NCBI RefSeq assembly: GCF_025232395.1
Contig: NZ_CP065938.1
Coordinates: 1,054,001-1,118,000, forward strand
Origin: Taurinivorans muris
GTDB lineage: Bacteria > Desulfobacterota > Desulfovibrionia > Desulfovibrionales > Desulfovibrionaceae
DNA length: 64,000 bases
Direction of reading: 5' to 3'
Both the position numbers and the translations under genes were made by a program. The notes under the pieces were generated by a model. That model did no database searches and was not told the DNA's origin. It saw nothing but the letters and a program-made list of their open reading frames with translations. Below, piece after piece: positions 1-64,000 of this stretch; the first letter of the stretch is position 1; each line of letters begins with the position of its first letter.

Positions 1-1
1 G

Positions 2-82
2 GCTAAGGAGCCGAAACCCCGACTTTTACCCGATTTCATTCTTTTACAGCAAGAAGCTGACGCTCCCGCCCCTAAAGAGTGA
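2..82 (+). CDS. C-terminal end of an unidentified protein (partial)
   Basis: An open frame enters from the left edge and ends at a TGA at 80-82. It gives 26 residues that begin AKEPKPRLLPDF and end with an Ala/Pro-rich tail, ADAPAPKE. The gene converges on the nucleotidyltransferase-like gene with only 30 bases between the stop codons and no obvious terminator hairpin. The fragment is too short to assign a function. That it is a real gene end is inferred from the open frame and convergent spacing. Confidence 0.4.
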   Translation, partial: AKEPKPRLLPDFILLQQEADAPAPKE

Positions 83-112
83 AACTGAAACTGTCCGAAT
101 TTTAAAAAAGTA

Positions 113-1441
113 TCAATCAGGGATTTTATCCATATTTTCAATAACAAAACGGATAGCTTCTTCCGTATTTTTCACTTCGCCGATAACCTGCGCGTTAAGC
201 AAGGCTTCGCGAAGTCTGCCGACTTTCGGACCGGGAGCAAGATTGGTGTATTCCATAATTTCATTGCCGTTGAGCAGCGGTTCACGCATGGACAGCGGTG
301 TTGTGCCGCGTTCCATAAACTTGATATTATGGTTGAAGTTTGTATAATTTCCGTTAGGAATAGCTTTAATTTGAGCCCGCGCAAGCTCGATGAGCCGTTC
401 CTGATGAGGAAGTTCCAAGAATTTTTGCATGCCTCTGTCCGTCATCATGGACTGAAAACGGATTTGATTGCCGATAATCGCACAAATCGTATCAATATCA
501 TCAGACTCAAAATGCATGCGGTATAAGATTTTACGGGTTATTTTCGCCCCTATTCTATGAAATTGCGTAAAATACCAACGGTCGTCAACCCTTTCCGCCG
601 CATAGGCTTTTCCGATAGCGTGGAATAAGACCGCCACAGCTCCGACCCAATCATAGTGCAGCAATTCTTCCGGATAATATTTTAAACAGCGTATGGTAAA
701 ATCAAAAACACTTTCTTCATCGTTTGTTTTTTTATTGGTATGTTGTTTCACCGCAGTCAGCGCGCCAAGTTCCGGAATAATTCCGTGCAGGATAGAACTT
801 TCTTTCAATAATTCAAAAAAGCGCCACATGGATTCCGCCGAAACCAGACGCCACTCTTCAACAAAAGCATGCCCGGAAATATAATTGACGATATTGCTTG
901 CATTTTTCACAATAGCAACCCATGTATTCGGGTCTATGGGCAAATCATAGTTTGCAGCAAAGCGCAGAGCCCTGATAGCAAGCACGTAATTTTTGTTCAG
1001 CGTCAAATGAGGAATGCCCTGCAATTTTATATAACCGCATGAAAAATCAGCAAAAACTTCATCAGAGCGCATGAAATTTTCCGTGCTTACAACAGCTTCA
1101 TACAGTTCCGGATTATACTTTTTGAGCTGGGTTACCATACGTTGTGTAAAAAACTTGCGTAAAGCCTCGGGGTGCGCATCAGCAGAGCAGTTGATAGGAT
1201 AAAAGCGGAATATGCAGCCGGATTCCCCTTTTAAAACCGCAAGTTCGCCCGGCTCTTCGGATTCATCAAGATTGGGGAAAAGTTTTTGCAATGTTTCCGC
1301 ATCAACATCACAGGCAATGGAAAATTCCTGAATATTTAAAAGTGCATTAATTTCATTCTGCAATGCCGTATTAATTAAATATGCATCATAACCGTTTCTC
1401 AATATTGTTTTGCAAATCGCTTTTGATTCACTCATTGGCAT
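113..1441 (-). CDS. tRNA nucleotidyltransferase / poly(A) polymerase-like HD protein with degenerate catalytic site
   Basis: A 442-residue protein with the architecture of the class II CCA-adding/poly(A) polymerase family. It has an N-terminal nucleotidyltransferase-like part, a helical RNA-binding part (ALRFAANYDLPID, like the family's ALRF-A signature) and a C-terminal HD-like part (FHAIGK). The head region usually carrying the GG and DxD catalytic motifs reads NGYDAYLIN and FSIACDVDAETLQKLFP. The second aligns with the family's D-x-D-A-T-x-A stretch but lacks the paired metal-binding aspartates, so catalysis is doubtful. The ATG at 1441 is preferred over an upstream in-frame GTG because AGAGG lies 8 bases before it. 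It may be a non-catalytic paralogue of the true CCA enzyme. Confidence 0.7.
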   Translation of the reverse strand: MPMSESKAICKTILRNGYDAYLINTALQNEINALLNIQEFSIACDVDAETLQKLFPNLDESEEPGELAVLKGESGCIFRFYPINCSADAHPEALRKFFTQRMVTQLKKYNPELYEAVVSTENFMRSDEVFADFSCGYIKLQGIPHLTLNKNYVLAIRALRFAANYDLPIDPNTWVAIVKNASNIVNYISGHAFVEEWRLVSAESMWRFFELLKESSILHGIIPELGALTAVKQHTNKKTNDEESVFDFTIRCLKYYPEELLHYDWVGAVAVLFHAIGKAYAAERVDDRWYFTQFHRIGAKITRKILYRMHFESDDIDTICAIIGNQIRFQSMMTDRGMQKFLELPHQERLIELARAQIKAIPNGNYTNFNHNIKFMERGTTPLSMREPLLNGNEIMEYTNLAPGPKVGRLREALLNAQVIGEVKNTEEAIRFVIENMDKIPD

Positions 1442-1592
1442 AAAACACACCTCTGCAAGGAATATGTAATTTTATATCATGGCGTTTCTTCAAAAACAAG
1501 TGAAAACATAAATTATTTTAACTTTTCTCCTCTGGCTTTTTTTTTCATTTTGGAATATACTGTCGGCGTTATAATTCTTATACGGAGCAATT

Positions 1593-2435
1593 ATGATTTT
1601 AGCAGATATTCATACCCATACGAACTATTTCCACGGCAAAAACACTGTTCAGGAAATGTATAACGCCGCTGTCGACAGCAACTTGCAATACTATGGATTT
1701 TCCGAACATACCCCACTTCCGGAAGGATTTTCCTGCCTTCTTTACCAAGAGGGGGATATGAATATTGCATTTGAAAATTATGTGAACGACGTCTTACTCC
1801 TTAAGGAAAAAACCGCTGATTACAATAAAGAAAATCTTTGTCAAATTCCGGAAGTCCTGCTGGGCATGGAGTTGGATTTCACCCCGCAGTATCCGGATTA
1901 CATGGACACCCTTATAAAAAAATATCCTTTTGATTATGTAATCGGCACCATCCACTTTGTCGGGGAACAAAACATCGGACTTTGGAACGCCGAAGACGCC
2001 AGCCTTGAGGAAAAATACGCTTTTTTTGAAGAATACTACGATTATATGATAAAACTGGCAGCATACGGAAAAACCGATATCATCGCCCATCCCGATTTTG
2101 TAAAAATACACTGCATAGACAGTTTCCATGCATGGTTAAAAACAAAACGCGCCGATGAATGTTTACATGAAACCTGCAAAGCCGTAAAAAAATCAGGCAT
2201 GGTTTTGGAAGTTTCCACAGGCGGGCTGAAAAAAGCCTGCGAAGAAATACATCCTTCACCCAAAATTTTAGAAATTGCAGCAAGTTACGCTATTCCTATC
2301 AGCTTCGCTTCCGACACTCACAATATCAATACCGTGGCGTATAAATTTGAAGAACTGGCTCATTTTGCACGCCAATTCGGCTATAAGGAACATACCGTTT
2401 TTATTAACCGCCAGCCTATCCAATTAGCGTTTTAA
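1593..2435 (+). CDS. hisK: PHP-domain phosphatase, histidinol-phosphatase (HisK/HisJ) type
   Basis: A 280-residue PHP-superfamily metal-dependent phosphoesterase. Metal ligands expected for the family are visible: DIHTHT at residues 4-9, SEHT near 38, GMELDF near 91, GTIHF near 115, AHPD near 158 and SDTHN near 253. The length matches HisJ/HisK histidinol phosphatases, which remove phosphate from histidinol phosphate in histidine synthesis. No other his genes are nearby, so another small phosphate ester is possible. The stop codon overlaps the start of the next gene (TAATG), implying translational coupling with the membrane phosphoesterase. Confidence 0.75.
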   Translation: MILADIHTHTNYFHGKNTVQEMYNAAVDSNLQYYGFSEHTPLPEGFSCLLYQEGDMNIAFENYVNDVLLLKEKTADYNKENLCQIPEVLLGMELDFTPQYPDYMDTLIKKYPFDYVIGTIHFVGEQNIGLWNAEDASLEEKYAFFEEYYDYMIKLAAYGKTDIIAHPDFVKIHCIDSFHAWLKTKRADECLHETCKAVKKSGMVLEVSTGGLKKACEEIHPSPKILEIAASYAIPISFASDTHNINTVAYKFEELAHFARQFGYKEHTVFINRQPIQLAF

Positions 2436-3580
2436 TGATTTTTCAATTTCTTGTTCCCATATCTCTTGCGGTTTGTATCGTCTTTGCATGGGGGGCGTAT
2501 ACCCTGCCCTTTTCCTCCAAAGGGAAATGTTTTTTCTTTGCGCTTAATGTATTTGGTTTAGCCTATATCATTCCCATCGGACCTTTTCTCGACCCCGCAC
2601 GCTATTTGCCCTATCCGCTTGTTCTCGGTTTGGCATTGCTCAGCGCATTCGCCTTTTTTTACTTTTGGATAAAAATAATGCAAATAGGCATTGCAATAGT
2701 TTTATTCATTATTTCAATATGGTATAAAAAAACAAAGTCAATCCGGAATGCCGCTTTCACATCCTGCAAGGTCAATATCCTCCTTATTTCAATCTGTCTT
2801 ATTACCGCCCCTTACAGCGTCTATGAAACGACCAAAGTTCCGCGCGTGAAACATGTGACGCTGAAGTATGAAACGCTTCCGGAAGAATTGGAAAATTATA
2901 CGATAGCGCTGCTCACAGATACGCATACCGGCTTGATTTTCCAAGAAAAATGGCAGGAAAATATTGTGCGGAAAATAATGGAAGCCAAGCCTCAATTAAT
3001 TGTCCATACGGGCGATATAGGCGATGTCAAACCGCAAGACATAAAAAAACACCTTGCCCCGCTCAAAAACCTTTCCGCTCCTGACGGAGTATACTATGTT
3101 TTCGGCAATCACGAAAACTACCATACGCTTGCATACTGGCAAAATTTTTTCAAAGAAAACAATCTCAATGTCTTGGAAAATGAAGCCATTCAAATCCATG
3201 AATATTTATCCCTTACCGGGGCGAGCCCGCGCCTGCGGAATTTTCCCGCTGACACGGCAGAACCGCTGAAAACCATTCCTACTCAAGGATTTAAAATATT
3301 TTTGGACCATTATCCGGCCAGCTTCAGAAAAACAGCTCCCCACATCGATTTGCAGCTTTCCGGGCATACGCACGGCGGAACAGTTTTTTTCCTCGCCCCT
3401 GTCGTCAAAAAATTCAATGCAGGCTTTGTAAGCGGAATATATGAACAAAACAAGGCGAAACTTTATGTCAGCAGCGGCACAGGAATTTGGACGTACACCG
3501 CCTTCAGGCTTTTTGTCCCCAGCGAAATCACGCTCATCCACTTGACAGGAAAAAACAATAGGGGTCACGAAAACCGATAA
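2435..3580 (+). CDS. Membrane-anchored metallophosphoesterase (YaeI/YkuE type)
   Basis: A 381-residue protein with four hydrophobic segments in roughly the first 130 residues, followed by a calcineurin-like phosphoesterase domain. Domain motifs are LLTDTHTG (family D-x-H), HTGDIGD (GD), FGNHENYH (GNHE) and LSGHTHGG (GHTHGG), in canonical order. Relatives hydrolyse phosphodiesters or lipid-linked phosphates at the membrane. It overlaps the upstream PHP phosphatase by one base, so the two are probably translated together. The substrate cannot be told from sequence. Confidence 0.8.
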   Translation: MIFQFLVPISLAVCIVFAWGAYTLPFSSKGKCFFFALNVFGLAYIIPIGPFLDPARYLPYPLVLGLALLSAFAFFYFWIKIMQIGIAIVLFIISIWYKKTKSIRNAAFTSCKVNILLISICLITAPYSVYETTKVPRVKHVTLKYETLPEELENYTIALLTDTHTGLIFQEKWQENIVRKIMEAKPQLIVHTGDIGDVKPQDIKKHLAPLKNLSAPDGVYYVFGNHENYHTLAYWQNFFKENNLNVLENEAIQIHEYLSLTGASPRLRNFPADTAEPLKTIPTQGFKIFLDHYPASFRKTAPHIDLQLSGHTHGGTVFFLAPVVKKFNAGFVSGIYEQNKAKLYVSSGTGIWTYTAFRLFVPSEITLIHLTGKNNRGHENR

Positions 3581-3731
3581 GCGACCGATTTTTTTTTCAA
3601 AACACGGCTTCCTGCAACCGCAGTTTAATGGCGAATAGCGATTGGTCTATTCTCAAGCAAATATCCGATAAAAACTGTTGATTTCATCCAATTTGCAATA
3701 CTTACGGCAAACAGGAAAGGAAAAATATCAA

Positions 3732-4178
3732 ATGGAATTTGTAAAAATTATTGACAACGATAAAACAAAATACATGGATTTGCTGCTTATCGCGGACGAA
3801 CAAGCGGATATGATAGAAAAATATTTGTACCGGGGGGAAATGTTCGCTTTACGCGATGATAACGAAATAAAAGCGGTCTGCATTGTCACGCAGGAACAAT
3901 CCGGCATTTATGAGATTAAGAACATTGCCGTTGTCCCCCTGTACCAGCGAAAAGGATACGGGCGAAAACTCATCTCGTTCATTGCCGATTACTGCAAAAA
4001 TGGCGCGGAATTATACGTCGGCACAGGCGATACCCCTGCGACACTCCATTTCTACGAAAAATGCGGTTTTGAAAAATCCCACGTTGTCAAAAACTTTTTT
4101 ACGGACAATTACGACCACCCCATATACGAAAACGGACAACAGCTAATAGATATGATTTATTTGAAAAGAAAACTGTAA
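3732..4178 (+). CDS. GNAT-family N-acetyltransferase
   Basis: A 148-residue acetyl-CoA-dependent acetyltransferase. The acetyl-CoA binding motif A is clear (NIAVVPLYQRKGYGRKLI, with the Q/R-x-x-G-x-G/A loop), followed by the family motif B region TLHFYEKCGFEKS. The ATG at 3732 was chosen because AGGAAAGG lies just upstream; a more upstream in-frame start has no such site. The acceptor is unknown. The gene stands alone between the phosphoesterase and a 550-base intergenic stretch. Confidence 0.75.
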   Translation: MEFVKIIDNDKTKYMDLLLIADEQADMIEKYLYRGEMFALRDDNEIKAVCIVTQEQSGIYEIKNIAVVPLYQRKGYGRKLISFIADYCKNGAELYVGTGDTPATLHFYEKCGFEKSHVVKNFFTDNYDHPIYENGQQLIDMIYLKRKL

Positions 4179-4724
4179 AGCATACCTCCCGACAATAAAT
4201 CAAAAGCATTTCCCGCGGCGGGATAACCATGAATTTTGAATGATAGTGAGGCGTTTTTATGAAAGAACATTCAATAAGATTATAATAACCAATAAAAAAT
4301 ATTCCGATATAGTCCGGGCAAGATATTCGGACAATTCAAATCCCCCTATGCCGGCAATGGTCAGCAAGATACGGCAAACAATCACCCTCGGTAATTCACA
4401 GCATTCCCCGCCGTTGCGGGCGTTTTTCATATTTCCGCCATTTCCTTTTAGCATTCAGCCAATTCTCATTTACTTCTTTTCCCCCATTCTCCTTTCAATT
4501 CCTGCGATAAAAAATGCAAATTTGCATTTACCGTTAGCAATGCGGGTTCAGCGTGACATTTGCGGCTTCCGGCGCATTTTATTTTTTTATCTCCACTTCC
4601 CAAAAATCAATGTGCCCGCTTTAAAGAAAAAAAGGAAAAATTTCTTTTTCCTTTCCTCTTTTCATGCAAAATTCACCTTGTTCTTATTTTAATGCATACA
4701 TCCACACATAACATCAACGGGGCA
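4179..4724. other. 546-base intergenic stretch without a convincing gene
   Basis: Open frames exist on both strands, but they are rich in Phe/Pro/Lys from homopolymer runs and lack ribosome binding sites or recognisable motifs. The only structural element seen is an inverted repeat at 4631-4655 (AAAGGAAAAA paired with TTTTTCCTTT), which could terminate transcription of the NimA-like gene whose stop is at 4725. Confidence 0.5.
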
Positions 4725-5243
4725 TCAATGGGGCTTGGAATTTTTTCCTGTCCAACTTTCAATAATAAGTTCAAGTAAAACAATACCTTGCACATGTTCA
4801 ACATCAAAATATGCATTATAAAGTTCCGTATCCACTGCGCTGGTGTGTTTTTCGTTCTTGTCATAAAAGGAATTATGCTTTGTAACACATTGTAATGCAT
4901 AAATTTTTTCATTCTCATCATCAATAATCCGCATAGTTCCGGTACCGCAAACAGACTCAAAAACCATGGAATAATCGCAAACGCTTTTACCTCTGTAAAT
5001 GCTCACATCTCTTTCAATTTCAAAAGCGACATGAGGATTTTTCATAATCAAATCAAGCTTTTTTCCGCTCTTAGCCACATGAAAATAAAGGGATTTCTTA
5101 TTTCCCTGATGGTCAAAACCATAACAAAGCGGCACAATATAAGGATATTTTTCATCATGGAAAGCCACATGGCAAATACGTGCATTTTGAATAATACGTA
5201 AGATTTCATCTTCGGAAGTGATTTCTTTATCTTTTCTTCTCAT
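4725..5243 (-). CDS. Pyridoxamine 5'-phosphate oxidase-like flavoprotein (NimA-like)
   Basis: A 172-residue split-barrel flavin-binding protein. The segment ICHVAFHDEKYPYIVPLCYGF and the following LYFHVAKSGKKLDLI match the NimA/PNPOx-like fold, in which FMN or heme is bound at a dimer interface. Family members include nitroimidazole-reducing proteins and general flavin reductases; drug resistance cannot be inferred. Two in-frame ATGs lie six bases apart. The inner one (5243) is preferred because AAGGAG is then seven bases away rather than one. Monocistronic. Confidence 0.7.
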   Translation of the reverse strand: MRRKDKEITSEDEILRIIQNARICHVAFHDEKYPYIVPLCYGFDHQGNKKSLYFHVAKSGKKLDLIMKNPHVAFEIERDVSIYRGKSVCDYSMVFESVCGTGTMRIIDDENEKIYALQCVTKHNSFYDKNEKHTSAVDTELYNAYFDVEHVQGIVLLELIIESWTGKNSKPH

Positions 5244-5276
5244 CGGCATACTCCTTATCGGTAAAAATGAGTATAC

Positions 5277-5309
5277 AAAAAAAGCGCCGGAAAAACTAGC
5301 GCTTTTTTT
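5277..5309 (-). terminator. Terminator downstream of thiC
   Basis: An inverted repeat AAAAAAAGCGC...GCGCTTTTTTT lies 24 bases after the thiC stop and is flanked by A and T runs, so it can act on either strand. Confidence 0.8.
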
Positions 5310-5332
5310 ATCATGAGCTTTTAAAATTTATT

Positions 5333-6622
5333 TTAATGCTTGCGTCTGTCGTTCAGCATTTTTACCGCGCAGAACTTGCCGCACATTGCGCAAACTTCTT
5401 CGTCCTTATGCGGAGCGCGGCGGGCGATAACAGCCTGAGGGTCAAGAGCAGCCTTTGTCATTCCGTCCCAATCAAGAGCTTTTCTCGCTTTGTTCATAGC
5501 GTTTTCACGCTCGACAGCATGCTTTCTGCCAAGAGCCAATTCTCCTGCCTGGGCTGCAATCTTGGAAGCGATGACACCTGCCATGACATCATCGACATTA
5601 GGCAATGCCAAGTGCTCCGCCGGCGTTAAATAACAAAGGAAATCAACCCCAGCCTGCACGCCAAGGGCTCCGCCGATAGCGCCTGCGATATGGTCATGTC
5701 CTGCGGCGCTGTCCATTGTAAGCGGTCCGAGCACATAAATGGGAGCATTATAGGTCAGCTGTTTAATAATCTGAATATTGGACGCGATTTGGTGCATGCG
5801 GACGTGTCCGGGACCTTCAATCATAGTTTGCACGCCTGCTTCACGGCTGCGGCGGACAAGCTGTCCAAGGGTTATCGCTTCTTCGATTTGCGCGGCATCG
5901 CCGGCGTCATCGCCGCCGCCGGGACGAAGCGCGTCGCCAAGAGAAATAGTGACGTTATGTTTCAAACAAATTTCCAATAATCTGTCATAATTGACCAAAA
6001 GAGGATTTTCTTTATCGTTGTCAAGCATCCAGCGGGCAAGCATGGAACCGCCGCGGGAAACAATGCCCATGACCCTGCCGTATTTAGGGTCCGTATCATC
6101 GCCGAATTGTGCGCCTTTGCGGGTAATGCCGCAGTGCAAAGTCATATAATCGACGCCTTGTTCGGCTTGCTTTTCAACTTCCTTGAACAGCATTTCAGGG
6201 TCCATGGAAGAAATGGGCATATCCTTGTCCAAAATTTGCTGCCCTACGGCATACATAGGCACGGTTCCGATAGGTTTATGCCAAGAAGCGATCATGGTTC
6301 TACGGATGGAATCCAAATCACCGGAAATGGATAAATCCATAATCGTATCGGCGCCGACTTCAACGCATGCTTTAATTTTATTTTTCTCGGAATCAAGACA
6401 ATGGGTCAACGGAGAAGTTCCGATATTGGCATTTACTTTAACCCGTGCAGGCTGCCCGATCATAATGGGTTCGAGATTAGGGTGGTTCGGATTGCCGAGC
6501 ATGACCATTGTTCCGGCATTGATGCCGGCTTCAAGCTCTTCAACGGATAAACCTTCATACGCAGAAAGGGCTTTCGCGTGTTTGTCAAAAAGAGTTTTCA
6601 ACACTTTGTTTTTAGATAACAT
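5333..6622 (-). CDS. thiC: Phosphomethylpyrimidine synthase ThiC
   Basis: A 429-residue radical SAM enzyme that rearranges aminoimidazole ribotide into hydroxymethylpyrimidine phosphate for thiamine synthesis. It matches the short ThiC type found in many anaerobes, starting directly in the catalytic barrel. Visible motifs include VKVNANIGTSP, LSISGDLDSIRR, MTLHCGITRKG, SLGDALRPGG and EGPGHV. The C-terminal iron-sulfur motif is CAMCGKFC near residues 411-418. It lies directly downstream of a TPP riboswitch and appears monocistronic. Thiamine diphosphate is also the cofactor of Xsc encoded next door. Confidence 0.97.
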   Translation of the reverse strand: MLSKNKVLKTLFDKHAKALSAYEGLSVEELEAGINAGTMVMLGNPNHPNLEPIMIGQPARVKVNANIGTSPLTHCLDSEKNKIKACVEVGADTIMDLSISGDLDSIRRTMIASWHKPIGTVPMYAVGQQILDKDMPISSMDPEMLFKEVEKQAEQGVDYMTLHCGITRKGAQFGDDTDPKYGRVMGIVSRGGSMLARWMLDNDKENPLLVNYDRLLEICLKHNVTISLGDALRPGGGDDAGDAAQIEEAITLGQLVRRSREAGVQTMIEGPGHVRMHQIASNIQIIKQLTYNAPIYVLGPLTMDSAAGHDHIAGAIGGALGVQAGVDFLCYLTPAEHLALPNVDDVMAGVIASKIAAQAGELALGRKHAVERENAMNKARKALDWDGMTKAALDPQAVIARRAPHKDEEVCAMCGKFCAVKMLNDRRKH

Positions 6623-6636
6623 ACTTACTTCCTTTT

Positions 6637-6671
6637 GACGCTATAAAAAAAGCGTCATGAAATTATGACGC
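6637..6671 (-). terminator. Riboswitch expression platform: intrinsic terminator with alternative hairpin
   Basis: Read on the minus strand, GCGTCA and TGACGC form a stem around an 8-base loop, immediately followed by seven T residues. A third copy, GCGTCA, follows about 10 bases later, just ahead of the thiC ribosome binding site AAGGAAG. The middle strand can therefore pair either upstream (terminator) or downstream (alternative stem). Position after the aptamer implies transcriptional control by thiamine diphosphate. Confidence 0.75.
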
Positions 6672-6757
6672 AAGGGAGCTTTCCTACGGCAGAATAACCT
6701 GCGTCAGGTTCAAAGGGTCAGGAAAAATTTCCTATCTCAACCTTTCGGTCCCCCTAG
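6672..6757 (-). promoter_or_regulatory. TPP (THI-box) riboswitch aptamer
   Basis: The minus strand contains the hallmark THI elements in order: a GGGGG closing strand, GGTTGAGATAGG (canonical CTGAGA changed to TTGAGA), ACCCTTTGAACCTGA, GGTTATTCTGCCGTAGG, and CTCCCT to close P1. It directly precedes thiC. Binding of thiamine diphosphate is expected to favour the terminator that follows. Confidence 0.95.
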
Positions 6758-7370
6758 CAACATTTTTTTTATATACCAGTTTGCTTTTGTTAGCAATAAT
6801 TTTTATTTGATACGAGTTTCAAATCAAATTCCATGCTGCATGACTATTTTTATTTTTATAAAAGCATAAAAATACGTATGTTATTATTTGAAATTTAACT
6901 TATCATGCTTTTATAAAATCAAAAATAAATTTTATTCGCATATTAATTATAAAATATTGTATCAATATTCAATACAAATACTATTCATTCAATTTTTTAT
7001 AAATAAAAATAAAAATCAAAAAAAAATAATGCAGTATAATTATATGCAAACATACAAGAAAAAGAGTAGGCAGAAAGTATGTATGAAAATTGATTTTGCA
7101 ATAAAAACCACAAATTTTTCCTTTCAGCCATCCATGAACACAGACATCGTGAGGTTAAACGGAACGGCAGCCGCCCTGCGGACATGGTCAACACACCTTG
7201 CTCTTTCTGTGAACATATCTTTTTTCTGTCACAGCGCCGCAGTGAAATTTTCCTCATATCATCTCTTCTTTTCAGCTATATTTCTTTACGGCGAAACTTT
7301 GGCGCAGCGAAACTGTGACGCCCGCAACCCATTTGATATGAAATGAGAGCTGGCATTAATTCATACGGCG
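6758..7370. other. AT-rich intergenic stretch
   Basis: About 600 bases between the riboswitch and the IS200-end remnant. The part from 6790 to 7080 is extremely AT-rich and must include the thiC promoter. An open frame at 6888-7346 has no ribosome binding site, abnormal composition and no recognisable motif. I see no RNA gene or other feature here. Confidence 0.4.
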
Positions 7371-7511
7371 CCGCCCTCCTTTGATTTGACTGGCAACTCC
7401 AACGGAACATACCAAAATCAGGTTATACTCCCAAAAAAAGACGGGCCCGTATCTAAAAATTTCCGTTCCACCAGCTTAGCCGGTGTTTTTTTTTGAGCTA
7501 AAGCACACAAA
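7371..7511. mobile_element. Decayed right end of an IS200-type element
   Basis: This stretch resembles the right end of the IS200 element at 36.5-37.2 kb. Shared blocks, in the same order, are CTCCTTTGAT, a GAACATACCAAA block, GTATCTAAA, TTCCACCAGCTTAGC, and a T run followed by GAGCTAAAGC and CACAAAAAA. Substitutions and small indels separate the copies, and no transposase frame remains. It sits immediately downstream of the xsc terminator, so an IS200 relative once inserted beside the taurine genes. Confidence 0.75.
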
Positions 7512-7535
7512 AAAGGACACCCTTGCGGGTGTCCT
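7507..7535 (-). terminator. Terminator of xsc
   Basis: The minus strand reads GGACACCCGCAAGGGTGTCC followed by TTTTTT, 43 bases after the xsc stop: a strong rho-independent terminator. Confidence 0.9.
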
Positions 7536-7577
7536 CATATGTTTCGCGAAATCGCTCGCTATAAATCAAATTATGAT

Positions 7578-9335
7578 TTATTTGAAGTTCTTTGCATCCA
7601 AGTGTTCGTACTTTGGCAAGAAACGAGTTGGAAGAGCAAGAGCGTCACGACGGAAAGGAGGAGCAAGTCTCCAGCCGTCTGTCATAATTTCGATAACAGC
7701 AGGACGACGGTTCTTTTGAGCTTCTTCAAGAGCGTTCTTGAGGTCTGCTTGGTTATTTACTTTATAACCGTCAGCACCCATTGCTTCACCGATCTTAGCA
7801 TAAGAATTTGACCAAATATCGGAACCAACAAAACGGTTGTTGTAGAAGTCAATTTGGTTTTTCTTTTCAGCACACCATGCACCGTTGTTGTAAACAGTAG
7901 CGATAACAGGAAGGTTGTATTGAACAGCGGTTGGAACTTCGAACAAGCTCATACCCCAAGCACCGTCACCTGCGATTGAGAGAACGGTATCTTCTGGGCA
8001 AGCGAGTTGAGCACCCAAAGCTGCTTGATAAGCAAAACCAGTGTTACCGAAAGTAAGGGTAGCAATGTGGCGTTTTGGATTTTTGAAGCGGAGGTAGCTG
8101 TTAGCAGTAGAAGAAGTGTTACCGATATCGGTAGTAGCGATAGCGTTTTTGTCGTATACAAATTGACCGACAACTTCCAATGCTTTACGTGGGTGCATAA
8201 GGGTTTCACCGTCACGTGTACCAACAGGTTCGTTAGCGATATCGTTGATTTCGTTGTACCATTGTTCAAGTTCAGCTTTAACCATGTTGTAAACAGGTTG
8301 GAGTTCAGCATCGGTTTTAGCTTTAAGAGCAGCTTGGAGACGTTTGAAGAGTTCTTCGGAAGCGTCTTTAGCATCAGCGCAAAGACCAACTTCAACCGGG
8401 TGGGTTTTTGCGATGTGTTGTGGGTTGATGTCGATTTGAACGATTTTAGCTGATTTCGGGAAATAGTTAATATCGTATTGCGGGAGAGTACCGAAGTAAG
8501 ACAAACGTGTACCGATAGCGAGGATAACGTCAGCTTTTTGGAGTATTCTCATAGCTGCTTTTGAACCCATGTAACCGATAGGACCGGTCCAGAATGGGTC
8601 GTCGCAAGGATATGCGTCGTTGTGGAGATAAGTAGTAGCAACAGGAGCACCCAAGAATTTAGCCATTTCTTGAACTGTTTTTACGCAGTCAGCATCAACA
8701 ACACCGCGGCCTGCAACGATAACGAGGTTTTTAGCGTTTTTGATTACTTCAACAGCATGTGCAAATTGAGCCGGGTTGCCGATACCGCCAGGAGCGACGC
8801 GGTATTGGTGAGGTTTTAAAATTTCTTCTTCAAGTTCACCATAGAAGTAGTCACGAGGAATATCTACGAGAACTGGTCCGCGTTGCGCATAAGCGGTACG
8901 GAAAGCTGTACGCATGATGTCGCCGGCGCGTTTTGGATGAGGAACACGGATAGAAGCTTTAGTAATAGGTTTGAAGAGGTTCCATGTATCACATTCTTGG
9001 AAACCGTCCCAACCGATAGAAACAGAACCAGCACTTGGAGAAATGATAACCATTGGTGTATGAGCCATGTTAGCTGTAGCGACAGCGGTAACAAAGTTTG
9101 TGACACCAGGACCGTTTTGACCGATTACAACACCAGCTTTACCGGTAAGACGGCAGTATGCGTCTTCCATGTGGCCTGCGGTTTGTTCGTGACGAACAGA
9201 AATAAAGTCGATGCCTGCAGCTGGGAAGAGGTCGAGAAGGTCCATATAAGCAGAACCCATAATACCGCCAACGTGGGTTACACCTTCGTTAACAAGTACT
9301 TCAGCCATAGCTTCACTGGGGGTCATTTTAGGCAT
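7578..9335 (-). CDS. xsc: Sulfoacetaldehyde acetyltransferase Xsc
   Basis: A 585-residue thiamine-diphosphate enzyme that converts sulfoacetaldehyde and phosphate to acetyl phosphate and sulfite, the carbon-sulfur bond-cleaving step of taurine breakdown. The N-terminal domain has the catalytic Glu in [13 protein letters not shown]. The cofactor-binding motif begins [11 protein letters not shown] and ends at YNNGAW. Length and the Xsc-like C-terminus ([22 protein letters not shown]) separate it from acetolactate synthase. GGAGG lies 6 bases before the ATG. Codons are strongly biased to GGT/GTT/GCT/CTT compared with neighbours, suggesting very high expression. A -24/-12 promoter lies about 130 bases upstream. 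Confidence 0.95.
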
Positions 9336-9464
9336 GATAATCCTCCGAGTAAATACTCTTAGTTAAATGTTAATTGAAAAAATTTCAATACCAATTCTTA
9401 TTTTCATATCAAGAATGATATCATCCATAAAAAATCTAGTCGCATGACTAACTACTTTTTATAT

Positions 9465-9480
9465 TGCATATAGTGTGCCG
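9465..9480 (-). promoter_or_regulatory. Candidate sigma54 promoter of xsc
   Basis: The minus strand reads CGGCACACTATATGCA. GG and GC doublets have exact -24/-12 spacing and CGGCAC differs from TGGCAC at one base. The -12 box ATGCA differs from TTGCA at one base. It lies about 130 bases before the xsc start, with paired repeats 65-140 bases further upstream, where activator sites normally lie. Confidence 0.65.
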
Positions 9481-9543
9481 AATCTAAAAAGCACATATAA
9501 ATCAGTTGTGAAAAAAATAGCAGTCACCTCCCAAACAACGAAT

Positions 9544-9603
9544 AATGCATTTTTGAATTACCAACACCTCCTGTCAATCAAAAGCAATGCACTTTTGAAT
9601 TAC
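9544..9603. repeat. Paired direct repeats upstream of xsc, 42-bp period (candidate activator sites)
   Basis: AATGCATTTTTGAATTAC at 9544-9561 recurs as AATGCACTTTTGAATTAC at 9586-9603 (17 of 18 bases identical). The start-to-start distance is 42 bases, four helical turns. The pair lies between the GlcG-like gene and the candidate sigma54 promoter. A second pair with the same AATGCA core and the same 42-base period lies at 13244-13304. Confidence 0.7.
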
Positions 9604-9615
9604 ATCAATCGGTTC

Positions 9616-10026
9616 TCATATTTTTTCAATGAGATAAGACAAAAACATATATGCGAGTTCTTCATCCCTTTCCGGCTTGCACCCGCTGATGCCGATACCT
9701 CCGCATATTTCATCTCCAACAAAAACAGGAACGCCGCCGATAAGCCCTGTTGTTCCCGCTCCGCAAAAATCGGCGACAGACAAGCCTTCATGGATAAGCC
9801 GCTCATGAAAAGCCCTTGTCGTAACTTTCATCACAGCCGAGGTTCTCGCTTTGTTTACGGCTATATCATAAGATAACTGCGGCGCACCATGCATTTTCAA
9901 CAAAAAGACGCACTCCCCCGAGGGAGAACAAACGGCAAGCGTCACGGGCGTATCGCGCGAAATTGCATGCGATTCGCAAAACCGCCGGGCAGCATCCAAG
10001 ATATTCCTTTCATCCAAAACCTGCAT
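9616..10026 (-). CDS. GlcG/HbpS-family protein (DUF336)
   Basis: A 136-residue protein of the GlcG/HbpS fold, recognised from AVNKARTSA, the Gly-rich GLIGGVPVFVGDEICGGIGISG and the C-terminal DEELA helix. Members bind heme or act as accessory proteins in dissimilatory operons such as glycolate use; a biochemical role is not established for most. It starts 8 bases after the fused TRAP permease gene with a strong AGGAGG, so it is co-transcribed with the transporter. In this locus it may be an accessory to sulfonate uptake or metabolism (inference). Confidence 0.75.
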   Translation of the reverse strand: MQVLDERNILDAARRFCESHAISRDTPVTLAVCSPSGECVFLLKMHGAPQLSYDIAVNKARTSAVMKVTTRAFHERLIHEGLSVADFCGAGTTGLIGGVPVFVGDEICGGIGISGCKPERDEELAYMFLSYLIEKI

Positions 10027-10034
10027 ACCGCCTC

Positions 10035-11963
10035 CTATAACAAGAATAAGGAAAGCTGCGGAATATAGGTAATAACCATAAGAACAGCCAACATCGCCAA
10101 AAGAAACGGTATTGACGCCTTTGCGATGGACTGTATCTTGGCATCAGCGATACCGCTGGCGACAAACAAGTTCACTCCGACAGGCGGCGTAATGAAACCG
10201 ATTGCAAGGTTAACGACTATGATTACCCCGAAATGAATGGGGTTCATCCCGATCTGCAAAGCCAAAGGCAATAAAATCGGTGTCAAAATGACAATGGCGG
10301 CAAGGGCTTCCATGAACGTTCCTATCCACAGCAGCAAAATATTGATCAACAAAATGATGACAACGGGATTATTGGTGACATTTAAAATAACCTGCGCGAT
10401 TTGCTGAGGAATTTGCTCCAATGTCATGACATTTCCGAAAATAGTCGCCATAGCCATCAGCATGATGATGACAGAAGACATATTGGCGCTTTCCACACAG
10501 GATTCATACAGTTTCCGCCAATTCAATTCCTTATAGACAAAAACGCCCACGATTAAACCGTATAACGCGGCAACTGCGGCGGCTTCCGTTGGAGTCATAA
10601 GCCCGCCGTAAATACCGCCCAAAACGATTACAGGAACAAGCACGGCCCATTTTGCATTCCAAAACGCTTTTGAAACCGAAGCGAACGTTCTTTTCCGGTT
10701 TTCACCTTTCCAATTATGTTTTCTGGAAATATAATACGTCACAATCATTAAGACGCCGCCGGTCAAAATTCCCGGAACAATGCCCGCTAAAAACAAGTCG
10801 CCAATGGAAGCCTGCGCCGTAACCCCGTAAACGACAAAGGGATTGCTCGGAGGTATCATAACCCCGATGGCGCCTGCGGCGGCGACAGTCGCAGCGGCAA
10901 ACATCTTGTCATACCCCCGCGCGACCATTGCGGGCACGGTAATAGCCCCGATAGCGGCGACCGTTGCAGGACCCGAACCACTGATTGCGGCAAAAAACAT
11001 GCAGGTGGCAATACTTGCAAGAGCCATTCCCCCCACAAGACCGCCCAGCAATTCATCGGCAAGATTGAGCAGTCTTTCGGACAGTCCCCCCGCTCCCATA
11101 AAAATCCCGGCTGCGATAAAAAACGGTATCGCCATAATGGGAAAACTGTCAATGGAAGTGAACGCTACCCCCGCGATATAATCAACAGGCAATGTTCCCG
11201 CCGCAATGACGGTCAGCAACGCGGACAAACCCAAACCGAAAGCGACCGGCACACCGAACATCAATAAAAGAATGAAATACCCGAAAAGCAAAAGTATCGC
11301 ATTGGCATCTTCCGCAAAAAACGGAGGAACCGCAAATAAAACCGCAATAAAAGCCCCAATGCAGAAATCTTTGATTCCGGTACGTTTGAATTGTCCATAC
11401 AACGATTCGCAAGTTCTTATCAGCATCAAGCCAAAGCCGAGCGGCAAAATCAAATAAGGAATGTAATACGGCAGGCGGAGAGCCGCCGTCACCTGCGGAA
11501 ACTGCCTCTGCATATTGACAAATTCAATCCCCTTGTAAAAAATGGTGAACGTAAAAAACAAAAGCAGCAAATCAATAAATACCCAAAGCAAATTTTGAAC
11601 ACGTTCGGAAAATTTTACAAAAAGAGCGTCAACCCTGATATTGGCCCGCCTTTTTATTGCAAGGGGAATAGCCAGATACGTCGTCCAAATAAAAACATAC
11701 CGTGCCGCTTCTTCCGTCCAAACGGCATACCCGACAATATTGCTCAAACGTTCACGCCAGGAAACAAATAAATCATTAACACCTGAAAAACCCAATGCTG
11801 AACCGAAGAAATCAAGAACGGTCCGCGAAGATAAAAACTCCATGGAAGAAGAAACAAAATATCTGAAAAACGTTTGATACGTGATAACAAAAATCATGAA
11901 AAGTATGCCGATGAAAAGAAAAGGCTTTTCCAAATTATCAGCAGCCTTTGTAAGCTTATTCAT
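10035..11963 (-). CDS. Fused TRAP transporter permease (DctQ-DctM), probable taurine uptake
   Basis: A 642-residue integral membrane protein combining both TRAP membrane subunits. A DctQ part occupies about residues 1-200 (four helices, with EEAARYVFIW and RANIRVD), joined to a DctM part with many helices. DctM signatures include FPIMAIPFFIAAG, AAISGSGPATVAAIG, IPPSNPFVVYG, GLMTPTEAAA and IGFITPPVGVNLF. It works with the binding protein encoded upstream in sodium-driven uptake of small organic anions. Neighbouring tpa, ald and xsc make taurine or a related sulfonate the likely substrate, like TauKLM systems. A terminator-like hairpin separates it from the binding-protein gene. Confidence 0.9.
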   Translation of the reverse strand: MNKLTKAADNLEKPFLFIGILFMIFVITYQTFFRYFVSSSMEFLSSRTVLDFFGSALGFSGVNDLFVSWRERLSNIVGYAVWTEEAARYVFIWTTYLAIPLAIKRRANIRVDALFVKFSERVQNLLWVFIDLLLLFFTFTIFYKGIEFVNMQRQFPQVTAALRLPYYIPYLILPLGFGLMLIRTCESLYGQFKRTGIKDFCIGAFIAVLFAVPPFFAEDANAILLLFGYFILLLMFGVPVAFGLGLSALLTVIAAGTLPVDYIAGVAFTSIDSFPIMAIPFFIAAGIFMGAGGLSERLLNLADELLGGLVGGMALASIATCMFFAAISGSGPATVAAIGAITVPAMVARGYDKMFAAATVAAAGAIGVMIPPSNPFVVYGVTAQASIGDLFLAGIVPGILTGGVLMIVTYYISRKHNWKGENRKRTFASVSKAFWNAKWAVLVPVIVLGGIYGGLMTPTEAAAVAALYGLIVGVFVYKELNWRKLYESCVESANMSSVIIMLMAMATIFGNVMTLEQIPQQIAQVILNVTNNPVVIILLINILLLWIGTFMEALAAIVILTPILLPLALQIGMNPIHFGVIIVVNLAIGFITPPVGVNLFVASGIADAKIQSIAKASIPFLLAMLAVLMVITYIPQLSLFLL

Positions 11964-11974
11964 ATAATTCTCCC

Positions 11975-12004
11975 AAAAAAGCCGCTGCCGGGGACAGCGG
12001 CTTT
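11975..12004 (-). terminator. Intercistronic terminator/attenuator between TRAP binding protein and permease genes
   Basis: The minus strand has GCCGCTG and CAGCGGC flanking a 7-base loop, then six T residues, all between the two genes. Partial termination or 3'-end stabilisation here would make more binding protein than permease, the usual stoichiometry of TRAP systems. Confidence 0.8.
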
Positions 12005-12020
12005 CATGAACACAAAAAAA

Positions 12021-13025
12021 TCACTTTTGGGTGTCTTGCACCAACTGCACCAATTCGGTAGGCAATATAGGCAGGAATTTATCCCAAACAGGCTGTACCA
12101 TTTTTCTTAGGTCGGCAAGCTGTTCATCCGTCAGATCGATGATTTGAATACCCGCGTCAATAAAACCTTGACGGGCTCTCGCTTCGTTTTCGGGGTATAA
12201 AACGGTTCTTTGATATTCCACAGCTCCGGCGGCGGCTTCGCGGATAAGCTCCTGCGCTTTCGGATCAAGGGAATCCCACCACTTCTTATTGGCCATCATC
12301 ACCTGCATGCAGTAGTTATGTGCGGAAGTCATGGCATATTTTAACACTTCATGGTGTTTGGCGCCATAAAGATGCGGAAACGTATTGCCTTCGCCGTCAA
12401 TGGTTTTTTGCTGCAATGCCGTATAGGTTTCACCCCATGCGACCGGTGTCGGGTTCATTTTAAGGACTTTTGCAACTTCAATTTCAACGGATGAATCCGT
12501 TGTTCTCATTTTAATACCCGCCAAATCGTCTATTGTTTTCATAGGCTTTACAGACACAAAATGCCTATAACCGTATTCCGCCCACATGACCGGCTCAAGA
12601 CCGATTTCATTTGCGACATTTTTCATATAATCAGCCAGCGGACCGTTATCGATAGCGGCATAAAAATTTTGCTGATACTTCGGAGACGTGATGTACGGCA
12701 AATCAAATACTTGGAACACAGGAGAAAAACTTGCCATATTCGGAGTTGAACTGACAGCCATTTCAATGGTTCCGCGCTGAGCGGATTCCATCAATACGCG
12801 GTCACTGCCTAAAATAGCGTTTGGGAAAACCTGAACTTTTATTTTTCCGTCACTTTTTTCCTCGACAAGCTCTTTGAATTTTTCAAAAGCCAAGGTGATA
12901 TGGTTTCCGGGAGGAGTGGTGTGAGCAACCCTGAAGCTCAGTTTCGGACCGTCATAAGCGGCAAAGGCGCTTGCTGCGCCAAGAAACAATGCCGCCACAC
13001 TCATTAACAATGCTTTTAATTTCAT
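12021..13025 (-). CDS. TRAP transporter periplasmic binding protein (DctP family), probable taurine receptor
   Basis: A 334-residue exported solute-binding protein. A signal peptide is evident (MKLKALLMSVAALFLG, cleavage after AFA near residue 22). DctP features include the conserved GIKMRTTDSSVE stretch near 170, whose Arg normally salt-bridges the ligand's acidic group, then PVAWGETYTALQQKTIDGEGN. It delivers substrate to the fused permease encoded downstream. AAGGAG lies 8 bases before the ATG. Substrate assignment to taurine rests on context. Confidence 0.9.
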   Translation of the reverse strand: MKLKALLMSVAALFLGAASAFAAYDGPKLSFRVAHTTPPGNHITLAFEKFKELVEEKSDGKIKVQVFPNAILGSDRVLMESAQRGTIEMAVSSTPNMASFSPVFQVFDLPYITSPKYQQNFYAAIDNGPLADYMKNVANEIGLEPVMWAEYGYRHFVSVKPMKTIDDLAGIKMRTTDSSVEIEVAKVLKMNPTPVAWGETYTALQQKTIDGEGNTFPHLYGAKHHEVLKYAMTSAHNYCMQVMMANKKWWDSLDPKAQELIREAAAGAVEYQRTVLYPENEARARQGFIDAGIQIIDLTDEQLADLRKMVQPVWDKFLPILPTELVQLVQDTQK

Positions 13026-13336
13026 AAAAACACTCCTTTAAAAAGATTGGACCAATAAGAAATTGTATTTGTACAAAATTTCATTTGGTTTTAAGTAGTT
13101 GAATAAAAAAAAAAAAAAAACAATGTCAATAAAATAATGTTATTCTTCACTATGATTTCCACAAAAAACATTCTGAAAATCAGACAAAAAGAAATTTCGA
13201 TACAAAATCTTTTTTCTTTATGATTACAGCTTGTTATAAAATATCAATGCAAATACAACTTGATTTCTTCTTTTTTGTCTGATATTCAATGCAAATATAA
13301 CTTGGCTTTCATTATTTCATTGTAATTAGGAATGTT
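13026..13336. promoter_or_regulatory. Divergent regulatory region between the TRAP operon and the sigma54 activator
   Basis: This 311-base AT-rich region serves both directions. For the TRAP operon, a sigma70-like TTGACA (minus strand, about 13123-13128) precedes a 16-base poly-T tract. I found no site with sigma54 spacing on that strand. The pair of direct repeats at 13244-13304 lies 33-93 bases before the activator gene. Confidence 0.5.
13244..13304. repeat. Paired direct repeats in the activator/TRAP intergenic region, 42-bp period
   Basis: A 19-base unit, TCAATGCAAATACAACTTG at 13244-13262, recurs at 13286-13304 with one change (C to T at position 13 of the unit). The start-to-start distance is 42 bases, identical to the period of the pair upstream of xsc. 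Both pairs share an AATGCA core followed by A-x-T-T. Candidate binding sites for the locus activator. Confidence 0.7.
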
Positions 13337-15088
13337 ATGTCAGAAACCACCTATCAAGAATTTTTTGAACAAATATTGCAGTCAACGCCCGTTTGCCTTT
13401 GCGCCTGTTTATTGCATGAGGAAACAAACAAAATTTTGGCAATAAACAAAAACGCCGTAAAATTTTTCAATATGGCTGAAAACAAGATAATCGGCAAAGA
13501 ATTGCCGCAATTATTCAAAAAGTCGAATGTGCTCTTTCCTAATGACGAAAAGCAGGTTTCTTTTGACGATACCGTTAAAAATTTTTCCATTGAACACAGA
13601 AATTTTCTTTATTTCACAAAAAAAATTCAAAACAGCACGGCAGCCGCGGCAAACGAACCGCTTATCACTCTTTTCTGGCTGGAAATGCCTCATCAGAAAA
13701 ACGAACGGTATGAGCTGCTGCTGCATGATTTCGAGGTCATTCTCGACTCCATCCACGACGGTATCTGGATTATCAACGGAAACGGAATAACGCTTTATGC
13801 CAATAAAGCCTTAAAACGCATTGCGGGCATCAATTCCCGGGACGTCATCGGAAAACACGTCACAGTTCCGATGATTCAGGGAAAATTCACCAATTGCGTG
13901 ACATTGGACGCTTTAGCCCAAAAAAAAATCGTCACGCAGTTCGACGATTATTCCAATGGCAAGCATTGCCTCAATACCAGCACGCCCATTTTGGACGAAA
14001 ACGGAAACGTGCAAAAAGTTATCGCCCTTATCCGCGATATGACGGAATACGACGATTTGCATAAGAAAGTCGTGGATGCGGAACAAACCTTGAAGCAGTA
14101 TAAAGGGGAATTTAAAAAAGACGAGAAAAACTCGAAATACATAGGCTCAAGCAAAACATTCCAAAACTGTTTGGAACAATTGAAAAAAGTTGCGAAATCA
14201 AATTCTTCCGTTTTGCTCCTCGGCGAAACCGGAACGGGGAAAAGCATAGCGGCTTCTTTTATCCATGAAAACAGCGCCAGAAAGGATAAGCCCTTCATCG
14301 CCATAAACTGCGCCGCTATTGCGGAAACACTCATAGACGCCGAATTTTTCGGTTATGAGAAAGGCGCGTTCACCAATGCGGACCCGGCAGGGAAAAAAGG
14401 CTATTTTGAACAGGCGGACAAAGGCACCCTGCTTTTGGACGAAATTGGCGAACTTCCCCTCCCCATGCAGGCAAAGCTTCTGCATGTGCTTGATAATTAC
14501 GGATTTTACCGGGTCGGCGGCACTTCCTTGGTCAATATCGATGTAAGAATTATCGCGGCGACGAACAAGCCTTTGGAAGAACTTGTCAAACGCAAAGAAT
14601 TCAGGGAAGACCTGTTTTACCGTTTACATATATTAAATGTTAATATCCCCCCTTTAAGGCAGCGTCAGGAAGACATTCCGGAGCTTGCGAAATCTTTTCT
14701 GGCTGACGCCTGCAAACATCTTAACACGATTAAAAGCTTCGCTCCCAAGACACTGCTCATTCTTTCCTCCTACACATGGCCCGGAAACGTGCGGGAACTG
14801 CGCGGCGCCGTTGAATATCTGGCAGCCATGACCGAAGGCAACATCATACGCCCTTGTGATTTGCATCCTTATGTCTTTCCGGAAAAGCAAACGGAAAACG
14901 CCAATACCTCCGTTATCAACGTTAATGACAAGCCCCTTGAGGAAGCTATTTTCGAATTGGAATATTCCATGATCAAAGAAACCCTCATCCAGGAAGGCAG
15001 CACCTATAAGGCGGCGAAAAAACTCGGCATAAGCCAGTCAACCGTTGTGCGGAAAGCCAAACATCTCGGAATAAAAATTTCCGATTAA
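13337..15088 (+). CDS. Sigma54-dependent transcriptional activator with PAS domains (taurine locus regulator)
   Basis: A 583-residue enhancer-binding protein. Two PAS-like regions (about 5-110 and 130-245) precede an AAA+ domain with Walker A GETGTGKS, Walker B LLLDEIGELP and an arginine-rich sensor region (FREDLFYRL). A TyrR-like C-terminal helix-turn-helix follows (STYKAAKKLGISQSTVVRK). The sigma54-contacting loop reads GAFTNA rather than GAFTGA. There is no receiver domain, so it probably senses a small molecule, perhaps a pathway intermediate, through the PAS region. It is divergent from the TRAP operon and precedes ald-tpa. Candidate sigma54 promoters at ald and xsc make it their likely activator. 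Confidence 0.88.
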   Translation: MSETTYQEFFEQILQSTPVCLCACLLHEETNKILAINKNAVKFFNMAENKIIGKELPQLFKKSNVLFPNDEKQVSFDDTVKNFSIEHRNFLYFTKKIQNSTAAAANEPLITLFWLEMPHQKNERYELLLHDFEVILDSIHDGIWIINGNGITLYANKALKRIAGINSRDVIGKHVTVPMIQGKFTNCVTLDALAQKKIVTQFDDYSNGKHCLNTSTPILDENGNVQKVIALIRDMTEYDDLHKKVVDAEQTLKQYKGEFKKDEKNSKYIGSSKTFQNCLEQLKKVAKSNSSVLLLGETGTGKSIAASFIHENSARKDKPFIAINCAAIAETLIDAEFFGYEKGAFTNADPAGKKGYFEQADKGTLLLDEIGELPLPMQAKLLHVLDNYGFYRVGGTSLVNIDVRIIAATNKPLEELVKRKEFREDLFYRLHILNVNIPPLRQRQEDIPELAKSFLADACKHLNTIKSFAPKTLLILSSYTWPGNVRELRGAVEYLAAMTEGNIIRPCDLHPYVFPEKQTENANTSVINVNDKPLEEAIFELEYSMIKETLIQEGSTYKAAKKLGISQSTVVRKAKHLGIKISD

Positions 15089-15239
15089 AATTTCAGAATA
15101 AAAAGCAAGTCAAAAATGCATTATTTAGTTTTTTTACACTTTGTTCTTTTTCATTTGTGAATTTTATATTTAGGCAAAAAATATTTTTTTTCTAAACTTT
15201 TCAACATAATAAAAAAATAAAAATTTTAAAAGCGATTTT

Positions 15240-15255
15240 TGGAACAAGAATTGCT
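15240..15255 (+). promoter_or_regulatory. Sigma54 promoter of ald-tpa
   Basis: TGGAACAAGAATTGCT matches the -24/-12 consensus TGGCAC-N5-TTGCT at every position except C4 to A. It starts 90 bases before the ald start codon. An AATGCA-type site (15115-15120) resembling the paired repeats lies about 125 bases further upstream. Confidence 0.8.
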
Positions 15256-15329
15256 ATATAAGGTAAAGCTAGATAAACAGATTTCCTGTTTATATATTTT
15301 CAAAAAAAATAAATTTTAGGAGAAAAAAC

Positions 15330-16448
15330 ATGATTGTTAGTGTTCCAAAAGAAATTAAAAACCAAGAATATCGTGTTGGTATTACCCCTGCCGGCGTTAG
15401 AGCTCTTGTTGACGCAGGTCACAAAGTTTTAGTTGAAAAAGACGCCGGTACCGCTATCGGTATTGCTGACGCTGACTATACTGCACAAGGTGCTACCATT
15501 GTTAATACCGCTAAAGAAGCATGGAGCGGTGACATGGTTGTTAAAGTAAAAGAACCTCTTGAACCTGAATACCAATATTTCCGCGAAGGAATGGTTCTTT
15601 TCACATATCTTCACCTTGCTGCTGAACCTGAACTTACTAAAGCGCTCATCAGCAAAAAAGTAACAGCTATCGCTTACGAAACAGTTCAGCTCCCAACCCG
15701 CGTGCTTCCTCTTCTCGCTCCTATGTCAGAAGTTGCAGGTCGTATGGCTGCTCAAGTTGGTGCAAACCTTCTTACAAAGAAAGAAGGCGGCATGGGCTTG
15801 CTCATGGGCGGTACCGCTGGTGTTCCTGCTGCTAACTTCGTAGTAGTCGGTGCCGGCGTTGTTGGTTTCAACGCTGCTAAAGTTGCTGTCGGCATGGGCG
15901 CTAAAGTTACCATCATTGATAACAACATCGACCGTCTCCGCCAAATCGACGACCTTTACGGCAACCAAATCCAAACCATCTTCTCAAACTCTTTGAACAT
16001 TGCCCATGCAGTGAAAGAAGCTGACGTTGTTGTTGGTTCTGTTCTTATTCCTGGCGCAGCAACTCCACAACTCGTAACCGAAGCTATGGTTAAAACAATG
16101 AAACCCGGCTCAGTTATCGTTGACGTTGCTATCGACCAAGGCGGTGCTGTTGAAACAACAGCTAAACACGGCGCTACAAGCCACGACAACCCAACCTTCA
16201 TGTTCAACGGCGTTGTTTGCTACTGCGTAGGCAACATGCCTGGTGCTGTTGCACGTACATCCACCTTTACTCTTACAAACGCAACATTGCCTTACATGGT
16301 ACAACTTGCTAACAAAGGCTGGAAAGAAGCTTGCAAAGCTAACGAATCTCTTGCTAAAGGTCTTAACACTCACGAAGGTAAAGTATTCTTCAAAGGCGTT
16401 GCCGACAAATTCGGTATGGAATGCCACGCTTTGAGCGAAGTGCTTTAA
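15330..16448 (+). CDS. ald: Alanine dehydrogenase
   Basis: A 372-residue NAD-dependent enzyme that oxidatively deaminates alanine to pyruvate and ammonia. Here it would regenerate the pyruvate consumed by the taurine aminotransferase. Family signatures are PKEIKNQEYRVGITPAGV at the N-terminus, the substrate Lys in VVKVKEP, the Rossmann motif VVGAGVVGFNAAKVAVGMGA, and DVAIDQGGAVETT. Strong codon bias toward T-ending codons, as in xsc and tpa, suggests very high expression. It follows a sigma54 promoter and has AGGAG 9 bases before the ATG. Confidence 0.96.
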   Translation: MIVSVPKEIKNQEYRVGITPAGVRALVDAGHKVLVEKDAGTAIGIADADYTAQGATIVNTAKEAWSGDMVVKVKEPLEPEYQYFREGMVLFTYLHLAAEPELTKALISKKVTAIAYETVQLPTRVLPLLAPMSEVAGRMAAQVGANLLTKKEGGMGLLMGGTAGVPAANFVVVGAGVVGFNAAKVAVGMGAKVTIIDNNIDRLRQIDDLYGNQIQTIFSNSLNIAHAVKEADVVVGSVLIPGAATPQLVTEAMVKTMKPGSVIVDVAIDQGGAVETTAKHGATSHDNPTFMFNGVVCYCVGNMPGAVARTSTFTLTNATLPYMVQLANKGWKEACKANESLAKGLNTHEGKVFFKGVADKFGMECHALSEVL

Positions 16449-16460
16449 TAAAACTTTATG

Positions 16461-16494
16461 TCCATAAGGGAATTTTTCCCTTATGGACTTTTCT
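16461..16494 (+). terminator. Intercistronic terminator/attenuator between ald and tpa
   Basis: TCCATAAGGGAA pairs with TTCCCTTATGGA around a tiny loop and is followed by CTTTTCTT. No promoter-like element is evident between it and tpa, so tpa is probably reached by readthrough. Confidence 0.75.
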
Positions 16495-16526
16495 TATAAC
16501 AATCATTTCCTTTTGGAGGATTTATT

Positions 16527-17918
16527 ATGGCTTGCTGCAAAAAAGAACTTTCAGCTGAAGAAGTTATTGCTCTTGATAAAAAATATGTATGGCACCACCT
16601 TACCCAACACAAAGTTTTTGAAAATTCCGACCCGATGATTATCGACCACGGCAAAGGTATGCACGTATACGATATCAAAGGCAAAGAATATCTTGACGCT
16701 GTTTCCGGCGGTGTTTGGACCGTTAACGTTGGCTACGGCCGTGAAGAAATTGTTGACGCTGTTGCAGAACAAATGAAAAAACTCTGCTACTTTGCCAACT
16801 CTTTCGGCAGCACCCCAACCGCTATTTTCGCTGAAAAACTTATTTCCAAAATGCCTGGCATGAGCCGTGTTTATATTTCCAACTCCGGTTCAGAAGCCAA
16901 CGAAAAAGCATTCAAAATCGTTCGTCAAATTTCTATTTTGAAACATGGCGGAAAGAAAAACAAAATCATTTACCGTGACCGTGACTACCATGGCACGACA
17001 ATCACAACCCTTTCCGCTTGCGGACAGGAAGAACGCCGTGAACAATACGGTCCGTTCACTCCAGGTTTCGTTTCTTTCCCTGCAGCTAACTGCTACCGCA
17101 ACCCTTACGGTCTTGACCCAAGCGATCCGAAACTCGGTGAATTGTTTGCCAACGAACTTGAAAAAGTTATTTTGGCAGAAGGTCCTGACACTGTCGGCGG
17201 CGTTATCGTTGAACCTATCACTGCCGGCGGCGGTGTTCTTGTTCCTCCGAAAGATTACCTCACAAAAGTTTCCGCTATCTGCAAAAAATACGACGTTCTT
17301 CTCATTATCGACGAAGTTGTCTGCGGTCTTGGTAGAACTGGTAAATGGTTCGGTTACCAACACTTCGATGTACAACCGGACATCGTAACCATGGCTAAAG
17401 GTGTTGCTTCCGGTTATGCTGCTATTTCCTGCACAGTTACAACTGAAAAAGTATTCCAAGACTTTATTGCAGAACCTAGCGACCGTGAAAGCTATTTCCG
17501 TGATATTTCCACTTTCGGCGGATGTACTTCCGGTCCTGCGGCAGCCATTGCAAACCTCGAAATCATCGAAAGAGAAAATCTCCTTGAAAACACCGCCAAA
17601 GTTGGTGAATACTTCATGGGTAAACTTAACGAACTCAAAGATAAATACAGCGTTATCGGCGATGTTCGCGGCAAAGGTTTGTTCTGCGGTATGGAACTTG
17701 TTAAGGACCGTACAACAAAAGAACCTGTTGACGAATCAGTTTGCGGCGCAATTGTTGCCAACTGCATGAAACAAGGTGTTATCATCGGTAAAACTTCCCG
17801 TTCATTCAAGAAGTTCAATAACACACTCTGCTTCAGCCCTGCTCTTATCGCTACAACGAAAGATATTGACCAAATCGTTGCAGCTCTTGACAAAGCTTTT
17901 GCAGAAGTTTGCAAATAA
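16527..17918 (+). CDS. tpa: Taurine-pyruvate aminotransferase Tpa
   Basis: A 463-residue class III PLP aminotransferase that moves the amino group of taurine to pyruvate, giving sulfoacetaldehyde and alanine. Motifs include SNSGSEANEKAFK, RDYHGTT, the cofactor-binding IIDEVVCGLGRTGKWFG (Asp contacting the pyridine ring) and the Schiff-base Lys in MAKGVASGY near residue 292. The N-terminus (MACCKKELSAEEVIALDKKY) and length resemble known Tpa enzymes. Together with ald and xsc it completes the route from taurine to acetyl phosphate, sulfite and ammonia. Codon bias indicates high expression. GGAGG lies 8 bases before the ATG. Confidence 0.93.
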   Translation: MACCKKELSAEEVIALDKKYVWHHLTQHKVFENSDPMIIDHGKGMHVYDIKGKEYLDAVSGGVWTVNVGYGREEIVDAVAEQMKKLCYFANSFGSTPTAIFAEKLISKMPGMSRVYISNSGSEANEKAFKIVRQISILKHGGKKNKIIYRDRDYHGTTITTLSACGQEERREQYGPFTPGFVSFPAANCYRNPYGLDPSDPKLGELFANELEKVILAEGPDTVGGVIVEPITAGGGVLVPPKDYLTKVSAICKKYDVLLIIDEVVCGLGRTGKWFGYQHFDVQPDIVTMAKGVASGYAAISCTVTTEKVFQDFIAEPSDRESYFRDISTFGGCTSGPAAAIANLEIIERENLLENTAKVGEYFMGKLNELKDKYSVIGDVRGKGLFCGMELVKDRTTKEPVDESVCGAIVANCMKQGVIIGKTSRSFKKFNNTLCFSPALIATTKDIDQIVAALDKAFAEVCK

Positions 17919-17941
17919 TAATTTGTTATTGGCAAATTCAT

Positions 17942-17970
17942 AAAAAAGGTGGCTTCCGCCACCTTTTTTA
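17942..17970 (+). terminator. Terminator of tpa
   Basis: AAAAAAGGTGGCTTCCGCCACCTTTTTT, a stable GC stem with flanking A and T runs. It can also serve the convergent Crp-type gene. Confidence 0.9.
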
Positions 17971-18003
17971 TTTTAATGCAGGCAATGAAACACGCATATA
18001 AAC

Positions 18004-18684
18004 TTATAACTGCGCCAATTCTTCCAATCTGCCCAAATCAGTAATTTCCAGGCAATTTTTCGTACACTTTCCGATAACGCCTTCATTGCGCAAAAAACTT
18101 ATTCCTCTGCATAAGGTATTGCGGTGGATATTGAACATAAGAGCCAATTCAATCTGCGAAAAACCGAATTTAAATGTCGAGCTGCCCGCCTGCAAGTATT
18201 GGCGGTATAAAAACCTGCATAACTGCGCTATGAACGTCAATTCTGTTTTTTCGCTGAGTTGTGAAAAAAAAGCCCCGGCTTTATACGATAACGATTTGAC
18301 CAAATTGGTGATAAGTTCCGGATATTGCTTTGTAAATTCGACATCGCTGAGCATTTCTTTTGGAAAGAAATAAATGATGCAATCGGTCATCGCCAAAACT
18401 TCGGCTGAATACATATTGTGATAGGAATGAAACAAATTGATTTCCGTGCAGATACAGCCGTTTTTCATATAAAGAATTATCCGTTCCTTGCCTTGGGCGG
18501 TAATTGCGGAAAGCCTGATTTTTCCACGGTAAAGATACCCGAACATATCTTTATTGCCTTCAATGACGCTTCCTTTGGAATAATTCTTTTTTATTCCCTT
18601 AAAAAGCAATTTTTCCCAAATTTGATTTACCCCGTTCAACTCATAAACAGGAACAAATTTTTGCAAATCATCATTCTTTTCCAT
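18004..18684 (-). CDS. Crp/Fnr-family transcriptional regulator
   Basis: A 226-residue regulator with an N-terminal cyclic-nucleotide-binding-like beta barrel (about 30-120: GYLYRGKIRLSAITAQGKERII), a dimer helix and a C-terminal winged helix-turn-helix (FSQIELALMFNIHRNTLCRGISFLRNEGVI). The N-terminus has no FNR-type cysteine cluster motif, so an effector other than an FeS cluster is likely. It lies downstream of and co-oriented with the sulfotransferase gene. The two palindromes in the nearby divergent promoter are plausible targets. Confidence 0.85.
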   Translation of the reverse strand: MEKNDDLQKFVPVYELNGVNQIWEKLLFKGIKKNYSKGSVIEGNKDMFGYLYRGKIRLSAITAQGKERIILYMKNGCICTEINLFHSYHNMYSAEVLAMTDCIIYFFPKEMLSDVEFTKQYPELITNLVKSLSYKAGAFFSQLSEKTELTFIAQLCRFLYRQYLQAGSSTFKFGFSQIELALMFNIHRNTLCRGISFLRNEGVIGKCTKNCLEITDLGRLEELAQL

Positions 18685-18727
18685 ACATTTTTCCTTTCTT
18701 AAAACCTATCATCTTTTTTTAAAAAAG

Positions 18728-18757
18728 AAAAATAAAAAAGCAGGAATTACCCTGCTT
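18728..18757 (-). terminator. Terminator of the aryl-sulfate sulfotransferase gene
   Basis: The minus strand has AGCAGG and CCTGCT around a 6-base loop followed by TTTTTATTTTT, 35 bases after the stop codon. It separates this gene from the Crp-type regulator. Confidence 0.8.
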
Positions 18758-18792
18758 TCTTATTGAAACCTCATTGCTTTTTCTCTTGAAGT

Positions 18793-20241
18793 CTACTCCG
18801 CATTGGCTATGCAATGCCCGGCAATGCCTTTGTACGGTTCAACGGTTCCCTCGACCTGAACTTCCTTTTCAACTCCCAAAGGCGCCGCACCCGGCACGCG
18901 GAATGTCGTCTTATCCAAAGCTGCGATTTCCCGCTCTTCGGGTTTCGGCAGCTGCGGCACCCATTCATAAGGAGCACGGTAAGCGCGGTAAATATAATTC
19001 ATATTGTCATCATCTGAAAAGTACGGGCAAACATATTCCCAAACGATTTCATACTCTTTTGTGACTTCAATCAGCCTGCCGTCCGAACCTTCCGTAATGA
19101 GCGTATTGCCGTTGGGCAGCCGTTGGGCGGAACTGATGAAAGGACTGTAAAAACGGCACGCGTCAAGAGGAATGAGAAAACCCATTTCCTTTGGCGTGCA
19201 TTGCCATACGATTTCCAAAGTGACCGGGTCAAACTCAAGAACCCTGGAATAATCGCGGATCGCTGTTTTCGTTCCGTCCGAAGCGCCCGGATTCGGCGCT
19301 CCGTATCCAGCCCAGCCGCCATTATCAAAAACCAAAATATTCCCTTCACCGGGCAAACCGCGAGGTATCATATGCGCATGGTGCTGTCCGATTATCCAGC
19401 CGAGTTTTTTCAATTCCGGGCTGCTGTTGTAATCAGGACCGACTTTCCAGACAATTTTGCCCGTTTTCTTGTCAATGATGAAGATAATGTTGCTTTCACG
19501 CCCGTCCATGATGATGTTTTCCGGATTGAACCGTTCGTCACCATTATCATACCATTTATTGGGTCCAAGCTTTGACATGGAATTGATGTGCATCCAATCG
19601 CCGACGCTCGGAGCTTCTTCCACCAAAGACCCGCCTCTGAAATTGGGATTGCGGCACATGGCGTTGAGCGCTTCCTGCGAAAAGCCCATTTCCTCCGCAT
19701 GGTCGGAACATTTCCATTCCCAAACAATATCACCGTCCCAGTCCACTTCATACACGACATCGTCAAGCAGTGGTTTTTCCGAAATATACGGGCAATGCAC
19801 TTCCTTATGCGCCAAAATCAAAGTATTTCCGCCGTCGATTTGCGGCTCCATACCGGGAACATAATATCCGACTGGATTGCCGTCGCGTTGGAAGTCGTGA
19901 TGCTGGCGAGCCATCCATGCCGCTTCCTCACCCGGATCATCGATATATTCCGCTTTATTCCATTTCCATTGGATATTGCCGTCAAAATCAATTTGCACAA
20001 GGTCACGCTGATCCTGCAAGCCATATTTTGGATTTCTCACCCCGGAGCTTGCCAAAATTGTTCCGTCAGGAAAAATTTTCGTCGGAAAGCCCTCGAAATG
20101 TTTCCATAAACGGACTTCGCGTCCGTTCATATCGATAAGCAGTGAACCGAGGTTATGCAAAGGCATGATCGTATAACCGCTCCATGCCTTTTCAGGATTG
20201 TAACGCAAAACGCCGGTTGGATAAACGGTTGGATATCCCAT
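18793..20241 (-). CDS. Aryl-sulfate sulfotransferase (ASST family), no signal peptide
   Basis: A 482-residue beta-propeller-like protein of the arylsulfotransferase family, which moves sulfate between phenolic esters and phenols through a histidine intermediate, without PAPS. Repeated blade motifs with Trp/Asp (GNIQWKWNKAEY, GDIVWEWKCSDH, GKIVWKVG, LEIVWQC, YEIVWEYVCPYF) and conserved His clusters (RQHHDF, GQHHAHMIPRG, DWMHINS) are visible. Unlike the periplasmic E. coli-type enzyme it begins MGYPTVYPTG with no export signal, so it should act in the cytoplasm. It is divergent from an anion transporter that could supply sulfate esters (inference). Confidence 0.85.
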   Translation of the reverse strand: MGYPTVYPTGVLRYNPEKAWSGYTIMPLHNLGSLLIDMNGREVRLWKHFEGFPTKIFPDGTILASSGVRNPKYGLQDQRDLVQIDFDGNIQWKWNKAEYIDDPGEEAAWMARQHHDFQRDGNPVGYYVPGMEPQIDGGNTLILAHKEVHCPYISEKPLLDDVVYEVDWDGDIVWEWKCSDHAEEMGFSQEALNAMCRNPNFRGGSLVEEAPSVGDWMHINSMSKLGPNKWYDNGDERFNPENIIMDGRESNIIFIIDKKTGKIVWKVGPDYNSSPELKKLGWIIGQHHAHMIPRGLPGEGNILVFDNGGWAGYGAPNPGASDGTKTAIRDYSRVLEFDPVTLEIVWQCTPKEMGFLIPLDACRFYSPFISSAQRLPNGNTLITEGSDGRLIEVTKEYEIVWEYVCPYFSDDDNMNYIYRAYRAPYEWVPQLPKPEEREIAALDKTTFRVPGAAPLGVEKEVQVEGTVEPYKGIAGHCIANAE

Positions 20242-20301
20242 ATCATTCTCCTTTTGTGAAATTTTATTTTAACTCATCATACCCGATAAATAAGAAAATA
20301 A

Positions 20302-20317
20302 TGCACCATATGGTGCA
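20302..20317. promoter_or_regulatory. Palindromic operator 1
   Basis: TGCACCATATGGTGCA is a perfect 16-base palindrome in the shared promoter region between the sulfotransferase and the DASS transporter. A related palindrome lies 51 bases away. Confidence 0.75.
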
Positions 20318-20352
20318 AAAAACAAATAAAATTAAGAAAAGCTTTCCAAAAA

Positions 20353-20368
20353 TGCACCATTTTGTGCA
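20353..20368. promoter_or_regulatory. Palindromic operator 2
   Basis: TGCACCATTTTGTGCA shares the TGCACCAT half-site and the TGTGCA/GGTGCA arm with operator 1 and is an imperfect palindrome. It is 53 bases before the transporter start. The nearby Crp/Fnr regulator is the most likely ligand. Confidence 0.7.
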
Positions 20369-20421
20369 GAATTTAACATGTTCTCTTTTATACTGGTGTA
20401 AACAATATTTTTGGAGGCAGT

Positions 20422-21816
20422 ATGTTCACAGAAGAATGCACCATAAAAACATGGAGGCAATGGCTCGTATGTTTTGCAATAGCGGGATTTGTCACGTTTT
20501 TATTTTATGACCCTGAAAATACGAAGCTTAACCTCTATTGGTTCAGCAGCGCCCTCGCGCTGAGCTTATTTGCTTTTGAACTTGTCAGCATGGTTGTTGC
20601 GATTCTCACTCTGCTCATGTTCTATATCATTTCCGGAATTTCAACGCCTGATGTCGTCTTTAGCGGTTGGCTGGCACCTATTCCATGGATGGTTTTAAGC
20701 GGCATGCTCATCGGTATTTTAATGGAAAAATCCAACCTTGCGCAGCGTATCGCCCTTTTAATTCTTTCAAAAGTCGCTAAAACCCCGCTTAAACTGCTTA
20801 TTGCCTTTTTTCTTGCGGGGGTTATTATCAGCGCCCTTATCCCCGATATTATCACCGTTCTTATCTTATTCATGACAATCGCAACAAGTATCTGCCAAAG
20901 CCTCAACCTTGAAAAAGGCTCCAAGGAAGCAAGTACCATTATTATGGGGGCGTTCTTTGGCGGAGCAATTTCTTCCGCCATGTATTTGCCTAACAATACG
21001 GGAATTATCGGTTTGCTCATGGTTAAGGATATGGGTGTTGAATTCAGCTGGATAGGATTTTGGATTGAAAACGCCGCCTATTGCATTGTCCATATCATTA
21101 TCGGCATTACTTTGCTTTATTTCTTCGGAAACAAAGCCCTCACCCCCCATATCCGAAAATGCATCTCGGAGGCAAAAACAGAACTGGAGAAACTCGGCAA
21201 AATGAGCGCACTTGAAAAACGCGCCCTTGTTCTTTCCCTTCTTGCCTTGGCAGGATTTGTTTTTGAACCGTTACATCATTTACCGGGTTACTATTTATTC
21301 GCGTTTACAGTCTTTTTGGGATTTACCCCTTTATTCGGCACGTTTGAATGCAGCGACATTGAAAAAGTAAACTTCTCCATTTTATTCTTCATTGTCGGCT
21401 GTATGGCTATCGGCTTTGTTGCCGGAACACTCGGCATACCTGCTTGGTTATCTTCCAAAATCGTGCCTGTTTTACAAAGCATTGAAAACGGCGCACTTGC
21501 AAATCTATTCGCTTACTTTGTGGGAGTTATCGCAAATTTCCTGCTTACTCCTGTTGCGGCAGCCACGTCCCTCAGTGTTCCGATGGCGCAAATCGCCGTG
21601 GACTTGGGCATGACAATCAAACCCACTCTTTACAGCTTCCTTTACGGGCTTGACCAATTCATTCTGCCTTACGAACTTGCGCCGGCGCTTCTTATGTTCT
21701 CGACCGGTTATATCAAGCTTAGGCACGTCATCATTATCATGGGCTTACGCTTATTCTTGGTAACCATAGGTATTTTAATTTCTTCCTATATTGTATGGCC
21801 GATGCTTGGAATCTGA
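20422..21816 (+). CDS. DASS/SLC13-family anion transporter
   Basis: A 464-residue membrane protein with about 11-12 hydrophobic segments and SLC13-like features, including MYLPNNTG and a C-terminal half with LLTPVAAATSLSVPMAQIA. Family members carry sulfate or dicarboxylates coupled to sodium or by exchange. GGAGG lies 4 bases before the ATG. Divergent pairing with a cytoplasmic sulfotransferase and shared palindromic operators suggest transport of sulfate, sulfate esters or an organic anion linked to that enzyme (inference). Confidence 0.85.
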   Translation: MFTEECTIKTWRQWLVCFAIAGFVTFLFYDPENTKLNLYWFSSALALSLFAFELVSMVVAILTLLMFYIISGISTPDVVFSGWLAPIPWMVLSGMLIGILMEKSNLAQRIALLILSKVAKTPLKLLIAFFLAGVIISALIPDIITVLILFMTIATSICQSLNLEKGSKEASTIIMGAFFGGAISSAMYLPNNTGIIGLLMVKDMGVEFSWIGFWIENAAYCIVHIIIGITLLYFFGNKALTPHIRKCISEAKTELEKLGKMSALEKRALVLSLLALAGFVFEPLHHLPGYYLFAFTVFLGFTPLFGTFECSDIEKVNFSILFFIVGCMAIGFVAGTLGIPAWLSSKIVPVLQSIENGALANLFAYFVGVIANFLLTPVAAATSLSVPMAQIAVDLGMTIKPTLYSFLYGLDQFILPYELAPALLMFSTGYIKLRHVIIIMGLRLFLVTIGILISSYIVWPMLGI

Positions 21817-21825
21817 TCCTCATCT

Positions 21826-21855
21826 AAAAAAAGACGGCATATGCCGCCTTTTTTT
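21826..21855 (+). terminator. Bidirectional terminator
   Basis: AAAAAAA, then GACGGCATATGCCGCC, then TTTTTTT, between the convergent transporter and antiporter genes. Confidence 0.85.
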
Positions 21856-21878
21856 GCTCTATTCCATTTTCACTCTTT

Positions 21879-23336
21879 TTATTCTTTCCCGCTTTTTTCA
21901 TTTGTTTCTTCAATAATCAGCAATTTATCCCCCTCGAGCAAAATGGTGCTTCCGTTGGGAATGAGATATTTCATATCCCGTTTTATGAGCATGACAAGCA
22001 TGCCCTGCTTCATTTTTATTTCCGACAATTTTTTTCCTGCCAAGTCGTTACGCACCAATTCTTCTTTCAAAACAGAATTTATATCTTCCGATAATTCCAC
22101 ATCAAACGATTTTTCAATAATTTCATTTTCATCTTTCAAATCAAAATAAACGGCGCTTCGGGAAATTGTCATACCTTGAAAAATGAGCGATACCAACGTG
22201 ATGAAAAAAACCATATTGAAAAGCTGGTTTGAATAATCAACACCCGCCACCATTGGGTAGGTGGCGAAAATAATCGGAACGGCTCCTCTGAGCCCTACCC
22301 AGGAAACGAAAAGTTTCGCCTTATTGCTCATTCCTTTAAAAGGAAACAAACAAATGAACACGCTGAGCGGACGGGAAACGAACATCATGAATATGCCGAT
22401 GACAAGGGCGAAAACGGCGACTTGCCACATCTCATGGGGATTGACCAATAATCCCAGAACAAGAAACATCACGATTTGAAAAAGCCATGTGACCCCATCC
22501 ATAAACGTATTGATTTCCCGTCTGAATTTACACTTGCTGTTTCCAAAAATTATTCCCGCCAAATAAACAGCCAAATATCCGTTTCCATTAAAATACACCG
22601 TCGCCGTGCTTGTGATGAAAACCAGCACCAAAAGCAATAAGGGATACAGCATGGTATTTTTCAAATTAATGGTATTTAAAAGTTTAACCATGCCAAAGCC
22701 GCTCAAAATCCCGAACCCAATGCCTACGATAAATTGTACCAAAAAACGCAGAAAAACACCGAAACCGGATATGGTTTCAGGGTCGACGATATACTGTATC
22801 AAAGCGATAGTTAACATATAGGCGATAGGGTCGTTGCTTCCGCTTTCAAGCTCAAGCATGGGGCGCAAGTTGGCTTTCAATTCCATTTGCTGTGAACGCA
22901 GCAAATTAAAAACAGAAGCGCTGTCGGTTGAAGACATGGTTGCGGCAAGCAAAAAAGAGGTAGCCAAAGTCAATGTGATGGGAATAATATCGAGCTGAAA
23001 CAAACAAAAAATGAATAACCCCGTAAAAACAGTCGTAAAAACCACGCCAAAAGTTGAAAGCAATACGCCCTGTGCCAAAACGGGTTTTATTTGCTTTATC
23101 TGCGTATCCATGCCGCCGGAAAACAAAATGATGCTCAAGGCGACAATCCCTATGAATTGCGCTTGCTCGACACTATAAAAATGCAGCCCCAATCCGTCGC
23201 TTCCGAAAATCATGCCCAAAAACAAAAATAACAGCAAGGTGGGTATGCCCAGTTTATGGCTTGCTTTCGTCATAAGAATACTTAAAAAAATAAGGACGGA
23301 ACCCAAAAAAAGGATGTTTTCCATAGTAAAATTCAT
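21879..23336 (-). CDS. Monovalent cation/proton antiporter (CPA1, NhaP2/CvrA type) with C-terminal RCK_C domain
   Basis: A 485-residue protein with about 12 membrane helices followed by a cytosolic TrkA-C-like domain from about residue 400 (KKLSEIKMKQGMLVMLIKRD and GDKLLIIE). The transport core has the antiporter residues in SSTDSASV and ELESGSNDP. Relatives exchange potassium or sodium for protons. The ATG at 23336 is chosen because TGAGG precedes it by 8 bases and the core helices follow at once. The frame stays open 55 codons further upstream, but that extension lacks family features. Confidence 0.85.
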   Translation of the reverse strand: MNFTMENILFLGSVLIFLSILMTKASHKLGIPTLLLFLFLGMIFGSDGLGLHFYSVEQAQFIGIVALSIILFSGGMDTQIKQIKPVLAQGVLLSTFGVVFTTVFTGLFIFCLFQLDIIPITLTLATSFLLAATMSSTDSASVFNLLRSQQMELKANLRPMLELESGSNDPIAYMLTIALIQYIVDPETISGFGVFLRFLVQFIVGIGFGILSGFGMVKLLNTINLKNTMLYPLLLLVLVFITSTATVYFNGNGYLAVYLAGIIFGNSKCKFRREINTFMDGVTWLFQIVMFLVLGLLVNPHEMWQVAVFALVIGIFMMFVSRPLSVFICLFPFKGMSNKAKLFVSWVGLRGAVPIIFATYPMVAGVDYSNQLFNMVFFITLVSLIFQGMTISRSAVYFDLKDENEIIEKSFDVELSEDINSVLKEELVRNDLAGKKLSEIKMKQGMLVMLIKRDMKYLIPNGSTILLEGDKLLIIEETNEKSGKE

Positions 23337-23635
23337 GTATGCAGCCTCACAAAACGAAAAAATATGTAAGTTTTCCATGATTAATATATAAATTTTCACA
23401 CTTAATGTAAATAAGAAAAAATATTGTTTTTCTGACAAGACATAAAACAAAAACCGCAGTGAACAATCAATGCGGATTTGGCTGTCATATCTGCAAACCA
23501 TATTGAAATGTATTCCGCCATGTTCTTATGCCATAGGAAATGAAGCGGCAAAAACTCCACTACTGCTCACCGCATAGGGAAAAACAGCACGGTACAGAAC
23601 AAGCACGCCCTAATGGCATATAATGCCGATGCGAC
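23337..23635. other. Intergenic stretch upstream of the antiporter gene
   Basis: About 300 bases that must contain the antiporter promoter. No gene or RNA structure other than the adjacent fusA terminator is recognised. Confidence 0.4.
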
Positions 23636-23668
23636 AAAAAAAAGGCTGTCAAAAATGACAGCCTTTTT
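23636..23668 (-). terminator. Terminator of the rpsL-rpsG-fusA operon
   Basis: The minus strand has AAAGGCTGTCATTTTTGACAGCC followed by eight T residues, 23 bases after the fusA stop. Confidence 0.9.
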
Positions 23669-23690
23669 ATCTGATACATAAAGAATTTTC

Positions 23691-25766
23691 TTATGCGTCT
23701 TTTTTAATAAGGGTATCTGAAATGCTTGCGGGCACTTTTTCGTAATGGTCGAACTGCATGGTGAATGTCGCACGGCCTTGGGTTTTTGAACGAAGGTCCG
23801 TAGCATAACCAAACATTTCAGAAAGCGGAACTTGGGCGCGGATTGACTGGGCGCCGGCTCTCGCTTCCATACCCTGCACGCGACCGCGGCGTCCGTTCAA
23901 ATCCCCCATAACATCACCGAGGTAATCTTCAGGGGTTACGACTTCAACGTCCATGATCGGTTCCAAAAGCGCAGGAGCAGCTTTCTGCATTGCGTCTTTG
24001 ATAGCCATGGAGCCGGCAATATAGAAAGCCTGTTCAGATGAGTCGACTTCGTGGTAAGAACCGAACACAAGGTTGACTTTTACGTCAACTACCGGGAAGC
24101 CTGCAAGAACACCGCTCTTCAAGGCGTCTTGAATACCTTTGTCAACAGCAGGAATATATTCTTTCGGAATTACCCCGCCGGTGATAGAGTTGACAAATTC
24201 ATAGCCTTCTCCCGGATTTGGTTCGACTTCGAGCACAACATGACCGTATTGACCGCGTCCGCCGGATTGTTTTGCATATTTGGTATCGGTTTTGCTTTGT
24301 TTCGTGATGGTTTCACGGTAAGCAACCTGCGGTTTGCCGACATTCGCCTGCACGTTGAATTCGCGAAGCAAACGGTCAACAATGATTTCAAGGTGGAGTT
24401 CACCCATACCGGCAATAACGGTTTGTCCTGTTTCTTCATCGCCTTTTACACGGAATGAAGGGTCTTCTTTCGCAAGCTTATTGAGAGCTTGTGAAAGGGA
24501 ATCACGGTCAGCTTTTGTTTTCGGCTCAATGGCAAGCTCAATGACAGGTTCCGGAATATTCAGGGATTCAAGCTTCACAGGCAAGCTTTCGTCGCAAAGC
24601 GTGTCACCGGTCGCGACGTTTTTAAGACCTACGAGAGCGACAATGTCCCCTGCGCCGGCCCATTTGATTTCGTCACGTTTGTTGGCGTGCATACGGACGA
24701 TACGGCCGACACGTTCTTTCTTTCCGGTATTTACGTTCAAAACGCTCATTCCGGGTTCGACAACGCCGGAATAAATACGGAAGAAAGACAAGTGACCGAT
24801 ATACGGGTCGGCGGCAAGTTTGAACACCAAACCTGCAAGAGGTTTCTTATCGTCGGCTACGCATTCCAGCACTTGTTCTTCATTATCGGGATTGCAGCCT
24901 TTCATAGGCGGAATATCGAGAGGTGAAGGCAAATATTTGACAATGGCGTCAAGAAGCGGCTGCACGCCCATATTACGGAATGCTGTGCCGCAAAGAACCG
25001 GAACAATGGCTTGGGAAATCGTAGCCTTGCGAACGCAGGTTTCAATTTCTTCAACGGACAAAGTGCCTTCTTCAAGATATTTATTGAGAAGTTCTTCATC
25101 TTCTTCCGCGACTGATTCAAGCATTTCCTGACGTTTTTCATTATAAAGCGCCATCATTTCTTCCGGAATGTCTTCTTCCCAGAAGTCCGCGCCTTTGGTT
25201 TCTTTATCGAATTTAATAGCTTTTCCGGTAATAAGATCGACAACGCCCTCGAAAAGGTCTTCTTTGCCGATAGGAAGCTGCAGCATGATGGGCTTGGCAC
25301 GGAGGCGTTCATGAATCATGTTCACGGCACGGAAAAAGTTTGCGCCGATACGGTCCATTTTGTTGATGAAACAAATACGGGGAACACCGTAGTTGTTCGC
25401 TTGGCGCCATACGGTTTCGGATTGGGGTTCCACACCGGCAACCGCGTCAAAAACTGCAACGGCACCGTCAAGAACACGCAGGGAACGTTCCACTTCGATA
25501 GTGAAGTCAACGTGTCCCGGAGTATCAATGATATTGATGGTGTGTCCTTTCCATGTGCATTGGGTTGCAGCGGAAGTGATGGTGATACCGCGTTCCTGTT
25601 CCTGCTCCATGAAGTCCATGGTAGCGCCGCCGTCGTGGGTTTCACCGATTTTATGTGATACACCGGTATAGAAAAGAATACGTTCGGTAGTAGTCGTTTT
25701 ACCGGCATCAATATGAGCCATGATACCGATATTACGGATATCTTTGATTTGGAATGTACGTGACAT
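23691..25766 (-). CDS. fusA: Elongation factor G
   Basis: A 691-residue translational GTPase driving ribosomal translocation. G motifs are AHIDAGKTT (17-25), DTPGHVDF and NKMDR. The ATG before [15 protein letters not shown] is the family start; the frame is open nine codons further but without homology. It follows rpsG by 7 bases in the conserved rpsL-rpsG-fusA order. A terminator follows directly, so no tuf gene is attached here. Confidence 0.98.
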
Positions 25767-25773
25767 AGGCGAC

Positions 25774-26319
<546 letters not shown>

Positions 26320-26322
26320 TTA

Positions 26323-26694
26323 TTATTTTGGACGTTTCGCGCCGTATTTTGAACGACGTTGACGACGATCGGCAACACCTGCGGTATCAAGAGTACCACG
26401 CACAATGTGATAACGGACACCGGGCAAGTCCTTTACACGGCCGCCGCGGATCATAACAACACTGTGTTCTTGCAGGTTGTGGCCTTCACCGGGGATGTAA
26501 GCAGACACTTCAATACCATTGGTCAAACGCACACGGGCAACTTTACGAAGAGCTGAGTTAGGCTTCTTAGGGGTGGTGGTATATACACGGGTACATACGC
26601 CACGGCGCTGCGGGCATTCTTGCAATGCAGGGGTCTTTTTACGCTTTACAACCTTTGTGCGTTCAAAACGAACCAATTGGCTGATAGTAGGCAT
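26323..26694 (-). CDS. rpsL: 30S ribosomal protein S12
   Basis: A 123-residue S12, starting [12 protein letters not shown] with the decoding-centre loops [12 protein letters not shown] and the [13 protein letters not shown] stretch intact. Lysines that change in streptomycin-resistant mutants are wild type. First gene of the operon. GGAGG lies 6 bases before the ATG, and a strong sigma70-type promoter lies 43-71 bases upstream. Confidence 0.98.
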
Positions 26695-26736
26695 AATTTC
26701 CTCCATTAAAAGTTAACACAATAAACCGAACAAAAA

Positions 26737-26765
26737 TTATTAGGTTTATTTTATACTTTTGTCAA
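26737..26765 (-). promoter_or_regulatory. Promoter of rpsL-rpsG-fusA
   Basis: On the minus strand TTGACA is followed after 17 bases by TAATAA, close to the sigma70 consensus, 43-71 bases before the rpsL start. Confidence 0.75.
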
Positions 26766-26921
26766 GCACTATACTCCGTTAATTAATTTTTAAATTATTC
26801 ATGCAAAAATGCGTTCCGGCAAAACACTTTTTTTAAAACAGCCCCGTTCAAAAAGCTGTTGCTGCGGATTTTTTCCTTTTCATCGGTCATTAAACCAAAT
26901 GCAGTTATAAAGAAAATTTTC

Positions 26922-26949
26922 TTGACTTAATACCATATAGTGGTATAAG
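26922..26949 (+). promoter_or_regulatory. csoR promoter with embedded operator
   Basis: A -35 TTGACT and a -10 TATAAG are 16 bases apart. The dyad ATACCATATAGTGGTAT (26930-26946) fills the spacer, so repressor binding would block the polymerase. The ATACC/GGTAT arms resemble known CsoR/RcnR-type operators. Confidence 0.75.
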
Positions 26950-26983
26950 GTATATCCATACAAAACATCATTCGGAGGAAATT

Positions 26984-27256
26984 ATGAACTGCACCAATGA
27001 AAAAGCCCTTATCACCCGACTGAATAAAATCGAGGGACAGATTCGCGGCATAAAAAAGCTGATTGAAGAAGACGGCGAATGTGAAAAAATCCTTATTCAA
27101 ATCAGTGCGGCAAAATCCGCCCTGCACAAAACAGGGCAGCAGCTCCTCGAGTCCCACATTGAACACTGCGTTCTCAATGAAATACGCCAAGGCAACGAAG
27201 AAGAAGTACTTAAGAAATTGAGTTCCGTGATCGAGCAGTTTTCAAGGCTTGGTTAA
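26984..27256 (+). CDS. csoR: CsoR-family copper-sensing repressor
   Basis: A 90-residue all-helical repressor of the CsoR/RcnR family (TRLNKIEGQIRGIKKLIEEDGEC). The Cu(I) ligand set C-H-C is present at C33, H58 and C62, with the spacing of true CsoR proteins (25 then 4 residues). That fits copper sensing better than nickel or formaldehyde sensing. It precedes a P1B-type ATPase by 27 bases and is probably autoregulated through the dyad in its promoter. Confidence 0.85.
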   Translation: MNCTNEKALITRLNKIEGQIRGIKKLIEEDGECEKILIQISAAKSALHKTGQQLLESHIEHCVLNEIRQGNEEEVLKKLSSVIEQFSRLG

Positions 27257-27283
27257 GGCGATATGTATTAATCGGAGTAAATC

Positions 27284-29164
27284 ATGTTCAAAAAATTTTA
27301 TGAAAAAGCAAACACAGTGTTCAATATCCTATATGGTGAAAAAGCGACCATTGTCAGCGGAATTTTCCTTGCCATGGGCATTGCTTTGCATTTTTTGGAA
27401 ATCACCCTGCCTTTTGACCCTATTTGGCTGACAATAGCCATATCCGGCAGCCCCATTCTCTTTTTCGCCATAAAATACTTGGTACTCTATAAAAAGATAA
27501 CGTCCCTCGTGCTTATCTCCATCGGCATAATCTCCGCCCTTGCCATAGGCGAAATTTTCGCAGCAGCCGAAGTCGCGTGGATTATGGCGCTCGGAGCCAT
27601 TTTAGAGGATAGAACCTTTGCCAAGACAAAAACAAGCATACAAAAACTGATAAGTCTTGTCCCAAGCATGGCAAGACGTGTTCTTGACAGCAAAACGGAA
27701 CAAATTCCCGCTGAAAACGTAAAACATGGCGATATCATCCGCATTCTTCCGGGGGAACAGATTCCCGTGGACGGAAAAATACTTGCCGGCAGCACAAGCG
27801 TGAACCAGGCGATTCTTACCGGCGAATCGCTGCCTATCGATAAAGCGCAAGGAGATGAGGTTTTTTGCGGAACACTCAACTTGCACGGCTCTGTCGATAT
27901 TGTCTGCACCAATGAAAGCAAAAACTCTTCATTGCAAAAAATGGTGCGCCTTGTGGAAGAAGCCTCAGCCAATAACAGCCCCATTCAAAGAATTATGGAC
28001 ACTTGGGCGGTTCGCCTTATTCTGATAGCCCTCGCCATTGCGGGATTAACGTTTGTTTTTACCGGCGATTTGATCCGCACCGTGACGGTTTTGGTTGTTT
28101 TTTGCCCTTGCGCAATGGCGCTCGCGACGCCGACTTCAATCATGGCGGCAATCGGACAGGCAAGCAAACACGGCGTTCTTGTAAAAAGCGGACACGCGCT
28201 TGAAATCATGGGAAACGTCAACCAAATCGCATTTGACAAAACAGGCACGCTCACCACAGGCAAACTCACGGTCACAGATATTGTTGCCAATAAGAACCAG
28301 ACAAAAGAGCATGTTTTGCAAACATGCGCGACAGCGGAACAACGCTCCGAACACCCTCTTGCTAAAGCCGTCATGGAACATTACCATAATACCTCAACGC
28401 AACCTCTTGAACAAAACGGCAGTTTTTCCATGCAGGCAGGACTCGGCGTTTCCTATGAACTTGCCAACACCCGCATCCGCTGCGGGAAGCTCGCCTATCT
28501 CAAACAAAACAATATCACCATATCAGCCGAGTTATCTGAACAAGAGATTATTTTGCGCAAACAAGGAAAAGCCCTTATTTTTGTTGCGGAAAACCAAGAA
28601 TGCATAGGCATTGTCGCCCTTGCCGACAGTATACGCGGCTCAGCCCGAACGAGCCTTGCAACCCTGCACAATTTAGGAATAAAAACAACCCTGCTCACCG
28701 GCGACAGCAAAATTACCGCTGATTTTATCGCCAAACAAATCGGTATCGACACCATCCATGCCGAACTGCTTCCGGAAGAAAAAGTACAGAAAGTTCAAGA
28801 ACTGCAAACGCAAGGCAATACCGTGTGCATGATTGGCGACGGCATTAACGACGCGCCAGCCCTCAAGATCGCCGATGTGGGAATCGCCATGGGACAGGCA
28901 GGAAGCGACATCAGCATTGAAGCTGCCGACATAGCCCTTATCGGCGAAGACCTGAACAAGGTAGCCTATCTGAAAAAACTTTCCAATGCCACGGTTTTCA
29001 ATATCAAATTCAACATAGCCATTGCGCTGGGTATCAACATTCTGGCAGTCCTGTTAGGCGTTTTCGGCATAATCGGTCCGGTTATCGGAGCATTGACCCA
29101 TAACGGCGGCTCAATTCTAGTGATTATCAACGCAGCCCGCCTGTATGACAAGAAAATTGGCTAA
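27284..29164 (+). CDS. P1B-type heavy-metal ATPase without N-terminal metal-binding domain
   Basis: A 626-residue metal-pumping ATPase. Visible motifs are the A-domain TGES, the CPC ion-pathway motif in FCPCAMALATP, the phosphorylated DKTGTLT, the SEHPLAKAV histidine motif and GDGINDAPAL. There is no N-terminal CxxC metal-binding domain. The last helix reads HNGGSILVI, unlike the M-x-x-S-S of classical copper exporters and the D-x-G of zinc pumps. The substrate is therefore uncertain, although pairing with CsoR suggests copper. Confidence 0.9.
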   Translation: MFKKFYEKANTVFNILYGEKATIVSGIFLAMGIALHFLEITLPFDPIWLTIAISGSPILFFAIKYLVLYKKITSLVLISIGIISALAIGEIFAAAEVAWIMALGAILEDRTFAKTKTSIQKLISLVPSMARRVLDSKTEQIPAENVKHGDIIRILPGEQIPVDGKILAGSTSVNQAILTGESLPIDKAQGDEVFCGTLNLHGSVDIVCTNESKNSSLQKMVRLVEEASANNSPIQRIMDTWAVRLILIALAIAGLTFVFTGDLIRTVTVLVVFCPCAMALATPTSIMAAIGQASKHGVLVKSGHALEIMGNVNQIAFDKTGTLTTGKLTVTDIVANKNQTKEHVLQTCATAEQRSEHPLAKAVMEHYHNTSTQPLEQNGSFSMQAGLGVSYELANTRIRCGKLAYLKQNNITISAELSEQEIILRKQGKALIFVAENQECIGIVALADSIRGSARTSLATLHNLGIKTTLLTGDSKITADFIAKQIGIDTIHAELLPEEKVQKVQELQTQGNTVCMIGDGINDAPALKIADVGIAMGQAGSDISIEAADIALIGEDLNKVAYLKKLSNATVFNIKFNIAIALGINILAVLLGVFGIIGPVIGALTHNGGSILVIINAARLYDKKIG

Positions 29165-29183
29165 CCATTCCAACCCATAACAC

Positions 29184-29211
29184 AAAAAAGCGGGGAAAAA
29201 CCCCGCTTTTT
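29184..29211 (+). terminator. Bidirectional terminator between the ATPase and mntP genes
   Basis: AAAAAAGCGGGG-AAAAA-CCCCGCTTTTT between convergent genes. Confidence 0.9.
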
Positions 29212-29221
29212 GTGTGCCGAA

Positions 29222-29779
29222 TCAGATAAAAATTCCTAAATGTTCAAGTAAAATCTTACAGCCAAGGAGTATGAGGATAATACCGCCCGAATATTCCGCC
29301 TTTGAACCGATTTTTGTGCCGAATTTATGCCCGATCCCCACAGCCAAAACACACAAAACAGCCGTAACACCCCCGATACTCAGGGCTGCAAAACGAATAT
29401 CAATCTTAGGAAGAACAGCAAACGTCACACCGACAGCAAGTGCGTCAATGCTTGTCGCCACAGCAAGCACGAGCAACTCTCCAAGACTGAAGCCGCTGTT
29501 TTCTTCTTCCCTGCGGGCTTCCTTTATCATTTTTCCGCCGATGAAAACCAATAAAAGAAACGCGATCCAATGGTCAAAGCCTTCTATATGCTGTACGAAA
29601 TTTTTGCTCAGATAAAAACCGGCAAGAGGCATCAGCGCTTGAAAAAGCCCGAACAATCCTCCTAAAAAAAGAGCCCTTGAAAATTGAAACCGTTTCATTT
29701 CCAAGCCCTTGCATAAAGAAACGGCAAAAGCGTCCATAGCAAGCCCGACAGCAATAAGAAACAGCTCGAAATAATTCAT
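29222..29779 (-). CDS. mntP: Manganese efflux pump MntP
   Basis: A 185-residue, six-helix membrane protein of the MntP family. The paired acidic motifs are AVGLAMDAFAVSLCKG near the N-terminus and AVATSIDALAVGVTFA in the fourth helix, which supply the metal-binding aspartates. It exports Mn(II). The ATG at 29779 is used because the conserved protein begins MNYFELFLIAVGLAMDAF. It lies 39 bases after the SNF transporter gene on the same strand. No yybP-ykoY-type riboswitch fits in that gap. Confidence 0.9.
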   Translation of the reverse strand: MNYFELFLIAVGLAMDAFAVSLCKGLEMKRFQFSRALFLGGLFGLFQALMPLAGFYLSKNFVQHIEGFDHWIAFLLLVFIGGKMIKEARREEENSGFSLGELLVLAVATSIDALAVGVTFAVLPKIDIRFAALSIGGVTAVLCVLAVGIGHKFGTKIGSKAEYSGGIILILLGCKILLEHLGIFI

Positions 29780-29818
29780 GAAACACCCAAAAAAGCCTGC
29801 CCGGCACAACCATATTAT

Positions 29819-31135
29819 TTATATGTTTCTTATGATTTCAACAAGATATACCAATGCCGTCAAGCCGCAGAAAAGATATTTTCCCAAAGCGACATACGCT
29901 TCGCCGACAGGTTTGCCGTGTCCAAGCTGCAATTGCCCGCGGATAAATTCAGGCTTGCAGACCCAAAAGAAAATCACCCCCGCAATCAACGCCCCGAGCG
30001 GAATAATATAAATACTGACTATATCCATCCACAGCCCGAGCGTTTCGCCGTTTTCCAAAAAAATTCCAAGCACAAAGCCGGCGCTCACCACAATGGAAAC
30101 GGCGCTCTTGCGCGATAAACGAAATTCATTTTGCAGTGCCTCAATGGGCGTTTCAAACAAGTTGACCAAGGAAGTCAAACCTGCGAACAAAATAGCCAGA
30201 AAGAAAATCCCTGCCAAAACCGAACCCAAAGGAATTTGTTTAAAAATTTCAGGCATAACCATGAACATGAGGGGAGGTCCTGCGGCAGGCTCCATACCGA
30301 AAGAAAAAACAGCGGGAATAATGATAAGCACAGCTAAAACAGCCGCCGCAATATCAAACAGGACGACATATTTCGCCACATAAAAAATATCAACTTTTTC
30401 ATCAAGATAACTGCCGTAAACCAATGTTCCGGACCCTGCCAGAGACAAAGCGAAAAATGCCTGCCCCAAAGCAAAAATCCACACTTTCGGTTCCAAAAGC
30501 ATATCCCAGTGAGGCGTCAGCAAAAATTTATAACCCTCAAGCGCATTGGGCAGAAATGCCACACGCACCACCAGAAAAAGGAAAATAGCAAAGAAAACGG
30601 GAATGAGTATTTTATTCAACTTTTCAATACCGTTTTGCACGCCTCCAAACATAATCAAAAGCAAAGCCAAAGAGGCAATCAAATGCCAGTGCAAACTGCC
30701 ATAATCCCCTGCAATCTGCACGAAAAAAGCCGTGCTGTCAGCATTGTAAACAGCAGCTCCGGTAAAGGCTTGAATGGTATATTTCAAAAACCAGCCCACA
30801 ACAACCGCGTACCCCATGGCAATTCCGAATGAACCGAACACGGGGATAATCCCCAGCCATTTCCCCCATTCTTTTTTGCGTTGCTGCAAACCTTTTTTGA
30901 ACGCCCCGAGCGGTCCGGTCCGCATGGCGCGTCCGAACGTCATTTCGGCAATAACCCCGGTCAAGCCGAGCAAAACTGTAAAAAGCATAAAAGGAATTAA
31001 AAAAACAGCTCCGCCGAATTCTCCGACACGATAGGGAAAAAGCCAAATCGCCCCAATGCCCACGGCAGATCCCACACAGGACAAAATAAACCCAACTCTT
31101 GATTTGAAAGAATCCCTTTGCTCCATTTGCGCCAT
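29819..31135 (-). CDS. SNF (NSS) family sodium-dependent transporter
   Basis: A 438-residue membrane protein of the neurotransmitter:sodium symporter family. The first helix carries the signature GFILSCVGSAVGIGAIWLFPY with the unwound sodium/substrate-binding site. About 11 hydrophobic segments follow. Bacterial members import amino acids or related amines; the substrate cannot be predicted. AGAGG lies 6 bases before the ATG. Probably transcribed into mntP. Confidence 0.88.
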   Translation of the reverse strand: MAQMEQRDSFKSRVGFILSCVGSAVGIGAIWLFPYRVGEFGGAVFLIPFMLFTVLLGLTGVIAEMTFGRAMRTGPLGAFKKGLQQRKKEWGKWLGIIPVFGSFGIAMGYAVVVGWFLKYTIQAFTGAAVYNADSTAFFVQIAGDYGSLHWHLIASLALLLIMFGGVQNGIEKLNKILIPVFFAIFLFLVVRVAFLPNALEGYKFLLTPHWDMLLEPKVWIFALGQAFFALSLAGSGTLVYGSYLDEKVDIFYVAKYVVLFDIAAAVLAVLIIIPAVFSFGMEPAAGPPLMFMVMPEIFKQIPLGSVLAGIFFLAILFAGLTSLVNLFETPIEALQNEFRLSRKSAVSIVVSAGFVLGIFLENGETLGLWMDIVSIYIIPLGALIAGVIFFWVCKPEFIRGQLQLGHGKPVGEAYVALGKYLFCGLTALVYLVEIIRNI

Positions 31136-31285
31136 AACAACCTCTTTAACGTAATACTTTTTTCAGTATAATGAAAACGCCTTTTTGTGTACAGAAATAA
31201 AATTTTATTTTTATTCAATAATTCAAATATATTATAGAAAAATCAATAAAAAACTCCGAACTTCGTAAAACAATGGACTATCCCC

Positions 31286-32098
31286 TCAGAACAGCGCCAC
31301 GCTTCCTTTCATTCTTTTGCCGGCATAAACCACTAAAAGCGAATAAAGCACCGTGCTTGCGCAGGAAAGCCCGCCGGCTAAAATATAAACAAAGCTGATA
31401 TGATAGTGCAAAACAGTCAGCATGACAGTGCACGCAAAAACAGCCGTTCCGAGCCAACCTGCCGTAAAACCGCGCAGAACAGCAACCGTTGTATACACGC
31501 CGTTGGCAATATGCGTGAAAGGAGCAATCACCACAATCATAATCGGAAAACAGCTTATATTTCCGCTCCATTGCGGACCAAGAAAATGAGCAGATTCTGT
31601 CACGCCATAAACCATAAAAGAACCAAACAAAATTTGCACCCAAATAATCCAACGGGGCCGTGTTGTCTTATAACTTTCAAGCTTTGGGCGAGGCAAAAGC
31701 AAAGACGCAATAAAAAAAGCACCGCAGGCAAGCAAAATCACAAAAGGTGAAAACTGAGGCAAATAATGCAAAAAATATCCGATACAGAAATAAGCTGCAA
31801 CAGAGCAAGGCAAAGCAAGCCACCATTTGCCCCCAAAAACCGCAATCCACGCATAAACCAATGCCGTTACCGTGCAGCCGAGCAAACCGATCAAGCTGTT
31901 ATATGAAGCAAGGAGAGCAAATTCCGCTCCCTGTTCATAGGTGATAAAAAAAGAAATAGGTCCGGAGAAAATGGGAAGCCCTGCGAATATTCCCCCGACA
32001 AATGCCCCCCAGCGTTTGACCAAATAGGTAGTAATCAAAATCACTACGGGCACTGTAAGCAACTTATATAAAACAATAAAATCCATTTCAAAAACCAC
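31286..32098 (-). CDS. Integral membrane protein of unknown function
   Basis: A 270-residue protein with about eight or nine hydrophobic segments. The N-terminal part contains KRWGAFVGGIFAGLPIFSGPISFFITYEQG, a Gly/Pro-rich re-entrant-like stretch also seen in uncharacterised bacterial membrane proteins. I do not recognise a family function. The start may be the GTG at 32098 or the ATG four codons later; neither has a strong ribosome binding site. A promoter of its own is expected in the 280-base gap toward ferritin. Confidence 0.6.
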   Translation of the reverse strand: MVFEMDFIVLYKLLTVPVVILITTYLVKRWGAFVGGIFAGLPIFSGPISFFITYEQGAEFALLASYNSLIGLLGCTVTALVYAWIAVFGGKWWLALPCSVAAYFCIGYFLHYLPQFSPFVILLACGAFFIASLLLPRPKLESYKTTRPRWIIWVQILFGSFMVYGVTESAHFLGPQWSGNISCFPIMIVVIAPFTHIANGVYTTVAVLRGFTAGWLGTAVFACTVMLTVLHYHISFVYILAGGLSCASTVLYSLLVVYAGKRMKGSVALF

Positions 32099-32321
32099 GC
32101 TGAAACTATCTTCGCAATCTTATAAACCCATTCGGGTGAATTGTTAAGAATAATCTAAAGGTGATTTTTCCGCTTTTCGCTCAAAATGCCATGAAAAATT
32201 ATGAGCGCCAAACGCATTTTTATTGATAACACAAGAAATTGACAGTTTTTTTCCTATCCCTCTTCCTATCTAAAACACAATGTACAGATTTATTACAATA
32301 AGAACAACATATTACGAATAC

Positions 32322-32349
32322 AAAAAAACCACTCGCTAACGAGTGGTTT
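32322..32349 (-). terminator. Terminator of the ferritin gene
   Basis: The minus strand has AACCACTCGTTAGCGAGTGGTT followed by TTTTT, 33 bases after the ferritin stop. Confidence 0.9.
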
Positions 32350-32382
32350 CTATGCTGGCAATTTATGCAAAAAATATTGACA

Positions 32383-32892
32383 TCAGCCAATGATAGGAGC
32401 GACAAACGTACGCGTAGCAAGGTCTTTGTCAAGCATGAAAAGAGCTTTCTTATCATCTCCGATAAGGCGGAGTGTCGCAAGCAGACGTCCGACATTCGCT
32501 TCTTCTTCCACTTGTTCTTTTAAATACCAGTCAAGAAAGCTTAACGCCGCGCGGTCACGCACATCTTCCGCAACGTCCATAAGGGCGTTGATACGGGAAG
32601 TGACAAATTCTTCATGACGAAGAACATGTTCAAAAATAGTCAAGGGAGTATCGCCTTCGACAACCGGTTTTTCAATGGCTTCAAGCTGAAGTTTTCCACC
32701 CCGTTCATTCATGTAATCAAACATTCCCATAGCATGGGCGTGTTCTTCCTGAACTTGCACATCAAACCAATTCGCAAATCCTTGCAGATTTTGTTCTTGG
32801 AAATAAATCTTCATGGCAAGATAAAGATATTCGGAATACAATTCCTTATTGATTTGATCATTAAATGCTTTCTGCAATTTTTTGTTCATCAT
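32383..32892 (-). CDS. ftnA: Bacterial non-heme ferritin
   Basis: A 169-residue ferritin that oxidises and stores iron in a 24-subunit shell. Ferroxidase-centre residues are visible: E17 in NKELYSEYLYLAMK, the E-x-x-H pair in VQEEHAHAMGMFDY (around residues 49-53), a Glu near 94 in HEEFVTSRIN, and EQVEEEAN. The length matches FtnA. AGGAG lies before two adjacent ATG codons; either may be used. In an anaerobe it also limits Fenton chemistry during oxygen exposure. Confidence 0.95.
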   Translation of the reverse strand: MMNKKLQKAFNDQINKELYSEYLYLAMKIYFQEQNLQGFANWFDVQVQEEHAHAMGMFDYMNERGGKLQLEAIEKPVVEGDTPLTIFEHVLRHEEFVTSRINALMDVAEDVRDRAALSFLDWYLKEQVEEEANVGRLLATLRLIGDDKKALFMLDKDLATRTFVAPIIG

Positions 32893-32996
32893 AATTTCTC
32901 CTATTTTTAAAGTAAACCAAGCCTGGTACTTTTTTAATCATTAAAAATATATAGTTACCAAATCAACACATTGTCAAGAATAATTTTTGATAATTA

Positions 32997-33881
32997 TTAT
33001 TGACAACCTGTTATTAATATTTTTATGTCCGTCTTCGGCGGATTGCCAAACATTTTTTTATACTCCCGGCTGAACTGAATTACACTGGCATATCCCACGA
33101 CATAAGCAGCCGATTCCGCATTGTATGCTCCGGAAAGCATGAGCCGCTGCGCTTCATATAATCTCAACTGCTTTTGATACTGCAAAGGGCTTACTTGTGT
33201 CACTCTCCTAAAATTCCGATAAAATGTTGAAGGTGCCATATTGACTTGTTTTGCAACATCTTCAATATTCAGCTTTTCTTTAAAATTCTCTTTCAGGTAA
33301 CCAATTGCTTGGACAATTTGATTTGCATAGGTTCCTTTCATGCTGATCAGCTGCAATTGACTGCCCAAAGGTCCCGTGATCAATCTATAGTATATCTCTT
33401 TGATAATGATAGAAGACAAAAATTCATCATAGGGCTTTTCTATAAGACATGCCAAACGGTAAAAAGCATCCAACAAAGCTTCGTCCGTATCCATAACAGC
33501 AAGGCATTTTTCATTATCATCAACAGCATGTGACAGTTTGCTTTCCATAATAAGCTGTGAAATCAAATTGAAATCAAGTTCCAAAATAAGTACGACAAAA
33601 GGCTCGTATGGCGAAGCTTCCACAACCCGGCTGGACACAGGAATATCCATGCAAGAAATCACACATTGCCCTTTGGAATACACAAGATGATTATTCCCAT
33701 AAAGTATATGTTTTTTACCTTGCAAAACCAATATGCACGTCGGATTATAAAAACACTTGGCAAAGTCGGTAGATTTATCACGGCGTACCAGCCGAACACC
33801 TTTTATTGAGCAAGGATAATTTCCCGCATCGGGAACATTGCGTAAAATGATATCCCGAATAATTTCGTATTTGGATTGCAT
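32997..33881 (-). CDS. AraC-family regulator
   Basis: A 294-residue regulator with an N-terminal AraC-type effector/dimerisation region (about 20-170, including YNPTCILVLQGKKHILYGNNHLVYSKGQ) and a C-terminal double helix-turn-helix. Key motifs are LNIEDVAKQVNMAPSTFYRNFRRVTQVSPLQYQKQLRLYEAQRLML and ESAAYVVGYASVIQFSREYKKMFG, here given as contiguous family landmarks. GGAGGG sets the ATG at 33881. It is divergent from the aldo-keto reductase/flavoprotein genes and probably controls them, as YqhC-type regulators control adjacent reductases. Confidence 0.9.
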   Translation of the reverse strand: MQSKYEIIRDIILRNVPDAGNYPCSIKGVRLVRRDKSTDFAKCFYNPTCILVLQGKKHILYGNNHLVYSKGQCVISCMDIPVSSRVVEASPYEPFVVLILELDFNLISQLIMESKLSHAVDDNEKCLAVMDTDEALLDAFYRLACLIEKPYDEFLSSIIIKEIYYRLITGPLGSQLQLISMKGTYANQIVQAIGYLKENFKEKLNIEDVAKQVNMAPSTFYRNFRRVTQVSPLQYQKQLRLYEAQRLMLSGAYNAESAAYVVGYASVIQFSREYKKMFGNPPKTDIKILITGCQ

Positions 33882-34100
33882 AAACCCTCCGACCAAACAT
33901 AAAACAGTTTATACTGCAAGACAAAATTCCTTTCCGTATTAATCTTCTCTTATTCTCATATCATAATAGAATAAAATGTGACATCATTCAAGTCTTATTT
34001 CAATAGCGAGAGAATTAGATAAGAAAATGATTGAGGCAGATCTTTAGGTTTTATCAAGGATACACCATAATATTAAAAACAAAATACGATTGAGGAAAAA

Positions 34101-35081
34101 ATGAAATACAGAAAATTACGGGAATTAGAAGTTTCAGCCATCGGTTTGGGCTGCATGGGCATGCATCATGCCTACGGAGCTCCCCGAAATGAAAAAGAAA
34201 TGATTAAATTAATTCATAAAGCCATAGAGTTGGGAATAACATTTTTTGACACAGCAGAAATGTATCAGTCGGCAGACCAGCCGCACGGCAACGAACTCTT
34301 AGTGGGCAAAGCGCTCAAGCCGTATAAAGACAAAGTGAAAATCGCCACGAAATTTGGATTGGCTTCCAATGAAAACAAAACGCTCATTACTGACAGCAGA
34401 CCGGAAACAATAAAAAAATCTGTGGAAGCAAGCCTTAAACGATTGGGCATTGAATGCATTGACTTATATTATCAGCACAGAGTCGACCCTAAAACACCGC
34501 TTGAAGAGGTTGCAAACACAATTTCCCGATTAATCCAAGAAGGAAAAATCGCCCATTGGGGCATGAGTGAAGCAAATGCGGAACAAATACAAACATCACA
34601 TGCTATCTGCCCTTTGACTACCGTACAAAACAGATATTCCATCATGGCACGAAATTGGGAAGAAACAGTTTTTCCTGTTTGCGAAACATTAAATATCGGC
34701 TTTGTCGCTTTCAGTCCCTTGGCAAATGGATTTTTGTCAGGAGCATACACAAAGGACTCACAATTTGATAAGGATACGGATTTCAGAAGTTTTCTCCCTC
34801 AATTCCAGCCCAAAAATATGGACGCCCACCAGGAACTGCTGGTACTCCTAGAAAACTTCGCTCAAGAAAAAAATGCCACAAAAGCGCAAATTTCTCTTGC
34901 CTGGATGTTGGCGCAGCGTCCTTTCATCGTTCCTATTCCAGGCACAACAAAAATTTCAAGACTAATTGAAAACACAAATTCAGCTGATATCGAACTGTCA
35001 AAAGAAGAACTTTCAAAACTTAACGAAGCGCTCAGCCATATTGAAATCAAAGGCGTATATTTGGGTGCTTTAATCAAATAG
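34101..35081 (+). CDS. Aldo-keto reductase
   Basis: A 326-residue NADPH-dependent reductase with a TIM-barrel fold. The catalytic tetrad is complete: D50, Y55, K84 and H126 ([23 protein letters not shown]). The C-terminal cofactor-binding stretch is [22 protein letters not shown]. It resembles members acting on reactive aldehydes. It is first in a run with two flavoproteins and divergent from an AraC regulator, which suggests an inducible response to carbonyl or redox stress (inference). Confidence 0.92.
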
Positions 35082-35092
35082 GAGAAATCACC

Positions 35093-35725
35093 ATGAACGT
35101 ATTGCTCATTAATGGTTCACCCAATGAAAAAGGCTGCACCTACACCGCATTATGTGAAATCGCCGCGACACTTGAACAAGAAGGAATCGGCGCAGAAATT
35201 TATTTTATCGGCAAAGAACCGATCGCCCCTTGCAGAGCTTGCCGCGCATGTGCAAAAATCGGTCATTGCGTCATCAGCGACAACGTCAATGATTTTGTTG
35301 AATATGCAAGGAATTTTGAAGGATATATTATCGGCTCTCCCGTGCATTACGGTTCTGCGGCAGGCGTTATCGCATCATTTTTAGACAGAGCGTTTTTTGT
35401 TGACTTCATGTCAGGACATAATTCTTTTATCCACAAACCTGCAAGCGCCATTGTTTCCGCACGCCGCGCCGGCACGACAGCAACACTTGACCAACTCAAC
35501 AAGTATTTTCAAATCAACCAAATGCCTATTATTTCAGGAAGATATTGGAATATGGTACATGGAGCGAATCCTGAAGAAGTGAAAAAAGACGAAGAGGGCA
35601 TGCAAAACATGCGGATTTTAGCCCGTAATATGGCATATCATTTAAAATGCAAAGAAGCTGCCCAAAAAGCCGGGGTTATCCCTCCAAAACAGGAACACGT
35701 CATTTTTACCAATTTCATTCGCTGA
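35093..35725 (+). CDS. Iron-sulfur flavoprotein (ISF family, NADPH-dependent FMN reductase fold)
   Basis: A 210-residue flavodoxin-like protein with FMN-binding loops (LINGSPNEKGCTYTAL and IIGSPVHYGSAAG). The compact cysteine motif is C47-x2-C50-x2-C53-x5-C59. This is the spacing of methanogen-type iron-sulfur flavoproteins, where it binds an unusual [4Fe-4S] cluster. Such proteins transfer electrons and can help reduce oxygen or peroxide in anaerobes. It starts 11 bases after the aldo-keto reductase gene, in one operon. Confidence 0.85.
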   Translation: MNVLLINGSPNEKGCTYTALCEIAATLEQEGIGAEIYFIGKEPIAPCRACRACAKIGHCVISDNVNDFVEYARNFEGYIIGSPVHYGSAAGVIASFLDRAFFVDFMSGHNSFIHKPASAIVSARRAGTTATLDQLNKYFQINQMPIISGRYWNMVHGANPEEVKKDEEGMQNMRILARNMAYHLKCKEAAQKAGVIPPKQEHVIFTNFIR

Positions 35726-35751
35726 CAAAAATAACATAAAAGGAAACTCCT

Positions 35752-36321
35752 ATGAAAAAAATCCTCTTTCTTTTTCTGGCATTGCAGCTCTTTCTCACAG
35801 GTGCTGCTTTTGCGGCAGTCCAAACCAATCAAGGAGAAAATATGAACGGCAGTAAACTGCTCATCGCCTATTTCTCATGGGGCGGAAACACGAAACATAT
35901 TGCTGAAAAAATTCAATCACAAACAGGCGGAGATATGTTCAGAATTGAAACACTAACGCCCTATCCTGCCGATTACAATGAAACCGCTTATGGAATTGCC
36001 AAAAAACAACACGAAGAAGGCACGCTGCCGCCATTGAAAGACAATGGTGATGTTTCCCAATACGATATCATCTTTATCGGTACGCCTGCATGGTGGCATG
36101 AAATGGCGCCTGCGGTAAAAACATTCATCACCAGCAATGACTTCGCAGGAAAAACAATTGTCCCTTTCATTACCCACGGCGGGGGCGGAGAATACACCAT
36201 TCATGAGGATATGACAAAACTTTCCAAAGGAGCGAATGTACTCAAACCTCTTGTGATTTTCGGCGACGGCAACTCCCATACCGACGATGAAATAAAGGAC
36301 TGGCTCAAGCAAATAGAATAA
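35752..36321 (+). CDS. Flavodoxin with N-terminal export signal and a second internal start
   Basis: A 189-residue protein. Residues 1-22 form a signal peptide (MKKILFLFLALQLFLTG, cleavage after AFA), followed by a flavodoxin domain whose FMN phosphate loop is SWGGNTKHIAE. The motif GTPAWWHEMAPAVKTF is typical of the YkuN/flavodoxin_4-like group. A second ATG at 35842 (codon 31) has AAGGAG 5 bases upstream and begins exactly at the flavodoxin domain. Export is unusual for a flavodoxin, so one gene may yield both periplasmic and cytoplasmic forms (inference). Confidence 0.82.
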   Translation: MKKILFLFLALQLFLTGAAFAAVQTNQGENMNGSKLLIAYFSWGGNTKHIAEKIQSQTGGDMFRIETLTPYPADYNETAYGIAKKQHEEGTLPPLKDNGDVSQYDIIFIGTPAWWHEMAPAVKTFITSNDFAGKTIVPFITHGGGGEYTIHEDMTKLSKGANVLKPLVIFGDGNSHTDDEIKDWLKQIE

Positions 36322-36483
36322 CTAAAACATTCCCTAATGACATTAGGAAGTTAAGCTATAAAATTATAAACTTTCAGAGGATAAATTTTTCCAAAGTTTT
36401 TCCCCTTACCTTTCAAAACGTTTTATTTGAATCAATTATTGTAAATGCTCCAGCCTAATCGAACAAATTTATTTTATACCAAT

Positions 36484-37212
36484 AAAAACCACCGGCTAAG
36501 CCGGTGGTTTTCTCCAGCCCTGTAAGGGCATATTACTGGCTTACGCCTAAAGGCGTTTTGAAGTGTTCGCCAATCGCATTACATTCACAAGCTGCTACTA
36601 AAGTAGCTCACCATTGCCTTAATTATTCTTACTGCCCGTAAATGGGTCAAAGTATTCTTTGAACGTCATTTGGTCATTGATTATATCTTCATTCAATTGA
36701 TTTCGAATGTATTCCGCTATTTTTTCTCTATTGCGTCCTACTGTATCAACATAATAGCACCTGCACCAGAAATGCCTGTTTCCGTATCTATATTTCAGAG
36801 TTGCATGTCTATCAAATATCATCAAAGAACTTTTTCCTTTCAGATACCCCATAAATGCCGATACGCTCAGGTTGGGCGGAATGGACACAAGCATATGTAC
36901 ATAGTCAATGCATGCCGTCGCTTCTATTATTGAAACTTTCTTTTGCTCGCAAAGCTGCCGAAGAATTTTTCCAATATCTTCTTCTAATTTTAAATATATT
37001 GCCTGACGCCTAAATTTGGGAGCAAACACAATATGATATTTGCAATTCCATTTTGTATGAGATAAACTTTGACTGTCTTGCATAAGACACTGTCCTCCTT
37101 TGATGTTATGATTGACGAACACATCGAAACATACCAAAGGAGGACAGGCTTGTATCTAAAGATTTTTATTCCACCAGCTTAGCTGGTGGTTTTTTTGAGC
37201 TAAAGCGCACAA
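36484..37212. mobile_element. IS200-type element (IS200/IS605 family)
   Basis: A single transposase gene is bounded by two terminal hairpins. The left is ACCACCGGCTAAGCCGGTGGT (three short pieces: ACCACCGG, CTAAG, CCGGTGGT) at 36489-36509. The right is CCACCAGCTTAGCTGGTGG at 37171-37189, followed by T residues and GAGCTAAAGCGCACAAAAAA. There is no tnpB. No target-site duplication is expected in this family. It lies just beyond the terminator of the envelope cassette. Confidence 0.85.
36619..37083 (-). CDS. tnpA: IS200-family transposase TnpA with altered HUH motif
   Basis: A 154-residue single-strand transposase. Family landmarks are THTKWNCKYHIVFAPKFRRQ-type N-terminus (here SLSHTKWNCKYHIVFAPKF), FMGYLKGKSSLMIF, HFWCRCYYVDTVG and the catalytic-Tyr helix REKIAEYIRNQ. 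The HUH motif normally reads H-[VI]-H; here it is DYVHML, so the first histidine is Tyr (codon TAT). Metal binding is probably impaired. AAGGAGG lies 11 bases before the chosen ATG. Confidence 0.9.
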   Translation of the reverse strand: MQDSQSLSHTKWNCKYHIVFAPKFRRQAIYLKLEEDIGKILRQLCEQKKVSIIEATACIDYVHMLVSIPPNLSVSAFMGYLKGKSSLMIFDRHATLKYRYGNRHFWCRCYYVDTVGRNREKIAEYIRNQLNEDIINDQMTFKEYFDPFTGSKNN

Positions 37213-37247
37213 AAAAACAAAAATGGGCAGCTGCCCATTTTTGTTTT
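37213..37247 (-). terminator. Terminator of the envelope cassette
   Basis: A long perfect inverted repeat (CAAAAATGGGCAG / CTGCCCATTTTTG) with T residues, about 60 bases after the last cassette gene. Confidence 0.85.
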
Positions 37248-37305
37248 ATATTTTCCCAATATATATTCATTGCACATATAGTAACAATATATTATTAGCT
37301 ACATT

Positions 37306-37848
37306 TTACCTATTTTTGAACAAAGACAAATCATCTGACCATTGTCCTTTAAGCTCACCGTTAAGATCAAATATTTTAATTTTCATTGTGTAATCAACAA
37401 GTTTTTGCCCATCAGGAGCACGGGTGATAATATCGGTAATTTCTGATTGCATAATATAATCAAAACTTGTTGCTGTTGTATCTAAGACCCGTACTTGTCC
37501 TGAATTGAATAATACTTCAATTATCCTATCATGAATATCTTGTACTCTCAAATTCTCGTCATGGGTATTTTGACGAATATCAGCAACAACAATGCGAGGA
37601 AGACGTTTTTGATTTATAAAAGCTGGAGACTGCAACATCTTATTGGTTAAGTTTTCAGCAAAAGCAATAATATCAGAAAGACTGATTTTTGTATCCAATT
37701 TAATTCTTTCAGAAGAATCTACAATGGAAATAGAAGTATTTCTTCCTTGATAAGCAGGCGAATTTGAAGCATTATAACCTGATTGAGTACAAGCACTTGC
37801 AAAAATCAATACAACAAAAGCAAAAGAAAGTCTTAATATTTTTTTCAT
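37306..37848 (-). CDS. LpoB-like lipoprotein (penicillin-binding protein activator family)
   Basis: A 180-residue exported lipoprotein. A signal peptide ends at the lipobox-like FASAC near residue 19. The remainder resembles LpoB: a helix around FAENLTNKMLQSPAF, the strand PRIVVADIRQNT and RVQDIHDRIIEVLFNSGQVRVLD, the CsgG-like alpha/beta fold. E. coli LpoB spans the periplasm to stimulate PBP1B. It is last of six co-oriented genes and starts 17 bases after the YcfL-like gene, a neighbour pair also known from E. coli (ycfL-lpoB). Confidence 0.8.
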   Translation of the reverse strand: MKKILRLSFAFVVLIFASACTQSGYNASNSPAYQGRNTSISIVDSSERIKLDTKISLSDIIAFAENLTNKMLQSPAFINQKRLPRIVVADIRQNTHDENLRVQDIHDRIIEVLFNSGQVRVLDTTATSFDYIMQSEITDIITRAPDGQKLVDYTMKIKIFDLNGELKGQWSDDLSLFKNR

Positions 37849-37865
37849 ACAATTCTCCTTTAAAA

Positions 37866-38339
37866 TTACATTGTTTGATTAGTATTCATTGTTGAGGGAT
37901 CTGGAGTTGGTACCCAAATTTGTACATCTTGTGCAAAGCGGAAATGTACAGTGACCTTCTTCGCTTTTATGGACTTACCCATATCAACAATAACTTTTTC
38001 TCCATTTTGAGGTAAGGTTATTCGTTGCCATGCAGAACTTGTGATAAGTGGTGCACCAAATTCATCTTCCCATGAGCATTGATACTCAAAAGGAACTTTA
38101 TTAGGAATAACATTTTTTAATCGTACTATAACACGAGGTAAATTTCCTGTTGCATCTAATTGCCTATCCATTACCTTTACGGCATTATATTCAACCTCAC
38201 TACCATAAATAATTGTAATGAGAGGGTGAGATCTATCTTCTAAAACAATGGGTTCAAGAGCAGTTACCGCATTATTTGTTTGCGCACAAGCAGATAAAAC
38301 AAAAGTTACAAATAGAAAAGCAATGAATTTAATTTTCAT
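37866..38339 (-). CDS. YcfL-like lipoprotein (DUF1425)
   Basis: A 157-residue predicted lipoprotein with signal peptide MKIKFIAFLFVTFVLSAC and a perfect lipobox (LSAC). The rest (PRVIVRLKNVIPNKVPFEYQCSW and GAPLITSSAWQRITLP) matches the YcfL/DUF1425 immunoglobulin-like fold. The function is unknown; in enterobacteria it neighbours lpoB. The start is at MKIKF with AAGGA upstream; the frame runs 16 codons further but that would bury the signal peptide. Confidence 0.8.
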   Translation of the reverse strand: MKIKFIAFLFVTFVLSACAQTNNAVTALEPIVLEDRSHPLITIIYGSEVEYNAVKVMDRQLDATGNLPRVIVRLKNVIPNKVPFEYQCSWEDEFGAPLITSSAWQRITLPQNGEKVIVDMGKSIKAKKVTVHFRFAQDVQIWVPTPDPSTMNTNQTM

Positions 38340-38352
38340 AAATATTTTTCCT

Positions 38353-39801
38353 TTATTTATTCGTAATCCAAGACTGCTTATTTGCAAAAGCCTTTAATTG
38401 ATTTTCATAACTTACAGCATATACAACGGTTGGACCTAATTCAGCGATATCTACGGCATATTGTGCCATAATTCTCTTTTTCTCGTCATAAGTTTGAATC
38501 GTTACATTTTTTGTCTTATTAGGAACATAGAAACGTGCAACAATTACTTTATTAGGCAAAGTTAACCAAGAACGAGTATCTGGTCTTTGAAGAGTTGCTG
38601 CAATATTGACACCTAAATCACCTAAAAAAGCACTTGCAGTTCCCGACCGTAACAAAGCTAGAGTAACCATGGCAGTTCTAAAAGGCAAACGATCTTGATC
38701 ATCTCTTAAAATAATGGATTCCATTTTACTCAAAGAAGAAAATGTTTGGTTTCCTCCAGTATAAATAACTTTTGCACCTGCCACATTACTTGGAATAGGT
38801 GTTGCTGTAGCAAAATTTACAACTGCTTTTAATTTATCAATTTGATAACCTTGTACGCTTTCTTTGCGTTCAGGAGAAAAACCGTCAGCTAAAATTATAT
38901 GAACAAGCTTTTTACCTTTAGGAACACCTCGACGAACTTCTTTAATAGCAGTTTTTGCAGTTCCACAATCCTTATTATTTTCTAATACTTTTTTATAGGC
39001 AATAATGGAATTATCACGAATGCTTTTATCATCAATACCATCTAATTCTAACAACAGTGCATCCATATAATCCCCAAAAGGATTAACATATGCATTTGGA
39101 ACAAGTTCAGCTTTTTTCTTTATTTCTTCATCACGATTATCTACATTTACTTCACTAGCAATCTTTTTTTGATTATCAGCCTGTTTAGCTTGCTTTTCTT
39201 CAAATTCTACGAGAAGTTCTTTAAACTTTTCCCATTCTTCTTGTTGTTTTTCAATAGCCCGTCTTGTTACGTTATAGGCTTTTCTATCACCTAGGAGCAT
39301 ATAACATAACGCCTTATAATTTAGCAACATAACTTTTTCATAACCACGTAAAACATAATCATTTACTTCTTCAGAGCCAAAAAGTGTTGCTATTCCGCCT
39401 TTAGAAATGGTAGCCCCCAATTTATACATGCCACTTTCTGCTTCGCATTGTTCCATCTTCATTTCACCAGCATCAAAATACAATAAAGCACGTTCAAAAT
39501 CACCGGCATTTAATATGAGTAGCCCCCGTTCAAGAATAGATAACTCACTATTATTTTTCACTAATTCCTCAATAATTTCATCACGAGATTTTTTATTACC
39601 ATCTTCTGTATAATATTTGGATTCAATTTTATTAATTAACTCTTCTGCTTTACCTTCTTGAAGAGCAGTTCTTGCTGGAGCATAGGCTTCAGCATAAGTT
39701 TTTGTTGCTTCATTTTCAACTAAACCCAAACGATCACTTTTTCCTGCACAAGCAGACAAGCCTAATATCATAACAAATAATAAAAAACATTTTAACTGCA
39801 T
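38353..39801 (-). CDS. COG3014-family TPR-like lipoprotein
   Basis: A 482-residue predicted lipoprotein with signal peptide MQLKCFLLFVMILGLSAC and lipobox LSAC. The N-terminal half (about 25-250) is helical and TPR-like (RGLLILNAGDFERALLYFDAGE), with a charged coiled-coil stretch around 190-230. The C-terminal half is beta-rich. It fits an uncharacterised family (COG3014) found next to LpoB and YcfL homologues. Probably an outer-membrane scaffold for the cassette (inference). The ATG at 39801 puts the signal peptide at the true N-terminus. Confidence 0.7.
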   Translation of the reverse strand: MQLKCFLLFVMILGLSACAGKSDRLGLVENEATKTYAEAYAPARTALQEGKAEELINKIESKYYTEDGNKKSRDEIIEELVKNNSELSILERGLLILNAGDFERALLYFDAGEMKMEQCEAESGMYKLGATISKGGIATLFGSEEVNDYVLRGYEKVMLLNYKALCYMLLGDRKAYNVTRRAIEKQQEEWEKFKELLVEFEEKQAKQADNQKKIASEVNVDNRDEEIKKKAELVPNAYVNPFGDYMDALLLELDGIDDKSIRDNSIIAYKKVLENNKDCGTAKTAIKEVRRGVPKGKKLVHIILADGFSPERKESVQGYQIDKLKAVVNFATATPIPSNVAGAKVIYTGGNQTFSSLSKMESIILRDDQDRLPFRTAMVTLALLRSGTASAFLGDLGVNIAATLQRPDTRSWLTLPNKVIVARFYVPNKTKNVTIQTYDEKKRIMAQYAVDIAELGPTVVYAVSYENQLKAFANKQSWITNK

Positions 39802-39831
39802 ACCAAACCTCACATATATACTGTTTTAAAA

Positions 39832-41187
39832 TTAAAAAGCATTTAAATCCATTGATACAGCGCCTTCAGAATAGGAAGAATCATACTGTTTTTTGTTTTC
39901 TTTACCATTAAAATCAGTTTTTTCATCAAAAACTGATTTTGCATTTTGAATATTGTCAAAACTATACGTCATAATTACCCCAACAACCTCATGCCCTTCT
40001 GGAGTTTCATAAATCCATTCTTGCAAAATCTGTGCTCCTTGTAAATAAGAACTTGTACGAGCTTGTGCTTGTTTATACATTTTATCTATAAGGGCTTCTT
40101 CTTTTGCTTTTTCAATCATTCCTGTTTTGCCTTCTTTAACCACATATTCTTCTAAAATTTTACCACGTTCTGTTTCAATTTCAGAAGTAAAACTTTGATT
40201 AAGAAAAGTTGAAATTTCTTTATAAGCAATATCCCTTGCTTGTTCAAAAGCAGCATCTCTATATTCTGCAAGCAATGTATCATCTTCACTTACAGAAGAA
40301 TTCGCCCATTGTCCAAAAGCTACTAAAACTGGACCGTTATCATCAATGAGTAAACGTGAACCTAACATGTTATATAGTTTTTCATTATTATCCAATGGAA
40401 GAAGCTCTTTTAACGGTTTACCTAATTGTAACATTGCTGGTTTCTTACCCATTTTAAATGCATCCGCCACACTTTCAATTTTTGGAGAATACACAATAAT
40501 AACACCAACAGCCCCAAAACCTTCTTCATTATTCCTAAAAAATGTCTGTATCGTTGTAATCCCACCTAAACTTTTTGAAAATCTTTGTACGGACTTCGTG
40601 ACCATTTGATTACTAAGCAATACTTTCTTTTGATCAGCAGGAGAAGCATTAAATTGTACGGGGTCGATACCTAATTCTTTTAACGCAGCATCTAATTTTG
40701 CACCTGTAAGAGCCATAATTTTATCAATAAGTGATACAAATGAACTTTGTTCACTTGCTAACTCTTTATCAAAATCTTCACGGTTAGAACTATTATCGGC
40801 AAATACTTTTTGTAACGTTTCGCTTTTATACGTTATTGCTACAGAACGAAAAAATTTTGATAAAGCTTGTAAATAAGCTTCTTCATACGCTAAAACTCTA
40901 TACCGGGCATAGTCAGGATGTGAAATTTCTTTATTAATCCTTACAATACCATAAAAAATTTGTCGCCCATTAGTTTTTAACTTATTTGTATTAATATAAT
41001 TATTAATATCTGAAACTAATTCAACCTCAGGTCTTTGAACTGTTTTTTTCACAAGTTCTTGTGCTTGTACTGCAGAGTTTGTTTCTATAGCTATATTTTT
41101 CATAGAAGCCTGTTCTTCTGCGTAAACAAAAGAAGCTCCCAAAAGCACCAATACACAAATATAACTACTTAATATAAATTTATTCAT
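39832..41187 (-). CDS. Exported protein of the LpoB-type cassette (DUF6844-like)
   Basis: A 451-residue protein with a cleavable signal peptide (MNKFILSSYICVLVLLG, cleavage after VYA near residue 23) and no lipobox. The sequence is mixed alpha/beta with several long helices (YARYRVLAYEEAYLQALSKFF, DAAFEQARDIAYKEISTFLNQ) and two similar strand motifs, GAVGVIIVYSPK and HEVVGVIMTYSFD, suggesting an internal duplication. I recognise it only as an uncharacterised family that travels with LpoB/COG3014 genes. Gap to the next gene is 9 bases. Confidence 0.6.
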   Translation of the reverse strand: MNKFILSSYICVLVLLGASFVYAEEQASMKNIAIETNSAVQAQELVKKTVQRPEVELVSDINNYINTNKLKTNGRQIFYGIVRINKEISHPDYARYRVLAYEEAYLQALSKFFRSVAITYKSETLQKVFADNSSNREDFDKELASEQSSFVSLIDKIMALTGAKLDAALKELGIDPVQFNASPADQKKVLLSNQMVTKSVQRFSKSLGGITTIQTFFRNNEEGFGAVGVIIVYSPKIESVADAFKMGKKPAMLQLGKPLKELLPLDNNEKLYNMLGSRLLIDDNGPVLVAFGQWANSSVSEDDTLLAEYRDAAFEQARDIAYKEISTFLNQSFTSEIETERGKILEEYVVKEGKTGMIEKAKEEALIDKMYKQAQARTSSYLQGAQILQEWIYETPEGHEVVGVIMTYSFDNIQNAKSVFDEKTDFNGKENKKQYDSSYSEGAVSMDLNAF

Positions 41188-41196
41188 TTCAGTCTC

Positions 41197-42465
41197 CTAC
41201 CAATTTGGTTGCATTGTTTTCACTTTATTTTTTTCTTTTTTATTATTTTGACCATGTTGAGCATCAATGAGCCTTACAATATATTGATTGGTATTAACTA
41301 TAGTAAGTTCCACATTAGAGTGTAAAATTTTTGCATGTGAAAACTTAGGTGCAACATCTATAATTTCTACCTTACCGATTACAATTTCATCTTTAGCTAT
41401 TGCCTCATTTGTATATGGGTTCATAAGAACTTTTCCATATTGAATAAGATTATATTGTTGCCCAACTCGAATAGAATCCCCGCCTCTTGCAAGTGTCAAT
41501 ATTCCATTATCATGAGATAACACTAATATTGGAAACGTAATATCACTTATTTTTGTGCCTATTTTCTCACCAGCAGGACGAGCCAATTTTGCTATCCAAT
41601 CAAAATCAATTTCTGAATTAATACGTTCCTCAAATTTTTCATCATGTACACCAGAAGCCATAATCATACCTGTTGGTACATTAATTAATCGCCATGAAAT
41701 AGAAGAGATTCCAGTCACCATTAAAGCTTCTTTATTCAAATAAGGAACTTTTTCTTTTTTTACTTTAGCATTAAAATTTGTAATTGATCCCACTAAAATA
41801 TAATCTGCACCAACAGAATTACCCACTCGTGTCCGTTCTTCTGCTTTTACATCATCACCTTGTAAAAGCTCAAACTCTGCATATTTATCTTTTAAATAAT
41901 CCCTATCCAAAATTGCATAATTTCTTGTTTGAGTTAGAAAACTTACAATACCTTGATTTAATTCCTCAATAAACTGTAACTCATAAGGATTATTTTTATC
42001 CAGTACTTGAAAAAGCATAACTGCAATTTTTTTTCTTTCAACGGACTTTTCTGATTCATAATAATTTACAACAGCAGAAATTGTAACATCAATATTACCA
42101 GTACGTACAGCGGATTCACGTTCACTTAAAATAGAATATGAACGGATATATCCTTTAGCTTTAGAATAAATTTGATTTACTTGCTTCTCATCAAAAGAAT
42201 TTTCACGAATGCTACTTTTTTCATTACCTTCAAGACTATCTTGTGAAGAAAAACTTACTAAGGCCTGACTTAATTGTTGTGAGTCAATATAAACACCAGT
42301 AACTTGTGCCAAAGCTTCAATAAGTGCTTTTTGAACAGCTTCTTCCTTATTTTTTCCCGTACCAGTTATTTCTACAGTTCTTTCTTTTATTCCTGAGGCA
42401 TTGCACTCATAAGAAAATGCCCAAAAGGCACAATATATACATATAATAAGTTGTATTTTTTTCAT
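41197..42465 (-). CDS. CsgG/FlgT-like periplasmic or outer-membrane protein
   Basis: A 422-residue exported protein with a signal peptide (MKKIQLIICIYCAFWAFS, cleavage near residue 24). The N-terminal domain has the FlgT_N/LPP20-like pattern TGTGKNKEEAVQKALIEALAQVTGVYI. The middle is CsgG-like (KIAVMLFQVLDKN, FIEELNQGIVSFLTQTRNYAILDRDYLKD, GADYILVGSITNF). A C-terminal FlgT_C-like domain follows (GGDSIRVGQQYNLIQYGK). It is built like flagellar protein FlgT, but no flagellar genes are nearby. It likely assembles in the envelope with the LpoB-like partner (inference). Confidence 0.75.
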   Translation of the reverse strand: MKKIQLIICIYCAFWAFSYECNASGIKERTVEITGTGKNKEEAVQKALIEALAQVTGVYIDSQQLSQALVSFSSQDSLEGNEKSSIRENSFDEKQVNQIYSKAKGYIRSYSILSERESAVRTGNIDVTISAVVNYYESEKSVERKKIAVMLFQVLDKNNPYELQFIEELNQGIVSFLTQTRNYAILDRDYLKDKYAEFELLQGDDVKAEERTRVGNSVGADYILVGSITNFNAKVKKEKVPYLNKEALMVTGISSISWRLINVPTGMIMASGVHDEKFEERINSEIDFDWIAKLARPAGEKIGTKISDITFPILVLSHDNGILTLARGGDSIRVGQQYNLIQYGKVLMNPYTNEAIAKDEIVIGKVEIIDVAPKFSHAKILHSNVELTIVNTNQYIVRLIDAQHGQNNKKEKNKVKTMQPNW

Positions 42466-43206
42466 AGCTGGACCTATTTAGAGGACTTTACAGGGCGTCT
42501 TAAAATATAACCTGTGCTTACAGAAGTGGCATTTCCATTAACCATATGCACAACACTAGCTTTTGGATTAATCCGTACAACTTTTACCTTACCAATCAAG
42601 GTTTCAGTTGAACCTAAATTCTCTCCGGTTGCAGGATCAATTAATTCCTCACCGGGCTCAAAAACTTCAAATACTTCCCCAAGTTTCATACCAGAATCAT
42701 TCCCTCTATTAATCCAAATATCTTGATTAGATACAGAAACAATAGTAGAAGATGCTTTTATCGGAAAAGAAGCAACAACAGCTCCACGTTCTGTATCAAT
42801 TATTTGTACTGAAAGCTCTATTGAGCAATAATCATTTACTTTAAATTTATTTTGTATATTAGGAACCTTTGAAGAAGAACGCCCAAAATTAAATTGTAAA
42901 ACTTCAACTTGCACTAACGATTGAGCATTAGAAATATTTCCTGTCGCAGCGGCATCACCTGCAGCATATTCACTTGAAGCAAATTCTTGTTCTTTTCTTA
43001 TTGCTTCCAACGCCGCACTGCGTCTAGTTAGAAGCTCAAACTTTCTTCCATTTCGTATTGCATTTTCAATATCTGCAATTAAACTTGAATTTTTAACTAG
43101 TTCTGCTTGTTTTGCAGGAACTAAATCACTGACAATTAAATCAGATACAGCAATTCTATATTTTGCAAGCACTTCAGCATTCACACTGCCCACCGCAAAA
43201 AAAAGA

Positions 43207-43916
43207 GGCTCTTGACCATTATCTTTTTCGATATTATGGTTAATAATAATGAAATTCAATAGATTAAGTAAGTATAAAATAAAAAAAATTATTAACTGTT
43301 TTTCAATGGATTTAACTGCCACTGCAACAAGTGAATTATTAAAGTTAAATAGTAAAACTGTTAACAATTATTTTACAGAATTTCGTGAGTTAATTCTTGA
43401 AGACAGTATTCAAAAACATCAAAAAGAGCTTGGAATATTTGAACTTGACGAAAGCTATTTCGGAGCCAAAAGAGTGAGAGGCAAGCGAGGACGCGGAGCT
43501 GCCGGCAAGACTCCTGTTTTTGGAGTGCTGAAGCGTGAGGGAAAAGTTTTTGTCAGCATAGTTCCACGCTGTTCCAAAGAAGAATTAATGCCTATAATTC
43601 AGGGTAAAATCCTCGAAGGCTCAACTATCCATACAGAAGGCTGGAAAGCCTATGACGGTCTTATTTTGAATGGTTACACCCATTATAGGTATTCCACCAT
43701 GAAAACGAATTTGTGCGGGGAAAATCTCATGTGAACGGCATAGAAAGCTTCTGGAGTTTTGCTAAAAAACGATTGGCGAAATTCAATGGTCTGACGGATG
43801 AAAAATTTATATTGCATTTAAAAGAATGTGAATGTAGATTTAACCTCAGAAATGAAAATTTTGCTGTTTTTATGGAACAACTTTACTTCAGAAACAAAAA
43901 GTGATGGTCTAGAGCC
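43207..43916 (+). mobile_element. IS1595-family element (IS1016-like)
   Basis: Terminal inverted repeats are GGCTCTTGACCATTA at 43207-43221 and, reading inward from the other end, GGCTCTAGACCATCA at 43902-43916 (13 of 15 matching). The element is about 710 bp with one transposase frame. Flanking direct repeats AAAAAGA occur at 43200-43206 and 43917-43923. The family usually makes 8-base duplications, so one base may have been lost in the A run. Confidence 0.88.
43249..43904 (+). pseudogene. IS1595-family transposase, frameshifted
   Basis: The first part (43249-43734) encodes the helix-turn-helix and RNase-H-like core: FELDESYFGAKRVRGKRGRG carries the first catalytic Asp, and IHTEGWKAYDGL follows. 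The second part (from about 43690, another frame) encodes RGKSHVNGIESFWSFAKKRLAKFNG, the C-terminal signature. A one-base deletion near 43689 (TATAGGTATTCC, where an extra base restores H-Y-R-V-F-H-H) breaks the frame. The second catalytic position reads TEGW where relatives usually have TDGW. The element is probably unable to move by itself. Confidence 0.85.
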
Positions 43917-43955
43917 AAAAAGAAACATAAATACAAAACTAATAACCCTCTTCAT

Positions 43956-44977
43956 ACCCTCTCCTTAAATAAAATATATGTTTTTTAATTGTATTCTCCT
44001 CACCATAACAATCTTCCATAATAAAAAATTCTTATTATTAATTTTAAATTATGCAACATTTATAATAGGCATGTATACAAAAAATTAATAAGATTAAATA
44101 AAAATCCTTTTTTATCTAACTAATAAAAAACATTTTTTCATATACAGAAATTTCACATTAGAATAATGCCCCCCTATTCGTCAAGCAACTTTTAAAAAAG
44201 TATTTTAATTTGAGTAAGTACTTAATTTATTTTCCAACCTAAGGTAAAATGAAACTATTCTAAAGAATATTCTTTAATCCATTGGGATAATTTTCTCTCT
44301 ACACCCGCTAAATTTTCCTAATCCCCACCATTGATAAGTTCTTTTATGTGACGCCCTACAAGCCTTAATACCAACTCTTATCACTCAAGATTATGCTTTT
44401 ACCCCCTCCCTGTAACCCTGCCTATAATTGATTATCATTTTGTTTTTATTACGTAAAGTAGCCCAATTCCATATATCACAAAATGGGTGTGCTTCTATCC
44501 TAAAACCTAATAACAGTATTACCAAGTTAGGTGCATCTTAACCTAAGCAAAATCTTTATAATTTGTTACCTAACCATGAAATAGCACACATATTTGGACT
44601 GCACATTTTCCTGAAATAAAAACGGTAATAAGCTCACTCCATTTACTCTCAATCAAATTGAGATAATTGCTATAATAACACATCTTATTATAAATGTTGT
44701 GACCAAACTTTTTATGTCGAATATTTCTATTATATTAAGAAAAGTCAAATAACGAACAGATTTTAAATGTTTAAATATTTAATAAATACAAATTGTTATT
44801 AAATTATTACTCAATTTTGTTCAACTATTCTTTCATCTAAATCAATCTAGAAACCTGTTCAATTTTAGTAGACTTTTTTAAACAAAAAACTTATTTAAGT
44901 TTTAATCCAAAAATAAAAAAATAGTTATAAGTTAAGTTTTTTCTTATAACCATTTTAATTTATGTATAATTTTAAAA
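43956..44977. other. 1-kb AT-rich gene desert
   Basis: No open frame of convincing length or composition occurs on either strand. The base composition is far more AT-rich than the housekeeping regions. The left edge must hold the promoter and leader of the interrupted cassette gene. The right edge touches the 3' end of tRNA-Arg. I see no RNA gene, array or repeat family inside. Confidence 0.5.
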
Positions 44978-45054
44978 TGGTGTCCCTGGCGAGATTCGAA
45001 CCCACGACCTTTCGCTTAGGAGGCGAACGCTCTATCCTACTGAGCTACAGAGAC
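44978..45054 (-). tRNA. tRNA-Arg (anticodon CCU)
   Basis: The minus strand folds as a tRNA. The acceptor stem is GTCTCTG/CAGGGAC, the D arm GCTCAGTAGGATAGAGC, the anticodon stem TTCGC/GCGAA with loop CTCCTAA (anticodon CCT, reading AGG), and the T arm GTGGGTTCGAATCTCGC. CCA is encoded. Its 3' end faces the AT-rich desert, the usual side of integration at tRNA genes, but no duplicated 3' fragment was found in the window. Confidence 0.95.
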
Positions 45055-45144
45055 AATTCTGATTATTTTCAAGGCAGCTGCGGACATCATCCGAAATAAG
45101 AAGCATAAACCGTCATTCGGCAATGTTTACCCTTTTAATACAAT

Positions 45145-46824
45145 TTATTTGCCAAGTAAAGGAATAATTTCCTCGCGCAGCACTTTCGCAGCGGCAAGGC
45201 TTGCGGTTTTTTCAATATTTGTTTCCAAATCGAAAATTTTGGCTTGCGCACCGGCAAGTTCGCTTTCAAGAAAAGCGATTTTTTCTTCCAAGACTTGAAC
45301 CCCGCCAGAAATTTCAGACGGTTCCGAACGTTCGGGGCTTGCCGCACTTGCGAAATCAACACGTTCCATAAGGCTGTCCAAATTCTTCGCAAGTTCGTCA
45401 TTAAGCATTTTTTGTTCAGAGAAAATATCGTCAAGTGTCGCGATTTTTGTTTCAATAGCCCGGATTTTATCCGTCAATTGTGCGAGCGCTTCCGTATCCT
45501 GCTGCCCATTGCTTTCAGCAGGCCGGGAAACAGCGCCGATTTCAGAACGTATATCTGCAAAATCTTCTTTAATCGCAACTTCCAATTCGGTGATTTTGGT
45601 TTCAAGCCCGCTTATCCTATAATTAAGCTCAAGACCGTAATCCTGCCATTTTGAATCAGAGCCGATCAACCTATGTTCCAAAGAAACCATTTGGGTTGAC
45701 AAACTTTTTATCCTTGCGCCGACAGAATCATCCTCTCCGTCAAATTTTTCCAAATAGGCTTCATCGGAAGCCAAAACTTTTGACGCGGACTGAACAAGAT
45801 TTATATCATCATTATGATCTTGCCCATTTTTCGGGGTTTCCAAGAAACGTATATCCCCTTTCAAATGGATAGGCATTGTGTCAGAAGAAGCTTCATGGGC
45901 AAAGGGGACAACCTCTTCATCCGTTTCATGCTCCAAAGACAATTCATTCAAAATATTGTCAAATTCGCTGTCGTCAATTTCTTCCGCTTCTTCCGCCATA
46001 TCGCTTTTAAACTCTTCATCATCAGCTGCCAATGAAGCGTTTTGCCGTGCAGCCGGCGTCTTCTTAGCCTGCGGTTTGTTTTGCGGGGTTTCCGGTATAC
46101 CCGCCCCTAAAGAAGATTGTGATAAGCCGTCAAGGGAAAATTCATCTTCTTTTGATAAGTCAATCACATCATTTTGACCCAGCTCATCTTCCAGCATTTC
46201 AGAAAAAGCGTTTTTCGGCTGCCCATTGCCCGCACTTTGAGACTGCACAGCCGCATTATCAGCAATATTTGCAGGTTCACGGTCCGTGCCGTCTATAATA
46301 TCTTTTGTCAGTAAATCTATTTCATCTTCATCCTTTTCCAGGGAAGGAAAATCCATATCTTCCAAGGAGGGAATGGCATCGGTATCAAAATCTTCAGAAA
46401 CGGCAAAATCTTTTAATTCTAACTCATTGTCCTGCAACGCATTCGGCTCTGCCGTGCCGATACGTTCTCCGGGTTCGCCGGTTTCAACATCGTTTTTTAT
46501 ATCATTTAAAATCGCATCAAAATTCGTATCCAAATCGGTATCTTGATTATTTGCGCTGTTTTCGCCAAGATCCAAATTGTATGAACTAATAAGATTATCT
46601 AAATTTGACAAATCCAAAACTTCTTCCGCATCGTCAGAAGTTCCGGCGGTTTCACTTCCGGAAGTGCCGCCTTTATCGTTTTCAAAATCGTTTACAAGGG
46701 AATCGAGAACATCTTCTTCATTTTTCGGGGTATCGTCCGCTTCCCCGGCTCCATTTCCAATACTGACAAGATCGGTTAAATCAATGATTTCTTCGGCGGA
46801 ATTTGTTTTAATGCCATTACTCAT
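45145..46824 (-). CDS. Acidic, largely disordered protein with repeated short motif and C-terminal coiled coil
   Basis: A 559-residue protein. Roughly the first 330 residues are Asp/Glu/Ser/Asn-rich and low complexity. A short motif recurs: EEIIDLTDLV (11-20), EEVLDLSNLD (near 68) and NDVIDLSKED (near 220). From about 350 the protein is helical with coiled-coil heptads (RIKSLSTQMVSLEHRL, ISGLETKITELEVAIKEDF, VQVLEEKIAFLESELAG). There are no membrane segments or enzyme motifs. I do not recognise a function; it could be a cytoplasmic scaffold. The ATG at 46824 has GAGGGA 5 bases upstream. It lies directly downstream of cytochrome c3. Confidence 0.75.
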   Translation of the reverse strand: MSNGIKTNSAEEIIDLTDLVSIGNGAGEADDTPKNEEDVLDSLVNDFENDKGGTSGSETAGTSDDAEEVLDLSNLDNLISSYNLDLGENSANNQDTDLDTNFDAILNDIKNDVETGEPGERIGTAEPNALQDNELELKDFAVSEDFDTDAIPSLEDMDFPSLEKDEDEIDLLTKDIIDGTDREPANIADNAAVQSQSAGNGQPKNAFSEMLEDELGQNDVIDLSKEDEFSLDGLSQSSLGAGIPETPQNKPQAKKTPAARQNASLAADDEEFKSDMAEEAEEIDDSEFDNILNELSLEHETDEEVVPFAHEASSDTMPIHLKGDIRFLETPKNGQDHNDDINLVQSASKVLASDEAYLEKFDGEDDSVGARIKSLSTQMVSLEHRLIGSDSKWQDYGLELNYRISGLETKITELEVAIKEDFADIRSEIGAVSRPAESNGQQDTEALAQLTDKIRAIETKIATLDDIFSEQKMLNDELAKNLDSLMERVDFASAASPERSEPSEISGGVQVLEEKIAFLESELAGAQAKIFDLETNIEKTASLAAAKVLREEIIPLLGK

Positions 46825-46835
46825 AGCTTCCCTCA

Positions 46836-46880
46836 TTTAAAAAATAAACCCTCGTCACCTGCAAAAGCAAGTGACGAGGA
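46836..46880 (-). terminator. Terminator of the cytochrome c3 gene
   Basis: The minus strand has CCTCGTCACTTGC paired with GCAGGTGACGAGG (one mismatch) around TTTT, followed by a T-rich tract, between cytochrome c3 and the acidic protein gene. Confidence 0.8.
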
Positions 46881-46888
46881 AATAACTA

Positions 46889-47284
46889 TTAAGGATGGCA
46901 AGCGGATCCCTTACAGCTTGTAAGAACCTTCTTCTTAGCCTTATCAGTGCCGGCTACTTTGGTATGGCAGCCGATACAGCTGTTTTCCAATTTCTTATCG
47001 TGTGCTATACGATAATAGCTATTCTTGCCTTTCTCTTTAGCGCCGATAGCGTCATGGCAGCCTGCATCACTACATTTACCAAAATTTTCAACACCATTGA
47101 CTTCATGGTGACAAACAGCACAGTCAACTGAAGTATGGGTATTATGATTGAAGGTAACTGTTTTTTTTCCTGTAAGAGCCATTTTAATCGGTCCTTCAGG
47201 AACAGCAGGACGAGCTGCGATAGCAGGCATCGCAAGAGCGACAGCCACAAGAACGCTTAAAGATAACAACAATATCTTTTTCAT
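46889..47284 (-). CDS. cycA: Tetraheme cytochrome c3 (type I)
   Basis: A 131-residue periplasmic cytochrome with a signal peptide (MKKILLLSLSVLVAVALA, cleavage after AIA). Four heme-attachment motifs follow in the type I order: CAVCH, CSDAGCH, CIGCH and CKGSACH, that is C-x2-CH, C-x4-CH, C-x2-CH, C-x4-CH. Further histidines (FNHNTH, CHHE, AHDKK) supply sixth ligands. It shuttles electrons from periplasmic hydrogenases or formate dehydrogenases to membrane complexes. This gene is the strongest taxonomic sign of a Desulfovibrio-type organism. GGAGG lies 7 bases before the chosen ATG. Confidence 0.96.
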   Translation of the reverse strand: MKKILLLSLSVLVAVALAMPAIAARPAVPEGPIKMALTGKKTVTFNHNTHTSVDCAVCHHEVNGVENFGKCSDAGCHDAIGAKEKGKNSYYRIAHDKKLENSCIGCHTKVAGTDKAKKKVLTSCKGSACHP

Positions 47285-47392
47285 AGCAACCTCCTCTATT
47301 TTCTTGAGCAGCAACCCAAGTTTTTATTATCTTAACCTTGCTTGCCGATACTGTCAAGCAACGGAATAAGAAACCGTAATTCAGCCTTGTCC

Positions 47393-49261
47393 TTATTGTT
47401 TTGCAAAAAGTTCGGGCATAAGGATATCAACGTTCGCCTCTTGGTTCAGCATCAAGATATAGGCTTGAAACAGCATATTTTTTTGCGCGTCCTGCATATT
47501 CAACAAAACATCGTCCGCGATTTTTTCAAACTCGCCCTCACCAACGCTTTTAATGGTATTAAGCCTTGCAACGACAGCGCCTTCATCGCTGACATATGCA
47601 TGCTTTAACCATGTTTTTTCGTCTGCCGCGAAAATTTCCTTAGCAAGTTCCGGAAGCGGTCCTAAATGTTCCACTTGTCCTTCACGGGTGAAGAAAGAAC
47701 TTGTTTTAATATTTTCAGGTGCGTTTTTATCATAACCGAAAACGGCTTGAGAAGCTTTTTCCTTGGCGCTTTCCTGAGCTTTCTTCATTTTCAGTTCTGC
47801 GGCAATCTCCGCTTTCACCGCTTCAAACGGCTGAACAGAACTTGCTTTCTTTTCAACAAGTTTCACAACGCTGAGCTCATCATTCAAGGTGACGGCGCTG
47901 TCCCAGACATTGCCGTTTTCCATGGCGACAAGCGCATCAACATCGCTTTGCCTTAAGTTATAGGTATCCGCCAAAGAGGCAATATCGACAAAACCCGTTT
48001 TCGTGACTTTCAAATTATATTTTTTCGCTTCGTCTTCCATATTGCCATTTGCCATAATCGCAGCAATGGCGCTGTCAACGGTTTGCGCAAGATTTGCATT
48101 GACCCGTTCGACGGCGATATCATGTTTGATACGGTCTTTCACTTCTTCAAAAGGAATTTGTCTGCCTTCCTTTTTATCATCGACCCAAATCAAATGGTAC
48201 CCGAACTGCGTACGCACAGGCTCGGACAAGGTGTTTTCAGGCAAAGCAAAAGCGACATCGGCAAATTCCTGAACCATCTGGGATTTGCCGAACCAGCCTA
48301 AATCACCGCCGGAGTTTTTCGTTCCGTCCTGTCCGTATTGCTGTGCCATTTTCGCAAAATCCTCAACGGTTTTTATTTGATCTGCAATATCTTGGATCTG
48401 GCTTAGAATTTTGTCATTTTCGCTTTTGGGCGCATCAGGTTCCGCCATGAGCAAAATATGCCGGGCTTTGACTTGTTCCTCTTCACTGAATTTCGCTTGG
48501 TTATCGTCATAATACGCTTTGATCTCCTCAACCGTCACAGCATTTTCATCCGCCATGAGCGCAGGCGTGAAATTGATAAATTCCAAAGAAACCTGCGCCG
48601 GAACGGTAAACAATTCTTTTCTTTCCTCATAAACGGCTTTCGCTTCGGCATCGCTCACATTTTGCTTATCCGTCTCGAAGGGGAAGAGGACATAATCCAT
48701 AGAGCGCCGTTCCCCCTGGAACGCAAACATTTTTTGCGCGATGTTCTTATCGCCGAAAACGCCGGCAGTCACAACTTCTTGGAATTTTTGAGGCAGCAGA
48801 TCCAAACGCAGATTATTTTCAAAAACTGCGGAACTTTGTCCAAAAGCTTTTAACCGCTGCTCATAAAGTTCCGCGCTGAATTTTCCGCTTTCATCGTGAA
48901 AAAAAGGAAGCGCCATCAAGGTATCACGAAGTTCTTTCGCACTGACATCAAGCCCGATGCGTTTCGCTTCGGACAAAAACAATTTCCGGATGATGACATT
49001 TTGAAGCACCCTGTTTTCCAGCTGAAAGCTCTTCAGCTGTTCTTCCGTCAAATCCGGAATGACGCTTTTTATTTCATTCGCCATTTGATTGTAGGCTTGT
49101 TGAAATTCATTGATAGTAATAGGCTCACCATTGACTTTTGCCACAATTCCGGAATTGGAAGTATTGCTTCCGATACCCCAAAAAATAAAAACAAGAATAA
49201 TAAGCCCAAACGCAATTTTTATCACAAAGGAATGAGCTCCTGAACGCATACCGTCAAGCAT
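47393..49261 (-). CDS. ppiD: PpiD-like membrane-anchored peptidyl-prolyl isomerase
   Basis: A 622-residue protein with one N-terminal membrane anchor (residues about 11-32, IKIAFGLIILVFIFWGIG). A SurA_N-like chaperone region and a parvulin domain near 265-365 follow (VKARHILLMAEPDAP, DLGWFGKSQMVQEFADVAFAL, TQFGYHLIWVDD). It helps fold exported proteins emerging from the Sec translocon. It follows the aconitase gene by 14 bases, an operonic arrangement. The ATG at 49261 is preceded by AGAGG. Confidence 0.9.
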   Translation of the reverse strand: MLDGMRSGAHSFVIKIAFGLIILVFIFWGIGSNTSNSGIVAKVNGEPITINEFQQAYNQMANEIKSVIPDLTEEQLKSFQLENRVLQNVIIRKLFLSEAKRIGLDVSAKELRDTLMALPFFHDESGKFSAELYEQRLKAFGQSSAVFENNLRLDLLPQKFQEVVTAGVFGDKNIAQKMFAFQGERRSMDYVLFPFETDKQNVSDAEAKAVYEERKELFTVPAQVSLEFINFTPALMADENAVTVEEIKAYYDDNQAKFSEEEQVKARHILLMAEPDAPKSENDKILSQIQDIADQIKTVEDFAKMAQQYGQDGTKNSGGDLGWFGKSQMVQEFADVAFALPENTLSEPVRTQFGYHLIWVDDKKEGRQIPFEEVKDRIKHDIAVERVNANLAQTVDSAIAAIMANGNMEDEAKKYNLKVTKTGFVDIASLADTYNLRQSDVDALVAMENGNVWDSAVTLNDELSVVKLVEKKASSVQPFEAVKAEIAAELKMKKAQESAKEKASQAVFGYDKNAPENIKTSSFFTREGQVEHLGPLPELAKEIFAADEKTWLKHAYVSDEGAVVARLNTIKSVGEGEFEKIADDVLLNMQDAQKNMLFQAYILMLNQEANVDILMPELFAKQ

Positions 49262-49275
49262 TGTAACCTCTTTAT

Positions 49276-51210
49276 TTATTTTCTATTTTTTATGAAATTC
49301 AACAATCCGCCTGCACGTACGAGCTGAAATTCCTGTTCGGACAAATCATGTTTGAAACAGATTTTTCCAAGCCCTTCCACTTCAGCGGCAGCGCGATTAT
49401 TTTCATCAAATTCCAATGTGTTGACAAGAATTTTCGCCCCAAGCACAAGGTTATCATAATCTTCCGCGTTTTCAAAAATAAGGGGTAAAATTCCAAAATT
49501 AATCAAATTTGCCCTATGGATACGGGCGAAAGACAATGCCATGACAGCCCGTATGCCCAAATGACGCGGAGCAAGAGCCGCATGCTCGCGGCTTGACCCT
49601 TGTCCGTAATTTTTTCCCGCGACAATAAAACCGCATTTGCCGCTGTCACGCATATTTTTTGCGCGCGATACAAAATTTTCATCGACACGTGAAAAAACAT
49701 ATTCGGAAATAACGGGAATATTGGAACGTAACGCAGTGATTTCCGCACCTGCTGGCATGATATGGTCCGTGGTGATTCCGTCGCCGACTTTTAAAACAAC
49801 TTCACCTTGAAGTTCTGCGCCGAGAGGAGCGAAACTTTCCAAAGCGACAATATTCGGTCCCCGCAGGACAGCCGTCTTTTTGCGTTCTTCCTCATCCTGC
49901 GCAGGATATGAAAAATGATGTTTTATAGACGGAATATATTCCGGAAACTGCGGCTTTTCAGGAGGAATCCCCCATGTTTTCGGGTCTGTGAAACAGCCGT
50001 TTAAAGCGCAGTAAGCGGCGGTTACGGGACTTACCAAATAGACCTGCGCATCTTTTGTTCCGCTTCTGCCCTCAAAATTGCGGTTGAACGTGCGCACGGA
50101 AACCCCGGCGCTATGCGGGGAAGAGCCCATGCCGATACACGGACCGCATGAACATTCAAGCAGACGCACCCCACTGTCGAGAAGGCTTGTCATGGAACCG
50201 TCTTCCATAAGCATGGACAAAACTTGCCGCGAACCGGGGGAAACGCAGGTGTCCGTATGCCGGGCGACAAATTTTCCTTTCATGATATCGGCAACTTGCT
50301 TCAAATCCGCATAGGAAGAATTGGTGCAGGAACCCATGGCGACCTGATCAACCTTCATTCCCGCCAACTCGCTGACCGGCACGACATTGTCGGGCATGTG
50401 CGGTTTTGCGGCAAGAGGAACGAGTTTCGTCAAATCGATTTCAACGCAGTCATCATATCGGGCATTGGCGTCGGCTTCCAAGAAAATCCAATCGTCTTCC
50501 CTGCCCATTTTGCTTAAAAATTCTTTTGTCCTATTGTCAGAAGGGAACAAGGACGCAGTCGCTCCGAGCTCCGCTCCCATATTTGTAATGGTTGCGCGTT
50601 CCGGAACAGATAAGCTTGCAACGCCCTCGCCCGTATATTCAAAAATTTTACCCACACCGCCTTGCGTGCCCAATAAACGCAGCAATTCCAAAATGATGTC
50701 TTTTGCTTGGGCAAAACCTTGCAGCGTTCCGGACAAACGGACTTCCACAATCTGCGGCATGGAAATGGTATACGGCTCGCCCGCCATGCTCAATGCGACA
50801 GATAAGCCCCCCGCCCCCATAGCCAAACATCCGATACCGCCCGCCGTCGGTGTATGGCTGTCGGAACCGATGAGAATTTTTGCCGGCTTTGCAAAATTTT
50901 CCAGATGCAGCTGATGGCAAATCCCTGTGCCGGGAGCGGAATAAACAGCCCCGTAACGGGCTGCGACTGTTCGTAAAAATTGGTGATCGTCAGGATTTTT
51001 AAAACCCATTTGCAGCGTGTTATGGTCAACATAGGAAACGGAAAGTTCTGTCTGCACGCTGTCACGTCCAAGAGCTTCAAACTGCAGCCAAGCCATTGTG
51101 CCTGTCGCATCTTGGGTAAGGGTTTGGTCAACACGCAATGCAATTTCGGAACCTGTTTCCATTTTACCGCCGACAAGGTGCGCTTTAATAATTTTTTCAG
51201 CAATATTCAC
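49276..51210 (-). CDS. acnA: Aconitate hydratase
   Basis: A 644-residue [4Fe-4S] enzyme interconverting citrate and isocitrate. Cluster cysteines lie in MGSCTNSSY (near 290) and SCGPCIG (near 355). Substrate residues are in SDSHTPTAGG and GQGSSREHA. The short form (about 640 residues) is the type found in many anaerobic bacteria. Translation starts at GTG (51210) preceded by GAAGG. It lies between a sigma54-type regulator and ppiD with 14-base gaps, so the three genes probably form an operon. Likely role: glutamate synthesis. Confidence 0.93.
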   Translation of the reverse strand: MNIAEKIIKAHLVGGKMETGSEIALRVDQTLTQDATGTMAWLQFEALGRDSVQTELSVSYVDHNTLQMGFKNPDDHQFLRTVAARYGAVYSAPGTGICHQLHLENFAKPAKILIGSDSHTPTAGGIGCLAMGAGGLSVALSMAGEPYTISMPQIVEVRLSGTLQGFAQAKDIILELLRLLGTQGGVGKIFEYTGEGVASLSVPERATITNMGAELGATASLFPSDNRTKEFLSKMGREDDWIFLEADANARYDDCVEIDLTKLVPLAAKPHMPDNVVPVSELAGMKVDQVAMGSCTNSSYADLKQVADIMKGKFVARHTDTCVSPGSRQVLSMLMEDGSMTSLLDSGVRLLECSCGPCIGMGSSPHSAGVSVRTFNRNFEGRSGTKDAQVYLVSPVTAAYCALNGCFTDPKTWGIPPEKPQFPEYIPSIKHHFSYPAQDEEERKKTAVLRGPNIVALESFAPLGAELQGEVVLKVGDGITTDHIMPAGAEITALRSNIPVISEYVFSRVDENFVSRAKNMRDSGKCGFIVAGKNYGQGSSREHAALAPRHLGIRAVMALSFARIHRANLINFGILPLIFENAEDYDNLVLGAKILVNTLEFDENNRAAAEVEGLGKICFKHDLSEQEFQLVRAGGLLNFIKNRK

Positions 51211-51224
51211 AAGATACCTTCACT

Positions 51225-52673
51225 TTATTCTATTTCAATGCCCATACTTTTATATTCATTGAGCTTATTACGCAATGTTCTGACGGAAATTCCCAGCAAT
51301 TCGGCAGCCTGCGTTCTGTTTCCGCGTGTCACTTCCAAGCCTTTTTTAATCATCAGCCGTTCCACTTCGTGCAGCGGCATAAGGGCTCCGGAAAATTCAC
51401 CTGCACTTGTCTCCGAAGAAACTGCTGAAGAGCTCGGAGCGGAAGAAACAGCCTCTTCCGAATTTTCTTCCGTTATTTCAAAATCCCCCTGTTCCTGCTC
51501 CGCAAATTCATCCTCTTCGAACAAAGGCCAATTATCGGCATCAAGCAGAAAATGGGCGGAAACAATGTCTTTTCCCGCGGCAAGAAGGACAGCCCTTTCC
51601 ATGAGGTTTTGCAATTCACGGACATTTCCGGGCCATTCATATTTTTTCAGCCAAAGCAGCGCTTCCTGTGAAAATTTCGTTTGGGGCAGCGCATACTCTT
51701 TTGTGTACATTTCAAGAAAGAATTGGGCAAGTTCAACAACATCGCCGCCGCGTTCCCGAAGGGCGGGCAAACGCAAAGGAATGACATTTAAACGAAAATA
51801 CAGGTCCTGACGGAATTTTCCCTCTTTAACCCAATCCTCCAAATTTCTGTTGGTCGTTGCGATAACGCGCACATCAACTTTAACCGTTTCCGTTCCGCCG
51901 ACTCTGTCGATTTCCCCTTCCTGCAAAGCACGCAAAAGTTTCGCCTGCAGCCCCAGTTCCATTTCGGAAATTTCGTCAAGCAGAAGAGTGCCGCCGCTCG
52001 CAAGCTCGAATTTGCCGATTTTTCGTCCTATCGCTCCTGTGAAGCTTCCTTTTTCATGCCCGAAAAGTTCGCTTTCAAGCAAATGTTCAGGAAGCGCGGC
52101 GCAGTTTATGGCAATGAAAGGTCCCTTCGCCCTGTCGCTCCATGCATGCAGATTTTTGGAGAACATTTCCTTACCGGTTCCGGATTCCCCATTGATCAAA
52201 ACAGTCGCTTTCGACGGCGCGACCTGCTTCGCAAGGGCCAAAACCCTCCGCATGGCAAGGCTGCTGCCCACGATTTTCGGAGCGGGCGTTTTTACTTCAC
52301 TCTGCTTGTTTTGAACCGGGGTTTTATTGTCAGGCAAAGCTAAAAATTTTTCAAGAACAAGCGGATCCGTCCAATAGTCGAAAGCCCCCAGTTCCATGAA
52401 ATAACGGGCTTCGTCGGGCGTGCCTTTTTCAGCCAAAACAATGATGCGGGGATAGGAAACAATATTTTTTGCCTCTTCAAAAAGCTCTTCGACTTTAAAT
52501 CCGGGCAGGCTCGGACGGCTGATTATGTATTGCGGAGAAGAAGATTCAATAAAAGCAGACGCTCCTTTAGCATTTTCCGCTAAAGAAGCTTCGATTTCTG
52601 CGCTTCGCAGTTGTGGAAAAATTCGAGTTACAGCAGATGCTGGTGTCAAAAATAATACACGTTTTAAGCTCAT
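51225..52673 (-). CDS. Sigma54-dependent regulator with pseudo-receiver domain
   Basis: A 482-residue NtrC-like activator. The N-terminal region (1-115) has receiver-like layout (GAFDYWTDPLVLEKFL) but the position of the phosphorylated Asp reads YIISRPSLPG and the KP motif is TDP, so it cannot be a normal phospho-receiver. The AAA+ core is intact: GESGTGKE, GSFTGA, LLLDEISEME and FRQDLYFRLNV. An acidic linker (385-440) precedes a Fis-type HTH (NRTQAAELLGISVRTLRNKLNEY). It resembles FlrC/FleQ-like regulators. It is the first gene of the aconitase-ppiD operon. Confidence 0.85.
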   Translation of the reverse strand: MSLKRVLFLTPASAVTRIFPQLRSAEIEASLAENAKGASAFIESSSPQYIISRPSLPGFKVEELFEEAKNIVSYPRIIVLAEKGTPDEARYFMELGAFDYWTDPLVLEKFLALPDNKTPVQNKQSEVKTPAPKIVGSSLAMRRVLALAKQVAPSKATVLINGESGTGKEMFSKNLHAWSDRAKGPFIAINCAALPEHLLESELFGHEKGSFTGAIGRKIGKFELASGGTLLLDEISEMELGLQAKLLRALQEGEIDRVGGTETVKVDVRVIATTNRNLEDWVKEGKFRQDLYFRLNVIPLRLPALRERGGDVVELAQFFLEMYTKEYALPQTKFSQEALLWLKKYEWPGNVRELQNLMERAVLLAAGKDIVSAHFLLDADNWPLFEEDEFAEQEQGDFEITEENSEEAVSSAPSSSAVSSETSAGEFSGALMPLHEVERLMIKKGLEVTRGNRTQAAELLGISVRTLRNKLNEYKSMGIEIE

Positions 52674-52761
52674 GGAAAAAATATAGTATAAAAAATTATT
52701 TCTTGCAAGATTTTCTCTTAGCTTCCAGCCGGCAAAATATGCCTCCGGCGCATTTTTTCAT

Positions 52762-53322
52762 TCAGTCTAAAACGCATTTTGAAAAATCAAGACACATGAT
52801 CCCCATATTTTGCAAATCGCGGCAATTCGTTTTTGCAATTTCATCTGTCTGGGCGGAACAGCAATCCGTAAGCACTGTCGTATGAAAATCATGGCAAAGG
52901 GCGTCAACCGCGGTTGCACGGATACAATTCGGATACTGCGTTCCTGCGACAAGCAAATGGGTGATGTTTTTTTCCCTCAGTAGCTGCAGCAAATTTGTTC
53001 CGAAAAACGCACTGAAACGGGGTTTTACGACAACCGCGTCCTCCGCATAAGGAGCCAGTTCCTGCACGATTTTCGCACCGTCCGTTCCTGCGATACAAAA
53101 ACCTTGCCCTTTTTGAAAAAGGCTTTTGCGAAAAATTTCCGCATTATCCCCATTGGTATCATAAGCGCGGATAACATGGAAAACGGGAATATGTTTTTCA
53201 TGACAAATCCGCATGGCGTTTTTTATGGCGGGAACTGTGGCTTTTGCTCCTTTCACCGCTGTTTTTTCCGTCAAAACAAAATCATTTTGCATATCAACGA
53301 TAATAAGCGCATATTTTTTCAT
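52762..53322 (-). CDS. Isochorismatase-family cysteine hydrolase
   Basis: A 186-residue alpha/beta hydrolase of the isochorismatase/nicotinamidase superfamily. The Asp-Lys-Cys triad is visible in VDMQNDFV (D9), VVKPRFSAFFGTNL (Lys near 99) and AGTQYPNCIRATAVDA (Cys near 134). The family hydrolyses amides or vinyl ethers in small molecules; the substrate is uncertain and nicotinamide or ureidoacrylate relatives are possible. Appears monocistronic. Confidence 0.85.
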   Translation of the reverse strand: MKKYALIIVDMQNDFVLTEKTAVKGAKATVPAIKNAMRICHEKHIPVFHVIRAYDTNGDNAEIFRKSLFQKGQGFCIAGTDGAKIVQELAPYAEDAVVVKPRFSAFFGTNLLQLLREKNITHLLVAGTQYPNCIRATAVDALCHDFHTTVLTDCCSAQTDEIAKTNCRDLQNMGIMCLDFSKCVLD

Positions 53323-53360
53323 AAACGTATCTCCAACAAAAAAACATAAAAAAACGATAC

Positions 53361-53386
53361 AAAAAAAAAGCCCTGCGAAGGGCTTT
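53361..53386 (-). terminator. Terminator of adk
   Basis: The minus strand has AAAAGCCCTTCGCAGGGCTTTTTTTTT a few bases after the adk stop. Confidence 0.9.
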
Positions 53387-53389
53387 TCG

Positions 53390-54067
53390 TTATTTCAGCT
53401 GCGCAAGCAGAGTATCTTTTATGCTGTCAATGGAACCGCTGCCTTCAAGGGCGATATACACGGTCTTGCCGGCGCTTTTTTCCGCGACATCCTTAAAATA
53501 ATACGCTGCCGCCAAGGTGCCGTTTTCCGTATTATAATAAATATCATGGCGTTTATTGATCGCGTCTTCATTTTGGTCGTCAGCCCGTGCGGAAAGTTCT
53601 CCGCCGCAAACACGGCAAACATCGCCGTTCGGCTTGATCGCGTCAATAAAGATATTGTTAGGGTGGTTATTGTTGTTTTTGCAAAGCCTGCGTCCCATAA
53701 TGCGGTTACGGGCAATTTCACGGGCAAGCACGATTTCGACCACATAATCCAAATGCATGCCGGCTTTATCAAGCGCTTCTTTCAATTTGCGGGCTTGCTC
53801 CATATTGCGGGGAAAACCGTCCAAGAGCCAGCCTTTATTGCCTTTTTCTTTCAAAATTTCCAAAATCATAGGAATAGTGATTTCATCGGGAACAAGCTCC
53901 CCTCTATCCATATATTCCTTGGCTTTTTTGCCCAATTCGGTGCCCTGTCCGACATGCTGACGGAAAACCGCGCCGGATTCGATATGGGCGACACCGTATT
54001 TTTCCATAATAAGGGCACCTTGCGTGCCTTTGCCACTGCCATTCGGTCCAAAAATAAGAATATTCAT
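53390..54067 (-). CDS. adk: Adenylate kinase
   Basis: A 225-residue enzyme balancing AMP, ADP and ATP. The P-loop GPNGSGKGTQ is at residues 7-16; WLLDGFPRN and the lid follow. The lid (RRLCKNNNNHPNNIF then GDVCRVCGG) has a Cys/His/Cys/Cys set that could bind structural zinc. The ATG at 54067 has AGGGA upstream; the frame extends 16 codons further without homology. It overlaps nothing but starts 9 bases after the J-domain gene's stop. Confidence 0.95.
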   Translation of the reverse strand: MNILIFGPNGSGKGTQGALIMEKYGVAHIESGAVFRQHVGQGTELGKKAKEYMDRGELVPDEITIPMILEILKEKGNKGWLLDGFPRNMEQARKLKEALDKAGMHLDYVVEIVLAREIARNRIMGRRLCKNNNNHPNNIFIDAIKPNGDVCRVCGGELSARADDQNEDAINKRHDIYYNTENGTLAAAYYFKDVAEKSAGKTVYIALEGSGSIDSIKDTLLAQLK

Positions 54068-54075
54068 ACGCTTCC

Positions 54076-55257
54076 CTACTTTGATTGAAGTTTCAAATAT
54101 AAATCCCCCTGCCATTTTCCGATCTTTTTCCCTAAGCCGCGCAAACGCATGGGCTTTCCGGGAACGAAATCTTTTGGCAGAGTCAATTCTACGGTTTGCA
54201 ATTCATTTGTCAGTCCAACCCGGAACTGTAAACGCATTTTCACTCCGGGCTGCAATTTGGCTGCCGGAAAAAATAATTCCAGCTCCTCATCAATCTGATT
54301 TTTAAACCAGGAAGAAATACCTTTTTTTATTCCTTCCAAAGGTTCGGCACCCGCCTTGATGATGGCTTGGGGAATACTGTTTTCCTTATTAGCAGAAATT
54401 TCTTGTTCTGTAAAATAATCTTTTTGACTTTTTTCTTCTTTATTCCGATCGCTCTGGCTGTTCTGCCGCGAAGCATTCACATTGGTATAAGCCGTATCCT
54501 GCGACGTGCTCGCCTCCGCTTTTTCCTCTTTTGCGTTTTCTTCCGGCTGCTGATGAACTTTCTGTTCAAAATTTCCTGTATATTTATTGTAAATAGGTAC
54601 GCCGAACGCGTTATACGCATTATTGGGATTTTTATATTGGACCTGTTCCTGATTTTTGTTTTGATTCTGCGCATGGGCTTGGCTTTCACGCTCTTTGCGC
54701 ACTTCTTCCATTTGTTCGATAATCAGTGTTTTAAATTCCTGGGCTTTTTCTTCCAATTTTTTAATAAGATTTAAACGCTCTTCCTCTTGTTTCGCTTTTA
54801 TTCTCGCTTCTTCCTTATCTATTTCTTCCTGCAGGCGTTTCCGGCGTATCTCTTCGCGCCTTGCCCTTTCACGGGCTTGGCGGCGTTCCATTTCTTTGCG
54901 TTCGCGCTCAATGCGTTCTTCACGTTCTTTTTCCTTACGCTTTCTTTCTTCAGCCCTTTTTTGTTCAGCCTGCCTTTTTTCTTCTTCAAATTTTGATTTT
55001 CTTGCTTTTTCGGCATTAACAAACTGGGCTTTGGCGGAATTTTTCTTCGCCTGACTATCCAGATACGTGATGACAGTCACATAGGCTTCATTCACACGCT
55101 GAAATTCCATGGCGGCATTTTCATTGTCCGGATGCAAATCAGGATGCAAAGCAAAGGCGCGCTTACGGTATGCCTGCTTCACTTCGTCAATACCCGCACT
55201 CCGCGCAACGTCAAGGAGCGCATACGCTTCCTGCAATGTTAATGTGTTCTTCGCCAT
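54076..55257 (-). CDS. J-domain protein with long charged coiled coil and DnaJ-like C-terminal domain
   Basis: A 393-residue protein. Residues 8-68 form a J-domain with intact HPD in ALHPDLHPDNENA, so it can stimulate an Hsp70 ATPase. Residues about 70-200 are almost entirely Lys/Glu/Arg/Gln, a long predicted helix or coiled coil. A Gln/Asn-rich linker follows. The last 75 residues resemble the DnaJ substrate-binding C-terminal domain (PGVKMRLQFRVG, GKPMRLRGLGKKIGKWQGDLYLKL). It has neither the G/F region nor zinc finger of DnaJ. It is upstream of adk in one operon. Confidence 0.85.
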   Translation of the reverse strand: MAKNTLTLQEAYALLDVARSAGIDEVKQAYRKRAFALHPDLHPDNENAAMEFQRVNEAYVTVITYLDSQAKKNSAKAQFVNAEKARKSKFEEEKRQAEQKRAEERKRKEKEREERIERERKEMERRQARERARREEIRRKRLQEEIDKEEARIKAKQEEERLNLIKKLEEKAQEFKTLIIEQMEEVRKERESQAHAQNQNKNQEQVQYKNPNNAYNAFGVPIYNKYTGNFEQKVHQQPEENAKEEKAEASTSQDTAYTNVNASRQNSQSDRNKEEKSQKDYFTEQEISANKENSIPQAIIKAGAEPLEGIKKGISSWFKNQIDEELELFFPAAKLQPGVKMRLQFRVGLTNELQTVELTLPKDFVPGKPMRLRGLGKKIGKWQGDLYLKLQSK

Positions 55258-55278
55258 TTTTTCCCTGTTCCGCGCCCC

Positions 55279-55743
55279 TTACTTCAATTCAGGCAATTCA
55301 TTTTCATCAACAATCAATGCGCGCCCGTCAACACTCTTATCCTTGCAAAGCAAACCGTTGTTCTTTAAATACGCATAGCCGTCATGGGCGAAAAAAGCAT
55401 GCGAAACGGTTTTCACAATTCCGGGACAATCCTCTTTCGCCATGGCGAAACTGAATTCATCAATCAAATTTCCGCGAAAATACGGCCAAGCCCTGCAAAC
55501 ATCGGGACGTGCCTCATGAATTGTGCAGCCCCGCCCCTCTTCAAAAAAATAGCAAAAATCGTCTTCACCTGTGATCAGAACAGGCTTGCCGTCAAAAATT
55601 TCCGTATACCGCGCCAAAAAATCTGCTTTTTCCATATTAAAATAAACAAGCAAACGCGGCAAATCCCTTTGCCCCACAACAATACCGCCCCGTCCATGGC
55701 AACAATGCCCGCAGCGCCGGCAAGAAAAACTTTTTTCCGACAT
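55279..55743 (-). CDS. YkgJ-family cysteine-cluster protein
   Basis: A 154-residue protein of the YkgJ/CxxCxxCC family. The cluster motif is CRRCGHCCHG at residues 8-17; later cysteines are in FCYFFEEGRGCTIHEARPDVCRAWPYF and DCPG, as in the family. A metal or Fe-S site is likely; no function is established. It starts 2 bases after the CoA-binding protein gene, so the two are translated in tandem. Confidence 0.82.
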   Translation of the reverse strand: MSEKSFSCRRCGHCCHGRGGIVVGQRDLPRLLVYFNMEKADFLARYTEIFDGKPVLITGEDDFCYFFEEGRGCTIHEARPDVCRAWPYFRGNLIDEFSFAMAKEDCPGIVKTVSHAFFAHDGYAYLKNNGLLCKDKSVDGRALIVDENELPELK

Positions 55744-55745
55744 GA

Positions 55746-56159
55746 TCAGTTACCGAAAACCCGCTTATGCTCTGTTTCAATACACGCATCTTCAACCACG
55801 ACAACCCCTTCTTTCGCCATGAGTTCTCCCGCCTCCTTATTGCCAATACCAAGCTGCATCCAAAAAACTTTCGGACGCCACGGCAAAGCCAAAATTTCTT
55901 CAGCATGCTCAAGACAAGCTTCAGACGTTCTGAAAAAACAGACAATATCAGGAACTTTAGGCAAATCCTGCAAAGAAGCATAGGTCGGCAAGCCCCAAAC
56001 ATCTTTCCGCACGGGGTGCACCGGCAAAACTTCATAACCTTGCCCTATTAAATACCGCCCCACATGTTCCACGGGAGAACCTGCCTTATCTTTAGCCCCG
56101 ACAATGGCGATGACGGAGTTTTCTTTAAACAAGCGTTCCAGCTGCGTATCAAAAAGCAT
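55746..56159 (-). CDS. CoA-binding domain protein (YccU type)
   Basis: A 137-residue single-domain Rossmann protein. IAIVGAKDKAGSPVEHVGRYLIGQGYEVLPVHP is the family's nucleotide-binding stretch, with PKVFWMQLGIGNKEAGE and the final ACIETEHKR also typical. Members bind CoA but have no known reaction. GGAGG lies 5 bases before the ATG. It is the promoter-proximal gene of the run leading to YkgJ, the J-domain protein and adk. Confidence 0.88.
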   Translation of the reverse strand: MLFDTQLERLFKENSVIAIVGAKDKAGSPVEHVGRYLIGQGYEVLPVHPVRKDVWGLPTYASLQDLPKVPDIVCFFRTSEACLEHAEEILALPWRPKVFWMQLGIGNKEAGELMAKEGVVVVEDACIETEHKRVFGN

Positions 56160-56306
56160 GTTTCCTCCTGCATGGTATCTGCTTTTTATCCATATCCTTT
56201 ATTAAAAAAAGTTTCAATCTTTAAATTATCCCGTGCTTGATTATTGCAAAAAAACGCTAGTTGGCATAATCAAACAAAAAATACCATTCAAAGGCAGCAA
56301 ACAAAA

Positions 56307-57614
56307 ATGCACATACCCAAAAACGAACATATCGCCCGGCTGAAAAACATAAAAACTCGTATCTGCGAAAAACACCCGCAGCTCAGCGGTTTTTTCATTT
56401 TTTCACGGATTAATATCTATTATTTTACAGGAACGCCCGCCAACGGCGTTTTATACGTTCCCATGAACGGCGAACCGCTTTTGTTCGTGCGGAAAGGATT
56501 TGAAAAAGCGAAGCAGGAATGCCCGTTTGAACATATTTACCGCTACACGTCTTATGCGGAAATCGAAACCGTTTGTGCGGACTTAGGCTTGGCGCTTTCG
56601 GAAAATGCTTTGTACGGAATGGAAACAGCGGGGCTTACCGCCCAGCTTGCAATGCTTTTTTGCAGTAAAATCAAAGCGTTTTCCCAAAATATCCCCGCTG
56701 CGGTCGACAATGAGATAAAATATGTCAGAAGCATAAAAAGCCCCTATGAATGCGAAAAAATACGCGAAGCCGGCAAAAGGCAGGCTCTAGCCTTGGAAAA
56801 AATCCTGCCTTTTTATCTGAACGGCATACTGCACCATACCGTACCCCGTCCGCCTTCCATTCTTGAACAATACGGCAAGGAGCCCGCTTCACGATACGGA
56901 CAAGACCCGTTCATTCTGTCAGAAAAAAATATAGCCAAGCACTGCGTACAAATTTACACGGAATTGGAGCATGGCTTTTTATGCCGGATGTCAGCGCACG
57001 GCGAAGAAATATTTTACGGACATGTCGCCTGCGGCGATAATTTAATCGCTCCGACCTATTATAACGGCGCAATGGGTTTTCAAGGCCTGCACCCTGCCTT
57101 GCCCTGTCTGGGGTCGGAAAAGGTTTGGCAAAAGGGCGAGCCGCTTTGCGTTGACATGGTGTTCAATTACGAAGGATACCATACGGACAAAACCCAATGC
57201 TATTTCTACGGACGGGAACAGGATTTGCCGGACGAAGCGAAAAAAGCCTACGAATGCTGTTTTGCCGTTCAGGAGCTCGTGCTGCGGCGGCTAACACACG
57301 GCGCCGTTCCGGAAGAAATATGGTCCGAAACCTTGAAACTTGTGGAAAAATTTAACTTTACAGAACAATTCATGGGTTATAAACAAAACAGAGTGCCTTT
57401 CCTGGGGCACGGCATCGGGCTGTCTGTCGACGAATTTCCGGTCCTTGCCAAAAATTTTAAAGAACCGCTGCAAAATTCCATGATCATCGCCTGCGAACCG
57501 AAAATCGCCCTGCCGAACTTCGGCATGGTCGGCATAGAAAACACGTTTGAACTTATTGACAATACGGTAAAAAATATCACATCCGCCCAAGACGGAATTA
57601 TTTTTATCTCTTAA
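56307..57614 (+). CDS. M24-family metallopeptidase-like protein (Xaa-Pro aminopeptidase/creatinase fold)
   Basis: A 435-residue protein with an N-terminal creatinase-like domain and a C-terminal pita-bread domain. Metal ligands fit the M24 pattern: the first Asp in CVDMVFNYEGYHTDKTQ with the second Asp 11 residues on, His in LGHGIGLSVDEFP, Glu in ACEPKIAL and Glu in VGIENTFEL. The family cleaves Xaa-Pro bonds or C-N bonds in small molecules. The ATG at 56307 is preferred to an upstream TTG. It runs 11 bases into the DUF3089 gene. Confidence 0.88.
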   Translation: MHIPKNEHIARLKNIKTRICEKHPQLSGFFIFSRINIYYFTGTPANGVLYVPMNGEPLLFVRKGFEKAKQECPFEHIYRYTSYAEIETVCADLGLALSENALYGMETAGLTAQLAMLFCSKIKAFSQNIPAAVDNEIKYVRSIKSPYECEKIREAGKRQALALEKILPFYLNGILHHTVPRPPSILEQYGKEPASRYGQDPFILSEKNIAKHCVQIYTELEHGFLCRMSAHGEEIFYGHVACGDNLIAPTYYNGAMGFQGLHPALPCLGSEKVWQKGEPLCVDMVFNYEGYHTDKTQCYFYGREQDLPDEAKKAYECCFAVQELVLRRLTHGAVPEEIWSETLKLVEKFNFTEQFMGYKQNRVPFLGHGIGLSVDEFPVLAKNFKEPLQNSMIIACEPKIALPNFGMVGIENTFELIDNTVKNITSAQDGIIFIS

Positions 57615-57625
57615 AAGAGGCTCCT

Positions 57626-58546
57626 ATGAACATTCCTAAAAAACCGGATTATGCGAACCCTTATTTTTGGGTGGAATTTCCTGATGAAGACAATATGCGC
57701 AGCCCGAAAACGGAAGCGGATGTTTTTTTCGTACACGGCACGGTTCTGCACAGCAAAACGGAAATATATTACGACACATACGACGAGGAACAACGCAGAC
57801 TGCCCTTGCGTCCCCGCATGACCCATGCGGGCGTCTATAAAAAAACATGCCGTATTTTTCAGCCCCATTACCGGCAAGTCAGTATGGAGGCGCATTTAAA
57901 CGACTTGGCGACCATCAGAAAATATTATGAAATTCCTTTTGAAGATGTTCTGCAAGCCTATTCCTTTTTTAAAGAAAACTGGAACAAAGACAGACCGCTT
58001 ATCTTGGCAGGAAACAGCCAAGGCTCTTTTGTGCTTTTGGAACTGCTTAAATATTTGGCGCATACCAAGCAATTACCCGAAAACATGGTGGCGGCATATC
58101 TCATCGGGGCAAGCGTGGTTCCCAGCGACCTTGAAAAAATCGGACTGCCCCTTTGCCAGAGCCCGACAGATTTGAATTGCATCATCGCTTACAATGTCTT
58201 GGCAAAAGGCGCCGTCAAAGGCTTTACCGTTTTTCCTGACGCCCTTTGCGTCAATCCGCTTTCCTGGAAAAACACCGAAGAAATTGCCGACAAATCCTTA
58301 CACTTGGGCTTTGTCGAAACAAAGGAAGACGGAACGCAGCTTATCCGTAAAAACGCCACAAACGCTTGGATAGACAAAAAAATCGGAGCCGTTATCGTGG
58401 ATATTTACGATATTGAAACAGCTCCGCCGCGGGAATATTTTCCGAAAGGAGATTTGCACAGCTACAATTATCCGCTCTTTTTCAAAAATATCGAGGCAAA
58501 CGTCGAAGAGCGGATTTCAGCATACCTGAAAAACAGAAAAAATTAA
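57626..58546 (+). CDS. DUF3089 alpha/beta-hydrolase-like protein
   Basis: A 306-residue protein of the DUF3089 group. The nucleophile elbow GNSQGSFV is near residue 132, preceded by FFVHGTVL (oxyanion strand). A candidate acid/His pair sits in the C-terminal part (DLHSYNYPLFF). There is no signal peptide. The substrate is unknown. AGAGG is upstream and spacing to the M24 gene is 11 bases, so the two form an operon, perhaps degrading a small ester or peptide (inference). Confidence 0.8.
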   Translation: MNIPKKPDYANPYFWVEFPDEDNMRSPKTEADVFFVHGTVLHSKTEIYYDTYDEEQRRLPLRPRMTHAGVYKKTCRIFQPHYRQVSMEAHLNDLATIRKYYEIPFEDVLQAYSFFKENWNKDRPLILAGNSQGSFVLLELLKYLAHTKQLPENMVAAYLIGASVVPSDLEKIGLPLCQSPTDLNCIIAYNVLAKGAVKGFTVFPDALCVNPLSWKNTEEIADKSLHLGFVETKEDGTQLIRKNATNAWIDKKIGAVIVDIYDIETAPPREYFPKGDLHSYNYPLFFKNIEANVEERISAYLKNRKN

Positions 58547-58562
58547 AATAAAAATTTTTCAC

Positions 58563-58591
58563 TTGCCAAAACAAAAAAAATAACCTAGATA
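58563..58591 (+). promoter_or_regulatory. Candidate promoter of the rpsB operon
   Basis: TTGCCA, a 17-base spacer and TAGATA, about 160 bases before rpsB. The long leader (58600-58750) may carry S2 autoregulation, but I could not define a conserved structure. Confidence 0.6.
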
Positions 58592-58750
58592 AATTCAGTT
58601 ATTCACCAAACACATTTTCACAGCTGCTTGGGGTCCCGAACAACCGAAAGCCACACAAAAAGAATAACTGTGTCATTTCAAGAAGATAGCAATATCAGGG
58701 TGCAAAGCATTGGGTGAAAATGGAAGAAAAAAACCCTTGGAGGAATTATC

Positions 58751-59530
58751 ATGGCTTATGTAAGCATGAAACAAATGCTCGAAACCGGTGTGCATTTCGG
58801 TCACCAAACCCGCCGTTGGAATCCAAAAATGCGTCCTTACATCTTCGGCGCCCGTAACGGTGTGCATATCATCGATTTGCAGCAAACAGTAAAACTTTTC
58901 CGCACAGCCCACGACAAAATCGTTGAAACCGTGGCGAACGGCGGCAAAGTTCTTTTCATCGGCACAAAACGCCAAGCACAGGAAGCCGTTGCGCAGGAAG
59001 CCGAAAGAGCTGGCCAGCCATACGTAACCAACCGCTGGATGGGCGGCACCCTTACCAACTTCGTCACCATTCAAAAAAGCGTTGACCGCCTTAAGAAATT
59101 GGAACAAATGTTCGCCGACGGCACAATCAACCGCTATTCAAAAAAAGAAATCCTCACTTTCCAACGTGAACTTGACAAACTCAACCTCACCTTGGGCGGC
59201 ATTAAAAATATGCAGGGCATTCCGCAGCTTGCTTTTGTTATCGACCCTCACCGCGAAGACATCGCCATCAAAGAATGCCGCAAGCTCGGCATTCCCGTTG
59301 TCGCCATTACCGATACCAACTGCGATCCTGATGTCATCGACTACATTATCCCCGGAAACGATGACGCAATCCGCGCAATCAAACTTTTTGTAGGCGCAAT
59401 GGCGGACGCTTGTCTTGAAGGCGCCGCAATGGGCAAAGACGGCGAAGTCGTCGACTTGGAAACCATTGCCGCTAAAAACGAAGCTGAAGCAGAACAAGCT
59501 GAAAAAGCCGAACAAGAAACCGCTGAATAG
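58751..59530 (+). CDS. rpsB: 30S ribosomal protein S2
   Basis: A 259-residue S2 with [22 protein letters not shown] at the N-terminus, [11 protein letters not shown] and DTNCDPD in place. It ends with an acidic Glu/Ala tail ([16 protein letters not shown]) that is longer than in E. coli. S2 is required for S1 docking on the ribosome. GGAGG lies 8 bases before the ATG. The gene is followed by tsf across an intercistronic hairpin. Confidence 0.98.
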
Positions 59531-59551
59531 TTCTTGTCCTGACAAATTTAC

Positions 59552-59582
59552 AGTGCCGTAATCTTTTTTACGGCACTCTTTT
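59552..59582 (+). terminator. Intercistronic terminator/attenuator between rpsB and tsf
   Basis: AGTGCCGTAA and TTACGGCACT form a stem followed by CTTTT, 30 bases before tsf. Likely reduces tsf transcription relative to rpsB. Confidence 0.75.
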
Positions 59583-59611
59583 CAACGTATAGCAATAATT
59601 GGAGATATACA

Positions 59612-60469
59612 ATGAGCCAAATTACCGCTTCCATGGTGAAAGACCTTCGCGAAAAAACCGGCGCAGGCATGATGGACTGCAAAAAAGCGCTCCAAGAAAG
59701 TGGTGCCGATATTGAAAAAGCTGTTGACTGGCTTCGTCAAAAAGGTCTTGCAAAAGCTGCAAAACGTGCAGACCGCGCCGCCGAAGAAGGCATCATCATC
59801 CTCAAAACCTCCGGTGACAACAAAAAAGCCGTTGCCGTTGAAGTGAAGTGCGAAACCGACTTTGTCGCCCGCGGCGATAAATTTATTGAATTTGCCAAAG
59901 ATGTTGTCGAACACGCTTTCGACAATTTCACAAACGATGTTGAAGAAATGCTCAGCCACAGTTTCAGAGGCACGACCATGAAAGAAGCTATCGGTGAAGC
60001 CGTTGCCGCTATCGGTGAAAACATTCTTCTCGGCAAAGCCCACAAAGCGGAATGCTCCGAAGGCGTTGTCGGCGCTTATGTCCACTCAAACGGCAAACTT
60101 GCCGCCTTGGTTGAAGTCCGCACCACCGGCAACGAAGCAGCCGCTCTTGAATTTGCCAAAAACGTGGCAATGCAAGTTGTTGCAACAAGCCCTATCGCTC
60201 TTAGCGCCGAAAGCGTCGACCCGGCTCTTTTGGAAAGAGAACGCGAAGTTTACCGCAACAAAGCAAAAGAAGAAGGCAAACCCGACAATATTATTGACAA
60301 AATCGCAGACGGTGCTGTGAAAAAATACTGCAAAGAAATTTGCCTCATGGAACAAGCCTATATCCGTGATGACAAAATGAGCATCGCCGATTACCAAAAA
60401 CAAGCTTCCAAAGAAGCCGGTGCCGAATTTACCATTATCGGTTTCCAACGCATTGTTCTTGGTGAATAA
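59612..60469 (+). CDS. tsf: Elongation factor Ts
   Basis: A 285-residue nucleotide-exchange factor for EF-Tu. The N-terminal signature reads VKDLREKTGAGMMDCKKAL; the exchange region VEVKCETDFVAR contains the conserved TDFV. The family order rpsB-tsf is kept. GGAG lies 9 bases before the ATG. Confidence 0.98.
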   Translation: MSQITASMVKDLREKTGAGMMDCKKALQESGADIEKAVDWLRQKGLAKAAKRADRAAEEGIIILKTSGDNKKAVAVEVKCETDFVARGDKFIEFAKDVVEHAFDNFTNDVEEMLSHSFRGTTMKEAIGEAVAAIGENILLGKAHKAECSEGVVGAYVHSNGKLAALVEVRTTGNEAAALEFAKNVAMQVVATSPIALSAESVDPALLEREREVYRNKAKEEGKPDNIIDKIADGAVKKYCKEICLMEQAYIRDDKMSIADYQKQASKEAGAEFTIIGFQRIVLGE

Positions 60470-60493
60470 TTCAAGTTTTTGCTTGAAATTTTA

Positions 60494-60530
60494 TAAAAAA
60501 TAAGGCAGGATTAACCTGTCTTATTTTTTA
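60494..60530 (+). terminator. Terminator downstream of tsf
   Basis: AATAAGGCAGG-ATTAA-CCTGTCTTATT followed by TTTT, about 30 bases after the tsf stop. Confidence 0.85.
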
Positions 60531-60553
60531 TGTGAAATAAATAAAAAAGATTT

Positions 60554-61384
60554 ATGGTAGAAAAAAAAGCCAAACTGACTGCCCTGATTATTGTTTTAAA
60601 TGGAGAAAGGACTATTGGTTCTTGTCTTCAATCTTTGGCTTTTTGTGACAACATTGTTGTTATTGATTCTTTCAGCACGGATAAAACAAAAGAAATCTGT
60701 CAGGAACACAAAGCGTTTTTTGTTGAAAACCCGTTCAAAGGCTATATGGAACAAATCCGGTTCGGTATTGACTGGATACAAAAAAACGCCCCCTCCGAAT
60801 GGATTTTTTTCTTGGACTGCGACGAAATCTGCTCTTTGGAACTCAAAGAAAAAATCCAAAAAGCCCTTGCCCACAATTCGCCCGTTTCCGCCTATCAAGT
60901 TTCCCGCCTCACATGGTACTATGACAGGTTTCTCCGCCACGGGGGCATGTATCCTGACCGGCTGTTCCGTCTTTTCAAACCGGAAGCTATCGAAATATCC
61001 CAAAAAAACGGGCACCCTGTCTATATTCCCACAAAGGAACACGGCATTTTAGACGGCGATTTGCTTCATTATTCTTATGAAAGTTTCAGGCACCAAATGC
61101 AAAAAATCAACGGATATGCGACACGCGGCGCAAATTCCATGCGGGCGGAAGGAAAAAAAGGAGGGCTTGCAAAAGCGCTTTTCCACTCCTTTTGGCGTTT
61201 TTTCGCCATGTACGCTCTCAAAAAAGGCTTTTTAGACGGAAAAGCCGGATTTATCAACGCCTGTCACATCGCTTTTTATACATTTTTAAAATATATCCGC
61301 ATAGACGAAGGAACATGGGGCAAACCTTTTGTCCAAAGTCTGTCAGAGTTAGCAACCAACAAACAAAAAAAGGAAAAACAATGA
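60554..61384 (+). CDS. Family 2 glycosyltransferase (WaaE/KdtX-like)
   Basis: A 276-residue GT-A glycosyltransferase. [30 protein letters not shown] is the nucleotide-sugar-binding start, [15 protein letters not shown] contains the D-x-D motif, and [16 protein letters not shown] matches WaaE-type core lipopolysaccharide glucosyltransferases. There is no membrane anchor; it likely acts at the inner face of the membrane on lipopolysaccharide core. Its stop overlaps the pyrH start (ATGA), coupling the two, an unusual guest in a translation/nucleotide operon. The ribosome binding site is weak. Confidence 0.85.
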
Positions 61385-62097
61385 GCAAGTTAAAGTATCG
61401 CCGTATTATGCTGAAATTGAGCGGTGAATCCTTAGCTGGTGAAAAAGGCTTTGGTATCAATCCCGAAACAGTGACTGCCATTTGCAAAGAAATTGCTGAT
61501 GTTGCCGATATGGGGCTTGAACTTGTCCTTGTTATCGGCGGCGGAAATATTTTCCGCGGCATTTCCTCTTCCGCCAAAGGAATGGAAAGGGCGACGGCTG
61601 ACTATATGGGCATGCTCGCCACAATTTTAAATGCCATGGCAGTCCAAGACGCCCTTGAAAAAATGGGAAAACCCACCCGTGTTCTTTCCGCTATTGAAAC
61701 AACGGAACTTTGCGAACCGTATATCCGCCGCAAAGGACTCAGCCACTTGGAAAAAAGCCGTATCGTCATTTGTGCCGGCGGAACGGGAAACCCCTATTTT
61801 ACGACTGATACCGCTGCCGCCCTGCGCGCCATGGAACTTCGCTGCGAAGCTATCATCAAAGCCACGCGTGTTGACGGCATTTATGATAAGGACCCTGAAA
61901 AACACAGCGACGCCGTACGCTTTAATCGCATCACGTACAAAGAAACCCTTGATAAGGAACTGAAAGTTATGGACGCAACGGCGATAACGCTCGCCCGTGA
62001 AAATAAAATGCCTATTATTGTTTGCAATATTTTAGGCGGCAATATAAAAAAAGTTATCTGTGGTGAAAACATAGGAACAATTGTTGAAGGAGAATAA
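61381..62097 (+). CDS. pyrH: UMP kinase
   Basis: A 238-residue amino-acid-kinase-fold enzyme phosphorylating UMP. Motifs are [10 protein letters not shown] near the N-terminus, [10 protein letters not shown] and [16 protein letters not shown]. The ATG at 61381 overlaps the glycosyltransferase stop by four bases. It is followed by frr one base after its stop, in the classical pyrH-frr order. Confidence 0.97.
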
Positions 62098-62098
62098 T

Positions 62099-62665
62099 AT
62101 GGATATGGATAAAGATACACTCATGCTTGACGCAGAAGAACGTATGGAAAAAGCGCTTCTCGCTCTTGATAAGGAATTTGCGAAGCTCCGCACGGGACGC
62201 GCCTCCACGTCCTTGGTTGACAATATCAAAGTCGATTATTACGGAACACTTACCCCAGTTCAGCAAATGTCAACAGTATCTTGCCCTGACAGCCGTACTG
62301 TGACCATTCAGCCTTGGGATAAGGGGGCAATGGCTCTTATTGAAAAAGCAATCTTAAATTCCGACCTTGGGCTGAACCCGCAAAACGACGGTAAAGTCGT
62401 GCGCATTTCCATTCCGCCCCTTACCGAAGACCGCCGCAAGGAGCTGGTGAAAGTCTGCAAAAAATATACTGAAGAATCAAAAGTGGCTATCCGCAATGTT
62501 CGCCGCGATGTTAACGACGGCATGAAAAAACTTGAAAAAGATAAGGTGCTCAGCGAGGACGAACTCAAAAAAGCCATGGACGACATTCAAAAAATAACGG
62601 ATTCCTATGTTGCCAAAGCTGACCAAAAAGCGGCTGCAAAAGAAAAAGAAATTATGGAAATTTAA
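62099..62665 (+). CDS. frr: Ribosome recycling factor
   Basis: A 188-residue RRF, splitting post-termination ribosomes with EF-G. Landmarks are [37 protein letters not shown] and [15 protein letters not shown]. The ATG at 62099 has AAGGAG 7 bases upstream; a longer in-frame version would start inside pyrH and lacks homology. Confidence 0.97.
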
Positions 62666-62669
62666 AAAG

Positions 62670-62694
62670 GCATGGCTCTTTAGCCATGCTTTTT
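62670..62694 (+). terminator. Intercistronic terminator/attenuator between frr and uppS
   Basis: GCATGGCT and AGCCATGC around CTTT, then TTTTT, directly after frr. uppS begins 16 bases later, so it must be reached by readthrough or a promoter inside frr. Confidence 0.8.
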
Positions 62695-62710
62695 ACAAGG
62701 ATTTGAGGAA

Positions 62711-63490
62711 ATGACACTACCAAAGCACATAGCTATCATTATGGACGGCAATGGCAGATGGGCGAAACAAAGAGGGCTTTCCCGGAGCGAAGGGCATTTG
62801 GCAGGTGCAAATACGGTTGAACTTGTTATAAAAGAATGTTTACGCCATAAAATTCCTCATCTTTCTTTATATAGTTTTTCCACGGAAAACTGGAATAGAC
62901 CGAAAGAAGAAGTTGATTATCTTTTTAACTTGTTTTGCCAATTCGTTGAAAGCAAACTCCCCCTGATGCTTGAGGAAAACATACGGTTTTCCATGATCGG
63001 CGACAAAAGCGAATTGCCGGAAGAAGCGCAAAACGCTTTGGAAAACGCCATTGAAAAAACAAAACATTGCAAAAAACTGGAATTAACGCTTGCCATCAAC
63101 TATTCCGGAACACAGGAAATCCTCCATGCTGTCCGCCAAAGCGTCGGTGAAATTCTAAACAAAGAACAGCATAAGGAAAAAATTCAAGATCTTATTCAAA
63201 AAAATGAGAGTGAAGCCGTTATTTCCTATCTGACTTCGCTTTTTGACAAAAATCATTATACAGAGCAAAATTTACGCAATAACCTCTATTTGCCCTATTT
63301 GCCAAATCCTGATTTGATTATCCGCACAAGCGGAGAATTGCGGCTCAGCAATTTTTATCTGCTCCAAGCAGCCTATTCTGAATTTTATTTTACAGAAACG
63401 TTTTGGCCTGATTTTTCCGAACAGGATTTTGAAAATGCCCTTATTGCGTATCAAAACAGAAATCGCCGATTCGGAAAAATTGACAAATAA
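62711..63490 (+). CDS. uppS: Undecaprenyl diphosphate synthase (isoprenyl transferase)
   Basis: A 259-residue cis-prenyltransferase making the lipid carrier for peptidoglycan and O-antigen. IIMDGNGRWA carries the catalytic Asp; LYSFSTENWNRP, INYSGTQEI and DLIIRTSGELRLSNFYLLQAAYSEFYF match the family. GAGGA precedes the ATG. It is followed nine bases later by cdsA, the usual pairing. Confidence 0.96.
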   Translation: MTLPKHIAIIMDGNGRWAKQRGLSRSEGHLAGANTVELVIKECLRHKIPHLSLYSFSTENWNRPKEEVDYLFNLFCQFVESKLPLMLEENIRFSMIGDKSELPEEAQNALENAIEKTKHCKKLELTLAINYSGTQEILHAVRQSVGEILNKEQHKEKIQDLIQKNESEAVISYLTSLFDKNHYTEQNLRNNLYLPYLPNPDLIIRTSGELRLSNFYLLQAAYSEFYFTETFWPDFSEQDFENALIAYQNRNRRFGKIDK

Positions 63491-63499
63491 GGATTCATT

Positions 63500-64000
63500 A
63501 TGGCTGAATCAAAATTTTCTGCAGTAAAAACACGGATAAGAACAGCTCTTATTTTAGTTTTAATTCTTTCGATTGTCCTGTATTTGGGTGAAACAGCAAT
63601 TTATGCGTTCATTTGCCTTGTTTCTTTGCTTGCCCAATGGGAATTTCTTTCTCTTTTTTATCCCGGAAAAGAAAAACTGCATTTTAAAATTCTTTTTTGC
63701 GGACTTGGAGTTTTCCATTTCCTCCTTTCCTATTTTTTACCTGCCTTCCCCCTTGTTTTCAATATCTGCGCCGTCGCCCTCATCAGCGCGTTTACCGCCC
63801 TTGCCGGCTTCACCCATGAAAACGCTTGGGACAATATGAAAAAAGCGGGACTCGGCTTTATCTCATTCATCTATCTCCCTGTTGTTTTCAGCTTTATGAG
63901 CAAATTTTCCCTTATGCAGCAATTCCTTGTCTTACTCATTCCCATTGCTTCCGATACGTTTGCCTATTTTGTGGGGATAGCCGTCGGCAAACATAAGATT
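63500..64000 (+). CDS. cdsA: Phosphatidate cytidylyltransferase (5' part, cut by window edge)
   Basis: The visible 167 residues start MAESKFSAVKTRIRTA and contain several membrane segments. They reach SDTFAYFVGIAVGKHKI, which corresponds to the family's D-T-x-A-Y-x-x-G-x-x-x-G-K-x-K/x motif. The enzyme makes CDP-diacylglycerol for phospholipids. AAGGA lies 8 bases before the ATG. The C-terminal half lies beyond the window. Confidence 0.88.
   Translation, partial: MAESKFSAVKTRIRTALILVLILSIVLYLGETAIYAFICLVSLLAQWEFLSLFYPGKEKLHFKILFCGLGVFHFLLSYFLPAFPLVFNICAVALISAFTALAGFTHENAWDNMKKAGLGFISFIYLPVVFSFMSKFSLMQQFLVLLIPIASDTFAYFVGIAVGKHKI

What the first reader, a model, noticed from the sequence alone, without database searches (positions are those of the whole stretch)
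37306..43955. Six-gene AT-rich envelope cassette combining LpoB, YcfL, COG3014 and CsgG/FlgT-like proteins
All six products have signal peptides (at least two with perfect lipoboxes) and gaps between genes are 8-30 bases. Three proteins have CsgG/LpoB/FlgT-like folds, normally found in curli secretion, PBP1B activation and the flagellar T ring. No curli, flagellar or PBP gene is adjacent. The cassette may build an undescribed outer-membrane assembly or secretion structure. Its composition differs from the chromosome on both sides and it is bracketed by IS200 and tRNA-Arg, suggesting transfer.
Basis: inference. Interest (0 to 1): 0.7.

Follow-up and report, generated by a model that had tools for sequence, protein, structure and literature searches.

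The report
Widespread uncharacterised outer-membrane scaffold operon
A set of genes for cell-envelope proteins, built from the same kinds of parts as known bacterial ring structures, recurs as one unit in several bacterial groups, and in this gut bacterium it looks borrowed and has one gene broken by a jumping element.

Summary
Genes A-E are whole: LpoB-like (A), YcfL/DUF1425 (B), COG3014-like lipoprotein (C), DUF6844 (D), FlgT-like (E).

The set recurs. The same six genes in the same order occur in a congener, another Desulfovibrionaceae genome and a Succinivibrionaceae genome; rearranged sets occur in Halodesulfovibrio, an Escarpia endosymbiont, Francisella-like genomes and an Azospirillum plasmid. 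In 149 Desulfovibrionaceae genomes, all 10 with a D found by protein search carry A, C and E beside it; three others have distant D-like genes without A or C beside them.

The D tree joins window and congener to Succinivibrionaceae, supporting transfer between phyla. Canonical LpoB function is unlikely here: PBP1B's UB2H dock is absent from those 10 genomes. A purely flagellar role is unlikely: Francisella-like carriers lack FlgH.

Best reading: a lipoprotein-anchored periplasmic scaffold, probably ring-forming, from SHS2-, CsgG/FlgT- and TPR-type modules. Ring formation and function are inferred. My paper searches found no description of it.

The parts
37306..37848 (-). A: LpoB-like lipoprotein, 180 aa, short form lacking about 30 aa of the LpoB domain
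   Evidence: PF13036 34.4 bits, cut-off 22.3; alignment with 10 relatives
37866..38339 (-). B: YcfL family (DUF1425) lipoprotein, 157 aa from ATG 38339
   Evidence: PF07233 40.8 bits, cut-off 28.3; lipobox LSAC
38353..39813 (-).
   Evidence: model pLDDT 68.8; TPR-type structural matches up to Z 11.6, a value common for helical repeats; relative L025 has TPR_19 over cut-off; motif DTRSW..LP conserved
39832..41187 (-). D: DUF6844 periplasmic protein, two tandem SHS2-like repeats, conserved aromatic C-terminal residue
   Evidence: PF20891 90.9 bits; PDB 4QVR E 2e-52, Z 19.3; internal duplication hhalign 96%
41197..42465 (-). E: FlgT-like periplasmic protein: FlgP-like N domain (weak evidence), CsgG/LpoB-like middle, FlgT_C-like C domain
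   Evidence: CsgG 37.4 bits; FlgT_M in 9 of 19 E sequences; PDB chains of a Campylobacter motor lipoprotein, CsgG and LysM/TsaP proteins
42474..43206 (-). F, 3' part: E-like middle and FlgT_C-like domain, missing about 50 residues against relatives
   Evidence: alignment with four relatives; E-F hhalign 99.9%
43207..43917 (+). IS1595-family element inserted in the signal-peptide codons of F
   Evidence: PF12762 and NF033547; six near-copies elsewhere in the genome
43918..43955 (-). F, 5' stub: start codon and about 12 signal-peptide codons, ribosome-binding site upstream
43956..44977 (.). AT-rich leader (GC 0.25) between tRNA-Arg and F without a long ORF; probable promoter region of the operon
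   Evidence: promoter role inferred, no promoter scan was run
44978..45054 (-). tRNA-Arg(CCT) at one flank
36619..37137 (-). IS200/IS605 transposase at the other flank
   Evidence: NF033573 140.2 bits, cut-off 55

Best explanation
The operon encodes an outer-membrane-anchored periplasmic scaffold. A, B and C are lipoproteins that hold the complex to the inner face of the outer membrane; C's TPR-type half binds partners. D (two SHS2-like repeats) and E (FlgP-like, CsgG-like and FlgT_C-like domains), with F where intact, make the periplasmic body, probably an oligomeric ring or sheet comparable to FlgT, FlgP/FlgQ or TsaP. D and E pack directly on each other. The unit extends a C-B-A module that occurs alone in Aeromonas and in several Desulfovibrionaceae, with E and then D added. 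In this genome it was gained by transfer, most likely from a Succinivibrionaceae-like bacterium, and has since lost F to an IS1595 insertion and a deletion. Shown: gene content, recurrence, one D-E fusion, domain assignments by profile or by a weak model, F's damage. Inferred: anchoring, oligomerisation, D-E contact, order of assembly of the operon, direction of transfer, whether A-E still work here.
For: Of 20 D-bearing loci, 5 have all six genes, 16 have A and C, 18 have an E-type gene and one more a D-E fusion. The 10 of 149 Desulfovibrionaceae genomes in which D is found by protein search all have A, C and E beside D. Named example in Azospirillum, not used to build the profiles. D-E fusion in L028. 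D is duplicated and matches 4QVR at Z 19.3, then Lpp20 at Z 6.9 and a chain of the LPHT flagellar ring, presumably FlgT, at Z 3.9. Profiles of E match CsgG and LysM/TsaP chains and, weakly, a Campylobacter motor lipoprotein, presumably FlgP. PMC12222027 (passages) says FlgP, FlgT, Lpp20 and dodecin share an SHS2-like fold and that FlgQ resembles two FlgP repeats. D ends in an aromatic residue in 19 of 20 against 18 of 170 other ORFs. The D homologue FTT_1539c is listed as immunoreactive in an OMV study (PMC10963506 passage). Tree: window, congener and Succinivibrionaceae together at 99/98.
Against: No experiment. The D model has pLDDT 54.5, and its Lpp20 and LPHT-ring matches are in the range where chance resemblance is common. 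D and E show no sequence relation to each other. The FlgP-chain hit (E 0.01) is not repeated with the larger E alignment. No FlgT profile is listed for the window's own E. Related sets lack D (L068, L069), and others have E with a D or D-like gene but no A or C beside them (L060, L061, L073, L078, L079), so no full set is obligatory. F is broken here, so the window copy may be decaying.
Confidence: 0.45

Rival explanations
1. The operon is mainly a regulator of peptidoglycan synthesis: A activates a bifunctional synthase through the wall, and B, C, D and E are its helpers.
For: C-B-A occurs as a unit without D or E, for instance in Aeromonas caviae; PBP1B-type UB2H is present in both gammaproteobacterial carriers tested. 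E. coli pairs ycfL with lpoB (gene row in PMC11731830, passage).
Against: UB2H has no match in 10 of 10 D-bearing Desulfovibrionaceae, the window's genome included (of 14 control genomes the search rings in 6, E. coli among them). A scores 34.4 bits against the LpoB equivalog cut-off of 110.55 and lacks about 30 aa of the domain. Another synthase could take the place of PBP1B; this was not tested.
Confidence: 0.2
2. It is an accessory to polar flagella: E and F act as FlgT-type H-ring proteins and D as a FlgQ-like partner.
For: E sequences match FlgT_M in 9 of 19, FlgT_C in 5 and FlgT_N in 2; FlgH occurs in 16 of 20 carriers, the window's genome included; the window's organism, if T. muris, has polar flagella (PMC10507020 passages).
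Against: Three Francisella-like carriers (G580, G719, G824) and G757 have no FlgH match. G719's D lies on a contig of 2,054,094 bases of a genome given as 2.1 Mb and matches FTT_1539c over its whole length; the completeness of these four genomes is not told. No flagellar gene is adjacent by my reading. I have no background rate of FlgH in non-carriers.
Confidence: 0.15
3. It is a CsgG-like export pore for an unknown substrate, with lipoproteins as gate and plug.
For: CsgG profile over cut-off in E and matched at E up to 0.1 in 16 of 19 E sequences.
Against: E and the congener's F carry no lipobox; FlgT_M and FlgT_C match E sequences too. By my reading no gene recurs beside the set as a substrate would in the 20 loci.
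Confidence: 0.1
4. In this genome it is a decaying import with no function (not exclusive of the readings above, which concern what an intact operon does).
For: F has an IS insertion and an internal loss; composition is far from the host's; three of five congeners, two of them under 90% complete, show no match to D, C, E or LpoB.
Against: A-E are open and of similar length to the congener's, and 15 of 20 D-bearing loci have no separate F.
Confidence: 0.3

Closest known systems
C-B-A module (COG3014-like, YcfL, LpoB), e.g. Aeromonas caviae NZ_AP026896.1
   Same: Same three lipoprotein genes in the same order, recognised with the profiles built here
   Different: No D, E or F beside it
Francisella FTT_1539c / FTT_1540c
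   Same: FTT_1539c (PDB 4QVR) is the D homologue, and FTT_1540c, next by number, is annotated LpoB (PMC8149597 passage); Francisella-like loci here show A-D-E-C
   Different: E lacks the N domain, no F, B not detected, different order
FlgT of the Vibrio flagellar H ring
   Same: E sequences show FlgT_N-, FlgT_M- and FlgT_C-like parts, each in some members
   Different: None listed for the window's E; not beside flagellar genes by my reading; occurs in genomes without a FlgH match
FlgP/FlgQ basal disk of Campylobacter
   Same: Weak hit of E's N domain to chain C of 9HMF, presumably FlgP; D has two SHS2-like repeats, as FlgQ is described to resemble two FlgP repeats
   Different: E has two more domains, D is not shown to be homologous to FlgQ, no flagellar context
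TsaP of type IV pili
   Same: C domain of E and F matches 3JC8 (named TsaP) and 6VE2 (a LysM-domain protein; TsaP by recall)
   Different: No LysM match in E or F; association with pili not tested
CsgG curli pore
   Same: Central domain profile over cut-off
   Different: No lipobox, extra N and C domains

Membership tests
LpoB (A) | PF13036 over gathering score | tested here: met
   34.4 bits against 22.3
LpoB (A) | NCBIfam equivalog TIGR02722 over cut-off | tested here: not met
   34.4 against 110.55
LpoB (A) | UB2H-bearing PBP1B partner in the genome | tested here: not met
   PF14814: no match in the window's genome nor in the other 9 Desulfovibrionaceae searched; present in 2 of 2 gammaproteobacterial carriers
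YcfL (B) | PF07233 over gathering score | tested here: met
   40.8 against 28.3
COG3014 (C) | COG profile match | not testable with these tools
DUF6844 / FTT_1539c (D) | PF20891 over gathering score | tested here: met
   90.9 against 27; matched in 11 of 11 D sequences of A4
DUF6844 / FTT_1539c (D) | fold of 4QVR | tested here: met
   Z 19.3, rmsd 6.0, 290 aligned, model pLDDT 54.5
FlgT (E, F) | FlgT_N, FlgT_M, FlgT_C profiles | tested here: inconclusive
   In 19 E sequences (one a piece of the D-E fusion) at E up to 0.1: FlgT_M 9, FlgT_C 5, FlgT_N 2; none listed for the window's E; F of the congener FlgT_C 21.9 bits, cut-off 27
FlgT (E, F) | carriers are flagellate | tested here: not met
   FlgH in 16 of 20 carriers; no match in three Francisella-like genomes and G757, whose completeness is not told
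LPP20/FlgP (D, N domain of E) | LPP20 Pfam profile or SHS2 fold | tested here: inconclusive
   No LPP20 profile match for D or E sequences; Lpp20 structure Z 6.9 for D; 9HMF chain C at E 0.01 for one E alignment, not for the larger one
CsgG (E) | PF03783 over gathering score | tested here: met
   37.4 against 20.8
CsgG (E) | lipidated N-terminal cysteine of the mature protein (recalled as a CsgG feature) | tested here: not met
   No lipobox in E of the window nor in F of the congener (my reading)
CsgG (E) | curli genes in the genome | not tested
   No genome-wide search for csg genes was made

The most novel reading that the evidence does not exclude
The operon builds a so far undescribed, flagellum-independent ring machine at the outer membrane, of which the flagellar H ring (FlgT), the Campylobacter basal disk (FlgP/FlgQ) and the LpoB/YcfL module are specialised relatives. 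D and E carry conserved C-terminal peptide tails that dock on a common partner, perhaps the TPR-type half of C.
Probability: 0.3. Interest if true: 0.75.

Novelty: new variant of a known kind. Interest (0 to 1): 0.5.

Why it matters
It gives a shared gene context to protein families usually met apart: DUF6844 (including a Francisella immunodominant antigen with a solved structure and no stated function), YcfL, COG3014-like proteins and LpoB. It shows LpoB-like proteins in bacteria without the UB2H docking domain, and FlgT-type proteins in genomes without a FlgH match. If a complex forms, it would bear on how flagellar accessory rings arose, a question that in situ motor studies raise (PMC12222027 passages).

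Tried and rejected
Single-protein scan of genome contigs with D found no relative; the alignment scan then gave four loci. PF20891 over a sample of the phylum found 2 of 395 genomes, one of them the window's, too few to use for co-occurrence. The idea of a tRNA-borne integrative element was dropped: no attachment repeat, and by my reading only cassette and IS genes among the ORFs between 36.4 and 45 kb. The 34.1-36.3 kb stretch gave no match in five congeners, but that call had no positive control. The same-species genome G113 cannot show an empty site: its contig ends inside the flanking gene. Phage records gave no match to C. A profile link between D and E's N domain was tested and not found. 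Foldseek alone gave only 4QVR at E under 0.001 for D. Four weak or second-stretch C rows (G123 second stretch, G108:C13, G079:C5, G093:C1:573461) were left out of the 25 C loci. B is short and divergent, so 7 of 20 is a lower bound. The profiles were built from some of the same loci that they then label; independent checks are Pfam and the Azospirillum and Aeromonas loci. Protein searches in plasmid records with C and E also listed Cupriavidus and Caballeronia E-like places, which I did not work out.
Full report
WHAT IS THERE. The window is part of a single-contig genome of 2,172,708 bases. Size and composition fit Taurinivorans muris LT0009, reported as 2.2 Mbp and 43.6% G+C (PMC10507020, passages); taurine-degradation-like genes in the window (named from memory) agree. 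The identification is an inference. Between an IS200 transposase and tRNA-Arg lie, on the minus strand, genes F, E, D, C, B and A in that order of transcription.

THE SIXTH GENE IS BROKEN. F starts at 43955 with a ribosome-binding site and about 12 signal-peptide codons. It then runs into an IS1595-family element at 43207-43917, of which the genome holds near-copies at six other places with 79-95% identity. Beyond it F continues from 43206 to 42474. Against four of four relatives it lacks about 50 residues before its FlgT_C-like domain. In the congener G086 F is one open frame of 291 aa. So this genome has five whole genes and one damaged one. Of 20 D-bearing loci 15 have no separate F, so its loss need not end the function.

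THE PARTS. A is LpoB-like but short. B is YcfL/DUF1425. C is a lipoprotein with a TPR-type helical half and a beta-rich C half; its model has mean pLDDT 68.8. Its best structural matches are TPR proteins at Z up to 11.6, which for helical repeats may mean only a common arrangement; a relative has TPR_19 just over cut-off. D is DUF6844: profile search finds PDB 4QVR, FTT_1539c, at E 2e-52, and the model, though weak (pLDDT 54.5), aligns to it at Z 19.3. D's two halves are related (hhalign 96%, E 4e-9) and resemble small SHS2-type proteins: first half Lpp20 Z 6.9 and Tip-alpha 5.1, second half Tip-alpha 5.0 and dodecins 4-5, and a chain of the LPHT flagellar ring, presumably FlgT, Z 3.9. These last values are in the range where chance resemblance is common. 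E has a CsgG/LpoB-like middle and a C domain like FlgT_C and TsaP (E 9e-8 to chain O of 6VE2, a LysM-domain protein). Its N domain hit chain C of 9HMF, presumably FlgP, at E 0.01 with one alignment but not with the larger one. In 19 E sequences, at E up to 0.1, CsgG matches 16, LpoB 15, FlgT_M 9, FlgT_C 5 and FlgT_N 2. E and F share middle and C domain (99.9%), and A shares the middle domain (94.5%). PMC12222027 (passages) states that FlgP, FlgT, Lpp20 and dodecin share an SHS2-like fold, that ring formation in the family goes with an insert between the helix and the second strand, and that FlgQ resembles two FlgP repeats. The comparison of D with FlgQ is mine.

IT RECURS AS A UNIT. D was found in 10 of 149 Desulfovibrionaceae genomes and 8 of 369 genomes of the class of the Succinivibrionaceae carrier, that carrier included. 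Twenty D-bearing loci (window included) were labelled with profiles built here. A and C lie beside D in 16 of 20, an E-type gene in 18 of 20 and a D-E fusion in one more (L028), a separate F in 5 of 20, and B was detected in 7 of 20. All six occur in 5 of 20: window, congener L020, L021 and Succinivibrionaceae L048 in the same order, and the Escarpia endosymbiont L046 with D and E swapped. Halodesulfovibrio and others have C-(B)-A-D-E; Francisella-like loci have A-D-E-C. The four loci without A and C are L060, L061, L065 (D lies at the contig's end) and L066. A named, annotated case is the Azospirillum sp. TSH100 plasmid NZ_CP039640.1 with hypothetical protein - YcfL - LpoB - DUF6844 - hypothetical protein; the profiles make the first C and the last E.

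DO THE OTHER GENES VARY FREELY? In 149 genomes of the family (the handles agree between calls) there are 25 clear C loci in 24 genomes. Reading coordinates by eye, an LpoB match lies within about 2.5 kb in 24 of 25, and in the 25th my own profile finds A and B next to C (L075). An E-type gene is beside C in 12 of 25 and D in 10 of 25, and these 10 D loci all have C, A and E. The pattern is nested: C-B-A, then E, then D. Aeromonas caviae has C-B-A alone. Results against a fixed set: E-C-B-A and F-E-C-B-A without D (L068, L069), and a second operon type with E and no A, B or C beside it, three of which carry a distant D-like gene that the protein search did not report (L073, L078, L079; not L074).

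TRANSFER. Cassette GC is 0.322, GC3 0.15-0.20 against 0.454 +/- 0.050 in 34 other CDS; the congener's cassette has GC 0.448. Of five genomes of the genus searched, G086 has the six genes, G067 has E-C-B-A and no D match, and G039, G101 (88% complete) and the same-species G113 (80% complete) match none of D, C, E and LpoB. In G086 the cassette is on contig C8, while the tRNA-Arg and its flanking gene are inside contig C10 with other genes after it. In the D tree the window and its congener join Succinivibrionaceae with 99/98 support, and the Desulfovibrionaceae label needs at least three changes on strongly supported branches, though it is still more clustered than in most shuffles (14 of 500 as low); three long branches lie elsewhere in the tree. 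Transfer is well supported; direction and donor are inferred.

WHAT IT IS NOT LIKELY TO BE. UB2H, the LpoB docking domain of PBP1B, has no match in the 10 Desulfovibrionaceae carriers but is present in the 2 gammaproteobacterial ones searched. FlgH is in 16 of 20 carriers, the window's genome included, and has no match in three Francisella-like genomes and G757; one of these, G719, encodes a D that matches FTT_1539c over its whole length. Flagella are therefore not required, though I have no background rate for non-carriers. E and F have no lipobox, unlike CsgG (CsgG's lipidation is recalled).

A TAIL WORTH TESTING. D ends in Phe or Tyr in 19 of 20 sequences, after a linker that aligns poorly; the exception is the D-E fusion. 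Among 170 other mechanically chosen ORFs of at least 150 aa in the same loci, 18 end in an aromatic residue. E ends in Trp in 5 of 19, and 8 of 19, the fusion included, end in LPFD or within two residues of it. A ends in Trp or Phe in 12 of 16, B in 0 of 7 and C in 0 of 16. Relatedness inflates these counts, but a kept end after a loose linker suggests a docking peptide.

MECHANISM AND LITERATURE. I think A, B and C anchor a D-E(-F) body to the outer membrane, and that the body is an oligomeric scaffold. Confidence is 0.45; oligomerisation, anchoring and D-E contact are inferred. I found no description of the set: searches for DUF6844 (0 papers), COG3014 (0), COG3014/LpoB/YcfL (5, none with COG3014), FlgT/LpoB/CsgG (8, none with FlgT) and a six-term search (3), in an open-access library only. 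FTT_1539c appears as an immunoreactive protein in an OMV study and a vaccine study (passages), and FTT_1540c is annotated LpoB (passage).

I added the distant D-like genes outside the set, the unrepeated FlgP-chain hit, the UB2H controls and the presumed identity of two PDB chains.

Noticed in passing
L073 4359-8672, L074, L078, L079, L060: A second operon type pairs an E-type gene with a D, D-like or similar-sized exported gene and a 440-485 aa exported gene, without A, B or C.
   Followed up: partly
43249-43734 and 43713-43904: The IS1595 transposase is split over two frames (161 and 63 aa), so this copy may be dead or use a frameshift.
   Followed up: no
L080 11233-14993 (record 260548-280416): In Azospirillum sp. 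TSH100 a giant Ig-like-domain protein gene of about 20 kb lies near the cassette on the other strand.
   Followed up: no
34101-36330: Aldo-keto-reductase-like, NADPH-dependent-reductase-like and flavodoxin-like genes (names recalled) beside the IS200 gave no match in five congeners (without positive control), so the acquired stretch may be longer than the cassette.
   Followed up: partly
L020 8354-9310: In the congener a gene with a weak WCX domain (22.4 bits, cut-off 23.9) sits directly upstream of F; I saw no counterpart upstream of F in the window.
   Followed up: no
L068 1-4163: A third genome of the genus (G067) has E-C-B-A without D; its contig ends just upstream of E.
   Followed up: partly
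7578-9335, 15330-16448, 16527-17918: ORFs that look like a taurine pathway (sulfoacetaldehyde acetyltransferase, alanine dehydrogenase, taurine-pyruvate aminotransferase; names recalled).
   Followed up: no
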